Shown piece after piece: positions 1 through 64,000 of a stretch of 64,000 bases of DNA; within the stretch, counting starts at the first letter, position 1; the number at the start of each line of letters is the position of its first letter. The translations under genes and the position numbers were made by a program. Where the stretch lies: NCBI GenBank assembly GCA_002803225.1, contig NXFV01000681.1:124001-188000 (forward strand), in the 5' to 3' direction. A model generated the notes under the pieces. The model was not told the DNA's origin and did not search any database. It worked only from the letters and a program-made list of their open reading frames with translations. Source of the DNA: Gamarada debralockiae (Eukaryota; Ascomycota; Leotiomycetes; Helotiales; Hyphodiscaceae).

Positions 1-145
1 ACATCTCGAGGCTCCAGGTCAACTCACACCTCACAAAATTTCATGGTCAATCAAGGATCAATTGGGTGGCCAGTACCCATCGGAGTTGCTATAGTCTCTC
101 TGTTACTTCTACTAACCTCTCTATACTAATCACATCCTTTGCAGT

Positions 146-2413
146 ATGTCTCAAGAAACGACTCAAGGTCTCACACAGTCCCAATCCGAGATCGAGAACG
201 ATCTTGAAGATCCTCAAGAGGACCCCGAAGACAATATCGAATGTATTGCCACGCTGGGTTTTGAATGTCTTGATGATGACGAGAAGCAAGGTTAGTGTAA
301 TCACGCTTTTCTTTTTTTCTATTCAATCCTCTCATTTCCTAATCCACTTCATCCAGAGTTTGCCATCTACCCTGGCGACGAAATCCGTGTTGGCCGAGAG
401 TTCCATCTTGAACCGCCATCGTCCAGGAAGACTCTCAAGAACTTTGCGATCCATGATGGAAGAGTCTCCAAAAGACACTTCCGCATTTATTGCATCATTT
501 ATGAGCAAAAGAAGAGTTACGAGACGCAGACTGGACCGCTGCCTTTGGTGTACTGTGAAGACCTCGAGTCTACCAACGGAACATGGGTCAACGGCCTTTT
601 GATCGGCATCATAGGAAAGGAAAAAGTTGCCCATCTACTCTGCGACGGAGATGTGATTGAGATTCGTCCAAACTGGAGGTTTACCTTTCACCAGTCAAAT
701 CACCAGATGATCTTCCCCACCAGTATCCAGTCAAGGGATATGGAGGTATGTCACGGCTTGCCCTCTTCCGGCAGCAACCTCCCATTGATGTTTCTTAGCA
801 CTTTCTTGATCAATTTACTGTCTCCGATCGAATACTTGGATCTGGCAAGTTCGGGAATGTGTACCTAGCCACAGAGCTTTCGACGAATAAGCAGATCGCT
901 TGCAAAGTCGTCGACTTGGACTTGGCCGTGCGAAGTGTGTCGGAGAATCGCCCAGATCATTCCGGCACTGGCCACGATTGGAAATCAGGACGGGAGTTGG
1001 CTAAAAAGAATAGGAGGAAGGTTCTGCTGGAGATTGAAATCCTCTCCAAACTGACGCATGTAAGTTTGAAACTTACCTTCCATTGCCGAATTTTATCTAA
1101 GACTTTCAGCCCAATATTATCAATATCAAGAAAGCTTTCTGTTCAAATTATGCCTTGTACGTTGTCCCTTTCCTTGGATAGGAGCACGACTGATTCCTAT
1201 GAGATACATTTTCACGGACCTCGCAACAGCAGGCGACCTCTTCTCTTACGCTCAGTCTCATGGTGGGCATCTTGACGATTACAATACCCGTGTTGTTACC
1301 AAGCAGATTGCTCTGGCCCTGGAGTATGTACATTCGCAGGGTATTGCTCACCGAGACATCAAGCAAGAAAACGTCCTCGTCACAACTACAGATTTCGGTG
1401 GCCGTGTTCTGTTGACAGACTTTGGTTTTGCGACATACACCAACACTTTCAATGGTAGAATGCTATCGAAAGTAGGCACGGAGGGCTTTGTTGCACCGTA
1501 AGTCGTTTCGTTGGACCCTGGTTGACTTAGCTCACGCTTAGAAGTGAGGTAGAAAATGTTGAAAAATTATCTGTAGGATACACCAAGGCTGCGGATATGT
1601 GGTCTTTGGGAGTAATGACTGCATCTCTTTTGACAGGCGCGCTGATAATACCTCGGGAGGAACTCTCTCAACTCAGTCAAAGTGAGTCTTTCTGTGCTGA
1701 ATCTCTTCAATGGGGCGAGTGATTACTGACTTCCTATCTTCAACAGTTGAGATTGCAGACCGCTTCCTCGGAGTTGGTGACAGCTACGCCAGGCACCAAT
1801 GGGTTAACATGCCTCCGAGAGCTCTTGGGTTTATTCGTAAACTCTTGGTCATCGACGCAGAGGAACGTATGACTGCAGCTGAGGCTGTTATCCATTCTTG
1901 GTACATGAAGCCGGCGAGTGAAGCACAAGCATTGGAAGATGGCCTTCAAAGAACCAACAGATTCTGGAAACGGCGCGAAATAACCAGTGATGAAGTCGTC
2001 GAGGTGAGTTGTTTGGAAAGGAAATACCCTCCTTTCTGAACTGTCTGGGTCTCTCAAGGACTGAATGATTGCTGACACTCGATCCTCTGCAGGGTCTCCC
2101 AGGCGTTGTGCTCTCCCCATCGCCAGCTCCAGACGCATCAGGCCCAAAGTTCCAAAGAAAGTTTCCCGATGCTACTTCTTCGCCATATTTCGGACTGGAC
2201 CGACACTTAAATCAGAAAACTCCATCAGGCAAAAAGCGCCTTCTAGACCATCTGAACGAATCGGGTTCTCCTTTCGTTAAGTATCAAGCACCACAACAAA
2301 GAAAGCCAACCACAAACATTGGTGCGCATAGAAACAAAGGCTTGAGCAGAGTCATGTCCGTGGAGGGTACAGATTTGTTTGGAATGTCACCCCCTGAAGA
2401 AGAATGCTCGTGA
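146..2413 (+). CDS. FHA-domain Ser/Thr protein kinase (Rad53/Cds1/Mek1-like checkpoint kinase)
   Basis: Eight exons join in phase: 146-290, 357-745, 799-1059, 1110-1156, 1204-1497, 1545-1681, 1747-2003, 2093-2413. The N-terminal third is an FHA phosphothreonine-binding domain (exon 2, with the GRE, SKRH and STNGTWVNG motifs). A complete kinase domain follows: glycine loop GSGKFGNVY, lysine in ACKV, HRDIKQENVL, the DFG of TDFGFAT, VAPE, and ADMWSLG. One FHA before the kinase fits Cds1, Dun1 or Mek1 rather than two-FHA Rad53; these act in DNA-damage or meiotic checkpoints. The choice among them cannot be made here. The ATG at 146 directly follows a likely 5' leader intron ending at 144. The frame stops at 2413, although protein-like sequence continues in other frames to 2727 (see next entry). 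Confidence 0.85.
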
Positions 2414-2727
2414 ACGCGTAGGCGATGTCGAAATCATTGACTTGACCTCAACGACTCACATACCCGAACCCAGGGCTGATGCCGATGACTTAATCCCAAC
2501 AACTGACAAGCATCGCGTTGAGAAGCGATTCAGCTTTAGTCTCAGTAACCCCAATCACCTCCCCAGCGTCGCCGACCGATCGCTCAAACAATCGCAGTCT
2601 TTCGGGTAGTAAGCGGAAGAAACTTCCGGGTACGGAAGCAAGGACTCCTGGCGCTGCTTCAAAGGACAGTCCACGGTACACATCTGCTGAGGCTTTGAGG
2701 AACACTGTCAGTAAGATGAGATTGTGA
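2414..2727 (+). other. Displaced C-terminal reading frames of the FHA kinase
   Basis: Directly after the kinase stop, a second frame (about 2379-2609) and then a third (about 2518-2727) remain open and read as a plausible Ser/Pro/Lys-rich tail ending KMRL. No GT-AG intron of reasonable length joins them. Either two small indels (real or from the assembly) break the tail, or the gene ends at 2413 and this is 3' UTR. Confidence 0.35.
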
Positions 2728-3821
2728 GGTGGTAGCCGGTCATTGATTGCAAAAGAGCATATGGCTCTGTGATGTAACTTGAACTGATGTGCTTCCTCGT
2801 TGCTTTAGCATTGATTGGCGTTCGATTTACTTATCTACAGAGATGTCATTTGCTTCGGGCAAGCAATATAATTGCATTCTATCAATTCGTTCTCCCCTTC
2901 ATTGATCTGTGCCGTACTAATTTCTAATGCGAAAGTTCAGTTATCTAACGAGTGATTCAAGCCCGGAGGGCCAGTCGTGAGCCCAAGAGTCTTGTCTCTC
3001 GCTTGACACCTCAAGTTGAGCATTTCGCTAACAGCAAATACCTACTCAAAGCGACGGGTATGAATCACTCATTTATAGGGATCGATATCCGTTATCTCTT
3101 TTAGTGAGATAGGTGGGCACGAAGGGGTTTCTATACAAGTGGGTCGCTAGTGGTAGCTCGAAGCTGAGCTGAGAGTCTTCCAATTGACTTACCTCAATCG
3201 AGTCAAGAGAGGCCAGGTGTCAAAGTGGATTCTTGGTGGCAGAGTGTCGCCTGATGGTTATGCTCGGGATCTTTCTCTTCGGAAAACTTCTCAAAGGGGG
3301 CTTGGGCGCCGACTTCCTCGCTACATTTATATTTCGATTTTGGTCCGCCATCCAAAATCTCCACTTCAAAGCATATCAAATGCCTCCAACACCAAGCTAT
3401 CAGTCCTTCTCAATCACGCAGTTATGTATTATTTACAGATTTATAATAAAAAGATCTCCAATGGATAATCTGACTGAAGCAGTCTATTCCAAATCTCACT
3501 TGCTTCGCCTCGAAACCTCCTGCTCAAAGAACTACCTAGTCCATTTCCAAACAAAGCCATTACCCGCCCTCCCCATTCAAGACATTTCGCAACATTCTCC
3601 CTTTGCCCACCATGTCTCCTCTTCACCCCAGTCTTCTCTTCTGCAGCTCGAAGCATCGAAGTTTCCAATATATTCCTCGAGAATTTTTTGCTGTTCATAT
3701 AAACTTTGCTCTTAAATGATCGTTTGATATTGTCTACCACAATACTTTCAGTTTCAATACTCTTCGATAATTCGATTGTTGAGATTTAAGAATCTATTGT
3801 TCTTTCTCAGGAGCAACAACA
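2728..3821. other. Intergenic, 1.1 kb
   Basis: No recognisable gene. It holds the 3' flank of the kinase gene and a pyrimidine-rich leader just before the ATG at 3822. The short open frames around 3184-3715 have no ATG-led protein-like composition. Confidence 0.5.
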
Positions 3822-4592
3822 ATGGAGGTAACGATAGCTACGCCTACAATAGCGCAGGCGGAGTTCGAGCGCCCTTCAAGTCCCTCTCCTTCTGAGGTCT
3901 CGATCTACTACGAGTTCGACGAAAAAGTTGAGATATCGCCAAGTTTGACCTCAGCCTCTGCAGGAACGGAGGAGGGATTTCTCATCACCCAACAGGTCAC
4001 ATCTCCCTCAACCCCACCTACTCGTCCGCTACTCTCTCTCCAAACCGCTTTCGACAACCTCGAGATTTCGCCAAGTTCAAGCTCTGAAAGATCGACAACT
4101 TCAACCTCCGACGACGAAGAGCCCGAGTCGCCGATCACCGCAAGAAGTAGAAGCGCCAGTTTCGAAATCGAATTCAAGCCGCCCCCTCCGGGACAAACCA
4201 CAGCTCCGTTCATCGCCCATGATCCCTGCCTCCAGTGCCACCTCAAAGGCCTCTCCTGCTCATTCTCCTCCCACATCCAACATCCCGCCACATCGCTACC
4301 CCGACCCACCAAAAGTTGTTGCACGCGTTGTGCGAGGAATGGGGAGAGTTTCTGTATCTTGCAGGTTGGCGTTGAGAAGGATGCAATAGATCGGGACCGG
4401 AGTCGGGGAAAGTCAAGCGAGAAGGAGGGGGAAGGAAGTGAATACACGTATTACGCAGAAGGTGTGGAGAGGGAAGTTGTGTTGGAGAAAGCGGAAGAAA
4501 TGCTTGAGGAGAGGAGGGTTAAGAATAGGTTTGCGTTGCCGAATGCAAGTGTTTGGCGGAGGGAGATTTTGAGACCTGTTTTTGGAGGTTGA
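3822..4592 (+). CDS. Unknown protein with split Cys6-like motif
   Basis: Intronless 256-residue protein, family not recognised. The first 130 residues are Ser/Pro/Thr/Glu-rich and probably disordered. Then come two cysteine half-motifs: C136-x2-C139-x6-C146, a 20-residue spacer, and C167-x2-C170-x7-C178 (C166 also present). Each half resembles one half of the fungal Zn2Cys6 DNA-binding motif, but the spacer is longer than the usual 5-12 residues and basic residues are few, so DNA binding is only a guess. The C-terminus is charged and helical (about residues 190-240). Codon use is GC-rich and looks coding. It is convergent with the malic enzyme gene. Confidence 0.75.
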   Translation: MEVTIATPTIAQAEFERPSSPSPSEVSIYYEFDEKVEISPSLTSASAGTEEGFLITQQVTSPSTPPTRPLLSLQTAFDNLEISPSSSSERSTTSTSDDEEPESPITARSRSASFEIEFKPPPPGQTTAPFIAHDPCLQCHLKGLSCSFSSHIQHPATSLPRPTKSCCTRCARNGESFCILQVGVEKDAIDRDRSRGKSSEKEGEGSEYTYYAEGVEREVVLEKAEEMLEERRVKNRFALPNASVWRREILRPVFGG

Positions 4593-4933
4593 TTGAAGGA
4601 CGAGGTGGCGGTTGAAGGTTGAGTGAGAGGTGCTTAGGGAGAGAAGGAAACAATGGGGCGGTATTTGGTGGCAGATCTACGGAGCTCGCTGGACAGGACT
4701 CAGGTAGTTCAGTCACGAGGCTCAGGGGCGTGGAGTGAGGGAAGATTTGAGATGCATATTTGGAGAGGGTTCTGGGCTGGAAAATCTCACACATCTCTGC
4801 AGCACTTGAAGGATGATATGGAAATCACAACTATGATACCCGAAAGAGAAATAATTCGCAACTCAATGCTCTGCCATGCTGTGACCAAAAATACATTTTC
4901 CATGCCACTCTCCCATCCCCAAGAAACACAAAT

Positions 4934-7077
4934 TTACAGAAGGGATTTACTACCCGGAAATTTCTCCTCAAGACTCGGATCTACCAACCCATCCTGGACC
5001 GTAGGATCATACATCTTAGCCTTAATCCACGCATCCAGTTCTTCATCACTTAAATCTCTGATCGATTTCTCGCGATCAAGTCTTTCCCTCTGAGCTTGGC
5101 GGATCACCTCGCGTGCGACCACCACACTAACTTCTCGGATACGGGTGATTTCGGGGTACAGCATCCCGGCTTCTATTTCGGAGTTGTTGATTGTGGAGCT
5201 TAGGGCTACGGCTGAGGTGTAGATCTGGGTTTTGTTAGATCGTGGATGAGAGGAGTGGAAGTGACTATTACCATTTCTTGGGAGATGTGCGCCGCTTTGC
5301 AGAGGATTGAACCGAGACCGATGCCGGGGAAGACGTACATGTTGCTGTTTGAATCAGTAAAGCAGTTGAGGGGAAGACAGAGATAGGTTACTTACTTCCC
5401 CTGACTTGGAGTGAAGAGTTTCCCATTCCACATATACTTTTGGAACGGACTTCCACTAGCGAAGACAGCTCGTCCATCGGTCCAATTTATCGCCTCTTCG
5501 AAAGTACACTCCGCATTGCTTGATGGATTTGACAAAGGGAAGATGATAGGTTGTTTGTTCCAGGCCGCCATTTTCCTAAGAATTGGCTCATCGAAGATTC
5601 CACGGATTGTTGAGAGGCCCATAAGGATTGTGGGCTTGACGTAGTCGACGACTTCAGGGAGAGACTTGAATTGCTTGCCTTGATTGTCGTCGCGAGAGAA
5701 GTAGATTTTGTGTTGGGCGAGCTTGTCTCCTCGGTCGTTTGTGATCAATCCCTTTGTATCGACCAACCAGAAACATCTTCGAGCCTCATCCTCCGTCAAG
5801 CCCTCCTTGATGAAATACGCAACAATCTGCTTCGCGACGCCAACTCCTGCACTTCCAGCCCCCATGAAAACTGCTCGTTGATCCCTGACGGGAATGCCAG
5901 TCCTCTTCAAGGCATTAATCATTCCTGCCATCATCACTGCGCCGGTTCCCTGGATGTCATCGTTGAAGCAGGAATACTTGTATTGGTATTTCTCCAGTGC
6001 TGGGAAAGGGTTCTTGAAATCTTCGAATTGAACCACAATACTGGATTTCATTAGCCCTGGTCCCAAAGTCAAACCACCCAGAAGAGCGACACTTACCCAG
6101 GCCAAGTCCTATTCAAAGCAACCATCAGCTCATCCAAGAAATTTGCCTCCTCTGCAGCAGAAACCTTCTTCATCCTACTACCCATATAGAATGGATCTTT
6201 GAGTAGCGCTTCATTGTTTGTCCCCAAATCCAACGTTAGCGGTAATGTGACTTCAGGTCGGATCCCAGCACATCCTGTGTACAAAGCTAGCTTTCCGACT
6301 GGAATACCCATGCCGTTGATTCCGAGATCTCCGAGACCTAGGATTCGTGAGCCATCTGTGACGACGGTGATTTCTACCTTTGGTTGAGGCCAGTTTTGGA
6401 GGATCTTGGCGAGAGAGCCGCGGTCGCTGTAGGAGAGGTAGAGTCCTGGAGAAGTTAACAAACGTTCAACAGACACGTGACCATTGCGGAAGCCCTTGCG
6501 AGCTACTTGAAGCCATATCATGGTAGTTAGGACCTACCTTCTGGATGCCGATAAATATCCGACCATTTCAAACACGCCTCACCAACAACAGGGGTATAAA
6601 TCAAAGGCGTAAGGTCCTATCAGAAGTCAGAAGTGTCACGTGTCTCTAAAATTCAATCCCGTACCGTCAAATTTTGGATGACAAGGCGATAGAATAGATG
6701 AACGTTGGTATTCCGTAAGTTACTCAAGTAGATGTACTTCTCGATTGGGGTCGTTTTCGATTCTAATTGTTTCAGACCTGGTACGTATTAGCAGGTTGAG
6801 AAAAGAGTGGGAATGGCGGCATACACCGTTGAGCTTGCAACGCATGGCTTTCGACATTTGGAGGGCTGAGACCGTGTGTTTGGAGCTGCTTTCGCACATC
6901 AATTGAATAGGAGGTATCAGGGTGTTTCCTTTGAATCTGGGTTCAGTACTTCGGAGCTGGACTTGGAGGCAGAACATACGAGAATTTGTTTTGCGGCGAC
7001 CACTGGAACCGGCCGGCAAATGGATTCGGAGCCATCTTGTGCAGGATGTGGATTTCTTTCCTTGCGTATCTTCGCAT
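4934..7077 (-). CDS. mae1: Malic enzyme (malate dehydrogenase, oxaloacetate-decarboxylating)
   Basis: Converts malate to pyruvate and CO2 with reduction of NAD(P). The family signature is clear across spliced exons: the YTPVVGEACLKW block, GLYLSYSDRG, the ITVVTDGSRILGLGDLG block, VQFEDF, CFNDDIQGTG, the Rossmann GAGSAGVGVA, PLSNPSSNAECT, and FPGIGLGS near the end. Introns seen on the minus strand include 6096-6041 and 5395-5345, plus further ones near 6537, 6660, 6830 and 6950. The start at 7077 gives a short basic leader (MRRYARK) that could be a mitochondrial presequence; an in-frame ATG at 7035 is the alternative. The first two junctions are less certain than the rest. Cofactor preference cannot be read from the sequence. 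Confidence 0.88.
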
Positions 7078-7785
7078 CTAGGTTATGGCAAAATGTTATT
7101 TGCGTGTATAGAAATCATGTTGTTGATTCTCTGCAGCTCCTTGTTCTTTTGATATGTTTTTGTTGAGGCTTGCTCCAGATCCTCGATGCCTCGGTTCATT
7201 ATTTCCGACTTTGTAAACCTCCAAAAAGCGGCGGCTTGCGGAATCACAGTCTGACTGATCATTGCAGGACAGTATGTCACTACAAAATGTACAGAAAATT
7301 CCTCGGGGCTCGTGATTTTGGCAGAATTAGAAGACAGCCGATGTCCTCTTTAAGGTTTGGCTGCATTGGACGTTTGTACTTGCATAGATCATCCTACCAA
7401 AAGAACCCGATTGGTGCAGAAGACCTCGATCGATGCAATGGACCCTTTTCTCTTGTTTGCAGTGGTTCCCAGGTATATATTGGTCAAGGATCCCAAATGT
7501 AATTGCTCGAAAATATTACTCCCTGCAAAATAAAAATTCATTCAATGCAGCTCCGCGGCCAACGCGAAAGGTGACGGGCTCTCTTCAGGCAATTTAATGT
7601 GAGGACGATATCTACCGCAATTTTAGCGCAAACTTATCTTGGGAATCCATCCCCATGCGACCCTAATTGCTCATCCGTGAGAGTAATTTGAGGCGATCGT
7701 TCGCTCATTTGTTGGAATGACTCAAATTGGGAACAATTGTGAGGAGACAAGCTCCAACTCAGTGGATGACTATTCTCTTTGCAAA
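7078..7785. other. Intergenic between malic enzyme start and rai1 3' end
   Basis: About 0.7 kb with no convincing gene. It should contain the malic enzyme promoter and 5' leader and the rai1 3' UTR. The open frame at 7170-7502 does not look like a protein. Confidence 0.45.
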
Positions 7786-9533
7786 TCATACGTCACTTCC
7801 CGGTTCCCGCAGTGTCGTTTCTGCGGTTCTGTTCCCTTGGTCATTCATAGCAAGTTTTATCCTCCAATTAATAAACTCATCGGAAAGGATATCTCCATGA
7901 CCCGTTTCCTCGAACTTGAATACCTCAATAACCGGAGTCCGTTCCTTCCTTCGAATACGCCAAACTCCATCTCCAGTAATCGTTGCTTTCAGAACTATAT
8001 CCCATCAGCTTCAACTCATTCACTATCAAGAACACTCACATTCAAGAAACGCCACCGTGAAATTGATACACATATTCCCATCCCAAGTCCCTTTTCCTCG
8101 TCTCTTGACTGTCCTAGGAATCGAAGCCGTATCCATCTCCTCGACTCTCTTTAAGATTCCGTCCTGCGTCCGAAACCCAACGATGATCTTGGGTACGCCA
8201 AGTAGGAAAGATTGGATCCAGAATTTCATTAGCTTGCGCTCGAAGGTTATCATGTCCCTGTCGTTTCGGATATCCGCACTGGTTTTCAGTTCTACCCAGT
8301 TGATTGGACTGTCGTCGGAGGGTTTGGAGTCCCATACTAATTCCTGGTCAGTTGTGAGTATAGAATTGGAGAGGAATTCATACCTGCATCCACTTCTCCA
8401 CCGAGAATCATCACTGTGTTGCCTATTCCGGTCTTTACGACGGAACAATACTGAGCGTGATTGTTCACAATCTCGTTTTCGCGGTTCTCGATATATTCTC
8501 GGGAAGTCTCGGCCCATGTGGATGGTAGTAAGCACAGAGTCTCGAATTTGTAGCCTTGGAGTTGTTAATCAAATGCCGCTCAGTGAAACTTCAGTATGAT
8601 ACTCACCCCAAAAGCTCATCATATCTTGCGAAGGCCTGCCTGGTTGAGGTACTTGTCGAGATTGGCTTGCTTGTGACTGCCTCTTGTATTCATGGTTTTC
8701 TTCAATGAAACTGTAGAGCTTAGTAAGGTGGGAAGAGGGTGCTGTATGGATGCATACATTGTATCCTTCACAGTTTGTCAGCCAGGAGTCAGAAAATTTC
8801 GAAAGAAGGAGTGCCCACTTGGAAACGCGTGGCGTTCATCTCGAAGCTACGACACATGTTAGCTCTTTTGGACCCAGCAGGATTTTGAGACTGATTACCC
8901 ATCTCTGTCACTGAAAATTGCAGACATAAACTGTATACCTGTCAACTATTGGCCTCGCCGGTAGCTTTCGTTTGAAGTCCTTACCTTCGTCATCATGCCT
9001 CTCCACGTGATGATATCCGCCTCCACACGTTTGCCCAGCTTCTCCTCATGAGCGGCGATGGTCTTCAGCAAACTATCAAGGTGATCATCTCGAGTGTCAT
9101 CAAGCTTTTTGAAAGTATCAAAGCCCTTCGAGAGATCCGCTCCTAACGTTGGAGGGTAGTAGTATCTGATAGACGAATCGTCTAAGAGAAACTGATGCTT
9201 GTCATCGTAAGAAAAGTATGCTATTTCCTACATATACTCAGCATAGCTCTCGAATTAAACAAGCGCCCAAAGTTCCCACACCAAGATATGAAAATCAGGT
9301 GAAAGGTCGCAATGTGGAAAAGTGAAGGAAAAAGTCTTGACCACAGGGCCTCCTCTAAATTCAAACACCACGCTGAGGTAATTTGCGGCTTCTCTCGGAA
9401 AGGTGCCTCCCAGAGCAGTGTCGAAAGAAAAGAAGAGGCTGCCATAGTGATATGAACATACCCTTGGACGCTTTATTGCTGCGCTCTGCCCCACGAACCT
9501 TCCGATGGGCTGAATCTCGAAACTGCTACTCAT
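7786..9533 (-). CDS. rai1: Rai1/DXO decapping nuclease (5'-end RNA quality control)
   Basis: Rai1 removes aberrant 5' caps or pyrophosphate from RNA and in yeast stabilises the nuclear exonuclease Rat1. Diagnostic blocks are present after splicing: N-terminal IGRFVGQS, the YYYPP block, DIITWRGMMTK, FEMNATRFQ, IFIEENHEY, and catalytic GGEVDAVWD and WVELKTS followed by FWIQSFLLGVPKIIVGFR and WDGNMCINF. Exons include 9533-9462 and 9227-8985. An unusually small 8-nt exon at 8765-8758 is needed to keep the RFQ-D-T-IFIEEN frame. The last exon ends at TGA 7786-7788. The first intron (9461-9228) is long for this window. Its start lies 231 bp from the divergent gene at 9764, suggesting a shared promoter. 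Confidence 0.9.
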
Positions 9534-9763
9534 GATTCCTAGTTATCTGTAACACCATGCTGAATATTCTCCAGTTCGATCTCGAATATTGAATCCTAAA
9601 ATATGATGTCAAATCTTGGGAGCAAGAGACTGTTCGAGCTTTGCTACAGCAGCCCCACAAGCGAGCCTTGTCTAGAGCAGCCTCGCGACATCAAAACAAT
9701 CCAAACAAGCAATCCTCTCGTTCCCCCCCTAACCATCAGACAAAGGCCAACAATCACTACGCC

Positions 9764-10319
9764 ATGCCAGAAAGAAGACAAGCCGCCGCAGGCTCCACAA
9801 ACAGTCGTTCCACAACCGGCGTCCGTCGCAATCTCTTCCACCAACACCTCAGTCGCCGCCCAACCACCTCCTCAACCTCGACATCAGCCGAAACACTACG
9901 ATTAGACACCGAACACGAGTCTGAGACGTCAGATATTGTGATTAGGAATAAGGATGGAGAGTTCGAGATTGGTGATCCGCAGATGCAGGGCTTAGATGAG
10001 CAGGAGGAGGGAGGGGAGGATGCGCTGGAGGATGAGAGTATGTTACTTGGTTTTAATGGGGGAGGGATGGAGATGGGTAATGCTGATTTGTGCACAGAGG
10101 AAAGACAGAGATTGGCGGATGCTGTGAAGCATCATCAGAGAGATAGGAATCGTGCTCCAAGTGAGCCTGCTGGTTAGTCGCGCATTGATAGGGGTGAGGA
10201 TGAAACTGATGGTTGCAGAACTTCTCGAAGCTGTAAGAGCTAGTCTACGTGCGAAAGTCGCGGCGTTAGCAGAGGACAATTGGATGTACGAGGCAGAAGA
10301 AGAACCTGTTGTTCGATGA
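9764..10319 (+). CDS. Conserved-looking fungal protein of unknown function
   Basis: Two exons, 9764-10172 and 10219-10319, join in phase and give about 169 residues. The open frame extends upstream to 9593 but has no ATG before 9764. The N-terminus is basic and Ser/Thr-rich; the middle is acidic (a Glu/Asp stretch near residue 90); the C-terminus is helical and ends in a Trp/Tyr/Glu-rich segment (DNWMYEAEEE). I do not recognise a named family. It shares a short divergent upstream region with rai1 and is tail-to-tail with get4. Confidence 0.65.
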
Positions 10320-10415
10320 AACTGCACAAATTGTTTGGGATGGGATTGGATGGGACGGCGTTATAGATACCCAGACGTTTTTGGAAATTGCATCAAGGGG
10401 ATATCACAAATGAAT

Positions 10416-11498
10416 TCAGTCTAAACCTTCTGCCACAGGTGCTGATCCTCCAACACGTTTTGGCTGTGGGTTCGCGGGAGCTCCTCCACCTCCAAACATG
10501 CTTCCCATCATATCAAACAGAGGATTGCCCTGTCTTGGCCTCTGAATCCCAAAATACATTTCGCCCACTGAAGTCAACGCCTCGTCCCACATGCCCACTT
10601 CCCGAATATGAGTCGCATATTTGGTCTTCAGCTGTCTGAACAGATCTGCGCTTCCCTTCTGCACAGTCAGCAGTAACAATCCCAAGAAATTCAGCAATGG
10701 CAGACTGGGATATATTCTCATATCCGAGCTATTGCTGCTGACATCCTGCACAGCCAGATTCTTATTCGCTTCCGTCAACCTGCTTGTAAAGAGCCGTAGG
10801 GATTTTGTAGCATCGCGGACATTGCCGGTGAGGAGATATGGGAACACAGCACGAGCAGCATAGAGCGCAGCCGTGTGCGAATCGTCCTGCATGTACCACT
10901 CATACTCCAACCTCACAAACACCTCCGGTGAATCCTTCGTTCCAAGCGCAAGGTGTCGTTCCGCATCATAAGCATCGTGTTCCTCCGCATACAGGGAGCC
11001 AGCAACATGGTGCAATTCGGGTTCGCCCGCCGGGTACTCGCCGCACTTCGCAGACCATCTGCGTTTGTTAGCTTCAAACCCCAATACCCAATCTCCAGTT
11101 CCGGTGAATAACGTACATTATCATCTCAGTAATGAACTTCTTCCTCGTGGGTTCCTCGCTATCGAATTGTCGCAACAATGTGAGAAGCTTGCCCTTGTTG
11201 CCAGAATCCGGCTTCAGCTCCGCCTGTTTGTACACCTCGATCAAGAAGAGTCCTAGATCGCCACCGCTACCTCCTTGACCCGCTTTCAGGAGAGAAGAAG
11301 CGACATTGAAGAGGATATCGATTGCTGCAGACCAGTTCTCTTGCTTGATGTATCGAGCTGCGACGACGCGGGTTTGTTGCTGGGCTTCGTAGAATTGTCC
11401 TTCTTCAGTCCTGGTGCGGGTTAGAAAGTATTCGGCATGGGAGGGGAAATCTACTTTTCCTGGAGGCGCGCGATGATCTTTTCGATTTTCGCACTCAT
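10416..11498 (-). CDS. get4: Get4, GET pathway (tail-anchored protein insertion) subunit
   Basis: Get4 pairs with Get5 and hands tail-anchored proteins from Sgt2 to Get3 in the cytosol. The family signatures are the N-terminal MSAKIEKIIARLQEK helix, the TEEGQFYEAQQQ and AARYIKQENW repeats, GEYPAGEPELHHVAG, and PSLPLLNFLGLLLLTVQKG followed by YFGI. The C-terminus is Gly/Met-rich. Two introns are seen, one right after LQEK (with a CTAAC branch site) and one near 11110-11060. The ATG at 11498 matches the family start; upstream in-frame ATGs would add an unrelated leader. It sits 240 bp from the tRNA-Gly gene, in the opposite direction. Confidence 0.88.
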
Positions 11499-11738
11499 CT
11501 TGGTTGTCGTTCTTGAGAGATTGCTTTTCGTGGATAGCTCAGAAAGTTGGTAGATATGACCGGAGGTTGGGAATTGGGTTTCCGGCGAGGCTGTGGTTCC
11601 GCTAGCGCCGATATTCATATATATTGTAATAAGCAATCTTTGGATTACAGTTATCTTGGCATGTCCAAACTTGCAACAAATTGATTGAGATTGAAAACAC
11701 CTTCCACTGTTCTCAAATACCTTTCAATAATGATCAAA

Positions 11739-11871
11739 GCACTCTTGGTTTAGTGTAAGCGCACTCGTTAGACTTGTGCTCCAGGCATGTCTAACAAAGC
11801 TACAGGGTAAAATCAGCGCTTCCCATGCTTCAAGCTTGCGCTGGCCCCGGGTTCGATTCCCGGAGGGTGCA
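11739..11871 (+). tRNA. tRNA-Gly(CCC) with two insertions
   Basis: The acceptor stem pairs GCACTCT (11739-11745) with AGGGTGC (11864-11870), all seven positions pairing with one G-U; discriminator A is at 11871. The T arm is perfect: CCGGG 11847-11851, loop TTCGATT, CCCGG 11859-11863. The anticodon stem is AGCGC 11815-11819 with GCGCT 11838-11842, and anticodon CCC is at 11822-11824. A canonical 11-nt intron (11826-11836) follows A37. A second insertion of 51 nt (11755-11805) lies in the D-loop just before the invariant GG. Without both, the RNA is 71 nt, the normal tRNA-Gly length, with D arm GGTTTAGTGGTAAAAT. The B box (11850-11860) is intact and the A box nearly so. Confidence 0.88.
11755..11805 (+). 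other. Spliceosomal-type intron-like insertion in the tRNA D-loop
   Basis: This 51-nt insertion begins GTAAGC, has TCTAAC at 11790-11795 as a fungal-type branch site, and ends CTACAG, with the branch A 11 nt from the 3' end. That matches mRNA introns of neighbouring genes. It also holds a perfect 7-bp inverted repeat (GTTAGAC 11767-11773, GTCTAAC 11789-11795, 15-nt loop) that overlaps the branch site. Removal leaves the D-loop AGTGG. The junction could slide by one base, but only this register gives GT-AG. Confidence 0.7.
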
Positions 11872-11876
11872 TTAAC

Positions 11877-11881
11877 TTTTT
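11877..11881 (+). terminator. Pol III terminator (T5)
   Basis: A run of five T residues starts six bases after the tRNA discriminator base, as expected for RNA polymerase III termination. It supports a transcribed tRNA gene rather than a fragment. Confidence 0.7.
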
Positions 11882-12101
11882 GATTTCGCTGGAGGTTACT
11901 TTTTGTTACAAAGTTGTTGCTGTTTGAGTGTAGATGGATTTTTTTGACGTTTGGTAAACTGACATGGCCCCTTTTTTGTTAAGCGAGGTTTGGTGAAGGC
12001 CACGGGCATCACTGCAATTATTGCTGAAGTCCGTGAATGATCACAATCTTAGCTAACTCTGCAGAATACCAACCCATTCAATTCGTTCAAATGAGCTTAT
12101 T

Positions 12102-12300
12102 AGTGAATCCCGAGAATATCAGTCGTCCAAATTGCATGAACGATTCAAACTCCAAGTCCGTGATCCTGGAAAGCTAGTGAATCTCGAGAAGACCAATCGT
12201 TCAAATGTGTGAACGATTAAAACTCCAATACCGCGTCTGGGTAAATCTTAATAAATTTGACAAAATGAGTCGTTCAAATACTTTGAACGATTCGGAGTTC
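12102..12300. repeat. Three degenerate ~74-bp tandem units, each with a hairpin
   Basis: Each unit has a TCGTTCAAA...GAACGATT inverted repeat, at 12123, 12198 and 12270. The first two are followed by AAACTCC. The first two hairpins are preceded by AGTGAATCcCGAGAA (12102, 12176). Unit spacing is 72-75 bp. No gene covers it. The flanks from 11882 to 12701 show nothing else recognisable. Confidence 0.65.
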
Positions 12301-12701
12301 AGAGGTTCAGAGTTCAGAGACTTGGTAACCTGGGATACCTTACGCCCTAGTTTAGGCGACTTTGTGATTTATCAAATCACTCGAATAGAACCAACGTGGG
12401 ATGATATATCTTTCAGAACTGCACCGCTATTGGGAGATATTCTAGGGAAGTCTATGTAAAACCACGCATATCCAATGAAAGTGTTCCTCTCCCACCAATC
12501 CATTCTTGCCCAACTGCCCATCCATGTATGAAATACCCGCCATTACAATAAACGCCTTTGTAATGAAATCTTCTCCTCCATCTAAGCAATTGTCTATGTC
12601 ACCGAAATCTATCCCCAAAAACCTACACATGCCAAGACCACCCAAGACTCGTCCATCTTCCAAAGCTCTACTAAATACCACCCTCTACTACCTTGACATT
12701 A

Positions 12702-13622
12702 TCAAGGAACAGCGATAGCTGTCGTAGAACCACAACCAGTAGCAGTGAGATCCAGTCCTCCCGCTTGCAAGATAGACTTGGGAGTACAACCCTGAAGGTT
12801 TACTGTGGAGACAGGTCCCAAATGGAACTTCTTGGTTTGCCGTCCATGGTGAAGGGAATTCTCGGCCATGGTGAAGGCATTTGGTCATTGTAGAAAATCC
12901 AGGAGTTGAAGTAATCACAGTTGGATTTCAAAGCTCGCTCCAGAGTATCACCATTGACTTTAATCCAATCCGTCATATCGCTGCCAATATACCCGATGTG
13001 GAGGGAATGTATTTGCGAATTGTACGGTAGGGGGAGGGTGCCTGTATGAGTGTCGGAGCTGCAGTGACCGGAGGAGAAGTCAGTGCATCGACAGAGGCCA
13101 CAGAAGCAGCGCTCTGCATAGAGGCTACAGAAGCAATTCTGTCTAGGGAGACAACCGCCGCGCTGAAGATCGAAGCCGAACTCAGAACGCCCGCCCACGA
13201 AGCTGCAGAAGTAACGCTCTGAGCGGATACTACCGAAGCTACGCTGGAAGCTGGAGAGTCTGCCGGTAGCACAGAAGCTAGCAAGCACGGTCGACGAGCG
13301 GATCAGCTCGCGCAAACAGTTGTCTTGACTGCAGATCATGGAAGCTGTGGAGCTCGCCTTGGTCTGCAAAGTAAGAGCAGGAGAGGCGAGAAAGCTGTGA
13401 AGTTGACGAACTCAACTCCAACGAGCTTGCTGAATATGGGTTGAGAGAAAGAGAGGTAGCGATACTTGAAGATGATGGGCTTTCATGAAGGCGTCCTAGG
13501 CAGCTCTTGACAGTAGGGTTGCAGGAGGCAATGGTTATCAAAGTCGTAACATCGACTGTGTCCGTACCTTGAGCCGAGATTCCAGGAAGCCCAATGAAAG
13601 CCAGCAACAGAAGAAGAATCAT
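12702..13622 (-). CDS. Secreted Ser/Ala-rich protein, possibly frame-broken
   Basis: The ATG at 13622 opens a clear signal peptide (MILLLLLAFIGLPGISAQ). A Cys-containing segment (MICSQDNCLRELIRSS) lies in another frame, reachable by an intron from about 13460 to 13350. A Ser/Ala/Val-rich low-complexity stretch follows in a third frame (13284-12973), then a conserved-looking C-terminal part (GYIGSDMTDWIKVNG, CDYFNSW), and finally TVNLQGCTPKS up to TGA at 12702, again out of frame. No obvious introns fix all of these changes, so this is either a decayed gene or one with sequence errors. Family not recognised; secretion is inferred from the leader only. Confidence 0.4.
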
Positions 13623-14219
13623 ATTCTTCTGGCCTATCAGAGAAGTGGAAGATGAAGAAATGAGATGGTGTAGGAAGAAAGGTTAAAAACCGGTCCTTGC
13701 GCTCAAAGATACTTTGATGTAATAGTCTAGGAGTAGACCGAGGCAGGATAGGTAACGTATGTATGTATGAGAGAAAGGTGAGTGTGGGGAATTGTTTGGA
13801 GGTTATTGTAAGTTGCAGAGGGGGCTTTCGAATGAGACGAAGGTGGTGTTAAATACTTAGCGAGGAGCACTAGAGCTAAAGAAGCCATAAAGGGAGTGAA
13901 TTCATAAGGAGAATTAACAGTGAATATGACTCTGAAGGGTTGTCGTCAAAGTAGTCTTTACATAGAGGCAGCAAGTTTGGCTGCTCTCGAGTCTCGAGGG
14001 AGGAGAAGGGACGTTTGACACTTAGGAAGGAGCGCACAGAAAGCGTAATTGCCAACCAAAAGAGCCCACGATAGACAATTACTAAGGCCTGCAGATAGTA
14101 ATCATAGTCGTTCGCGTGGTTGGCAGCAAGGCTATTATGGAAATAAAGACAAGACCAATTAGTAGGTGCTTAGTTAGATTCGATGCTTGGAATAGAGCAC
14201 AATTCTCTAAACACTAGGC
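13623..14219. other. Intergenic, 0.6 kb
   Basis: Upstream region of the secreted-protein gene at 13622. Purine-rich, no gene seen. Confidence 0.5.
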
Positions 14220-14962
14220 TTACTCCTCATACCGCCTGATTCTTAACCTCTTGAGTCGAGAAACGAATATCCCTGCGATAACGCCCAGGAACAATATCAC
14301 AGCAAACACAATGATGAGAATAGCAGGGAGCGACAGAGCGTTCAACGCTGACGCCGAACTCGTAGTTGGCTGGGTTGATGTCGTTGTGGGTGCGCCAGGG
14401 GGTAGAGGACGTGGTTCCTGGACTCGTTGGGGAGGCGAGATAGCTCACAAGACTGGTAATAGGTACCTCACTTGTAAAAGATTTACAAGCCGCCAATGCC
14501 TAGGGTTATATCGTGAGTTTAATTCGCTACTACATAGAATACATGTTTCTCGCACCGTATTTCCGAGGCAGAAGTCCAACAACCACAGCTGGCCTATAGC
14601 ACCGATGCGGCTATTCATGGCATCGAGCGCAACACTCTGCTCCGCCGCTGCAGAACTCTGAATACTAAGCGCGCTCGAAGCCTGCGAGTTTGCTGCGAAC
14701 GCTGCGCTTATCATCGAGCTTTGAGCAGCATCACCGCTCGCATTGGCGTGGTTGGTAGCTTGGTAGGATAAAGGTGCCCAGATGCTGAAGACGACTGCTG
14801 CGGCTATGCCGAGAACTTTAATGCCCCAGTCAAGCCAGAAGAGCAGGGTGTCTACCCATTTTGGGGTTGTGTAACTAGAGGAGAGCTGGGGGATTGGGAT
14901 GATGTTGCGATGACTTTCTCCCCTGTCCTACTTTGCGATCTCAAGGCTGTCGGGGTTGACAT
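14220..14962 (-). CDS. Two-TM membrane protein with Ser/Ala-rich middle
   Basis: An N-proximal membrane segment (LLFWLDWGIKVLGIAAAVVF) is followed by an Ala/Ser-rich stretch. An intron joins to ACKSFTSE. A second intron (GTACCT to CCAG, about 49 nt) joins in phase to a Pro/Thr-rich linker. The C-terminal membrane helix (LPAILIIVFAVILFLGVIAG) is followed by a basic tail (SRLKRLRIRRYEE) ending at TAA 14220. The start is unsettled: ATG 14962 is one choice, but the frame from it stops just before the first helix, so the true first exon may differ. It lies in the same direction as the secreted Ser/Ala-rich gene downstream. Family not recognised. Confidence 0.5.
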
Positions 14963-16478
14963 ACTTAAAACACTTTGCAGTTTGAGTAAATAGAATGGAT
15001 GAGATGTCTTTAAAGGCACAAGGTCAAGATGCAAACTGTCAGTTGAGCTGTTTGGGGGCGAAATATAGTGGCATTTTTTGAGCTAGCTTGATATCTAAGG
15101 ATCTGAAATTATAAAGAGGGGAAGAGCTCTCTTATGCTACAAAAAGAGGGGAAACAGGCTATACCATATTGGGCAATTCCAACCAACACAAACATACTAT
15201 TATAAGCAACAGATATAAAGCCATTTTATAAGTGAATTCGACTCTCGGCCTTTGCCGCGTCTTATCAGAGATCCCGCTGCCACCATGGTGCAGCTTGCCA
15301 AGAATATTGGCAATTAGCGACAAGAGTGTTGCTTTTATAATGTGTGCGCAACAGAAGAGCGCGTGAGAAAGACTCGAAGGCAGTGATATTGTGTGGAGGC
15401 CACAATTAATCGATCATATGCATCCCTATCCAGGATACATTATCAAGAGTTTTAATCTCTAATTATTCCGAATCAATTTTCTTAATTATCTTTTACTTTC
15501 CTCTCGTCTGCCAGCCATTGCCTATACTAGCGGCGCTACGTACCCCTATTGGCTCTTTCTTGGTCATTTTCAGGGCAAAGTTGGCTTGCTATACACGGGA
15601 TCTCATGCATGTAGGGATCGTTTAGCGTCTTTGGTATGTGGCTTAGTTTGTGAAGATTCAGGCAGAATGTGACTTTGCTTTGGGAGGTTGAGTGGCTTGA
15701 AAAGTGGCGTCTTATGGGTCTTGGAGTGCCTTGCTCTTTCGGGCGCAAAAGACGATCGCCACGAGACTTCTTCGGTAGCTCGCTCCAACTGTGATGATAG
15801 CAGATGTCAAATAAGAGAGATTTCCGTTAGCCAATGAGTATGGCACTTCAATATAGGAGCACTCCGTAGTGCAAGTGGCTTAGTTTAAAGTCTATGAAGG
15901 CGCGATTTCACTAGCGACGTAACATCAACAAGACTAATGATATCTCTTGCATGAAGTTTGGAATTGACTCGTCACACGTCAAGAACACTAGTCATTAAAT
16001 TGCACAAGCTTGGGGGGACTTCGATGGGATTAGAAGTAGATGGCCAATGGGTGGAAGCAAATGCCCCATACTGTATCAATCTTCAGGTACTTAAACGGAC
16101 TGCAATTTATAATTTATCCCCGCACTCAAAACAGCTTGAGAATTGAAATACCCTCCATCATTCCATCAAGCATTTGATTCAAAACTGCTCGAAAAGGTCA
16201 CACCCTTAACACATGCCCATCAACTCAAAGAGCTAGATTAGATCCAGCATCCACTTAGTTAGTATCACTCGATCCTTAAAGCTGAAACATGCCTCAAGCA
16301 ATCCCCACATGATATTCAATCATGTGACCCCACCTTTGCTGACCAAAAAGCGCATCGGGATTTTCAATCAACGCGACCCCACCACGCGGCCGACATTCCA
16401 CTAAAACGAGGCTCTACCCCAGCTTCACCTCAAAATGTAGTTCCTCAATCCACCACCTTCCCTCCCTTTGAAAAGCTA
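14963..16478. other. Intergenic, 1.5 kb
   Basis: No gene recognised. Short open frames around 15536-15788 and 15958-16146 lack protein-like features. The end carries the promoter of the HHE gene at 16479. Confidence 0.45.
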
Positions 16479-17450
16479 ATGCGCCCCCTCCTCCTCACTC
16501 TCCTCTTCACGCCCCTATTCCGAACCTCCCTTTCAATCGCTAGTGTAAGCGCCAGACGAGCACTCCCACCACTCACCTACCCCATCTGCCGCCGGAACTT
16601 TACTTGCGCCTCACCCTACTCACAAGATTTCCGCACGATCATGACGGATCTACGCGATGAGGAGCTAGGGGAGGTAGAAAGGTTGGCTGAGCCCGCGGGA
16701 CCTTGCGAGGGCGAGATGTTGGGGAAGAATGAAGGGCGGGAAGAAGCGCTCAAAGACAAGGTTTCAGAAGTGAAAAAGGAGGAGCCAACGTTGCCCAAGT
16801 TAAGCGCCGCGGAGTTCAGGGCGTATAATTCTATGGCTGAGCATATGGAGTACTTCGTAAGACCTCACTCACGACCGCGGTTATCTTGGTGATTTATGAG
16901 CTGTGATTTGGTGGAGGGGAAGTAGGCACAGGCTGACAGTTGATGTTTCCAGCACAACCACTTCCGCCAATCTTGGACCCTCCTCCACAACGCCTGCGTC
17001 TCCAACAAACGGCCCTCCAACCTCTCCCTCAAACAATTCATCAACACCGGAATCCAATTCTGCTCACATCTCTCCACTCACCACGCAATCGAAGAACAGC
17101 ACATATTCCCCATTCTCGCGACCAAAATGCCAGAATTCAAGGCTGGCAGAAATGCGGCCGAATTGTTGAGACAACATAAAGAGATTCATGCTGGTATGGA
17201 TATGTTTGAGGAATATTTGACGAAGTGTAGAAGTGGAGAGACGGAGTTGGATTTGAGGGTGCTGAAGGAGAAGATGGATTCTTGGGGTGATGTGTTGTGG
17301 AAACATCTGGATCAGGAGGGTATGTACGAGGCTCCATATTCCAACCCAAAGTAATTACTGACTCCTCTGTTCGCATTAGTTAAGACGCTTGGTGCGGAGA
17401 ATATGAGGAAATATTGGACTATAGAGGAAATGAGACGGATGCCTATGTAG
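16479..17450 (+). CDS. Hemerythrin-like (HHE cation-binding) domain protein
   Basis: Three exons, 16479-16856, 16953-17319 and 17380-17450, join in phase. The hemerythrin helical bundle shows the expected metal-ligand pattern: HNHFRQSW, HHAIEEQHIFP, HKEIHAGM and HLDQE. Such proteins bind a di-iron centre and are linked to oxygen, nitric oxide or iron responses; the exact role here is unknown. The long N-terminus starts hydrophobic then basic (MRPLLLTLLFTPLF...) and could be a signal or mitochondrial leader. An internal ATG at about 16640 would give a shorter cytosolic form. Confidence 0.82.
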
Positions 17451-17796
17451 AGCCTGATCTAGATCTAGATATGATTTACGCTTTTTCTTTTTCATTGGGC
17501 CCAGGGGGTGGTTAGGCGCACCAGAGATAGGGCGAGAATGCGACTTGGTATCAAATGCTCTGATGTATTGCTATACTACGCTACATCATGCCCTTCAGGA
17601 GGTACCACTGCGGAAATTACTCTGCAAAACTGACAGCCCCACACGTACGAGTCGTCGCAGACGTAGTAGTGTAACATTATATGTAATAAGAAAATGTACT
17701 CCGACCCTTCTAGATATGCATGATCGCTCGCTAGTATGATGCAGTGGAGCCGTTTAGATTGCCAAAGAAAATTTCATCAGGTCGTAATTTTGTCGT

Positions 17797-19658
17797 TCAA
17801 ACTTCTTGTACCCAAACCTGGGAGATATGTTAGCAAACATTCAACTTCAGCCTCTGGGTTGTGGTAAAACTTACTTCCATCTTACCCATATCTAATCGTT
17901 CCCTCTTGGCCTGAGCCTTCACGGTCATGATGACCATTTCCAGATCATCTTGATCTCCCATCGTGATCATATCTCCGTTCGGCACATCTTCGTCCTTGAC
18001 CTTGATCTTGAAACGCTTCCGTAACCCGAACTTTTCTCTGATCTTATCCACCAAATCGGGGAACTCCACCGCCGCTCCGATCATGATGTATCGCACGTCA
18101 TCTGCATGGACTTTGACACGAATCTTGCGAATGTCTGGCCTCCTCGATTGAGCACGACCAGATGTCGACGCCACACGTGATCGTGCTCTTTGGGGAGGTC
18201 CTCTTGACACCATCTCGAAGTCGTTCTCGTCGAAAGAGCCATCGTCGTAATCGCTTGCGTACTCTTCCTCCTCTTCGATGTATTTCGGCATTCTAGATCT
18301 TCCGACCGATCTGTTACTTCGTGAATTTCGGTACATATCGTAAAGCTCTCCTGGGTATTCATCATCCTCCTGCTCCTCATCAGATGGCCTCCTTCGCGGT
18401 GGACCTCGCGAGCCACTTCTTTGGGTGTTCTGTCTTGCTGGGGGTCCTCTGGGCTCGGATGCTGTTCTCGATGTACCAAGTCTTTGCGGCGTCTGTTGTT
18501 GCTGCGGCGGCGGATCATCACGGATTTCATAACGCTCCTGTGGACGTGCCTTATCAATATTGAGTTTCGCAGGCATTGGCTTGGGACCATTCCGCACGGA
18601 GGCTCCTCTGCTCATCTGACTAGGAGCAGACGATTTCTCGGACTCGGGAGGCGGCGTTGGGGGGAAGACGTTGCGATTGAGTGGTGGTTCTGACTGTTGT
18701 CGTTTGCTCTGAAGACCAGGCTTCACAAGATTCGTAGCAGCGAAAGACAAATTCTCTGGTGGTCGATCATCCTTGACATCCAATTTTCCAGCCTGTGATA
18801 GTTAGCGATGCGATGCGAAACCTTAAATCTAAGATAACTTACATTCTTGATTTCGGATCCTGCGAAACCTGTGAAAGCGTTGGATCGATCCGAAGCCGCA
18901 ACTAAACGTGCCTTGCCAAGGTAGTCTTTCGTCTTTAAGTTCTTGACCTTAGCTTGGTTGGGCCGATATACGACGCCAACAGGTATCGAGAAAACTGTGT
19001 ACCCCTGAAATGAGTTAGCCCGTGCCAATTCTCCATGGCCTTCCAAGTCATACCTCTGCTTCTTCCCTAATTGCATCGTCGATGACATTGTGATCTTCGA
19101 CAACCTTCTCCTTAACGGCGAAAGAGAAATCCTGCATCCCAGCCTCCTTTTGTTGAAGATAAATGTAGCATAATCCACGGTTGAAAAGAACCTCGCAAGA
19201 ATAAAGCTTGAACATCAAACCCAATTGAGCGTAGTCGATCATGTTGTTCCCTCTCAGATACAGTAAAGTATCGTTGAAATTTGCCAATGCCTCCTCGAAG
19301 TCGCCCACTAGGAAATTTGAAACGCCTTGCTGGAAATATGCCACGGCGAGATATTGATCTAATCGTACTGCTCTTTGGTAGCATTCGACCTATATTCCAT
19401 TAGATCTTGCCAAGGCCGAGTGAAGGGGAAAACGGTACTGACCGCTTTCTCATGCTGTCCGAGAGTGGCATGAATGACACCACAATTGAACAGAATCTTC
19501 GAGGTATCCGAGATAGCATCGAACTCCTTCAACGCCTCATCGAATTCATTATTATCGTAATGGCCGAGGGCTGCCACCCACGTCTCGATTTCCTAGTCCA
19601 AATGTCAATCTCCGACATCCTTAACCTTCTGTGCACAACTCACCTGTTTCAAAGACAT
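17797..19658 (-). CDS. noxR: NoxR, NADPH oxidase regulatory subunit (p67phox-like)
   Basis: NoxR activates the fungal NADPH oxidases NoxA/NoxB together with Rac. N-terminal TPR repeats are visible (ALGHYDNNEFDEALKEF, VAYFQQGVSNFLVGDFEEAL, LFNRGLCYIYLQQKEAGM), followed by GYTVFSIPVGVVYRP. A long disordered region rich in Pro, Arg, Ser and acidic runs comes next. Near the end is a PB1-type domain (IRVKVHADDVRYIMIG to EMVIMTVKAQAK) that would bind Cdc24/BemA-type partners. The first exon encodes only MSLKQ (ATG at 19658). The last intron (GTAAGT to CCCAG) leads to a short exon ending WVQEV at TGA 17797; reading through would give a different tail ending at 17830. Confidence 0.9.
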
Positions 19659-21760
19659 GATGAGATTCGACCCTCAACTTCTCTTGTACTTCTTCCTTCA
19701 AAGCCGGTCGCCTTGTGAGCGACCAGCCGTCAACCTCTGTGAAACTCGAAATATGTACGGAATCTTCGTCCAAATATTCGTCGAGCCTGTCGTGTTCCGT
19801 TTTTCCAGCCCCCAAATGCGCCCTCGACGTCCTCCCAAGCCTATCTTCTCTGCTTGTATCCTATCTCTGCTATTCCCCAATGTCTTAAACCTTGTGGCTG
19901 ATTAGGTGTATCGCTCCTTTCTTTGCGGACCCCGACGGTATTACTTTAATATAGTGGTGGTTGAAGTATTATGTTTGCGACAGATCCTGTAAGATTTTAG
20001 GGTGGAGAGAGCGTCGATGATCGTCAGAAAAATCGTGGGAGAGTTGCTAAAGTTATCGAAAAGACCGGAGAGGATGTGCAATGAAGGATGGTAGAATGTA
20101 AGGTACGATCGCAACTGGCTAGCAGTTGATCATGGAAGAAATGAGTGGTGGGTTGAGGACGAGTGCAGCGCGTAACACGATGTCGAATTGGTAGCGGAGG
20201 CTGGTCTGAGCTGGAGTGGATACTTTTTCATGCAGGTGCGAACGATGATGCGTTTATTGGAACTCTTAATAATGCCACCTTTGGGTGAGGCCGGGAGAGT
20301 GGGAAACAGGTGCCGCGGTCGAGATGCAGTTGCAGCAAAAGATAAAAATGATTCTTTGGACCGAGTGATCGGAATCGCACGCTGCTTTGAAGGATCCTGT
20401 GATGGCTTCAAGCCACAGCCTGCAATCCGACAACTTCGAGCTGGGTAAATGGTACCGACGACAGGGAGAGCCACGGCGGTAGGATGCGGTGGCCTTAGAG
20501 TTGACAGGGCATTCTCATACAAGTTCACCCAGCCACCAACACTTTGGCTGCAACAGGACCACGGCCTGGGGGCTCGAATCCCAGCGGGCCACATGTGAAG
20601 CCTGGGTCGGTTGGATGGATCCGCCTGTAGAGTTTGTTCAAAGCAGCGAGTGTTCCAACAGCGTTTGTTCCTGCCGATTGGTTCGATGAGGGTTGCGCTT
20701 CGTCTCAAGAGGCGTTCCAGGGCGCGTAAAGTGCGTGGACGTGCAAACTCAATCACAATTTCACAATCAGTGGCGAATCTGACCTCCCTTTTTGGATGAA
20801 TCATGAGGAGTAAACCAAATACATTTTTGAAGCTATTCTCATCACTGTACACAATTATCTAGACAATCCTGTTTTCCGCGCGAGGCGGGACGGGACGTGT
20901 GGAAGGAGTGGTGCGAATTCGACTCGTCACAGGTCCGAGGTCCGAGACAATACAAGACGAGGAAGACGAGGACGACGGCAGCCGAGGGAAGCTCAGGGGA
21001 CGACTCCGCGAAGAGAATTGGCAACTCGGCACCCATCACCCATGGCACGTTACTCTCATCTACGACAAGTCCTGACCATCATACATTCTCCACTCAATAA
21101 ACGTGCGGGATCTAATCAGATCCGTACGATTGGCCCCTGTGCGCAGGAAGCTTGGCAAGTCTCAGTGGAGGCTGAACAAGGCTGCTCGAAACTCGCTTGC
21201 GCCTCAGGCCTGTTTGAGGATCCCGTACCAAAAAGTCCTCTTCGGACATTTAACAATAACAGATCTCGTTTAACAATAACAGATCTCGTAAGGGCATAAC
21301 GGCCCCTTCCTCATCGGCCGTCTGCATGATGGCCGGCGTGGAGCTCAAAACAGGAGGGTTGCCGATTCGTCTCAACTTTAAGTTGAACGTCCAATGATGC
21401 CAAAAGGGGAAGCTGCCGGTGGAGCCGTCATAGGCTTTCCCGGTTTCTTGTTTGGAACTCGATATGATCTACTTCAAGGCATGCCAGCCCACGAACAAGC
21501 AATTCTTGGCATACCCACTCACAGGGCTCCGAGACTTTGTTAGAAACGCATGAAAGCTTGACGTTTGACAGCTGTACGTTTAAGATTAGGTTGACGTTGA
21601 CGGCCTCCTTTTTTCTTCCTCAACATTTCCCTTTTCGTATCCTTACACGACTATCAGTGTATTGCCAAGCTTTCAGAAGACCATAACTCGTCAGATTTCT
21701 CTGGATGATCTGATATATCAGAGCATTTCCTTTTTGTGCTTCATCACATTCACCCTTCCT
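19659..21760. other. Gene-poor gap, 2.1 kb
   Basis: No recognisable gene. A minus open frame at 20130-20852 has no initial ATG and no family resemblance. A tRNA-like pattern at 20489-20593 was rejected (see list). A 20-bp perfect tandem duplication lies at 21249-21288. Confidence 0.45.
21249..21288. repeat. Perfect 2 x 20-bp tandem duplication
   Basis: The 20-base unit starting TTTAACAATAAC and ending GATCTCG occurs twice head to tail with no mismatch, in non-coding DNA. Confidence 0.85.
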
Positions 21761-22675
21761 TCACAGCATACCCTTCTTCACCTCATCCTTCCTCTCCTCC
21801 CACAACGTCTTGCCTGAGCATGAGCAGACCGTCTTATCATTATCCCAGACACCTGCACTCCTTGCAATCACGCCAACCAGCGTATCTTCATCATTTTTCT
21901 CAAACTTTCCATCTCCCTCATGTTGTTTGGACACAACCATGCCACGTCCTATCATCTCCCAGATCTGTATCGGCTTATCGAGGAACACGCTACCCATGCC
22001 ATCTTTGCCAACTTGAATTGTACCCAAAACTCCTTTCTTGAGAGCCCCATCCTTCGGATCGGTCCACAGACCACCAGTTGATATGGCACCGTTCGATATA
22101 TCACCTGTCTGTCGTACGGTAGCCCAATATTTTCCTGGCGACAGACCACGAATCGTAAGATCAACAATGGTCAAATTCGGAGAGACCTGTACCATGCGAA
22201 CAAGTCCTCGTACTTTATCTGATACTGTATTTGAATGCGTCTCAAGAATGCAGACTGCTGCACCTGTTCATTTCGTGAGCATCTGACCATGACCATGACC
22301 ATGAATATATGTGCTTACTGTCTGTACCACCAGAGCCTCTTAATATGGCATCTCTCCCTGTAGATTGAATGGCAGCTACAATGGCCGATGGAGCCGCTAA
22401 TGCAGATCAGTACCGTGTTCTGATGCAAGTCCAAACGCGTAACGCGTGGATGGGACGAACCTGTTCCCTCTATGCTGACAAGTTGCTCTTTGAGATTTGC
22501 TTCAACCTTTTGGATGCCACTAAGCTTATAAAGGGAGCCTGATATGTCTTTGATACAGCTTTCGCAGGTCATTGGCACTGCAAAAAGTGTCTAGATTAAA
22601 TCAGCTGCTGGTACACGTGACCCCGTCGATGGCGGAATGTTGGAAACCGACCTGAAAAGGAGTTGTGATGGCCAT
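21761..22675 (-). CDS. ccs1: Copper chaperone for superoxide dismutase
   Basis: Ccs1 loads copper into Cu/Zn-SOD. The N-terminal Atx1-like domain carries the copper motif MTCESC, followed by SGIQKVEANLKEQLVSIEG. A Gly-rich linker segment leads to the SOD-like domain (LTIVDLTIRGLSPGKYW, GGLWTDPKDG, IWEMIGRGMVVS, GVIARSAGVW). The C-terminal copper-transfer motif is CSCSGKTLWEER. Introns are needed near 22650-22570, 22500-22400 and 22320-22260; the first donor (GTTTCC) is weak, so the start at 22675 (MAITTPFQ) is probable rather than certain. Divergent from mrpl23 with 302 bp between starts. Confidence 0.88.
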
Positions 22676-22977
22676 CGGGGGAGTTTTTGGGAGCTTTGAA
22701 GATCCAGAATATTAATTAAGCTTCTGTACTGTAACCCAGATCTCTCTTGCAAAGTTTTTGATTGTGGAAGAGTGATGTTGCTCAGTATCATTTTCTAATC
22801 GTTGGATTTGTGCTTTGAAATCGCCTCCAAAAGCCTTCGGCAGCGCTTCCGAGGGACTAAAAAGTCTTGGCGCCAAAATTCGTGACGTCCATCGCGAGCT
22901 TCACACGACAACGCAGCAAAACCTCATCCCTCTCACTCCATCCAACATCTCAACCGGCCTGAGGGCCACTTGTCAAG

Positions 22978-23590
22978 ATGTCTCAAACCAATGGAATAGT
23001 GCGTTCCTCCAATTCACCCTTTCAATTCTTCATGCTAACTGATCTACCACCCCTAGACAAAACTTGCCTACTCAAGAACATGGCACCACATCTCAGCCAG
23101 CACTCCCCACCACGCCCTCTCCACAATCCGTCCCCTCCCCGCCGCCGACTCTCCCTCCCTCACACCTCCCTCTCTGGGCCGTCTCGCCTCCCGAATCGCA
23201 GTCTTGCTAATGGGCAAACACAAGCCGATCTGGGATCCCTCCACCGACTGCGGCGACTACGTCGTCGTAACCAATTGCTCGAATCTTCATACCACAGGAA
23301 AGAAGCGCTGGCAAAAACAATACTACAGACATAACACAAGACCGGGAAGTCTGAGGCAGATCAGTATGGATGGACTGATGGCGAAGTTAGGGGGCGCGGA
23401 GATCCTGAGGAAGGCTGTTAGTGGCATGTTGCCGAAGAATAGGTTGAGGGATGATAGATTGGCAAGATTGAAGGCGTTTGAGGGCGAGGCGCATCCGTAT
23501 AAAGCCAATATTGTAAAGTTTGCGGGAAGGAGTAAGATTGCGAGTTGGCCCGGACGGGAGGATGTTGGGAAGACGGAGGCGAGGTTATGA
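22978..23590 (+). CDS. mrpl23: Mitochondrial ribosomal protein uL13m
   Basis: Large-subunit mitochondrial ribosomal protein. A short first exon encodes MSQTNGI. A GTGCGT...CCCTAG intron then leads to KLAYSRTWHH, LGRLASRIAVLLMGKHKP, CGDYVVVTNC, KQYYRHNTRPGS, AVSGMLPKNRLRDDRLARL and HPYKANI, all standard L13 blocks. The stretch between WHHISAS and LGRLAS is a Pro/Ser-rich insertion longer than in bacterial L13. Stop at 23590. Confidence 0.92.
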
Positions 23591-25349
23591 TGGGGATGAG
23601 GGAGGGAGTTTTGTATTATATAGGCTTTGTGGTACAATGGGCAGTGAGCTCTGACCGATCGTCTTCTTTTGTAGCATTAAAGAGGCGTTGAATACAGGTT
23701 GAAAAGACAGGCTTTCTTTCGAAATGGGAATTTGTTACTGTAATCAGGGTCAAGCACATTAGTACAGTGGACTTCCCTGCCCTACATTTTTGCTTGCGAT
23801 CAAAACCAACTCCTGCGAATTGAAGATCTCTTTTTTGCCGGATTTTATTGATACTTGGCCTTCTTTGACTCTGCCGCCCATTCCCGGGCTTTCCTGCGAT
23901 GATTATTCACTAGATGCTCTGATTTACTTGGTACATATATCGAATTGAACAACTTTGTAATCATACAAGGCAAAATCAAGCCAGAAGCGCAGGAACAACG
24001 TCCAGTTTGCTGATCTACGTCTTGTTGCGCCTGGCTTGTCTCAACCCTGACAAATATGCTTTGATGCTTTCCAACCCGGAATTAACGTCTGGCTGCATTG
24101 AAACATTAGTAAAGAGTCTAGAGACGATGTAGAAGAACTCACACCATGCTGAATCCCTAAAGTACTCCAAGCTCGATATCCACCGCACCTGAGAGGCAAA
24201 TGCGGATATGCTGCGAGGTAGGGCCCTCAATGAGTGCTAAGATATCTGATGAGGTTCCCAGGAATTAACTTTGGCTTGCTCTTGTTCACAAATTCAAGCA
24301 ACTAACACCAATGCAGACCCGAAAGACATACAGACATACAGACATACAGACATACTACACACATATATACATACATACATACCAATATTCTGATGACGAT
24401 GGAAATGACCTCGCCTCCCAAACTTCAGGCTCTACACCTCTCTGTTCCAATCTCTTCCAGATACATTGCAACTTTACTTGCATATCGAGGATTGAGAATC
24501 AAATGTGGTTTGTCGGAGTCGAGCTCGACTTGGATGGCTCACATTCTCGTATTAGTGGAGTTGGATATACTGTCGGCTTTCGTGTTCGATCTAGAGAAGG
24601 CGTTTATCCTTGAGCTCGACCGTGCTTGCTAGTAATCATGGACGCTGATGTGGTGAGCTTCGCTGCGGACCATCCGCTGTCTCTCCTTGAACTTGTTGGG
24701 TTCCTTCATCGGGCTGCCTGACTACTTGTTGCTATCTTGACGCCTATATACCCTATTGTTGGCCTATGTTTGCTTCATTGTGGAGAGCATAACCTCACTG
24801 TAACAGACACTATCCTTCTAGTATGTTTCAATGTCGACGAGGCTTTGGCTAAAAGGTATGAAATCTGTGTCTCTTATGAGATTAAAGAGTGTCTGAGACA
24901 ACATAATTATGATGTTACGGAGGAACCTCCTGGGACATAGCCCATATACAATCAGGCAATGAATGCCATTATATACCCTAGAATAACCCATTGAGTAGAT
25001 TGAAAGATATGATTGTCTCTGTCACCAATGTCTCCTCCAGTCCTGTAATGAACCCCTCAATGACCATGCCTTCTGTTCATGCCTTTATTGGCTACTTCGA
25101 AGCTGTCGGTCAAGAGCCTTCGGTTGGCTTCTTCGTGGAGACGCCTCGCTCTTTCGATGTTCGAGAAGCTGGATTCTGCTTCGATATTCGTATTCAGCAT
25201 GGAGCAGGTATTGATGCTACACATGGCCATATAGCGCTCCTGTCCATCGAGCTAGGCTATCGGTCGTGGCGGATCATCCATGGCCTTTCCTCGAACTCCT
25301 TAGCATCCTCCACCATTTCTGTTGATCCTTCGCCTTTATAATCGACCCT
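23591..25349. other. Gene-poor region with decayed repeat DNA
   Basis: Downstream of mrpl23, the minus strand around 24300-24010 can be spliced to a short protein-like C-terminus without an identifiable start. A microsatellite follows, and 24400-25349 holds only broken open frames that adjoin the gag remnant and may be its degraded downstream part. Confidence 0.4.
24325..24383. repeat. ACATACAG / CATA microsatellite
   Basis: Four consecutive copies of an 8-base GACATACA-type unit pass into an ACATATATACATACATACATAC tract cut short here by other bases. Simple-sequence DNA next to mobile-element remnants. Confidence 0.8.
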
Positions 25350-27056
25350 CTAATATAGCAGGATGTAGACCCCTGGCTCTTCGATGCTCCATCGAGATTG
25401 CTCAGTTGTCTGCCTCCTTCTTCTTGAATACCCCGACTTGGAAGTGTGACTGTGTATTGAAGGTACAGAAATTTCGGATGCAGACTGACAAGCTGCCATT
25501 CTGATCCGGCTGAGTTGAAGATGTTGGAGAGGTACTGCGCCGGCAGGAACGCTCTGGTTGCTCTGAAAAGCCTGAGATCGTTGATTAAAGCCTGGTCCAC
25601 GTTCACCACGAAATCCTCCGTACCCACTATATCCACCTTGACGGAATCCTCGATTTTCAAACCTAGGATTGTTCTGACTAAGAGCAGCTCGAAGCTCCTG
25701 ACTGATTTCCTCCCGAACGTCACGAATTGCATTGGCATGAGCAATGCGAAGCTCTTCCAATTGTCGAGCCAAATCGTCCTGTGGATCCTGGGTCCTGGCG
25801 TTTGAACCAAACTTAGTAGGGAACATCCAGTCTAAAGCAGGTGCCTGGGAAGGTTGCTCTTCTGGCTTATCTGGCGAAGTCCTCTTCTGGGTGTTTAGAT
25901 CTCTTAGAATATTGTTGACAGCACTGACTTTCGAGCTTAGCATGACTGGGTTCCGGTTCTCCTTATACCGGTTAATAACTTCGTCAGATTCACAGACCCC
26001 AATAGCAGTCTCGTAGAAGTCAGCATACACTAGAGTCTTCCCATCATCCAGGTCTACGTTATGTTTCTTGACGATCTTGGAGCGGATCCGATCCGGCAAT
26101 GCAAAAAGGAAGAGGTTGGCCCGTTCTCTACGTCGGGGAAATAAGTGGCCGGTATTGGCATATGCCTAGCCCTACTTTCAGACTTAAAGACCAACCACAA
26201 AACCTAGAACAAAATTTCTAAAAATTGGCTAGAAGACAATTTGGCTTCTTTAGAGATCTCAAATCAAGTTCCAGTAAATTTAATACAAATTTGTGGAAGT
26301 TTTGTCATTGCTGAAATACGGCGTTTGGTTTTGCGCAGGTGCCAATATCGGCCACTTATTTCCCCGACGTAGAGCCCGTTCTACTTTATCAAGAAGCTTC
26401 CTTTCCTTAAGACTGGCAGAGACCCGATAAAAAAGCTCGATAAAATCCTTCGATTCGATTTGTCCACGCTGTGCCGATAAGACCAGGGCATCCAACAAAG
26501 GGCGAGTGTGTTTGGTGTAGTCATCGTCATAATCACGGTACTTCCGTTTCAGAGCTGCAAAGAAGGCCTCCTCATCGAATGGCGTCCTAGTATATTCCGG
26601 AATTGCCCTGACATCGTCTCGAAGAGCAATATCAATATGGCGGAGGATCCGTTCGTGTCTGTCTTCTCCAGTGCAGTTCTAGTCTTTAAAGAAGGCAAGA
26701 AGTTCATCAACCCAGCGCGTTGCTCCCTGGCCATCAAAGACAAGACCAGCTGAAGCAGGAGTTGGTATCACTGCGCGCAGCACAGTGATATTGTTGGTAG
26801 GATTAATCGAATTATTTAGGTTATTAGAGGCCATTTCGACTAAGGATTCACTTGGCGTTGAAGAATCTGATTGCAGTTCTGGGGGCATGTTCTGTTGACT
26901 CTCTGGTTGAGGTTGTTGTCCGTTTTCTGAAGCACTAGAAGAAGGCGTGTTGTCTGAAGTTGCTGAAGGTTTCCTAAGAGCTGGTGGTTTTGATACTATT
27001 CTTCCTTGATTGTGGTTGGATGACTTCCTCTTCAATGAAGAAGCTTTGCTGTGCAT
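25350..27056 (-). mobile_element. Decayed LTR-retrotransposon gag-like gene
   Basis: From ATG 27056 one minus frame reads as a Gag-like protein: a Gln/Ser/Pro-rich start, then a helical capsid-like part (RWVDELLAFFKD, ILRHIDIALRDDVRAIPEY, FDEEAFFAALKRKYRDYDDD, IELFYRVSASLKERKLLDK, LFLFALPDRIRSKIVKKH), then a Gly/Arg/Gln-rich tail. Only two things interrupt the frame: a TAG at 26679-26681 and an inserted inverted-repeat element at 26127-26373. No protease, reverse transcriptase or LTR was recognised, so this is a partial copy. The Gag assignment is from composition and order only; a domesticated gag-derived gene is possible but the stop and insertion argue that it is dead. Confidence 0.6.
26127..26373. 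mobile_element. 247-bp inverted-repeat element (MITE) with 8-bp target duplication
   Basis: The 34-bp terminal inverted repeats are 26127-26160 (starting TCTACGTCGGGG) and 26340-26373, with one mismatch. The flanking 8 bp GCCCGTTC occurs directly on both sides (26119-26126 and 26374-26381). Deleting the element and one copy restores the gag frame across KVERA-NLFLF. An 8-bp duplication is typical of hAT-type transposition. There is no coding capacity inside, so it would be moved by another element's transposase. Confidence 0.88.
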
Positions 27057-29184
27057 TCCTTGATTCCGAAAACAAAAGAAAATAACCCGTTGTTCTTGTT
27101 GATATTGTAGTCCTTGATGTCGCTTCCTTCGAGTAGGGTCCCTCCCTTTTAACCTTATCTTTAGCTGTCCTCTACAAGTGCCCCTTGAGCTCAGTCCTAG
27201 GTGCTCAGACTTCCTAACCCTTTGATTCCAAGCCTCGTTTCGAGCTGATACTGCTTGTTCACCCCAAACAGAAGCTTTAATGACTTCAGGGTCAATATCA
27301 CAGTATTTCCGTGGTCCTAAGTGGCTTTTTGTCCATCTCTTAAGGCAAAAGCCCCTTCAAACATCAACCCCACAATGATGCGAAAGATCAGGAGGATTGT
27401 GATACAGAGTACAATCAGGACCTGGTTCCCAAGTTCTCCAACACCTCTCTATCCTTCCTGATAGGGTCCCAGGAGATTTTGACACCTGCTCCTTTCCCCT
27501 ATCACACTGTTCAAGTCCTCCTGAGGTTGGGCCTCTGCCTCAGGCAAAGCCACAGATTCTACTGTAGTTCCACCCATCTCTACCCCCTTTTTCATAGAAT
27601 TGGCCATTTCTTGCAATCCACTTGGACCTTAGCAAGAGGCACCCGTGACTAAAACCATTTCGACTCTCTGTCTATGGCGCTTGCAACCCATGTCGTAAAT
27701 CTTAAACTATACCCAAAATGTAAAACGATTTGTTCCATCAAGTTAGACTAAGCCCTCTCATACAATAGCGCTTTATCCTGAAACATGTGATAACCCTGAA
27801 ACAATCATCCCCTGAACTATTCCGCACAACTTGAAAGCATCAGAACTAAAGCAAAAAAAGCAAACATCCCTCACTTGAGAATGCGAATACCTTCACTTGA
27901 CTGCGAAAAAGGCTCCCTGCGTAGGTCACCAATGTAGAAGGGAACGAAATGCGAGTATAAGCGCTTCCCGATTGCGCTGTGTATCGCACGTGCTCTCAGT
28001 GAGGGATAAAACAAAAACGATGTAAAACGAAGGTCATGTGCTCGAATACACTGCAAAAATGCATCAGAAAACAAGTTGTACGATTGTGTATGTATATATA
28101 GGTGTCTATGTACAGTTCCAGCTGCAAAAGACAAAATATGCCCGGTTGGCACGTGATCAGACTAGCTAAGCGAGGTTGGCCTCAACGTGACCGATTTCCC
28201 CACTACAATATAACAACAAAGGAGCTAGAGAAGTTGAAACGCGGGAGGCAGCAGTACAGAACAACTCTACTAGCATAGAGATATTTGGGGGTAAAGAGCG
28301 TGAGGTTGTGATAAAGAGAGCAAGGCTAGCAAAGAGCTTGGGTCGTTGATTTCCGGGCGATTTGCAGAAAATATATATATTATTTATAGGAATCTGAATA
28401 GGGGTGATAGGCACTGGCCCTACTTTGCAAAGAGCACCATTTCTTAACATATTTAAGGGTTGGATCAAAAGAGGGTAGTTAGAGGATTATATAGAAGAGC
28501 ATTCTGTTCTTACATGCCATATCTCTTCGCTTATGCGAAAGCATAGCAAATGCAAAGGGCGCTGCTCTGCGAAGAGCGCAATCATTTATAGTGCAAATTG
28601 GCAGGGAGGTCGAATAATCGGGGATCTTAGCATAGAATATTAAACAATGAATGCAGAACTATTTCGTAGTAAATTGCGCTTTCACCTACAAGTGACGTTG
28701 CGTTTGCGTTTGCGTTTCAAGCTTAGGCTTAATGAGGTAATATGATCTACCTAAAGCAGGATGACAACAGAAGCTCAAGAGCTAATCTAGTCTAATCTCT
28801 AGCTCTATTAAAGCGAATTTTGCAAGCTCCGTCCTTAAACTTTGAATTCTACCTTGCATCAACCAGCGAAGACCTCCACTTAAACACAAACCTCTAAAGC
28901 TCTCGCAAATCATCGAGCAATCTCGCTTTCGCAACAATTGAGTTGCTCAGCTCCATCTTCTGTCCGCCACAATCACACCAAATCACTTTCTACTACCCTG
29001 GCCAAACTAGTTATACGCACCAAGACAGCGTCCCTAGCCCTGAAGTCAATGGCAAAAACGAAAGCGTGAAGTTGAAGAGGAAGATGATCCGAACGTCGAC
29101 AGCATCAACTCTGCCGAATATGGCAAAGCGAGGTTGGGGGCGCGCAGGCGACGGGGCAACCGCTGGTTGATGAGGCTGGAAGCA
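27057..29184. other. Gene-poor region, 2.1 kb
   Basis: Upstream side of the gag remnant. It may hold leader or LTR remains, but I found no matching long terminal repeats. The rest to 29184 is non-coding with a short GCGTTT-repeat near 28697. No gene recognised. Confidence 0.4.
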
Positions 29185-29760
29185 TCAAATCATGATGGCG
29201 GATCCGTACCGATAGACATGGTTTCGGATACAAGTATTGCAGTGCCAGTGAGAACACGTAGTAGTTTGCGCCTCATGCCTGATTGAGCCGCAGGTCGGCC
29301 AAACATTGACGTCAACTGTTTGTATTTGCGGAGGTTGGCTGCGGGCTGCAGTATCCATTGGACTGGGGCCGACAACCTGGGAAGCCATTGCGATTCTCGA
29401 AGTCAAAGCAGCTTCAAGGCCTTGAGATGACATTGTATCTAGCTCTGCTGATTGGGGGCGATGAGCACTGTCTGCGGGTTGGCTGGGGATGTCATCCGTA
29501 GGTGCGTTGACGGGTCTGGGGTATGGGGATGGCAGATTTCCTGAGCATGTCAGAATGTACGGTAAACTCTTCATGTTAGAAAGTTGCTTACCGAAGATTT
29601 CTCCCCAGATGTGCTGTTCTAATATGAATTGGAGATCTGTGACTGCTGTGTCGATGATGGCGTTTCGTGCGAGCCATCCATGCCAGTAGATGACACGCTC
29701 TGTGAATTGGTGGGGTGTATAATTACTCGTTGCAAAGGCTGCTCTGCGAATATGCTCTAC
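29185..29760 (-). CDS. Unknown protein with partial RING/IBR-like Cys/His end
   Basis: A helical segment (AFATSNYTPHQFTERVIYW, TAVTDLQFILEQHIWGEIF) is joined by a GTAAGC...GCTCAG intron to a Pro/Ser-rich linker, then to WPTCGSIRHEAQTTTCSHWHCNTCIRN. The Cys/His spacing at the end resembles the first half of a fungal RING/IBR ubiquitin-ligase domain (C-x2-C, then C-x-H-x2-C-x2-C), but the first cysteine is a tryptophan and the domain stops early at 29185. No ATG opens the first exon in frame, so the start is unknown. Probably a truncated gene. Confidence 0.4.
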   Translation of the reverse strand, partial: VEHIRRAAFATSNYTPHQFTERVIYWHGWLARNAIIDTAVTDLQFILEQHIWGEIFGKQLSNMKSLPYILTCSGNLPSPYPRPVNAPTDDIPSQPADSAHRPQSAELDTMSSQGLEAALTSRIAMASQVVGPSPMDTAARSQPPQIQTVDVNVWPTCGSIRHEAQTTTCSHWHCNTCIRNHVYRYGSAIMI

Positions 29761-30257
29761 CGTAATGAGGCGGCATCTTGTTTGATTTGATGCTGTTGAT
29801 GGGAGGCGTTATGGTTGTGGTTTGGTGGTTTGGAGGAGGAAGATGAGGCTCAAACGAATTCTGAAATGCGAAGGCGCTAATACATCTATTCACTTTTGAT
29901 TTTATACAGCGAAGTCTTTCTTGTTCACATGATCAAACATAAAGGCTTCAGGTCATGCAGCTTCTGTTGATATCCGTGAACCTGTTTCAATAATTTAGAC
30001 ATCGTTGACTATTTTAAATAGGTCACATGCAGGTCACATACAGATGCATACCCTGCAAAATTTTCCGGTACATACTGTTTGTGATTATGTTGAAACCGAG
30101 AAGTGCCAAGTCACTCACTGTGTGTAGTTGAATGTATTCATAGGACAAATATGTTCAAGAGAAAGTAACCTCGCCCATATGTACATATGTACAGACTTCA
30201 ACCTGATCCACCGATGCTCTCACAAGATAAAAGCCTCACTGCTTTTCACCAACCACC

Positions 30258-31371
30258 TTACAGACACTGCGAGTACCAAGCGTTGGAATAAGTGCAAGTA
30301 GATCCAGCGGCGCACGTCGTGGAACCAGAGTATCCAATACCTCCGCATTGTCCCCACCTGTTATTGTTGGTCAAGTGGCTCGTAGCTAGGCACGCCCGAA
30401 CAACTTCGGAGTACAAGATTGAACTGAAGATAAAACTTACTTGGCAACAGTTCCGCCACCAGTGCTGGATGTGCTAGTCGTCGTCGATGCGGCAGAGGAC
30501 GTAGTAGTACCCGTTCCCCCACTGCTAGAGCCGGTGCCTTCGCTAACGGTAACTTTAAACATATCAGACTTAGCCTTTGCTCAAACAATAACCAGAAGAG
30601 AGGCAAGGTGAAGTTTCATTGGTTCTGGATCCTCTTGAAGTAGACTTCGGGGAGAGCCTAGGTAATCCGCCGAAAAGGAAAATCGATTGTTCGGAAAGTT
30701 TACTTACTGGTAGACGTCCCGCTGCTCTCATATCCCTCAGTAGCGAGGATCTGGTAGTTGAATGTACCTAGCTTCAATCCAAGGGCAGCCCATGCGTTGA
30801 AGTGGTTTGCGGTAGTGACGGTTCCACCGACGCGATGAGATGTCCGCACGGACCAGTACTGCTGGAAGGTTGAGGTGCCCAAGATGGAGGGCTCGTTGGT
30901 GCGGGTTGTCTGTAAGATGTCGTATGTTCCTCCGTCACTCTCAACCGTGCCCAAAAGTGTCGCGGCAGAGGCGGGGTTGTAACTTCCATAGGATTCGGTG
31001 ATGTAGTACTCGACGAGAGGGTTAGTAGTCCATCCGTAGACGGAGAGGTAACTGTTGCCGTTGGGGCTGTAGGTGCCGGAGTATTCAATGGCTCTCGCGG
31101 CTCCAGTGGCCCATCCCGTTCCACCAACAAGGTTACCGTTGCCGGACCAGGTCATAGTGTATTCCCCAGCAGATCCGAGGGTGAAGGTGCCAGAGCCACC
31201 GCCACCATTCCAGAACATATAGTAGTAGCCATTACTGGTACCGGTCTGGCTCGACGTGTAAGTTTGACGTTTGGCAACCGTGCCTGGGCTACGTAAAGCA
31301 AGCTCGGTAGGGGCGGCCAACACTCCGGCCAAGGCAGAGGAAGCAAGAAGAAGGGACGAAAAGGAGATCAT
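30258..31371 (-). CDS. Secreted GH11 endo-1,4-beta-xylanase with C-terminal CBM1
   Basis: Cleaves internal beta-1,4 bonds of xylan outside the cell. A signal peptide ([20 protein letters not shown]) and short propeptide ending KR precede the GH11 fold: [44 protein letters not shown], the nucleophile in [18 protein letters not shown], and the acid/base in EGYESSG. Two introns then join a Gly/Ser/Thr linker to a fungal cellulose-binding module ([11 protein letters not shown], four Cys, ending NAWYSQCL). TAA at 30258. The CBM1 fusion would target the enzyme to cellulose-associated xylan. Confidence 0.95.
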
Positions 31372-31428
31372 GATGATTGATGTCGGTTGGGTGCTCTTTG
31401 CAGAGTTGCAGTGAGCGAACCGCCTTAG

Positions 31429-31435
31429 TTTTATA
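31429..31435 (-). promoter_or_regulatory. Candidate TATA box of the xylanase gene
   Basis: TATAAAA on the minus strand, about 60 bp upstream of the xylanase ATG, at a sensible core-promoter position. Confidence 0.45.
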
Positions 31436-31480
31436 CTGTTTCTTGCGGCAGAACCGAGAGCTTAGAAGCTTAACTTTCAT

Positions 31481-31498
31481 TTAGGCAGTTCTGCCTAA
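31481..31498. promoter_or_regulatory. Perfect palindrome upstream of xylanase
   Basis: TTAGGCAG and CTGCCTAA flank a 2-bp centre, about 110 bp upstream of the ATG. The symmetry suggests a dimeric regulator site; which factor binds is unknown. Confidence 0.4.
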
Positions 31499-33048
31499 GC
31501 AACAACCCCTCAATATTTTTAGAGAAGGTGCTCAGAGGCAACTGACTATACCCCGCATAGCATCCGCGTCCGTAAAGGTTAGGTTCTGTACTCGTTTGTG
31601 CCATTTGGGGATTAAGCTTCAATGAGCCGCTGGCAAAATGCGAACAATGATCATTTTAAGCACAGCCGAATGAATCAGCCGGCTTTTACCAAATCAAAAG
31701 CTGAAACAAATGATCATATATTCCTCACACCACGTGGCCGGGTTCTCTGTATACCGGCACTTGAAAAAATCCGGGGTGCATATGACGGCCGATCCCCGCA
31801 TTTATTTTCATTGGAAGGGGTGGCGGTTGACTGCACTTTCCCCTCGTTCCAGGAACTGCTCCTGGTAGATTGCCGACCTTCCAAAAGGAAATCTGGCTAA
31901 GGTGTCCCGGCTAAATGACATTACCCTGGAATTATTAATAACTTCGTCTTAATATCAAAACTTCTCAATAACATAATAGTATTGATATGATAGTCGAGGG
32001 ATAAAATGAATCTGGACCTTCAAAAAGGGGTGCAGCTGATGTGTCGGGTGAATGGAGCTTGGAAAAGATGGAACTTAGTCGCATTGACGTTGGGAGCGCT
32101 TCTACTATGCAGAGCCTAGGTAGCTTCTCTAACTTTAAAACACAATACCATATCAATCTAAGATTCCCCAATGACGTGCTGGACGCAGCAGACAAACTAA
32201 CTTGGAGGGAGCAGTGCCTATAGACAATTTGTGAAGATCAAATTCTTGTAGTACTCGAGACATGAAGAATGGCTACTGTTTGAGTCTCTGTCGTGCAGAT
32301 GATTTGGCGACGAAAATTCGACCGACGACGACAACAAGTGCAGCGACAACGAAATAAGTAGGCGAAGGTAGGTATTAAAGTCTCGCTCGTTTTGCCAGTC
32401 ACACTAAAGACCAGAACTTATCTTCCTTTGTCTTTTCGCGGCCCATTCTTTTCTTCGGTCCAATATATAAACATACTCGAACCATGCAATTGAACACGCC
32501 ACAGTGATGCGATGTCTGACAGAGTCCATCAGCTAATGCTCGATTGATTTATCCCTCAGTCTTATGACGCCAGGGCACGCACAAACGTCGTGTGGTACTT
32601 GAAAGGGGAACGGATGTAAGTCGTACCGAAACAAGAATCGAGGAGTCGCAGCACACTGAAGGTTGATAAAACCAAGGCAGCTTTGCCAAGGATATTGTTC
32701 GCAAAACATGCTTTCACTCTTAGCTTGAGATATTCACTTGCGTCAAATCTCCATGAGGATATTCTTTTCTTGCATCATTGATTTGACCTGTTTAAGAGCT
32801 CCGGAACGCCGTCCAGCGATTCGACTAGACTCGTGTTGGCAGTGGACAATCACAAGTGAGATAAACTTATATCGTTGATTTCGGACTTGCCAAACACTGC
32901 AGGAGGTAATCTAGGACCATTGTGCAACTGAACCTTATGAAGACGTTACCTTGACCCTACAAGTTCTGCAGATGGAACTTTGCCTCACTAATCCATTCAC
33001 TTGGCATTCACAAATTATTCAAGGCTCACAACGGTAAGAAACCCCTCC
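31499..33048. other. Intergenic, 1.5 kb
   Basis: Xylanase upstream region and 3' flank of the karyopherin gene. Apart from the regulatory motifs listed, no gene is recognised; short open frames at 31622-31900 and 31965-32223 lack support. Confidence 0.5.
31895..31914. promoter_or_regulatory. Two GGCTAA motifs (XlnR/Xyr1-type), 14 bp apart
   Basis: GGCTAA occurs at 31895-31900 and 31909-31914, about 530 bp upstream of the xylanase start. GGCTAA is the known core of the fungal xylanase activator site (XlnR/Xyr1). A CCGGGG and a CCCCGC near 31770-31800 fit the CreA repressor consensus. Function is inferred. Confidence 0.45.
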
Positions 33049-36000
33049 CTATGATGTATATGCAAAGTTAGTCCCCCTGCATGCCAACCAAAAGTCCCTT
33101 ACAACCTGATTCGTTCCTCTCGCTCCTCTGAGACTACACCAGATCATCAGCACTTCCATTGCCAGAGTTTGGAGCGGGCATTCATACTTCATGACCTTCT
33201 GCAGAAATACCAATTTATCCTTTATAGTCACTTTATCACTGTCGAAGGCATCGCTGCGCAGTGCAGCATCAAGCCAACTCTTCGAGCGTATCTGCGCAAC
33301 CACAAGCTTTCTCAGCGGCTCGGATAGCTTATCCAGCTCGCTGCGTGATGCGTTGCCACCAATATTGTAGATCAGTGCTTTGGCAAGAAGTGGGCCTAGG
33401 TGTTGCAATGCACTGTTGATCGATTCTTGTAGAGGAGATTCTTGATTTGAAGCGGCGAGGAAGTCGCTCTATAGATCATTAATCAAGTGGGTGATACAAA
33501 GAAAAAGGTTACGAACCCAAAAGTCAGCCGCCGCAATTTTGGGGAGCGGGTCATTTCCTGTCAACGACTTGAGGGTGAACATGAAGAGGAATTCCAAGGA
33601 AGCGGGCGGCTGATGATTCAAAAGGACGTTGAGATGGGTCGGGATGATTCGGTGCAGGAGGTCGATACTGTTCTGAGCGATTTCTGGGTCGTTGTGAGGC
33701 TCTATGGGCTCATCAGTTCTGTTTTGCTAGTAGGGTCCTCGGCTAACTTACCCCCTAAAGTCTGGAGAAGATGGGTGATCCATTTCAATAAAGCATCAAT
33801 GACCTCATCCACGCCAGCAACCGATTTGTTGGAGCTGAGGAGTGAACAAGCAGTGCTAATGACAAGCCCGAGTCGAGGTGATTGGAAGTCGGCCTTCATC
33901 AAGAATTGAGCTACGACGCTTGGGGGAAACACAAAGGGACCACTCCGCTCAACGAATCCAGCTCGGTAGACAGAGCAGAAAGCCTCTACTATGTCACCCT
34001 GGTTGCGGAAGGCATCATATATTCTGGTTATCATGGCTATGATGCGCTGTTGAATGATGGAGCCTTTACCAGCAACCCAGAAAGTAGTTATCTTCTTCTC
34101 GAGGTCAACGGGATGGTCAGTTGGCACTTGAAGTCCCTTCGCCACACCCTCAAGACATCTCAGTGCTGTTACTCCAAGTCCGGAAGCTGTTTTGTAGTCG
34201 TTCCCAGAAACACCGGAAGGATTCATAGATGCCGTGTTCGACGTTACTTCGGTGGATGACGAGAGGAGACGGAGACATTGCTCAATATCGACTTCAATAA
34301 AATATAAGAGCTGCTCCAAGGGCGCGACTTGGGACTCTTCGTCTGGTATAGCTTGAATGATGGACGCAATACTTTCAATGGTTGCCTCCTTGGCACGACT
34401 GTCTAATGATGAGTGAGCCATGTTACTGAACTGCCGCAGAAATGCGCCCAATTCTGGGATGAGAATAGTTCGGCAGTCTCCACAAAGCTGGACAATCATC
34501 TCAGATGCAGACTTGGCCAAGGCTGGAGAGCTAATGGCGCTGAATGCAAGATTGAGTGCCTTTGGTAGATTATCCGTATGTGTAGCAAACCACCCCGCGT
34601 ACCCACGGACAAGAACAAGGAAGGCCTGCAAGGCTCGAGGGGGTATTTCGGTAGTCGGAGCTGAAAAGAGTTCGAATAGCGCGGGACTGAAGACTCTATC
34701 CAAATAAGCATCGCGCTCAGGATGCTCCCATATGCAATCAGAGAAGTTGGCCAAGCAGTCCAATGATACCTCGAGCTCGACCCAGTTTCCCGTGCTCATT
34801 GATTGATGCGCCAGGTCAATGAAGACCGAGAGAATTGGTATACCTGTGACTATATAGAGATTTTCTATTAAATCTGCCACGTCTCTTCGAGCATCTTTGA
34901 AACCCGTCCGATCCACCGAATCCCAGGAGTTGAACTCTGCGGAGGGAGGAAATTGCATTTTGCGCCAGCAGTTATGAACAGCTTGCATAACGTGTGCTAT
35001 TGCTGTTGGAAACCATGATGGATGTGCCGAATCTTCCGCTGAATAGGTAAAGTCGATCATGGTTTCCACAAATGTTTGCCAGAACTCCAGGGCCGGTACG
35101 AAGATCTTATCCTCCCTGACGGGATAACCCTCTGCACCAAGAAGGCCAACAAGGGCGGAGAGAAACTGGCGGCATTGGGGGTCTGTGTCAACCTTTTGAG
35201 CGAGGTCTTGTACAGTTGCATCACCGAATGCAATCATGAATTGGCCGAATTGTAAAGAGTCGAAGTCGAAGTCTCCACCAACTAATCGCTGATATCGTTC
35301 TTGTGCCCAGGGGCTATTGAAGAGGGAGTACAGAAGGGTGAAGTCTTCCTTATGGAGGAATTTCGAATAGTTACCAAGAACGTCTGAAATTAATTCTATT
35401 GCAATTTCGTACAGACTTTCATCCACAAGGCACATAATTGCGGACTTTGTCAGTGTCCGTAGAGGGTCAAGAACAATCTCGTCGTCAATAAATGCACGAT
35501 GCGAATAGGACACGCATGCCTAGAATGTCAGCCTCCTTCGAACAGGGATTACAGCTGACACGAACCTGAAAGCATCTCATTGCTTCCTGGCGTGCCTTCA
35601 CGTCCAGTTGCACAGCTGGAGGATCGCTTGAGATGTACTTTTCAATCAGGGGGACAATATCAGTAACATTTGGTACAACTCTTCGATGGAACTTGTGCCT
35701 GGTGCAGTCGTCAGCGTAAAATGGTAGCGAGGGGGAAGTGGATTCACTCAACTGCTTCATGGAGCTCGAGTCGGTCTTTCCAACTTCGTCAACAAGAGTG
35801 GCTGCAAACCAAAATATAACTATTGCCTTGTCGTGTGATAGACCTTCAATGAGAATTGGGGTATCGGGAGCTTCTGCCAGTGACTGGTAAGGCACTGCCT
35901 GATTTTTACAGAAGCAGTAGAGTAAGTGTCTGACACATCTTGTCCAGGACATAGAAAACTGGAGGAAATAAGCAACAAGAGTTGAGCACAACTTTCTCAC

Positions 36001-36546
36001 GACAAGTGTGCCTTCTCCATTTTCAAGACATCGAATCAACCAACCAATGAGATTCTGAAGCAGAGCTTGAGCATCATCGTCGTTGAGAGACTTCCTGTAG
36101 TATTTTAATTGGCTTGAAATCACTGGGTACAGAGATAACTTACGAATCAGTGTTCAGCTTGACGATGTAAGTCAGTGCACCAAAGAATCTGACGCTTTCC
36201 GCTTTGTTTCCAAGGAGGCTATTGGCTAACTGCCATCCCTCCGAAGATCGCTGAAGCTTTTGCAAAGTCTCCTGAGTCTTGACGACCTTTTCCGGGGCTC
36301 CAGGTTGGTACAGCTGAAGAATGAGCTATGAAAGGTCAGTCAAGGTGGCCCAGAAAGAGCCAGACCACTGAACCCATGAAAAGACGCCGTAACAGGCGTG
36401 ACACGACTTTCGCGGGGAGACAGCAAATGCATGACGAGTGGGTAACAGATTAAAATTCGGGCAACCCCATCCCGCCCAAGAGCTCAACTTACCGATTCAA
36501 CTTCTTCAAGAGAAGTGGGCAGTTGCCCGTTATCCAAATTCTCCAT
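33049..36546 (-). CDS. Karyopherin beta, importin-13/Kap122 (Pdr6)-like
   Basis: Nuclear transport receptor of the importin-beta superfamily. The model starts MENLDNGQLPTSLEEVES and continues through an HEAT-repeat-like helical protein of roughly 1000 residues over several exons. The main exon 35513-33702 is 603 residues, with blocks such as ALEFWQTFVETM, HPERDAYLDRVFSPALFEL, KSASEMIVQLCGDC and YDAFRNQGDIVEAFCSVYRAGF. These match the order seen in importin-13/Kap122 proteins, which move cargo such as TFIIA or ubiquitin-conjugating enzymes. The last exon either reads to TAG 33049 or splices near 33110 to a slightly shorter end. The cargo here is unknown. Confidence 0.8.
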
Positions 36547-37066
36547 GGTTGCGAGTTTTGATGAGTCGAGCGAAATCAGGAGATGAAGCGAATGCTGGCT
36601 GTAGAGCGAAGAACCGTGTAGGCAGCAAGTCAAGACATAACTGTTGTACTTGAAAAATTAAAAAGGCTACTGTTGCAGCGGTAAATGTGGTTCAAAGTTC
36701 ATCTCGAACATCTCATGGAATTATGAGCAAACAAAAGGTCGGAAGTCTCCAAAAACTTCCAGAACATGCAGGGCTACGGTTCTTGCCTGAGGCTAAACAA
36801 AAATCGCAGCTCGGGCCTACTAAGCCGACATGAGCCCTTTATCAATATCGGGTTGATATCGTGTGCTCCAGTACCCAACGCTCGTCCTTTGCTTTTTTTT
36901 GTAAAAAGCAACGTGGAGCTAGTAAGTCTTTCCAATTCTTTAACTCTTGGAACTTGGAAGCTAACGTTTGCTTGAAGGATCTCTCTTCCGTTCCTTCATC
37001 ACACTCTTCTGCCCTTTCCCGACTCTTCAAGTTGGCCAGCGGCCTTAGTAACAATTGCGCCAATCA

Positions 37067-39230
37067 ATGCGATACACTCGATCTCTAAGATCTATAGGGA
37101 AAGTCTTCACCGGCAGTCGACCTTCAATCCTCAATCAATTCCGGCCTCGAACCCTCCAAATCTGCATTCGCTATAACTCAAGTGCCGGGGGAAGCACACG
37201 CACAGGCACGTCGCACGAAGGATCTCCCCGCACGAAGGCCACTGCTGATATACTCGCAGATCAAGACATGGAGACGGTAGACACGACTGAACGCCTTACC
37301 CGGCTCAGGGAACTCATGAAGGAGCACAAGGTCGACATCTACAGTATGTAAGTGATCGACATCCCACTATTCAACAACTTCTAACACATGATCTAGTTGT
37401 TCCTTCTGAAGACAGCCACTCCTCCGAATACATCGCACCATGTGACGCAAGAAGAGAGTTTATATCTGGATTTTCTGGTTCTGCAGGATGTGCAGTTATC
37501 ACACACGAAAAGGCAGCCCTGGCCACGGACGGCCGATACTTCAATCAAGCTGCGAAACAGCTGGATAGCAACTGGCTTTTGCTGAAGCAAGGTCTGCAGG
37601 ATGTACCAACATGGCAAGAATGGTCCGCGGAGCAGTCAGAGGGAGGGAAGATTGTTGGTGTGGACCCGACAGTCATCTCTGCGCCTGATGCACGGAAATT
37701 GGCCGAGAAGATCAAGAAGCGAGGGGGACACGAATTGGCGGCAGTCGAGGAGAACCTCGTGGACATAATTTGGGGAGAAAGCCGCCCGCCTAAGCCCAGT
37801 GAACCGGTGAAGGTGCTTGCCAAGCAATTTTCTGGAAAGGATGTGAAGACTAAACTCGAAGAACTTAGGAAAGAGTTGGAGAAGAAGAAGAGTTCTGGCT
37901 TCATTGTGTCGATGCTGGATGAGATTGCATGGCTATTCAACATGCGTGGAAACGATATTCCTTACAACCCGGTTTTCTTCTCCTACGCCACTATCACACC
38001 TACTACCGCCACCCTTTATGTTGATTCAACCAAGCTGGACCCGGATTGTGAAGCCCATCTCTCAGAGAATGGAGTTTCCGTTCGGCCATACGAGAAGATC
38101 TTCGCAGACACCGAAGTATTGGGCCAATCACTGGAAACTGCCAACAGCGATGGGCCTGCGGAAGCCAAGATCAAGAAGTTCCTAGTATCGACCAAGACCT
38201 CATGGGCATTGAAGAGATCCTTAGGAGGAGAGGCCAAAGTTGAGGAGATCCGAAGTCCCATTGGTGATGCCAAAGCTGTTAAAAACGAGACTGAACTAGA
38301 AGGGATGAGAGCTTGTCATATCAGAGATGGAGCCGCTCTGATCGAGTACTTCTCTTGGCTGGAGCATCAGCTTACAGTGGAGAAGGCGGAGCTCGACGAA
38401 GTTACAGCCGCTGACAAGCTTGAAGAGATGCGATCGAAACGCAAACATTTTGTTGGACTGTCATTCGATACTATTTCCTCAACTGGGGCGAACGCTGCTG
38501 TAATTCATTACAAGCCCGAGCGCGGGAACTGCTCAATCATCGATCCAAAGGCAGTGTATCTGTGTGACTCCGGAGCCCAGTACTTTGACGGTACTACTGA
38601 CACAACTCGCACCCTGCATTTTGGAGAGCCCACGGAAATGGAGAGGAAAGCCTACACTCTCGTGCTGAAAGGAAACATTGCTTTGGACATTGCTATTTTC
38701 CCCAAGGGGACCAGCGGCTTTGCTCTCGATACCTTGGCGAGACAATTCTTATGGGTAAGCTAAACTCATCATTCACCCTCCCTTCATCACTAACATTTAA
38801 ACAGGAAGAAGGACTAGACTACCGCCACGGCACAGGCCACGGCGTAGGATCCTACCTAAACGTGCACGAAGGCCCCATCGGCATCGGCACCCGCATCCAA
38901 TATTCTGAAGTGCCTTTGGCCCCAGGAAATGTGATCTCCGACGAGCCTGGCTACTACGAAGATGGATCATTCGGCATCCGCATTGAGAACATCGTCATGG
39001 TGAAAGAGGTAGAAACGAAGCACAAGTTTGGGGACAAGCCCTATCTTGGTTTCGAGCATGTTACGATGGTGCCTTATTGCCAGAAATTGATTGATGAGAA
39101 TCTGTTGACGAGGAGGGAGAAACATTGGTTGAATGAATATCATGCTGATATTTATGCTAAGACGAAGGACTATTTTGAGGCGGGAAGTGTGGCGATGAAG
39201 TGGTTGGAGAGGGAGACTACTCCTATCTAA
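37067..39230 (+). CDS. ampp: Xaa-Pro aminopeptidase P (metallopeptidase M24B)
   Basis: Releases N-terminal residues from Xaa-Pro peptides, using two metal ions. Exons 37067-37343, 37397-38754 and 38805-39230 join in phase. Creatinase-like N domains are followed by the pita-bread catalytic domain with metal ligands in [18 protein letters not shown], the [17 protein letters not shown] block, [11 protein letters not shown] and FGIRIENI. The long basic, Ser/Arg-rich leader ([16 protein letters not shown]...) looks like a mitochondrial presequence. Start and 5' region are divergent from the karyopherin gene (520 bp apart). Confidence 0.94.
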
Positions 39231-39367
39231 TAGTTTCCTCAGCGCCAGCGAAGGACTGTGAGGACTCGAATGGTATGAAATTTGAGAGATGATGAACGAC
39301 AGCGGAGGCACGAATATCATGACACGACAGCGTAAAAATATAGCTTTTGGTATCTCTATTAAAGCGT

Positions 39368-39960
39368 CTAGAATCGCATGAAAGCAGCCATAGCGAAGGT
39401 CGTCCCAAATGATAACTTAAACGCTACATTATCTTGAACCGCAGATCTTAAATCGACGCTCGTGAAGTATTTTTGCAATCGATTGTAGGGGATGATGTGA
39501 ATGCCGTAACTTTGTGCCCACTGCCTCCCAATCAATTGATCAGTCCTGAAGTTGATTGAGGAAAGGGAAGGAGGAAGATACGAACCTGAACGCCCACAAC
39601 CAATAATCCCAGTATCAACGCCAATGATCTCGAAAACGTAGAGACCACCAAGCCTGCGCATAAACCTACGCCAAAGGCGCAAATCAGTTCCATCCAACCT
39701 TCCATCCATCTCAATATTGGGTAATTGCGCTCACCAATAATACTCCCACTACTTATCTGCCTCACCGCGCCCGGATTCAATCCCCCATTCCTCGCCACCG
39801 GCGTTTTCGCATTCTCTCGGTACGGATCGCCAGAAAGCACAGGCCTGGAATCCAGACGGGTGGGTCGTTGTTGAATATGGAAAGCTGTGAACATTGATAC
39901 GCCAAGGCCTAGTCCTAGGGTTTGAGGATGGAGTGGGCGGAGAAGGAGGCGGGACGCCAT
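39368..39960 (-). CDS. FUN14-family mitochondrial membrane protein
   Basis: A Ser/Arg-rich start (MASRLLLRPLHPQTLGLGLG) is followed, after splicing, by GLCAGLVVSTFSRSLALILG, the FUN14 core helix. A further exon gives WAQSYGIHIIPYNRLQKYF, and the protein ends FGTTFAMAAFMRF at TAG 39368. Two introns (about 39741-39664 and 39595-39528) keep the frame. FUN14 proteins sit in the outer mitochondrial membrane; the animal relative FUNDC1 is a mitophagy receptor, but this function is not shown for fungal members. Tail-to-tail with the aminopeptidase P gene. Confidence 0.8.
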
Positions 39961-40674
39961 TTTGGGTGTTGTTTTGGCTGAAGAACCGGTATTCGGGAAG
40001 AATAAGATGTACGAGGTTTGGATGAGATAGGGGTTGCTTTGGGGTCATGAAGTCATGTGCATTGAGGCTCGCGGTGGTGTTCTCAAGGTGAATTGTCGAT
40101 TTGAGCAACCAATCAGTGACATCATTCAACATATGCTTCTTTCACTACGCACGGGCGTCAATTTCCCCAGACTTTCATTTCCGCGCATTTCACTCGGCTT
40201 GCTCGGGTTGGAGGCGGCTTAACAATGATATTTCTTGGAGGGGCGAATACAACGCGCCGTAGAATTTTAGTTCTGGGTGTCCGACTTCGGGATTTATTGA
40301 AGTCTGTGTCGAAAATTTGATAATATTAAGTAAATCAGGATATAGGGCAAGTCACATGCTATACTAGGAGGCCAATTATGACCAAAATATTGGTAACATG
40401 TAGGTGAAATCCGGTCTTCCGGTCATCATCAAAAGGGCGTTGATAAACGGCGGCCCTTGCAGACTCGAGGATGATTGATAGATAGAGCCAATCGATAAGC
40501 CCGAATTCGGCGTCTGCCACATTTTTTTTCCTTAGAGCACCAAGCTGTTAAGACTCACCACTTATCCACCCATATTGTACTTCTTCAATCCTCGACATAT
40601 CTTGAGCAATTCCCCCATATTTCCCGTTCATCAATCTTACTCCTCCATTGCAAATGATCAACGATCACAACAGA
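39961..40674. other. Divergent intergenic region, 0.7 kb
   Basis: Upstream of both the FUN14 and pdx1 genes. No gene seen. A pyrimidine-rich leader precedes the pdx1 ATG. Confidence 0.5.
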
Positions 40675-41719
40675 ATGGCAACTGAACTCCCCACTACCAC
40701 CAATGGCAGTGCCCAGAACGGCAATGTTGATGAGTCCTTCACCCAAAAGGCTGGATTGGCACGGATGTTGAAAGGGGGTGTCATCATGGACGTTGTCAAT
40801 GCTGAACAGGTCCGGAATCCCCTCCAAATTGAAAGGCAATGACTCACGCCACCACAGGCAAGAATAGCAGAAGAAGCCGGCGCAGTAGCCGTCATGGCCT
40901 TGGAGCGTGTGCCAGCAGATATCCGGGCTCAAGGAGGAGTAGCACGCATGTCAGACCCCAAGATGATCAAAGAGATCATGGCCACTGTCACAATTCCCGT
41001 GATGGCCAAGGCGAGAATTGGACATTTTGTTGAATGCCAGGTAAATCCCCAATTGCACCCCACCCCCCACCAAAACTTACTGTTATATACTGATATGAGT
41101 GGCACAGATCCTTGAGGCGATTGGCGTAGACTACATCGACGAATCCGAAGTCCTCACACCCGCCGACCATGCCCACCACGTCGAAAAGCACCCCTTCGCC
41201 ATCCCCTTCGTCTGCGGCTGCCGAAACCTAGGCGAAGCCCTCCGTCGCATCAGCGAAGGCGCCGCCATGATCCGCACAAAAGGCGAAGCAGGAACCGGAG
41301 ACGTGATCGAAGCCGTCCGACACATGCGTACCGTGACCGCCGAAATCAAGCGTGCGGGTTCCATGAGCGACGCAGAGCTGAGAATATTGGCGAAGGATAT
41401 CCAGGCTCCGTATGAGCTGCTTAGGGAGACTGCGAAGTTGGGAAGATTGCCTGTTGTTAACTTTGCTGCGGGTGGAATTGCTACGCCTGCGGATGCGGCG
41501 CTGATGATGCAGTTGGGTTGCGATGGTGTTTTCGTTGGAAGTGGAATCTTCAAGTCGGGGGATGCGGCGAAGAGAGCGAAGGCTATTGTGCAAGCCGTTA
41601 CGCACTACAATGATGCGACGTTGTTGGCTGCTGTCAGTGAGGACTTGGGAGAGGCAATGGTGGGCTTGAACGTCAGCACAATGGATCCGTCAGAGAAGAT
41701 GCAGGGACGTGGATGGTAA
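40675..41719 (+). CDS. pdx1: Pyridoxal 5'-phosphate synthase, Pdx1/Snz subunit
   Basis: Builds vitamin B6 (PLP) from ribose 5-phosphate, glyceraldehyde 3-phosphate and ammonia from Pdx2/Sno. The (beta/alpha)8 barrel blocks are all present: [21 protein letters not shown] cut short, [106 protein letters not shown]. Active-site lysines lie in [10 protein letters not shown] and IRTKGEAG. Two introns follow GAACAG (about 40809) and TGCCAG (about 41041). The ATG at 40675 is chosen; an in-frame ATG at 40654 would add seven residues. Confidence 0.96.
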
Positions 41720-42176
41720 TGGGATGAAGGAATTGCATATCTGGGTTGGCGCTTTTCCGTAAAAGGTCTTTAGAAATTTGACAATGGCATGGAATTGGAC
41801 GTTCGAAATTAGATTGATGCTCCCCAAACTTCTGGAAAGGAGGGTGGGTGTATGAATGAAATGGCACGAGCAAAATAGAATGAACACCTTGACGGAAAGA
41901 AGCGAGTTTGGACGAAGTGGGAAGGCTTCCAAGGAAAACCCGTCCCTCAATGGCCATAAGCAAGGAATTCAACTGCATTTGCCACACTTCTCCAACCTAT
42001 CAATCCTAAAACTGTTACCTGTCAAGCTGAAATAAGCTGTAGCTTCATGCGCGAGGACATCATCCAATTCTCTCCTCTACCAGCTCGTCTGTGAACCGCA
42101 GCGAGTCCAGACCCAAATACCCGCCACACTTCCACCTCCCTCCTCGATTCCTCCTCTGCAGAATGTTGAGGCCAGA
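41720..42176. other. Intergenic, 0.46 kb
   Basis: pdx1 3' flank and the leader of the SUN-like gene. Nothing else seen. Confidence 0.5.
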
Positions 42177-45100
42177 ATGCTATTTGCCTGCAATCGCAAA
42201 GTCGTGGCAGCAGCTGCGCTTCTGCTGTTCTGCATCGTCGATGCGAGTACGATAACTACGGCTCCGAAAGCTACCTCTACTTCCAATGCGGTTCCGGCGA
42301 CGTGCGAGTTTAGGACGATCAATTACATTACGGATTCTCTGCCGCAGCAATGCTTGAAGTCGTCTTGGAGCAATTCGAATGCTACGGCTTCTACGATAGC
42401 AGGGACGCAGGGGAATGCTACGGTGACGGAGGATGGACAATCTGAGGGGACGATAGTCCCTGGATCTGAGACATCGAGCCAGAATGATACGCAGAGTGCC
42501 GGAGGAAATGGTACCTTTCAAGAAAGTTCCGTCTGGAGTGAGGCAGCCTCGAGTACCTCCGATCTCCCTCCCACCGCGACAGAGACCACCGAAGAATCTG
42601 CCACCGATATTGAGAGCGGCGAGCTCAACGAAGCTTCGTTCCTATCCTTCGAAGATTGGAAGAAACAGACATTGGAGAAGGCAGGGCAAGCAAATGCAAA
42701 CATCGGAAACAAGAAGTCTGGAGGGAAGAGGGACTCAGAGAGCATTCAGAACAACCTAGATTCCCTTGGCGATGAAGGGGAGATTGAGCTTGATTTTGGT
42801 GCCTTTCGGAGTGGAGGCAGTGAAGGAGAGCAAGCTTCAGAAAGCAAGGAACCGGATGCCCAAGCCTCCGAGGATCTGGAAGGAACAGGGAGAAAGCAAT
42901 ACAGGAGCAAGGATGCGGGCATAACGTGCAAGGAACGCTTCTCATATGCTTCTTTCGATGCTGGGGCCACCATTCTCAAGACACACCCTGGAGCGAAGAA
43001 TTCGAAGGCTGTGTTGATTGAGAACAAGGACTCGTACATGCTTTCCGAATGTGCAGCTGAAAACAAGTTCTTGATCGTGGAGCTGTCGGAGGATATCTGG
43101 ATCGACACGGTAGTCCTTGCAAACTACGAATTTTTCTCGAGCATGATCAGAACCTTCCGTGTTAGTGTTAGCGACCGCTATCCCGTTAAGATGGAGAAGT
43201 GGAAAGACCTTGGAGTCTATGAAGCCCGAAACTCGAGAGATATTCAAGCTTTTCTCATTGAGAACCCGCAGATTTGGGCAAGATACCTGAGAATCGAATT
43301 CTTGAGCCATTATGGGAATGAGTATTATTGTCCTCTTTCCCTGCTTCGAGTGCACGGCACTCGGATGCTTGAGAGTTGGAAAGAGACCGAAGCAAGCGGT
43401 GACGACGATGATGCCGAGAGTGATGGCCAAGGAGAAGAACAATTTGTACCTGATGCTGTGGCCGAGGTCGTGCAGGAAGAGGAACGATTGAACGCCGAGC
43501 TTAAGGGAGCACAAGCTGCCATTGACGATATTGTGAAGACTGCCGCCTCGATCTCGGATCACGTAGAACCAGCTCTTACCTCGAGCCATCTCATAGATGT
43601 CAATCGTTCCCTTGAGGATGTCACCACGGAGCAAATGACTACGCCTTGGGTCAAACCCGAGACTGAAATTTTCTCCCCCGATATCCAGGAATTGGAGATC
43701 TGTCTTCCCTCAGATGCACCAGGACAACAACCTGTTGCAACTCTTGACACGGAGTCGGAAAGTAGCTCCACAGTTGAGTTGGATCCGGATAAGGTCACAG
43801 CTACAGGCCCTCCATCTGCGGGAAGTGTGGTCTCTCCACCACCCACTCCAGCTGCCACTTCGCAGTCCGATGATTCTAGCGCAGAGAGTTCTTCGCCTGA
43901 AGCATCCTCAGTTACCGTAGCATCCAACTTGACGAGTATCACTTCCTCTATTAAAGACTCCATATCCTCCGCTATGGCTTCGGCGGCCAACAGAACCTCC
44001 AGTGCTGCATCGGTAGCCTCTGCCATCACCAAGTCCCAAAACTCCACAATCTCCCAAAAGAATAAAACCTCCTCCACTCAATCAGCCACCTCGTCCCTCC
44101 CCACAATCCAAGAATCCTTCTTCAAAGCCGTCTCCCGCCGCCTCCAACTCCTGGAAACAAACTCCACCCTCTCCCTAAAATACATCGAAGAGCAATCCAA
44201 AATCCTGCGCGAGGCATTCACCAAAGTCGAGAAAAAGCAACTCCAAAAAACTACCACCTTCCTCGACACACTCAACTCCACAGTTCTCGACGAACTCCGC
44301 GGCTTCAGACAACAATACGACGAAATCTGGCAATCGACCATCATCTCCCTCGAAAGCCAAAGGGAAGAATCCCGTCGTGAGATCCTGGCTATCAGTACGC
44401 GGCTCACTATCCTAGCAGACGAGGTCGTTTTCCAGAAACGCATGTCGATCGTGCAATCCGTTCTCCTCCTCCTCTGTCTAGGCCTTGTGATCTTCTCGAG
44501 GGTATCAGTGGGAGGCCATCTCGATTTCCCCGCTATGCAAGCTCGAGCGCGAAATTTTGGCTTCCCTGTTTCGCTATTGGAAAGTCCGCCTGGGAGTCCT
44601 GAGTACCGCAGAACGGGTTCCATGAGGGAGGAGGGCCAGTGGCTTAGGCCTGGAGAACGCAGGCGGGGCGGATCTCCGATCTCGAGATCCAGGAGTAGAG
44701 AGGATGATGATTCGCCGCCTTCGCCAGTATCGTTTTACTCCCGCTCCGAGAACGCTCTTACACCTCCGTCGGGAGCAGATGACATGGCTGGATCGACGGG
44801 GAATCTCATGGACGAGCACTTAGAAGTTCCTGCCCAACACGATTCCCACGAATTCCCACAATCGAGCTCCTCTCCAGCTCACGATCTCTCCGAGGAGCAG
44901 TCCTTCTACTCCTCGCCTACAGTCCGCACACCGAAGAAGCGAAAGGCTTTTCTTCGCCAGCAATCCAGCCCGCCTCCGGATGACAGCTCTCCTCAAAATC
45001 CCGACTCCTCTCCTGATCAGAACCACACATGCGACCCCAACGAGCTCCCCGTCGAGTCAGCACCCATAGCTGACCGCTCACCGCCCTTACCATCTCCACC

Positions 45101-45185
45101 ACCAGAGATGGAGAGGGAGAAGGAAAGGCCCCACTTCAGCATTGCAAGGAAGCCTCTGCCAGCTTTGCCTACAGATGGGAATTGA
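42177..45185 (+). CDS. slp1: SUN-domain Slp1-like ER membrane protein
   Basis: A single-exon 1002-residue protein. Signal peptide MLFACNRKVVAAAALLLFCIV cut short is followed by a Ser/Thr-rich lumenal stretch with many N-glycosylation sequons. The SUN-like domain (about residues 250-410) has FSYASFDAGATILKTHPG, KDSYMLSECAAENKFLIVEL, WIDTVVLANYEFFSSMIRTF and LRIEFLSHYGNEYYCPLSLL. A long Ser-rich region and coiled-coil (about 660-760) lead to one membrane helix (SVLLLLCLGLVIFSRV). The C-terminal tail is cytosolic, Pro/Ser/Glu-rich. In yeast, Slp1 works with Emp65 to protect soluble ER proteins. Domain order fits this family. Confidence 0.88.
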   Translation: MLFACNRKVVAAAALLLFCIVDASTITTAPKATSTSNAVPATCEFRTINYITDSLPQQCLKSSWSNSNATASTIAGTQGNATVTEDGQSEGTIVPGSETSSQNDTQSAGGNGTFQESSVWSEAASSTSDLPPTATETTEESATDIESGELNEASFLSFEDWKKQTLEKAGQANANIGNKKSGGKRDSESIQNNLDSLGDEGEIELDFGAFRSGGSEGEQASESKEPDAQASEDLEGTGRKQYRSKDAGITCKERFSYASFDAGATILKTHPGAKNSKAVLIENKDSYMLSECAAENKFLIVELSEDIWIDTVVLANYEFFSSMIRTFRVSVSDRYPVKMEKWKDLGVYEARNSRDIQAFLIENPQIWARYLRIEFLSHYGNEYYCPLSLLRVHGTRMLESWKETEASGDDDDAESDGQGEEQFVPDAVAEVVQEEERLNAELKGAQAAIDDIVKTAASISDHVEPALTSSHLIDVNRSLEDVTTEQMTTPWVKPETEIFSPDIQELEICLPSDAPGQQPVATLDTESESSSTVELDPDKVTATGPPSAGSVVSPPPTPAATSQSDDSSAESSSPEASSVTVASNLTSITSSIKDSISSAMASAANRTSSAASVASAITKSQNSTISQKNKTSSTQSATSSLPTIQESFFKAVSRRLQLLETNSTLSLKYIEEQSKILREAFTKVEKKQLQKTTTFLDTLNSTVLDELRGFRQQYDEIWQSTIISLESQREESRREILAISTRLTILADEVVFQKRMSIVQSVLLLLCLGLVIFSRVSVGGHLDFPAMQARARNFGFPVSLLESPPGSPEYRRTGSMREEGQWLRPGERRRGGSPISRSRSREDDDSPPSPVSFYSRSENALTPPSGADDMAGSTGNLMDEHLEVPAQHDSHEFPQSSSSPAHDLSEEQSFYSSPTVRTPKKRKAFLRQQSSPPPDDSSPQNPDSSPDQNHTCDPNELPVESAPIADRSPPLPSPPPEMEREKERPHFSIARKPLPALPTDGN

Positions 45186-45864
45186 TGATTTGCATGAGTC
45201 TTGAAGCTTTGTACACGATTAGCGTGGAGTTCAGGTGGTTTGGTTTCAGGTAGCATATGAAAGCGAATATGAAATCTGTTCTTGCATCATTGTTCCTATT
45301 TTGATGTGATGAGTATTTTGTGAACGGTTGTAAGCTCGGGCCTAGATGCTAATCGCAGGGCCTTAACCAGACTTGTTCCTTCAATGACGTTTTCGGACAT
45401 CACATTGGTTCCACGGCAAACTCGCAAAATGCTGGCAAGATATTAGTCCAATTTCTCGTTGGGTCTTCATCGGATTCTTCTTTCGCATTGTGCTTTTTGG
45501 ATATCACGATGATTCAAGACTTCAAGTGCGTCGCCTGAATTGTTTTCTATGTAAAAGCATCGCATTGTCTATGAACAAATTTCCTTCGATCCAAGGATCG
45601 CCAAACTGTTTCTAGGTACTGTAAGGCAAAAGGAGCATTAAGCCATAGCAAATCGCGTGGTGTAATGTGAAATGTGTAAAGCAAAGAATCGTGTGAAGAG
45701 CGCCTATCAAGATCGTCCAATCTGCATCAAAAAAGCAATCTGTCCGCTGGTAATCCGACCATGACTTTGGAAATGTGACCCGACACAAAGAACTTTCGCT
45801 GGCAGAAACCCAATGTTCGCTGCCCAAAATGGTGAAAAAACTTGCGGGAATGATTGACCTTAGA
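45186..45864. other. Intergenic between convergent genes, 0.68 kb
   Basis: 3' flanks of the slp1-like and Mei2-like genes. No gene recognised. Confidence 0.5.
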
Positions 45865-48699
45865 TCACCAGAGAAAGCATCCTTTAATCTGCATATATGT
45901 CAGCTCAGGAGTTGATGACAGGTCAGATGCTGACTCACAGGGTGGATAGCCGATGTATCGAGAGTGCATGGAGCCATCATCATAACAGTACTCCTCGCGC
46001 TCCGCCAAGCTGGTGCCACGGTCGAATTGTGAACGGCGACGGCGCTGCTCATTTCTAAGATGCTGGCCAGCACTAGGAGCAAATAGACCTAAGCGGGGTA
46101 AGCATGGGTCTTGGTTTGAACGAGAGAGGGCAGGAAGACATACCGACATTCTCAGCGTTCTCGCAGCTACGCTTAAGCTTGGAGGCATTGTCAGAAGCAG
46201 GAAACTCATCCTCCTCTCCCACGCGGCCTGTGCAGTCATGAATAGTGAAGAAGAGCTGCAGAGATATCAGATGGAAAGTTCAACAGCGTGAAGATGTAGC
46301 ATACCTTAGGGCGGTAGTGGGGGGGCTCGAGCATGACAGACGAGTTTCGGAACTTCTGGATCAAACAATCGCGGCCCTGGATTGCTGAGAGATGTTAGTA
46401 ATGTCGTTAATACCTTTGAAATGGGGCCCTTACTGGCATAAGATACCTCTGCGACTTTGTCACTCTTAAACATGTACCTTGATCAAATTAGTTAAAGATG
46501 GGAAGAAACAGGAATTTGCAAGAGCTTACCACTTTTGATTGGATCTGGCGTTGACAAACTTGGAACATGTTAGCCACAGCCTAGGGAAAACTCAACAAGG
46601 ACGTACATCAATGATATCCAAAGGCTAGGAAACCAGTCAGCAAATTAAAGCTACAGAAGTGTGGGGTTGAATTACTTACATCCGTGAAATTAATGAACGC
46701 ATAGCCGACGCTGAGAAAGTCAGTAACGAACCTTGAGGGGCTGCAAGATGTACACATACTTGCAATTGTTCGAGAAGTCAATGCGAAGGTACATAAAGTC
46801 GTATCTACCAAAACTCGATTCGTCAACGATCTCCTTCAACATGGCTTGGTCGACTTTGTTGGGGATGTTGCGGAGCATGACCTGAGAAAAAATGAGTATG
46901 CTATCCTCTGAGATAACTCGAAAGAAGATTCTCACAGTAGTACGGACGTCAATGCCTTGCTTGATACGATGAATGTCGACACGGTTATGGTGACCCGCAG
47001 CAGAATTAGGGAATTGGCGGCCTCGGTAATGGGGGAACTTGACAGCATTTTGGCGACGGCTTGGGCGATTGAAATAGTCGTAATCACGTTGATGGACACT
47101 AGCATTAGAATGGCCAAAACTCTGGCCATAGTTATGTTTCTGGAAGCCGAGTTGATTATATCCATGATGAAATCCGTTCTGAACGTCGAGGCTGTTGTGG
47201 CCAAAACCGGTGGATGTGAAGGGATTAAAGTCGCCACCGCCGAAATGACCTTGATGCTGCATGCCAGATGAGTAGGCTTGAGGGACAGCGATAGGTGTTG
47301 GACCGTACATACCACCCAACGCGAAAGGGAGCGCGGTTGGAGGTAAGGCGAAGGCAGGTGGGTTCGATGTCATATATGACATGCCAGAAGACGGGACTGC
47401 AGCAGCAATGACCTCAGGTTGACCAGGGAAGCTTGGAGTCGGATTGATTGACATACGACTGAAAACATCGCCAAGGTTAGACTGTTCTGCAGCGCGACGG
47501 GTGGGTGTAGTCATGTGTCCAAGACGATGAGATGGGTGAGGGATGTCTGGAGTGTGCTGCTCAAGCAAAAGTACAACGTCGCCTTGTGCAAACTTGATCT
47601 GCTTGCGGTTCAATCTTTGAACGGCTCGAAGAGCAAGGGCAGAGTCGCAAAACTCCGCAACCATGCGAAAGATGCCAGCTTCGGTTGCAGCTTGCTTCTG
47701 CCATGCGTGGAGCTTGCCTTCAACAGAAAGTATAGCTATGAGACCGTCTTCGAAAGTCTTCTTGTTGTACGGTGTGCCATTCGGGTAGCTAGCATTCAAC
47801 ACCACCTGGCCCTCGTGTGCAGAATAGGAGCCTCTGGATGGGGTATGGACAGCCTGGTAAGGGTTAGTCGAATTAAAAGACTTCGAGTGAATTCGACACT
47901 TACCGCGGCAAAGGCACCAGGAGAGATGTACTCAACAGCATACTTGGGAAGATCCAACTTGAGCGCAGTGTACACATTATCCGCATCGTTAATGTCAGAA
48001 TAGCGCAAGTAGACCGCAGCGGTACCACGTTCAATTCGCTCAGTTCCATTGAGCTTATAACCGGTCTTCTTAAAAGCCTAGGAAAGAAGTTAGCTGCCGT
48101 TGTTGTAAGGAAAATTGGGGACGTACCTCCAAGGAATTGATGACAATCTCATAAACTGATGAATCAACCTTGTAGATGCTCGTAATCTGAATGCAGCGAG
48201 TGGCACTCGTGTCAGTGCTAAAATTGCCAAAGGTACAAGCCTGGTTGGTGTTGCCTTGTTGAGCGCCATTGAATGATTGAGTAACATTACCAAGCGTAGA
48301 GCCGCGACCCGGGTTGATTTGATTCATGAGGGTTTCGAGTTTCTGAACCTGTCCAGGAAGAGCCGCAGTGGCACTTTGGCCGACGTTGAGGGTTGAAGTA
48401 GAGGCAATGTTGAGTGCGAATGGCTTAAAAGCTGAGGCAGTTGCTGACAGCTTCTGCTCACCATTGCACTTTGTAGTAGTTGTGACGAACGGATCTTGCT
48501 GGCTGGCTCTCAAGGGGCTACCAGTCTGCTCATTGGCAGCCTTCAATGGTCGAGCGTCCTCGGGAGAGAATGCAGTGAACCGAGTATCAGGGGTGCCTTC
48601 GCTGGATCCGACAACACCGCTTGAGGAGCTGGGGGATTGGCCGTACATTGTGGTAATGGGCGACATTATGGAGAGGGTGTTCGGACTGGAGGGAATCAT
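45865..48699 (-). CDS. Mei2-like RNA-binding protein
   Basis: Mei2 proteins bind RNA and in fission yeast drive meiosis. The diagnostic C-terminal RRM is present after splicing: VMLRNIPNKVDQAMLKEIVD, GRYDFMYLRIDFSNNC, VGYAFINFTD and further small exons (about 46700-46300) to PPHYRPK. Earlier exons hold two weaker RRM-like parts (AVYLRYSDINDADNVYTALK; ASYPNGTPYNKKTFEDGL to ALRAVQRLNRKQIKFAQGD) and a Gly/His/Asn/Phe-rich middle. The start at 48699 (MIPSSPNTL) is chosen; the frame is open further up and an in-frame ATG at 49011 exists. The end is either 45865 or, with one more splice (GTGAGT to TGCAG), near 45890. The upstream leader has repeated exon-like units. Confidence 0.82.
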
Positions 48700-49122
48700 A
48701 GATGTCAGCTGACCGAAAGGATACTGGCGTGAAAGTGTACGCTGAGAACGAGAGTGCACGCTGAGGGAAAGACTGAACGCTGAAAGCGAGTGAATGATTA
48801 AAGAGGGAATAGATGGAAAGAAGGATGATGGAACAGAAAGAGGCAGTAACTTCTCACTGTCGACAGCCTTTTCACTGTCGTGAATAGGTTGTAATTGTTG
48901 ACAGCAGCCTGTAGCTCTCGCTAACGATTTTGTGATCGACAGCGCCAGCGACAATGACAGTTGAGAGGGATTGAACGAATGTAGGTAGAAGACTAAGTTG
49001 TTTTGCAACATGTCTGTCCCCAAGTCCACAGAACCCAATGCGCTGTAGGTGCATTACGTGTGTGTAAAGTATTCGCAGTAAGGGCTGGTGGTTGTAGAGT
49101 AATATGAGTGATATTGGACATA

Positions 49123-49791
49123 CCGGAGATAGAAGGAATGTTGAATTATGAGAGGAAGTGTTGTGTATGGGAAGGAGGTGTCTTGTATCGGGTCTTGACC
49201 TTGAGAAATATCAGTAGAGGCATCGGAAAAGTGTTGGTTAAATGTCATGGTGTCTTGGAGAAGTAATCATTCAGAGGGTTTGAATCGCTGTGGGTGTGGT
49301 AGAGTTCTATAAATGGAGGCAGACAGGGGAAGAATTGAACATACCAGAGTTGAAATACGGAGAGCGAAACGTGTACCGACTCTGAGGCGAAAGAAATGTC
49401 AATAGAAGTCTTGGAGAGTGTTGGTAATACCAATGTGTCTTGAGCCAAGATATTCTTCCCAATTGAAGTGTTACAGGCCGAGTAGAGCAGCTTGACATGT
49501 GTGGGGTTTGTAGGAGCCAGAATTGAACCTACCAGAGGTGTTAGGCCAAGGGCGAAGCGTTGGTTTCGGAAAGAGAGGCTTCGTATGGAAGACCTGGGTG
49601 GAGGAGAAGAAGTCAGCAGCAGTCAGAGTGAGAATATTGGTTTAGTTTCAAGGTAAGAGCGTTTGTTTGCAGCAGAATCTGAAGAATTGAAGGTGTAGTA
49701 GAGCTTTGTAAACGCGCGATAGAGGAGATAGAAGCAAAATTGAACGTACCAGAGAGATGCTGTTTCCGAAAGGAAGCTTTGGGTCGTAGGC
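49123..49791 (-). repeat. Four exon-intron-like units repeated in the Mei2-like 5' leader
   Basis: On the minus strand, four short blocks are each bounded by an acceptor-like end and a donor: 49791-49750 (42 nt), 49593-49533 (61), 49381-49345 (37) and 49199-49124 (76). Three end CTCTG before GTACGT, GTAGGT or GTATGT; the fourth ends CTCCG before GTATGT. All donors are followed by TTCAAT or a variant. Donor spacing is 217, 188 and 221 bp. Blocks one and two share AAGC-CT-CTTTCnGAAAC. This looks like tandem duplication of an untranslated exon with its flanks. Confidence 0.55.
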
Positions 49792-52148
49792 CTGTGTGGA
49801 GAGGTATCAGTTGAGGTCAGAGCGATAGGCTAGGCTCGAGGTGACAATTCGTGTTTGTCTATGTTTCTCCGTTGGAACGTGTCCGTCTCTATCGGCGTAT
49901 TTCGCGCACTATTTTTTTAGGTGTTCGGACGTGTTGGGAATAGGTATGGGGTCGACCGGCCGTGGTTGGGACAGAGGCCTCGTGCGAGTGTCTAACGTAC
50001 CTTGCATGGGTTAACGCCCCCTGTTCGAGATAGCGCCTCCGGAACAGATATAAAACGATTGTCCACTATCGGGAAACGTTTATATGACCACAGGAAGTAA
50101 TCAATTGATGACTGAGAGTCTTGTCGGGAAGGTGTCAGGAGGTTGTGCGAGTAACAGGCTCGATTGTGACGAATTTTCAATTTCAATCGAGTAAACACTG
50201 GGCAATTGAGTGTGCTGTGAATTAAAAAACACCGAATTGAAGAAGATTTGGATGGTGTGAGAGTATGATGGTGCTGTGGTGATGAGGAACGGAGAAGGTA
50301 GATAGAGAAACCCTGGATGATGCAGATTTTGGCGGGTTTGAAGAGCAATAAGTTAGGGCTACGCAGAATTCAGTGAATCACATCAATTTTACGCAAAATT
50401 AAGTGAACATTACAGACTTCATAAGTATGACATCGCCAGTGCAGATGGGTTCCTTCCTAGAACCACATAGAAGTCGTGCGGCAGGACCTGAATTGGAAGG
50501 AGAGTGTAGCCATGTCTCTAGTTCTAGACAAACCGCAAGCACGGAACAACTCGGCACAGCAGTCTCCGTCTATGTAGATGCATAGCTTGTTCTGCAAGGG
50601 GAAACTCCGGAGTAACTTTGAATTTCTCTATTGGATTGCTGTGTTCAACCAATTCCATTGATGGAGCTAAAAATCCATGAAGTCACAAGAAGCACGGAAG
50701 GAAGCTTTGAGGTGCATGGCTCCATAGCAAGACTGCTGCCTGCCCGGGATGGTATGTATCATCTCAAACGGTCTTGGGGTATTGATGAGAACGTCCTCTC
50801 AGTGAAGACGCATCCTTCGAGCACATAATGTGACAACGAAGTTTCTTTTGCTCATAGAACAATGCCATCTGCTATGTCTCATAGCGATAACATTTACTGC
50901 AATACCTTTCCCAAACTTTCACTAATCTTGAACCCTCCTTGCTGCTTGGTACATTCTGCCGCCTGTGTTCCAAGCTTGCCTGACCTGAACTTTTGCATCG
51001 GGCTTCGATATCAGGACACTTCTTGGAATATTTACTGGGTGGGCATCTCCCACTAAGAACAAGTTGTTGCTCACGGCGGACTCAAAGAAAATCTGCTGCA
51101 TGGAGGGCTGCCTTCATATGCATGCAGGTCATCCACCTTCAGCCTCGACCATCTATACTTTGGTGACGAGCTGAGCAGCAAAGGTTGAATACTATATTTC
51201 ATGGCCTCTTATTAAGTTTTGAGGAACATGGTACCTTACCAAGAGCCTGCGATCAGATATGCGCCGTCATCGAAGAGGGGAGCATTCTCTGGTTGCGTTT
51301 GACCTGCTCATCAGCTTACCCAGTGTAGGATTTACGAAGCTAAGAGATCCGGTCATTCGAAGGTTCATAGGTCGTACCAGTTCCTCGTTCCAAGGAAATT
51401 AAGTAAATGGTATGCAGATCTAAAGGTACAACCATGGAATTACAAAAGAAGAGGCCCTCATGGCTCAGATGCAGGTTTCCAATTCCACGCGAGAAGCAAC
51501 ACTTGCTGGCCTTCCACATATCTCAAACCCCCACCATGACAGCCGGAACTATCCTCCAACTTGGACTCCCAATTGTTGAAAGAACCTGGTTGAGAAGACG
51601 TTAGCATCTGTAACTTTTAAAGGGTAGTTTGCCTCCAGGGTCGTGGCGAATCTGAGGCAGGAGCTGCCCACAGCCAAGCTCATTGAATCTCTCAAGGAAA
51701 GGCCACTTCCTAATATCCCTAGTTCCTATAACAGCCCTCAGATTCAAATCAGAAGGCATCCTGTCCCATCGGCCAGAGGTTGACTCTCTCGAGGTTGGGG
51801 AGACATGTGGCCAGTTGCGATCAAATAGTACTCCTAAATCATCCCATTGCAGTCCTTTCACACCCGCGCTGGACGTGCCTCAAATTCCGTAAAGACTGCC
51901 CGAAGTCTACCTTTCTGTCTAAAGCTCAAGAGAATGAAAAGAATTCGACGTTGTGTTTAGGTTACTCGGTTGCCGTCATCCTTCCCTTCAAAGAGCGCTA
52001 CTAAACGAGGTACGGAAGCCACCTTATCTCAAACCACCTTGAACGCCCAGGCGTATTCTTAAATCTGGCATACCATTTTGATATCTAAGGACATGTAGTC
52101 TATCTCCCAGAAGCTTAGACTTCAATCTGTCGACTACATTCACCCGAA
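49792..52148. other. Gene-poor region, 2.3 kb
   Basis: Probable promoter and first leader exon of the Mei2-like gene near 49800-50000. From 50000 to 52148 no gene is recognised. A minus open frame at 51601-51861 reads somewhat protein-like (LNLRAVIGTRDIRKWPFLER) but is isolated and may be a relic. Confidence 0.4.
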
Positions 52149-54856
52149 ATGGCTCCACGAAAGGTCCAATATGATGACTACAGAGTCGCAGTGCAACAGG
52201 TACAATTCCATGACGAGTCCAAGAGTCCCAAGCTAAATTCCATGGCTACATAGATTATTATGCCCTCCTCTGATACCGACTACCTCGACCAACTGATACC
52301 CGCCCTCAAAGATGCTACGATCTCGAATAGAACGACGGGGCTCATGCAGAGCTTGGCCCAATACGCCGACGAGCGCGAGGCTGACATCGAACGAATCGGC
52401 TTGACCAAGCACGAAGAGTTTCTGCAATCAGTAAACCAGCTCCAGAAAGTACGAGAGGGGACTGTGGCTCTTACCTCCGAGATTCTGAGCCTCAATCAGT
52501 CGATTCAAGCAAGCACGGAGAAATTGGCAGCGCAGAAAGAGGCACTGGTGGACACGAGGGCGATTCGACAGAATATTGCGGAAGCTTCTGAAGCGCTGAA
52601 GGAATCACTGAAGGTCTTGCATGCGGTGAACCAAGCGCATGAGTTGATCCGGAAGAAGAAGTACTATGGAGCTTTGAAAGCGTTGGACGATTTGCAGAAC
52701 GAGCATTTGATTCCCACGATCCAGAACAAATATGCTACACAACATAAGCTGGCGGATATAATACAAAAGTCGATACCTGCATCACAAAAGGCAATTTCAG
52801 AGGCGGTCATGACGGATCTAAATACATGGCTATACCGCATCAGAGAGACCTCTCAATTCCTAGGTGAGGTCGCCTTTTATCACACCGAGATGCGACGGAC
52901 GAGACAGAAGGAGCGCATGGAATCGAATGCATATCTACGGAACTTCAAGCTCAACTCTGCTATAGAACTAGTGTTTGATGAGAGCGAGGAATTCGATGTG
53001 CTAGACAACGAAGAGCTTCAAGTGGACTTCACACCACTATTTGAATGCTTGCATATCCATGAAGCATTGGGCCAGAGCGAGAAATTTCGCGTCGAATATG
53101 CTGCAACACGAAGACGCCAGAAAGAGTTACTGCTACCAAGTTCCGTGAACCTGGTCAATGAGGATGATGATTCAAGTCTTAGCAGTCTGTTAGAGGGTAT
53201 CGCTGGTTTTGCAATCATCGAGAAAGCTACCATGAGGAGGGTCCCTAATCTACGCTCTAATGTTGATGTATGTCTATCGAAGAAAGGGCACGTTGGATCT
53301 CTTGCTGACAATACAGGTCGATGAGTTGTGGGACTCGATGTGCCATACGGCTATTAGTCTGATATCCAAGGCTCTTGACACTGTTGACAATGCGGAAGTC
53401 TTGCTTAAGATAAAAGGGGTCGTTGCCTTGTTCATTCAAACTATGGATGTAAGTAGAGCTCTCAGCCGATCAAGACTTGTTGCTAAACTTCTGCTCAGGG
53501 CTGGGGATACTCGGTTTCGGTGCTTGACACATTCTTGCTCAAACTCTTTGAGAAGTATGCCGAGTTACTGAAGAGAAGATTTAGTGATGACTTCCAAGAA
53601 GTGAGTCTTGAAATATCTACTGAGTCGTGACAGTTACTGACTGTTGTTAGATCGTATCCACCGATGATTATATGCCAATGCCAATAAGCAACCTCGACGA
53701 GTACGACAAAGTCGTCAATGTCAGTTGGTTCACACCCGAAAAACCCAGGGAGGAGCTCACGTGTGTATATCTTTTAAACCAATTTAAATACCATGCTAAT
53801 AGCTCCAGATTCCCCTGCGTTCTCCCCTTCTCTCAAATGTATCCCCTCTGCTGCATCGACATCCGCAACTTCCTAAACCAATTCTACTTCTTCTCCGACG
53901 ATCACTTCCAACACCCCGACGTAATCGATGAAACCCTCAAGAAATCCCTCGACCAACTCCTCTCCGAAAAAGTCTGCCAATCCCTCGTCGAGCGCCTCTC
54001 CTCCCAATACCTCGGCCAAATAGTCCAAATCCTCATCAACCTCGAGCATTTCGAGACCGCCTGCAGTGAGCTCGAACAACTCCTCATCGCAGCACGATCT
54101 TCCACTTCAGCCGGCGGACCTATCGTGCTTAATGCTACCGAAGAGTTTAGGAGTAATAAGAAGACGGCTGAGAAGCGGATCTTTGAGTTGGTTAATTCGA
54201 AGATTGATGATCTGGTTGAGACGGCCGAGTATGATTGGTACGTTGCAATCCGCCTCTATCCTCATTTCCCAAATCTCCGATCCTTCAACTAACGTATAAA
54301 CAGGATGGCGCCCACCCTCGAAACCGAACCCAGCAACTACATGCAAACACTAACCCGCTACCTCTCCAACATAATGAACTCGACCCTGCTCGGCTTGCCC
54401 CGCGAAATCAAAGAACTAATCTACTTCGACGCGCTCTCGCATGCAGCCAACATGATCCTCGCCCTCCCCCTCTCCCCGGAAGTCAAAAAAATAAATCCAA
54501 ACGGAGTAGCCGCTCTCTCCAAAGACGTGAATTACTTGGCCGAATTTGTGGATGGGTTGGATAATGCGATGATTCTCAAGGAGAATTTGGATGAGTTGCA
54601 GCAGACGGTCCAGCTTATGCAGACGGAGGATCCGAATGAGTATTTTGACAATGCGACGCGGAATCGCAAGTTTGGACGGGTTGATCCGTTGAATGGACCG
54701 AGGATTTTGGAGAAGTACGTTTCCCCATTCTGTTTTACATTATGTGGATGGGAAGAAAGTCAGGAACTAATTGCGAACAGGCTCACGCACTCAGTCCAAA
54801 GTCCCATCAGGACTGACAGACTTGGGAATTTCTCTTCACGATTTGGAATGCGTTGA
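52149..54856 (+). CDS. sec15: Exocyst complex subunit Sec15
   Basis: Part of the exocyst tether that docks secretory vesicles at growth sites, and the subunit that binds the Rab Sec4. The first exon (52149-52199) encodes MAPRKVQYDDYRVAVQQ. The second starts at 52254 and includes the Sec15 blocks EEFLQSVNQLQKVREGTVAL, ALVDTRAIRQNIAEASEAL, AHELIRKKKYYGALKALDDL, SETSQFL-like RETSQFLGEVAFYHTEM and FECLHIHEALG. Later exons give RRFSDDFQEIVSTDDYMPMP cut short, FPCVLPFSQMYPLCCIDIR, FLNQFYFFSDD and NYMQTLTRYLSNIMNSTLLG. The last intron joins LEK to LTHSVQSP, ending TGA at 54856. About 780 residues, as expected. Confidence 0.93.
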
Positions 54857-55039
54857 TCTCAGGAGGGGAAGGGAAAGATGTGCATGGGACTCGAGATCAA
54901 TGCTATTGGGGTACTGTTCTCCATTACGTCCAAGCGCCTCAAGCAACGCAGCTACTCAACAGGGGTACAATTTTCCGCCCGCAAACTCCATTCCACTCAA
55001 AACCAACTTTCCCGCCGAAATGTATTTTTTGAGGACGCC

Positions 55040-56217
55040 TTAGCCGACATCGTAGTCTCTCTCGCCTTCTGCATCAGCGTCACCTTCTCCACCGTCATGT
55101 CGTGGGTAGCTGTGAGCTGTGTCCTGGCCAACAGGGTCGTGGGGGCGTCCTTGTGGGACTTGGTACATCTGCTGGTAGGAGTTAGTTTGGAACATGGTCA
55201 GTGAAGTGGATTTAAGGAGTAATTACCTGCTGGGCTTGCATTGGCGGATATCCATACATGCCCTCCATCTCACCATACATCTGCTGCTGAGGAGCACCAT
55301 ACGGAGCCGCAGGACCTGGCTGAACCTGCGTCGTATACATATTGCTCTGCTGGCGATAATCTTGTTCGGGAGCCAAACCATGAGTAATATTGTAATCGGG
55401 CGGAGGCATAGCTTGATGAGCCTGTTGCGGGACGTGCTGCTGGGGAATCTGAGTCGAAGCCGCAGCGCCTGGACCTCCAGGAGCGGTCGGTTGATTTGTA
55501 GTTCTCTTTGCGTGGCTCGCCGCCTCCTCGCGAGGCACGATGTCAATTAGGAAATCAAACATATCCGATTTAGCCAGTGCGGACGCAATGTCTGATCTTT
55601 GCAGTGTGCGACGCTTGTTTTCCTCGGCGTGGATCCAGGCGCGCATCGTGAGTTCTGTGATGAAGATGTCGCAACCCTTCGCAAACAAGATTGGAGCCTC
55701 GGCGGAAATCATCTTGACTTCTGGGTCTGCCTTCATGACTTTCTTGATACGTGCTAAGGGGAGTTGGTGGAGTTTGTAGTCGTGGGTGTCGGTTTCGAGG
55801 TGGGAGATTATCTGCTGCCAGTAGGTTGTGAGGATGTCTTTGTAGGTGCCGTGGAGACCTTGGTTGACCTGTTTGTTGAATTAACTTCCATTGTAATTCG
55901 TAGATGAAGGGGAACCTTACGTTTGCCCATGCGCCTGAGTAGAAATCAGAGACTGGTGCATAGCCTTGAGCCGAAAGCTGTGTTTGTGTCAGTAGATTAT
56001 GAGTGGTTGAGCTGAGGCGTACATACTGCTGCACTGGCACCTATCGAGGGAACATGTTAGCTGAAGCCAATGAATGATGGGAGAGTTGCGACAGCTGTTT
56101 GCCATCGCAAACTAGAGTTTGAAACTCACCATAATGACCTCCATGATTCGTATCATAGACCGGCTGCTGGCGTGGAGGTTGCTGTCCGTGGGACGAACCA
56201 GGCGGATTTTGATCCAT
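55040..56217 (-). CDS. hap5: CCAAT-binding complex subunit Hap5 / NF-YC
   Basis: Histone-fold subunit of the CCAAT-binding complex. ATG at 56217 opens a short Gln/Pro-rich exon ([15 protein letters not shown]). After two introns comes the NF-YC core: [91 protein letters not shown]. The Gln/Pro/Tyr-rich C-terminus is split by a last intron leading to [16 protein letters not shown] and ends DYDVG at TAA 55040. In ascomycetes this complex with HapX also controls iron-dependent genes. Confidence 0.95.
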
Positions 56218-57463
56218 CTTGTCGAACCTTCAATTATCTCGATGGACCGTTTTCACCTGTCGCGCAATCGGTGCACGGCAAGACGCTTGAGGACGACAAT
56301 GCGACAGCGAGGCTGGTAAAGGTGTTGATTCGCGCGTCGATCGTTACTGGAAGTCGTCGAGAAATGGTTGGGTGAATACGCCGAACGCAGAGCGGAAGCT
56401 CACAGACGGGGCGGGGATTTTTTGTGCTTTATCTTGCTGTAACAAACAGCGGAATCGCTCTCTCGAATTCACTCGAGGGAAGTCTGTTTGCGCGACAGGC
56501 GTGATGCTCGTGATTGTTGATGTTGATGCCTCCGATCCATTCAACCAATGATGGCTGTTGAATGAAGCTGAGCTTCAAGCTGTTTGTTTGGCTTCGGGAA
56601 CTTGAGAGGTGGTTGGAGAAAGCGGTCAACCGACTCGGGGGGAAGGGCGGGTCAGCGAATGAAGAGAAAGATGTGACAGCGACAAAGCCCGTCAAAATCA
56701 ACCACTCAAATCACACTGCAATTCCCACTCTGCCCTATGAGAATACCAAGGTACCTGGTGGAGTTTATGCGAATGGTAATGTATGTATGATGGAGATTTG
56801 CACAGATACTGCAGTACAGTACTTTTGTGATAGTCAATTTGTAGGGTGTTTGAATGGACCAAGAACATCGAGGAGCATGAAGCCACTCTGGTATATATGT
56901 CCTTAATTCAAATCAGATTGGGCAGCGAGTTTTTCAGTCAGTGTGTATGCGTTGTCCATTCCCCAGCCACGAGAAGCATATTTCCATCCATCCCGGGCAG
57001 CGGCGCGAGGCTGAGGGTGAGCATTTGTATGAGTGCATGTACGATGAACGCACCGTTGGCCGACTTTGGGGTCGGATGTTGAGGTGTTCTGCTTCCTTCG
57101 CCCTTCCACAGTGGCCGTCAGTGCCCAAATTTACCACCAAGGTTTCTCTCCCAACTTCCCCGGCCAATCAAGTGAAAGTAGCTGATTATTTCCAACTACT
57201 TTCATGCATCAACCATCATACTTGCGAAAAGAGATCTCCGGATGCCCTTAACGTCCGATTTCAAAGCTGACCGACTTTTGGAATAGGCCGATCTTGGATC
57301 TCGGGGCTGGGCTTGAAATTGAGGCTAGTCCTAAAGTGCTCTAGAACGATGTCTATCTCAAAAAGAAATTTAGCGAACGTCTCCATCTCGAAATTTGTTC
57401 AGAGCCGATGGGAAAGCTTGCAAAGCTCCATTTTCGGGAACCCTGGAAAGAAGCACTGGAAAT
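56218..57463. other. Intergenic, 1.2 kb
   Basis: Divergent upstream region of hap5 and fcf2. Short open frames only; no gene recognised. Confidence 0.45.
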
Positions 57464-58468
57464 CATGGCTGAAGAAGATCTCTCCGATGAGCAACTGCAT
57501 CAACTGCTCAAGGATGCAGAGCAGAGATTGAGAAGTGCAAAGCATAATACGCTTTCCCTTCCAACTCTTCAAAAGAGGTACGCGCAACTCCAACACCCCA
57601 AACCATCCGTGGACACACTGCTAAGCTTTGCAGCATACCAAAAGTTGCCTCTGGCACATCGATCACTCCATACATCAAGTCCACCGCCCAAGGTGCACAA
57701 GTCGACCGCATACATCTGGTCAACGACAAGCAAAGGAAGCTTTCGAACGGAATACGAATAGTTGAAGATCCTGTTTCCATCAAGAACAAGGCCGCCCAGG
57801 TAAGACATGTCGAATATATCTTTGCTTGGAAACATCTTCTATGAGGAAAATTTATCCCAAAATGCACTGACGCAGAATTTGGTCCCGTCTTGGGTACCTC
57901 CCTGCAACAATGATGCTCTTTATATTCATAGTTACACTGAGAAGAAAACACCAAGTTGCTTTTTATTGGACATGATTCCTGGATGCAGAAGCTAATTGTA
58001 AATCATAGGCAAAGAAGGCCACTGCTGGGTCGGACTGGTACAATCTTCCAAAGACGGTTGTTACTCCCGAACTCAAGCGCGATCTCCAGTTGCTTAAGAT
58101 GAGAGATGTTTTGGACCCGAAAAGATTTTGTATATTTCCCACAAACCACCGAGTGCCCTACCTTCGGGCCAAATATTTGAACCTCTGCTAACATTATGGC
58201 AGATAAAAAGGATAGCTCTACGGCAAAGATTCCCGAATTTTCACAAGTGGGCACAATCATCGAGGGACCAACGGAATACTTCAGCGGCAGACTCTCGAAT
58301 AAGGAGAGGAAGCAGACATTCGTTGAGGAAGTTCTTGCACGGGAAAAATCAGATGGCCGATTTAAAGCAAAATACAACGACATCCAAGCAGCGAAGACCA
58401 GCGGAAAGAAGGCACATTTCAAGAAGATGAAGGAGTTGAGACGTGGCGGAGGTTCAAAGAATCGCTGA
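57464..58468 (+). CDS. fcf2: Fcf2, pre-rRNA processing factor
   Basis: Nucleolar protein needed for early 18S pre-rRNA cleavages. Four exons: the first from ATG 57464 (MAEEDLSDEQLHQLLKDAEQ) ends at QK; an intron (GTACGC to TTTGCAG) joins to SIPKVASGTSITPYIKS; a 209-bp intron (57800-58008) joins AAQ to AKKATAGSDWYNLPKT; a third (GTATAT to GGCAG) joins DPKRF to YKKD. The Fcf2 domain follows: WYNLP, LKMRDVLDPKRFYKK, VGTIIEGPTEYFSGRLSNKE, RKQTFVEEVLA, KKMKELRRGGG. Tail-to-tail with the PNP gene, 63 bp apart. Confidence 0.9.
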
Positions 58469-58531
58469 ACTAATTGTGCCGGGTCTCTATTTCAACAATT
58501 TTGACAATCAAGCGCTGAGAGTCTGATCAGC

Positions 58532-59724
58532 TTATATCAAGAACCCTCGGGATGAACGACATACCTTGATCTCCTCAGCAGCACCTTTACTGGTCTCGAG
58601 AACTTCTTCATGATTCGCTTTGCCAACATCCAATACTCTCAAAAGCTCATCCGTCCCAACGCCCGCCAGCCGAGGATCGTCTCCTCGTGGACCCGGATCC
58701 ACCATCACCGAGTTTGTCACCAGACTCAAAGCTAGTACTCGCACACCACAGTGCCTTGCAGCGATGATTTCTGGGACGGTACTCATTCCTACAAGATCTG
58801 CTCCGAGCTTTGCAAGCATACGACACTCTGCCCTGGTTTCATAGCTGATGGAATTAGCAGATCCATCCCACTTTTGCTTCAGAGAACATACTTTGGACCT
58901 CCCACAAAAGCATACACCCCTTCGTGCATCGCCATCTTCTTCGTCTGGTCGTTGACAATTTCTTTCCATGCCAGATGAGCAACACGGCGAAGTTCAAGGT
59001 CATATGCATCCGAGAGAGCTATGAATCTAGGCCCGAACAATTCGAGATTTGGTCCACGCAAAGGATTTACTCCTGCGAGACCTGGAAAGTTGATGTGCTT
59101 GCACTGTCAGTTTCGATGTCGCACCATTGGATGGGAATGGGTCACACATCATTTATGACAACAACATCACCAACGTTATAAGAAGGCTCCAGTCCTCCAG
59201 CCGCATTGGTAACTGTGAATCAGCAGTCAGTTTGAAGGACTCGGCGGCCTTGAACTTACTGATGCATGTCTTGATACCCAAGAGCTTCAGGACTCGTATT
59301 GGAAACGTGGAAGTCTGCAATTCATGGCCCTCGTAGTAACTGGGATCCGAGTTATTAACTGGCCATTCACAGGGCTGGCTCCCTACTGTGCCCGTCCATT
59401 CATCAAGACCACAGGTGTCTTGTGGACTCCAATGAAACCAAATACAAGAACGCCAGCATGGCCATGCACTGAGTGGAAAGTAGTTAGAGTAGAACACAAA
59501 TCAATCTCATGAACTTCAATCAATACAGTATCAAACTTACCTGTGCTGACCGGAAATCCCTTAATCTCACTGTACGGAATTTCGATTCGAGGACCTGTGA
59601 CTGCCTCCTGCAGCCCTGAAAGTCCAGATCCACAGATAATGCCGATTTGTGGTACAAAATCTGCAGGAAGGCACTTTTTCAGCACTTCTGCAGCTTCAAC
59701 AAAGCTCTCAAATTTGTGATGCAT
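58532..59724 (-). CDS. pnp1: Purine nucleoside phosphorylase
   Basis: Phosphorolyses inosine and guanosine in purine salvage. Blocks over several exons: [150 protein letters not shown]. The usual GSGLGGL phosphate loop has Ser for one Gly. The last frame reads [14 protein letters not shown] to TAA 58532; a final intron after EEIK is possible. ATG at 59724, 173 bp from the divergent rsm10 start. Confidence 0.92.
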
Positions 59725-59896
59725 GATAACAGCGTATTTTAGTCGTCACGTTGTGTTTTTTATCTGGGATAGAAAATGTGTGGTGAAGCTTGGTGCCTGT
59801 CGGATCCAGCCGAGTGAGGTTTGCGAGGCCGGAGAAATCTTTTGGTTCTGTATAACAGCCAAGCTCTTGCCTATTTCACAACCACAACCTGCCAAC

Positions 59897-60932
59897 ATGG
59901 CAACACCAGCTTCATTGCGATTGCCCTTAAGGCTTATTAGCCATCGGGCGACTGTCAGTAATCATAATTATCCTCCTAATTGAGTGCGCAAAACTGATAA
60001 AGCCCAGGCAAAACCAATCATCCCCCCAACCCACCTCCTCAGATCACAACACTCCGCCGATCCACCAAACACTACATTCTCGCGGCGGCATGCCTCAGAC
60101 TCAACGTAAAGATCCTCTTTGACTCTTTAGCAACTCGCAGACTGATCTAGATACAGCAACGCTCCTCCCACTGCTTCCGAAATAGCAGCAACGTGAGCGC
60201 AACCCCCAAAGCCCTAGACACCTCTAACAAGACAAACAGCATTCCTCCCACCAAATCAACCGATGCAGAACTCCTCCAAGACGTCCGCCTCCCCCGTGCC
60301 GTTCAAGCAGTCTACTTACGGCCCCTCCGCAAACAAGCCCAATACGGCGTTCCCTCCTGCGATCTCCAAATGCGCTCTTACAATGTGCGAAACCTCGAAT
60401 TCTTCGCCGACTTCGCCATGCGCGCAGCCTACTATCTCGGCCTCCCTGCCTACGGACCCGTCCCTTTACCCCGCATAGTGGAACGTTGGACAGTGCCTCG
60501 AGCAAGTTTCGTGTTTAAGAAAAGTCAGGAGAATTTCGAGAGGAAGACTCTGAGGAGGTTGATTCAGATTAAGGATGGACATCCGGAGACGGTGGAAATT
60601 TGGTTGGCGTTTTTGAAGAAACATGCTTATTATGGGATTGGTATGAAGGCTAATGTTTGGAATTATGAGAAGCTGGGTGAGTTTTTGTCTGGTATTTATG
60701 GTTTGGGGGAGGGAAGAGATGGGATAAGTGCTAATGTGTGGCGATAGATGTTGGGAAGAATATGGATGTTGAGTTGGAGAAGATTAAGGATTTGGCGGAT
60801 GAGAAATGGAAGCATTTGGGGTTGAAGGAGGGGAGTGCGACGGCGGAGAAGGTTATGGAGTTCATTAATAGAGAGGACTTCAGGGCTGCGAGTGGGACGA
60901 TGGCGCCTATGGCTGAGAACAGACCGAAATGA
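59897..60932 (+). CDS. rsm10: Mitochondrial ribosomal protein uS10m
   Basis: Small-subunit mitochondrial ribosomal protein. Exons 59897-59953, 60008-60105, about 60184-60675, and 60749-60932 join in phase. The S10 core is AVYLRPLRKQAQYGVPSCDL, LEFFADFAMRAAYYLGLPAY, RWTVPRASFVFKKSQENFER and IQIKDGHPETVEIWLAFLKK. The start (MATPASLRLPLRLISHRAT) is a typical mitochondrial presequence. The third exon can begin at either of two AGs three bases apart (TAGCAG), giving TSN or TN. Ends ENRPK at TGA 60932. Confidence 0.9.
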
Positions 60933-61278
60933 GTTGAGCAAGCTGTATGATCAGGGTTTAGTGGGCTGGGAGGATGTGAAATACTACATCAGAGGCATTT
61001 CAGGGTACATTAGATGGAGTTGGTTTGGCATAGCCGGATGTGTATGTGTATATTAAGATCATCCATGTGGAAAGCAATCCAAGTCTTTCTAGGAGAATTC
61101 TGCAAAACCTCTGCCCTATTTCTCTCTGTATTAATGCATTCGTGAAATCCTACAACCCAACGTGCCCGTCCTGAAGAAACTTGTTCCAACAAGGAAATAT
61201 ATCACGTGTCAGTACAATGTCTTCAAATTTTAAGGATGCGAAGCTCCTGACTTTCAGCCATCCTCCCTTTTCACCGCA
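60933..61278. other. Intergenic, 0.35 kb
   Basis: rsm10 3' flank and msw1 promoter. Nothing else seen. Confidence 0.5.
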
Positions 61279-62623
61279 ATGCCATTGATATCTCGGCCCA
61301 TTGCACAGAAACTACCTCGATCAAATCCACACTCATTTCTCTTCAATTCCATCCTCAAATTCCCCCAAAATGCCGCCCGTCCTCTCACAACCACTTCCTC
61401 AGAACCCCTTTCTCAAAATCAGGTGATATTCTCCGGCATCCAACCCACTGGCGTCCCCCACCTAGGAAACTATCTCGGCGCCCTCCAACAATGGGTCAAG
61501 CTCCAAAACACCTCCTCCCCTTCAACAAAATTGTTGTACTCAATAGTCGATCTTCATGCGATAACGATTCCGCAAAATCCAGGGCAGTTGAAGCAGTGGA
61601 AGAGGGAGAGTTTGGCGACATTACTCGCGGTGGGGTTGAGGCCTGAGAGGAGTGGGATTTTTTTTCAGAGTTCGGTGAGTCTTTTTATTTGGGGGGGGGG
61701 GTGGTATGGGAAATAGTGGAAAAGGCTAATGGGGTTGTGTATAGGTTTCTGCTCATTCTGAACTGATGTGGATTCTGAGTTGTACTGCGAGTATGGGATA
61801 TCTTTCACGGATGACTCAATGGAAGGTTAGTCCCAAAACCATCAAATCAACAAAACACCAAGTAATCTTTGACAGAGCAAACTATCACTAAAAGACGACG
61901 TCTCCCCCCTCGACGGCGGGAGCAAGTCCAAACTCAAACTGGGCCTCTTCTCCTACCCAGTTCTGCAAGCAGCAGATATCCTGGTACATAGAGCAACACA
62001 TGTTCCAGTAGGAGAAGATCAAAGCCAGCATCTTGAATTCGCTCGTGAGTGCGTCACGAATTTCAATCATGCTTATGGGGCTCATCTGGTGGAGCCAACG
62101 ACTATTATGTGTGCGTTTCCAATATTCCAAGTCCAAGTCAATACAATTTGTCTGATATGGCACAGCTCCGGCAAAGAGAGTGATGTCCCTCCAAGAACCA
62201 CACCTCAAAATGTCAAAATCACATTTAGATCCCCGCTCCCGAATCCTAATCACAGACAGCGCGGATGAAATCCATCGAAAGATCATGTCTGCCCTAACAG
62301 ACTCCACAAACTCCGTCTCCTACGATCCCGAGACGCGACCAGGTGTTTCGAATCTCCTGCATCTGTGGTCGCATTTCGATGTTGAAGGGAGATCGCCTGA
62401 AGAGCTTGCCATCACGTGTAAGGATATGAATTTAAGGACGTTCAAAACGAAGGTCTCTGAAACGATTTCGAAGAGTTTGTTGCCGATTAGGACGAAGTAT
62501 GCAGAGCTGATGGCGGGGGATGGCGGAGCTTATATTGATCATGTGGAGAAAGAGGGTGCGAAGAAGGCGAGAGAGAGTGCTGAGGCGACCATGGAAGTTG
62601 TAAGAGAGGCTATGGGGTTGTAA
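61279..62623 (+). CDS. msw1: Mitochondrial tryptophanyl-tRNA synthetase
   Basis: Charges mitochondrial tRNA-Trp. A presequence-like N-terminus ([20 protein letters not shown]) precedes the class I synthetase fold: [20 protein letters not shown] with the HLGNY signature, [69 protein letters not shown] and the LKMSKS signature. Introns follow QSS (about 61675), QWK (about 61825) and TIM (about 62110). The first intron holds a run of about twelve Gs near 61690. Stop at 62623. Confidence 0.94.
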
Positions 62624-62834
62624 GATTATGTATATTATGTGTGGAAAGTACCCCTCTCTAGACTAATGAAATGTTCATAGATCCTCCATTCCTCCCTGAA
62701 ACTCTTGGGTCTTTCTATTATGACACCCTCACATCCCTCTCTTGTCATCTTTCCATTCATTACACCGGTTTAGCCGTTCAACCATCCGTGTCCGAAATGG
62801 CGAGATATCAGATCTCATTGCCTGTCAAGAACCC

Positions 62835-63091
62835 TCCTAGCACTGATCGCCGCGGCCTCGAAGAACACCGCTGCTGCCTAAAAGGCCGTCCCTGGAATCA
62901 GCACCTCTGATGTTGGTCTAGCTGTCAAGAAGTCGTACGTTCTCGTCTTCGGCATAACGTACTTGGCTGCAATCGGCTTCGGTTGTGCGGCTATCATTAC
63001 TGCGTTTTCCACGAAGGATATTGATAGGGGTATGAAGAGTTCGACAGGGGCTGTGAGGTTGGAGAATGAGGTGAGGATTCAAAGGAAGTAG
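62835..63091 (+). pseudogene. C-terminal relic of a TRI12-type MFS transporter
   Basis: One frame reads as the last membrane helix and tail of a TRI12-family efflux pump: ALIAAASKNTAAA, then a TAA stop (62879-62881), KAVPGISTSDVGLAVKKSY, the helix YVLVFGITYLAAIGFGCAAI, and a tail ending VRIQRK. Nothing of the other helices is found upstream, where msw1 ends. It is therefore a truncated, stop-containing fragment, probably left by an old rearrangement. Confidence 0.6.
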
Positions 63092-63533
63092 AAGTCTAGC
63101 CCTTGAATGAAAGATGTCTCTTATTTTGGATTACCCATTTCGTTAAATTATGCTACCTCGCACAGTATGCCAAGCAGTTGTCTCCGGATTTTCCCCGCTA
63201 TCCGTTCTGTTCAAAGTAAACCTTCTTTCCGATTTGACATCAGCCAAAACAATCGGGTCGCCAAGTCGTTCCATCGCACGTTAAAAGCAAGAGTAACTTC
63301 CAACTCCAGTGTTTCATACTATGGCAAGCCAACTCTCCGTCCCACGATTCTTGATAATATCCAGGAGGCACCAAGATTTCCTCTCTGCTTCATCCGACAG
63401 CTCACCTCAAACTCGACGATGATACGAGCCTGGACTATGCAGCTGTTGATGTGAAGACGACAGCAAAATCGTCATCGACTTTCGGATCCTCGAACGTGTA
63501 ACAAAACCATCTGATCGAGCGAAGATCTGTCAT

Positions 63534-63923
63534 ATGGCTATTGATTGCCAGATGTGGAATGACACCGCTCGCAATAGTTCTGGTTTTAATAAGGATTTCA
63601 AAAAGGTCGCTGAGATAGTACATTATAACCTCACCACGTACTCAAACATCCAGACGTTAACTCTAGTTATCCGGATGCCTGAGGACGAGCCAGGCAAAGA
63701 TGAAGGAAAACTAGAGTTTGTAGAGGAACCTCCGTTGGGACCATGGGGCCGGCATGGCAAATGGGACATGTCTTTCTTAACGAATAAAGATGACCTTGAG
63801 GCGCTTGAAGCAGAAAAGCGAGACGTCGCAAAGCAAATCCAGAACCTCTGCATGAAATACCCGGGTGCAAAGTTCCCGGACATCAGATGGCGATTTATAA
63901 AACTTAAGGGCGAATATATATGA
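63534..63923 (+). CDS. 2EXR-like protein, C-terminal part
   Basis: The 129-residue frame has HMAIDCQMW and TYSNIQTLTLVIRMPEDEPG, resembling the end of fungal 2EXR-domain proteins of unknown function. The frame is open upstream of the ATG to about 63450, and DLKLDDDTSLDYAAVDVKTT-like sequence before it is in another frame. The N-terminal 2EXR motif is not seen. It may be a partial or frame-broken gene. Confidence 0.35.
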   Translation: MAIDCQMWNDTARNSSGFNKDFKKVAEIVHYNLTTYSNIQTLTLVIRMPEDEPGKDEGKLEFVEEPPLGPWGRHGKWDMSFLTNKDDLEALEAEKRDVAKQIQNLCMKYPGAKFPDIRWRFIKLKGEYI

Positions 63924-64000
63924 AAAGGCAATTGAATAATAAGTTGAGGCAAATAGAGCATAAACAGTCCCAAGTCATCTCAAAGTAGAGACCTTCTGAA

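Follow-up and report, generated by a model that had tools for sequence, protein, structure and literature searches.

A tRNA-Gly(CCC) gene of the fungus Gamarada debralockiae is one of 12 tRNA genes in its genome that were found to be split by one to five extra inserts, and its transcript is, judging from sequence, very likely processed by two machineries, the spliceosome and the tRNA-splicing endonuclease. The inserts are best read as U2-type spliceosomal introns. The gene lies in a 64,000-nt stretch of contig NXFV01000681.1 (GCA_002803225.1, positions 124,001 to 188,000, forward strand), hereafter the window, and coordinates given without a contig label refer to this stretch. An earlier note on the window had suggested that the transcript may be spliced by both machineries. 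This is supported here at the level of sequence, with inserts in 12 of the 27 clear tRNA genes read and no second CCC gene found, and the splicing itself is predicted.

The gene was located at 11739-11871, as noted earlier, and its sequence reads as claimed there; all of its parts lie on the forward strand. Exon 1 (11739-11754) comprises the 5' acceptor strand, the D stem and the start of the D loop, including the A-box region. After nucleotide 16, the D loop is interrupted by a 51-nt spliceosomal-type intron (11755-11805) with the GTAAGC...CTAAC...CTACAG pattern already described, which was delimited using its motifs, ARAGORN and a cloverleaf test. The CTAAC motif (11791-11795) is its putative branch site, with a predicted branch A at 11794. 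Exon 2 (11806-11826, ARAGORN) holds the remaining D arm, the 5' anticodon strand and the anticodon CCC, and is followed by the canonical 11-nt anticodon-loop intron at position 37/38, which ARAGORN placed at 11827-11837, equivalent to the 11826-11836 given before. Exon 3 (11838-11871) carries the 3' anticodon strand, variable loop, T arm, 3' acceptor strand and discriminator A. Removal of the D-loop insert and the 11-nt intron left the 71-nt tRNA-Gly(CCC) that had been claimed, called as such by ARAGORN. The B box and T5 run of the earlier description were both present, the former (GGTTCGATTCC) by B-box pattern search at 11850-11860 (G000:C304:135850-135860) and the latter, a presumed Pol III terminator, at 11877-11881.

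In the unspliced gene ARAGORN called nothing, or a spurious Thr(CGT) when introns were allowed. The 51-nt insert lies away from the canonical tRNA intron position (37/38), which the separate 11-nt intron occupies. The gene is intergenic, the nearest ORFs of at least 70 aa ending at 11084 and starting at 12205. The fit of the insert exceeds chance: of 350 deletions of 49-53 nt scored in this gene, 15 restored a cloverleaf as good as the annotated deletion does, and among these 15 a single one was GT-AG with a branch motif. The intron also contains a 7-bp inverted repeat, GTTAGAC (11767-11773) and GTCTAAC (11789-11795). A plain fold of the precursor is predicted to pair this repeat and thus to enclose the branch motif in a hairpin, which counts against the spliceosome reading.

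To place this gene among the tRNA genes of the same genome (54.3-Mb assembly), a survey keyed on tRNA B boxes was combined with an Rfam tRNA search. For the B-box pattern GGTTCGANTCC, all 87 sites were fetched and read; for GGTTCGANCCC, 31 of 46 sites were read (30 loci and one already in the set); and for GGTTCAANTCC, 100 of 110 sites were covered, 98 as 63-nt windows and two already in the set, seven of them with flanks. Sites were dropped when the T stem paired at fewer than four positions in some batches, or fewer than five in one batch. In the Rfam search 63 of 1952 candidates were scored and 17 places were found, six of which formed one mitochondrial-looking cluster on C63 (L006, L007, L009, L010, L016 and L017) and were left out of the count. 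Clear nuclear tRNA genes numbered 27, of which 12 carried extra inserts; as the survey was partial and B-box keyed, this proportion describes the genes read and not the genome total, and any gene whose B box is itself interrupted would have escaped it.

The 12 split genes hold 26 inserts in all. One insert each was found in the Gly-CCC gene of the window, Arg-TCG L123 and the two Ser-AGA genes (L237, L238), two each in Thr-CGT L022, Gln-CTG L054, Arg-TCG L066, Glu-TTC L087, Leu-CAA L078 and Ala-CGC L241, and five in each of the two Ala-AGC genes (L099, L034). The other 15 genes had the canonical intron only, or no insert: Met L002, Cys L003, Val L004, Lys L005, Gln-TTG L008, His L011, Gly-GCC L012, Gly-TCC L013, Asp L014 and L098, Glu-CTC L015, L065 and L068, Ser-CGA L239, and L079, read as Leu-CAA by eye and as Met-CAT by ARAGORN.

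Loci that looked degenerate or repeated, or that defied resolution, were not counted (L018/L025 on C68, L024, L035, L037, L042, L045, L051, L053, L084, L118, L240, L242 and L243), although ARAGORN calls something in some of them, for example Ala-GGC in L042 and Ser in L051. Four of these loci (L018, L051, L240 and L243) are tRNA-like, with good T arms and long or odd anticodon regions, and could be degenerate genes, repeats or further split genes. L242 (G000:C916:47177-47505) is a partial second Ala-CGC about 3 kb from the split L241; its 5' half was not found, and it is truncated or a pseudogene. The assembly may mix two fungi. A SUN-domain protein encoded in the window (42177-45185) showed 75% identity to Hyphodiscus hymeniophilus, with another match at 84%; the next matches after H. 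hymeniophilus were to Cadophora, Lachnellula and other leotiomycetes, which places the window in a leotiomycete ascomycete.

The inserts are alike in build and varied in place. They are 47-63 nt long. Each of the 26 starts with GT and carries CTAAC, CTAAT, CTGAC or CTGAT (CTRAY) with 9-14 nt left to its 3' end, which is AG in 24 and TG in two. The commonest starts were GTAAGA, GTTAGT, GTTCGT, GTACGT and GTAAGT. GT, branch motif and AG occurred together in only 16 of 200,000 shuffled inserts. The most 5' site follows nucleotide 6, in the acceptor stem (L123), and the most 3' one follows nucleotide 49, in the T stem (Ala-AGC); the D arm, anticodon stem and variable region are interrupted as well. 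The shortest exon is 5 nt, and several split genes have exons of 5-8 nt. Each of the 12 also has one canonical anticodon intron (9-41 nt). The two TG-ending inserts are the fifth, T-stem inserts of the Ala-AGC genes L099 and L034, with a GTAAGA start and a CTTG end; they would be GT-TG introns if spliced where the cloverleaf demands.

For comparison, tblastn with a Sclerotinia protein was used to delimit two introns in an Xaa-Pro aminopeptidase-like gene on the forward strand of the window: GTAAGT...CTAAC...TAG, 49 nt (37348-37396), and GTAAGC...CTAAC...CAG, 50 nt (38755-38804). The tRNA inserts match these protein-gene introns in length and motifs, the comparison being with these two window introns.

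Insert boundaries were at first set by visual inspection, with a GT-AG pattern expected, and were checked by script afterwards. All 12 spliced sequences were called by ARAGORN as tRNAs with the expected anticodon, and their stems were intact; neither broken stems nor lost invariant bases, the marks of a tRNA pseudogene, were found in any of them. None of the 12 unspliced versions was called correctly. In a structure-only test, each deletion of approximately the right length was scored by the cloverleaf alone, with the other inserts removed as annotated. Per insert, 1-59 of 350-405 deletions equalled the annotated one. At 24 of 26 sites these equally good deletions included a GT-AG one with a branch motif, where 1.8 sites with a GT-AG deletion were expected from the frequency of GT-AG deletions (56/9405); P is about 2e-30 under independence of the sites, a condition that the Ala-AGC pair breaks. 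Both sites without such a solution are those of the TG-ending inserts. In five cases (both Thr inserts and the second insert of each Ala gene), the annotated deletion is beaten by another by one point.

Similar inserts were found in a U6 gene, L138 (G000:C1066:53003-53125, minus strand), which has two GT-AG inserts of 55 and 52 nt (GTAAGT...CTAAC...CAG and GTGAGT...CTAAT...TAG). It scored only 44.0 bits on the Rfam U6 model, just at the cut-off, because the two inserts interrupt it; a second U6 gene, L137 (C507), is unbroken and scored 78 bits. With the U6 inserts included, GT was found in 28/28, the branch motif in 28/28 and AG in 26/28 inserts. Of 16 5S rRNA matches, 14 were over the cut-off, and each of these 14 covered 120 of 120 positions and was free of large inserts.

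Transcription signals were assessed around the same genes. A run of at least four T was present within about 30 nt 3' of 11 of the 12 split tRNA genes, L066 being the one without. B boxes were present in all 12, but the B box was the search key. Inside the inserts, four T4 runs were counted against 3.5 in shuffles, and no T5 run against 0.6; the frequency is as in shuffles, so T-run avoidance is neutral on Pol III. The motif AAATA[AT]G, picked after viewing these sequences, was found 15-100 nt upstream of nine of the 11 split tRNA genes with enough sequence and of five of 15 unsplit genes (Fisher P 0.02), and in 1.3% of random windows; it was absent upstream of the Gly-CCC gene of the window and of the split U6. 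The form AAATAAG was seen 25-75 nt upstream of L022, L054, L087, L123, L034, L241, L237, L238, L002, L011, L065 and L079. It is possibly an upstream Pol III promoter element, and the AAATA[AT]G element could compensate for A boxes broken by inserts.

The earlier note had proposed a search for the same insertion with conserved motifs and a variable interior; this comparison was made between paralogs. The Ala-AGC genes L099 and L034 share their exons and, within the inserts, the GT, the branch motif and the 3' end, and differ in the insert interiors: the spliced sequences are identical at 72/72 positions, the five inserts are at matching sites, and aligned inserts are 59-74% identical (45-51% on average in shuffles), with 92% in the canonical intron. 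The Ser-AGA genes L237 and L238 have an identical body with the insert after nucleotides 27 and 29, respectively, and could represent separate gains or a slid intron. Introner-like spread, that is, mobile intron copies, was examined by scoring all pairs of the 28 inserts against a null that preserves the motifs, for which the best score had its 95% point at 29. This was exceeded by one insert pair between the Ala-AGC paralogs (32) and by L034 insert 1 against Ser-AGA L237 (31, global P 0.035). The remaining pairs did not exceed it, and two pairs are too few to claim copies of a mobile intron.

Dispensability queries covered Gly-CCC, Ala-AGC, Glu-TTC and Ser-AGA. Other Gly-CCC genes, whose count the earlier note had called for, were not found in the 54.3-Mb assembly, where both the 133-nt and the spliced 71-nt queries matched only the window gene. 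Nor is that gene a lone decaying copy, the case named earlier as damaging to the idea, as similar inserts are carried by the other split genes of the survey. No unsplit Ala-AGC was found with an anticodon-arm pattern, which matched at nine places, namely the two split genes and seven that were non-tRNA on inspection. For Ser-AGA, the whole-tRNA query matched the 44-nt exon in each of the two split genes and no unsplit copy or other place. Nor did whole-tRNA queries reveal an unsplit Ala-AGC or Glu-TTC; they also missed the split genes they stood for, in which the exons reach no more than 23 and 24 nt; these negatives are therefore weak, and rest on the assumption that an unsplit copy, with longer unbroken stretches, would be seen. 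Among the genes read, Gly-CCC, Ala-AGC, Ala-CGC, Glu-TTC and Ser-AGA were represented exclusively by split genes. The codons GCT, GCC, GAA, TCT, TCC and GGG are used in the two window protein genes examined. An apparent second gene for Leu-CAA, L079 as read by eye (ARAGORN, Met-CAT), is unsplit.

Three other explanations were weighed. Introns in D and T arms, several per gene, exist in some eukaryotes according to the available part of a review (PMC4090602), and the split genes have a canonical intron as well, so the inserts could be ectopic tRNA introns cut by the tRNA-splicing endonuclease via bulge-helix-bulge-like structures, with GT-AG incidental. We consider this very improbable, given GT, CTRAY and AG in nearly all inserts, the like inserts in U6 and the narrow length range, which resembles that of the window protein introns; the yeast endonuclease is, moreover, described as restricted to 37/38 in the portion of PMC4033280 at hand. 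It is also very unlikely that the split genes represent pseudogenes, or recent insertions without function, with the work done by unsplit genes. All stems are intact in the 12 spliced sequences, the Ala-AGC exons are identical despite diverged inserts, splice motifs are kept, which is unexpected in a pseudogene, and unsplit Ala-AGC, Gly-CCC and Ser-AGA were not found though their codons are used. These points are set against the usual reading of D- and T-arm insertions in eukaryotic tRNA genes as pseudogene signs (PMC4090602, in part), the presence of degenerate tRNA-like loci such as L242 and L243, and the apparent unsplit copy of Leu-CAA.

The remaining explanation accepts spliceosomal introns and places them in capped RNA polymerase II precursors, from which the tRNA would be cut out afterwards. 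Pol II transcripts are the normal substrates of the spliceosome, and several inserts fall within the A-box region, for example those after nucleotide 10 in Ala-AGC and Ala-CGC. The T4+ runs downstream of 11 of 12 split genes speak for Pol III instead, as does an upstream AAATA[AT]G element common to split and unsplit tRNA genes, and U6 and U3 of fungi are known to contain spliceosomal introns (PMC5832005, as far as the available text goes); a Pol II origin is thus unlikely.

Under the preferred reading, splicing by spliceosome and endonuclease, RNA polymerase III would make the precursor and a U2-type spliceosome would remove each insert as a lariat. The tRNA body would then fold, the Sen endonuclease would recognise it and excise the anticodon intron, and RNase P and tRNase Z would trim the ends. 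The presumed order, spliceosome first and endonuclease second, follows from the inserts cutting through the arms, so that the tRNA body cannot form before their removal. Exons of 5-8 nt would be a hard task for the spliceosome, and weigh against this reading.

A search of the open-access literature, with subscription papers and preprints outside its scope, found no published case of spliceosomal introns in tRNA genes. According to a 2017 paper, frequent interruption was known for no small structured RNAs other than U3 and U6 (PMC5832005, available part). The inserts described here resemble these fungal U6 snRNA and U3 snoRNA introns in being ordinary GT-AG introns in small structured RNAs, of which the two in U6 L138 are an example from the same genome; they differ in that the host is a tRNA, that there are up to five per gene, and that the transcript has a second, unrelated intron type. 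Lichen fungi have ectopic spliceosomal introns in rDNA, and yeast removes them from Pol I transcripts, according to the part of PMC8527467 consulted. These are likewise spliceosomal introns in a structural RNA without Pol II, with rRNA and Pol I there and tRNA and presumably Pol III here. Several introns per gene in D, T and anticodon arms are also known from tRNAs of nucleomorphs, the red alga Cyanidioschyzon and crenarchaea, the D- and T-arm introns of nucleomorphs and the alga being linked to the endonuclease (PMC4090602, a review available in part). The Guillardia nucleomorph introns are 3-24 nt long and linked to the splicing endonuclease in the same source, whereas the present inserts are 47-63 nt with GT, CTRAY and AG. 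The canonical eukaryotic intron (37/38, Sen complex) is present once in each split gene, and the remaining inserts are unlike it in position, length and motifs. The introns are thus ordinary and the hosts are not; for the specialist, it is tRNA genes as hosts that are surprising.

As ARAGORN was correct on none of the 12 unspliced genes, fungal genomes that seem short of tRNAs deserve re-reading. The split tRNAs would also offer a clean system for studying intron invasion of structured RNAs, with Ser-AGA sites two nucleotides apart and other tRNA genes without any insert. tRNA splicing is treated as independent of the spliceosome in the available part of a 2026 review (PMC13149111), a rule that would, if the reading is true, be broken by tRNA genes carrying as many as five introns of the mRNA type. 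The spliceosome would then work on very short, likely Pol III transcripts with exons down to 5 nt. In this fungus a large share of tRNAs is probably matured via the spliceosome, with two machineries acting on each such transcript and one U6 affected too, and translation as a whole would be tied to the splicing that serves mRNA.
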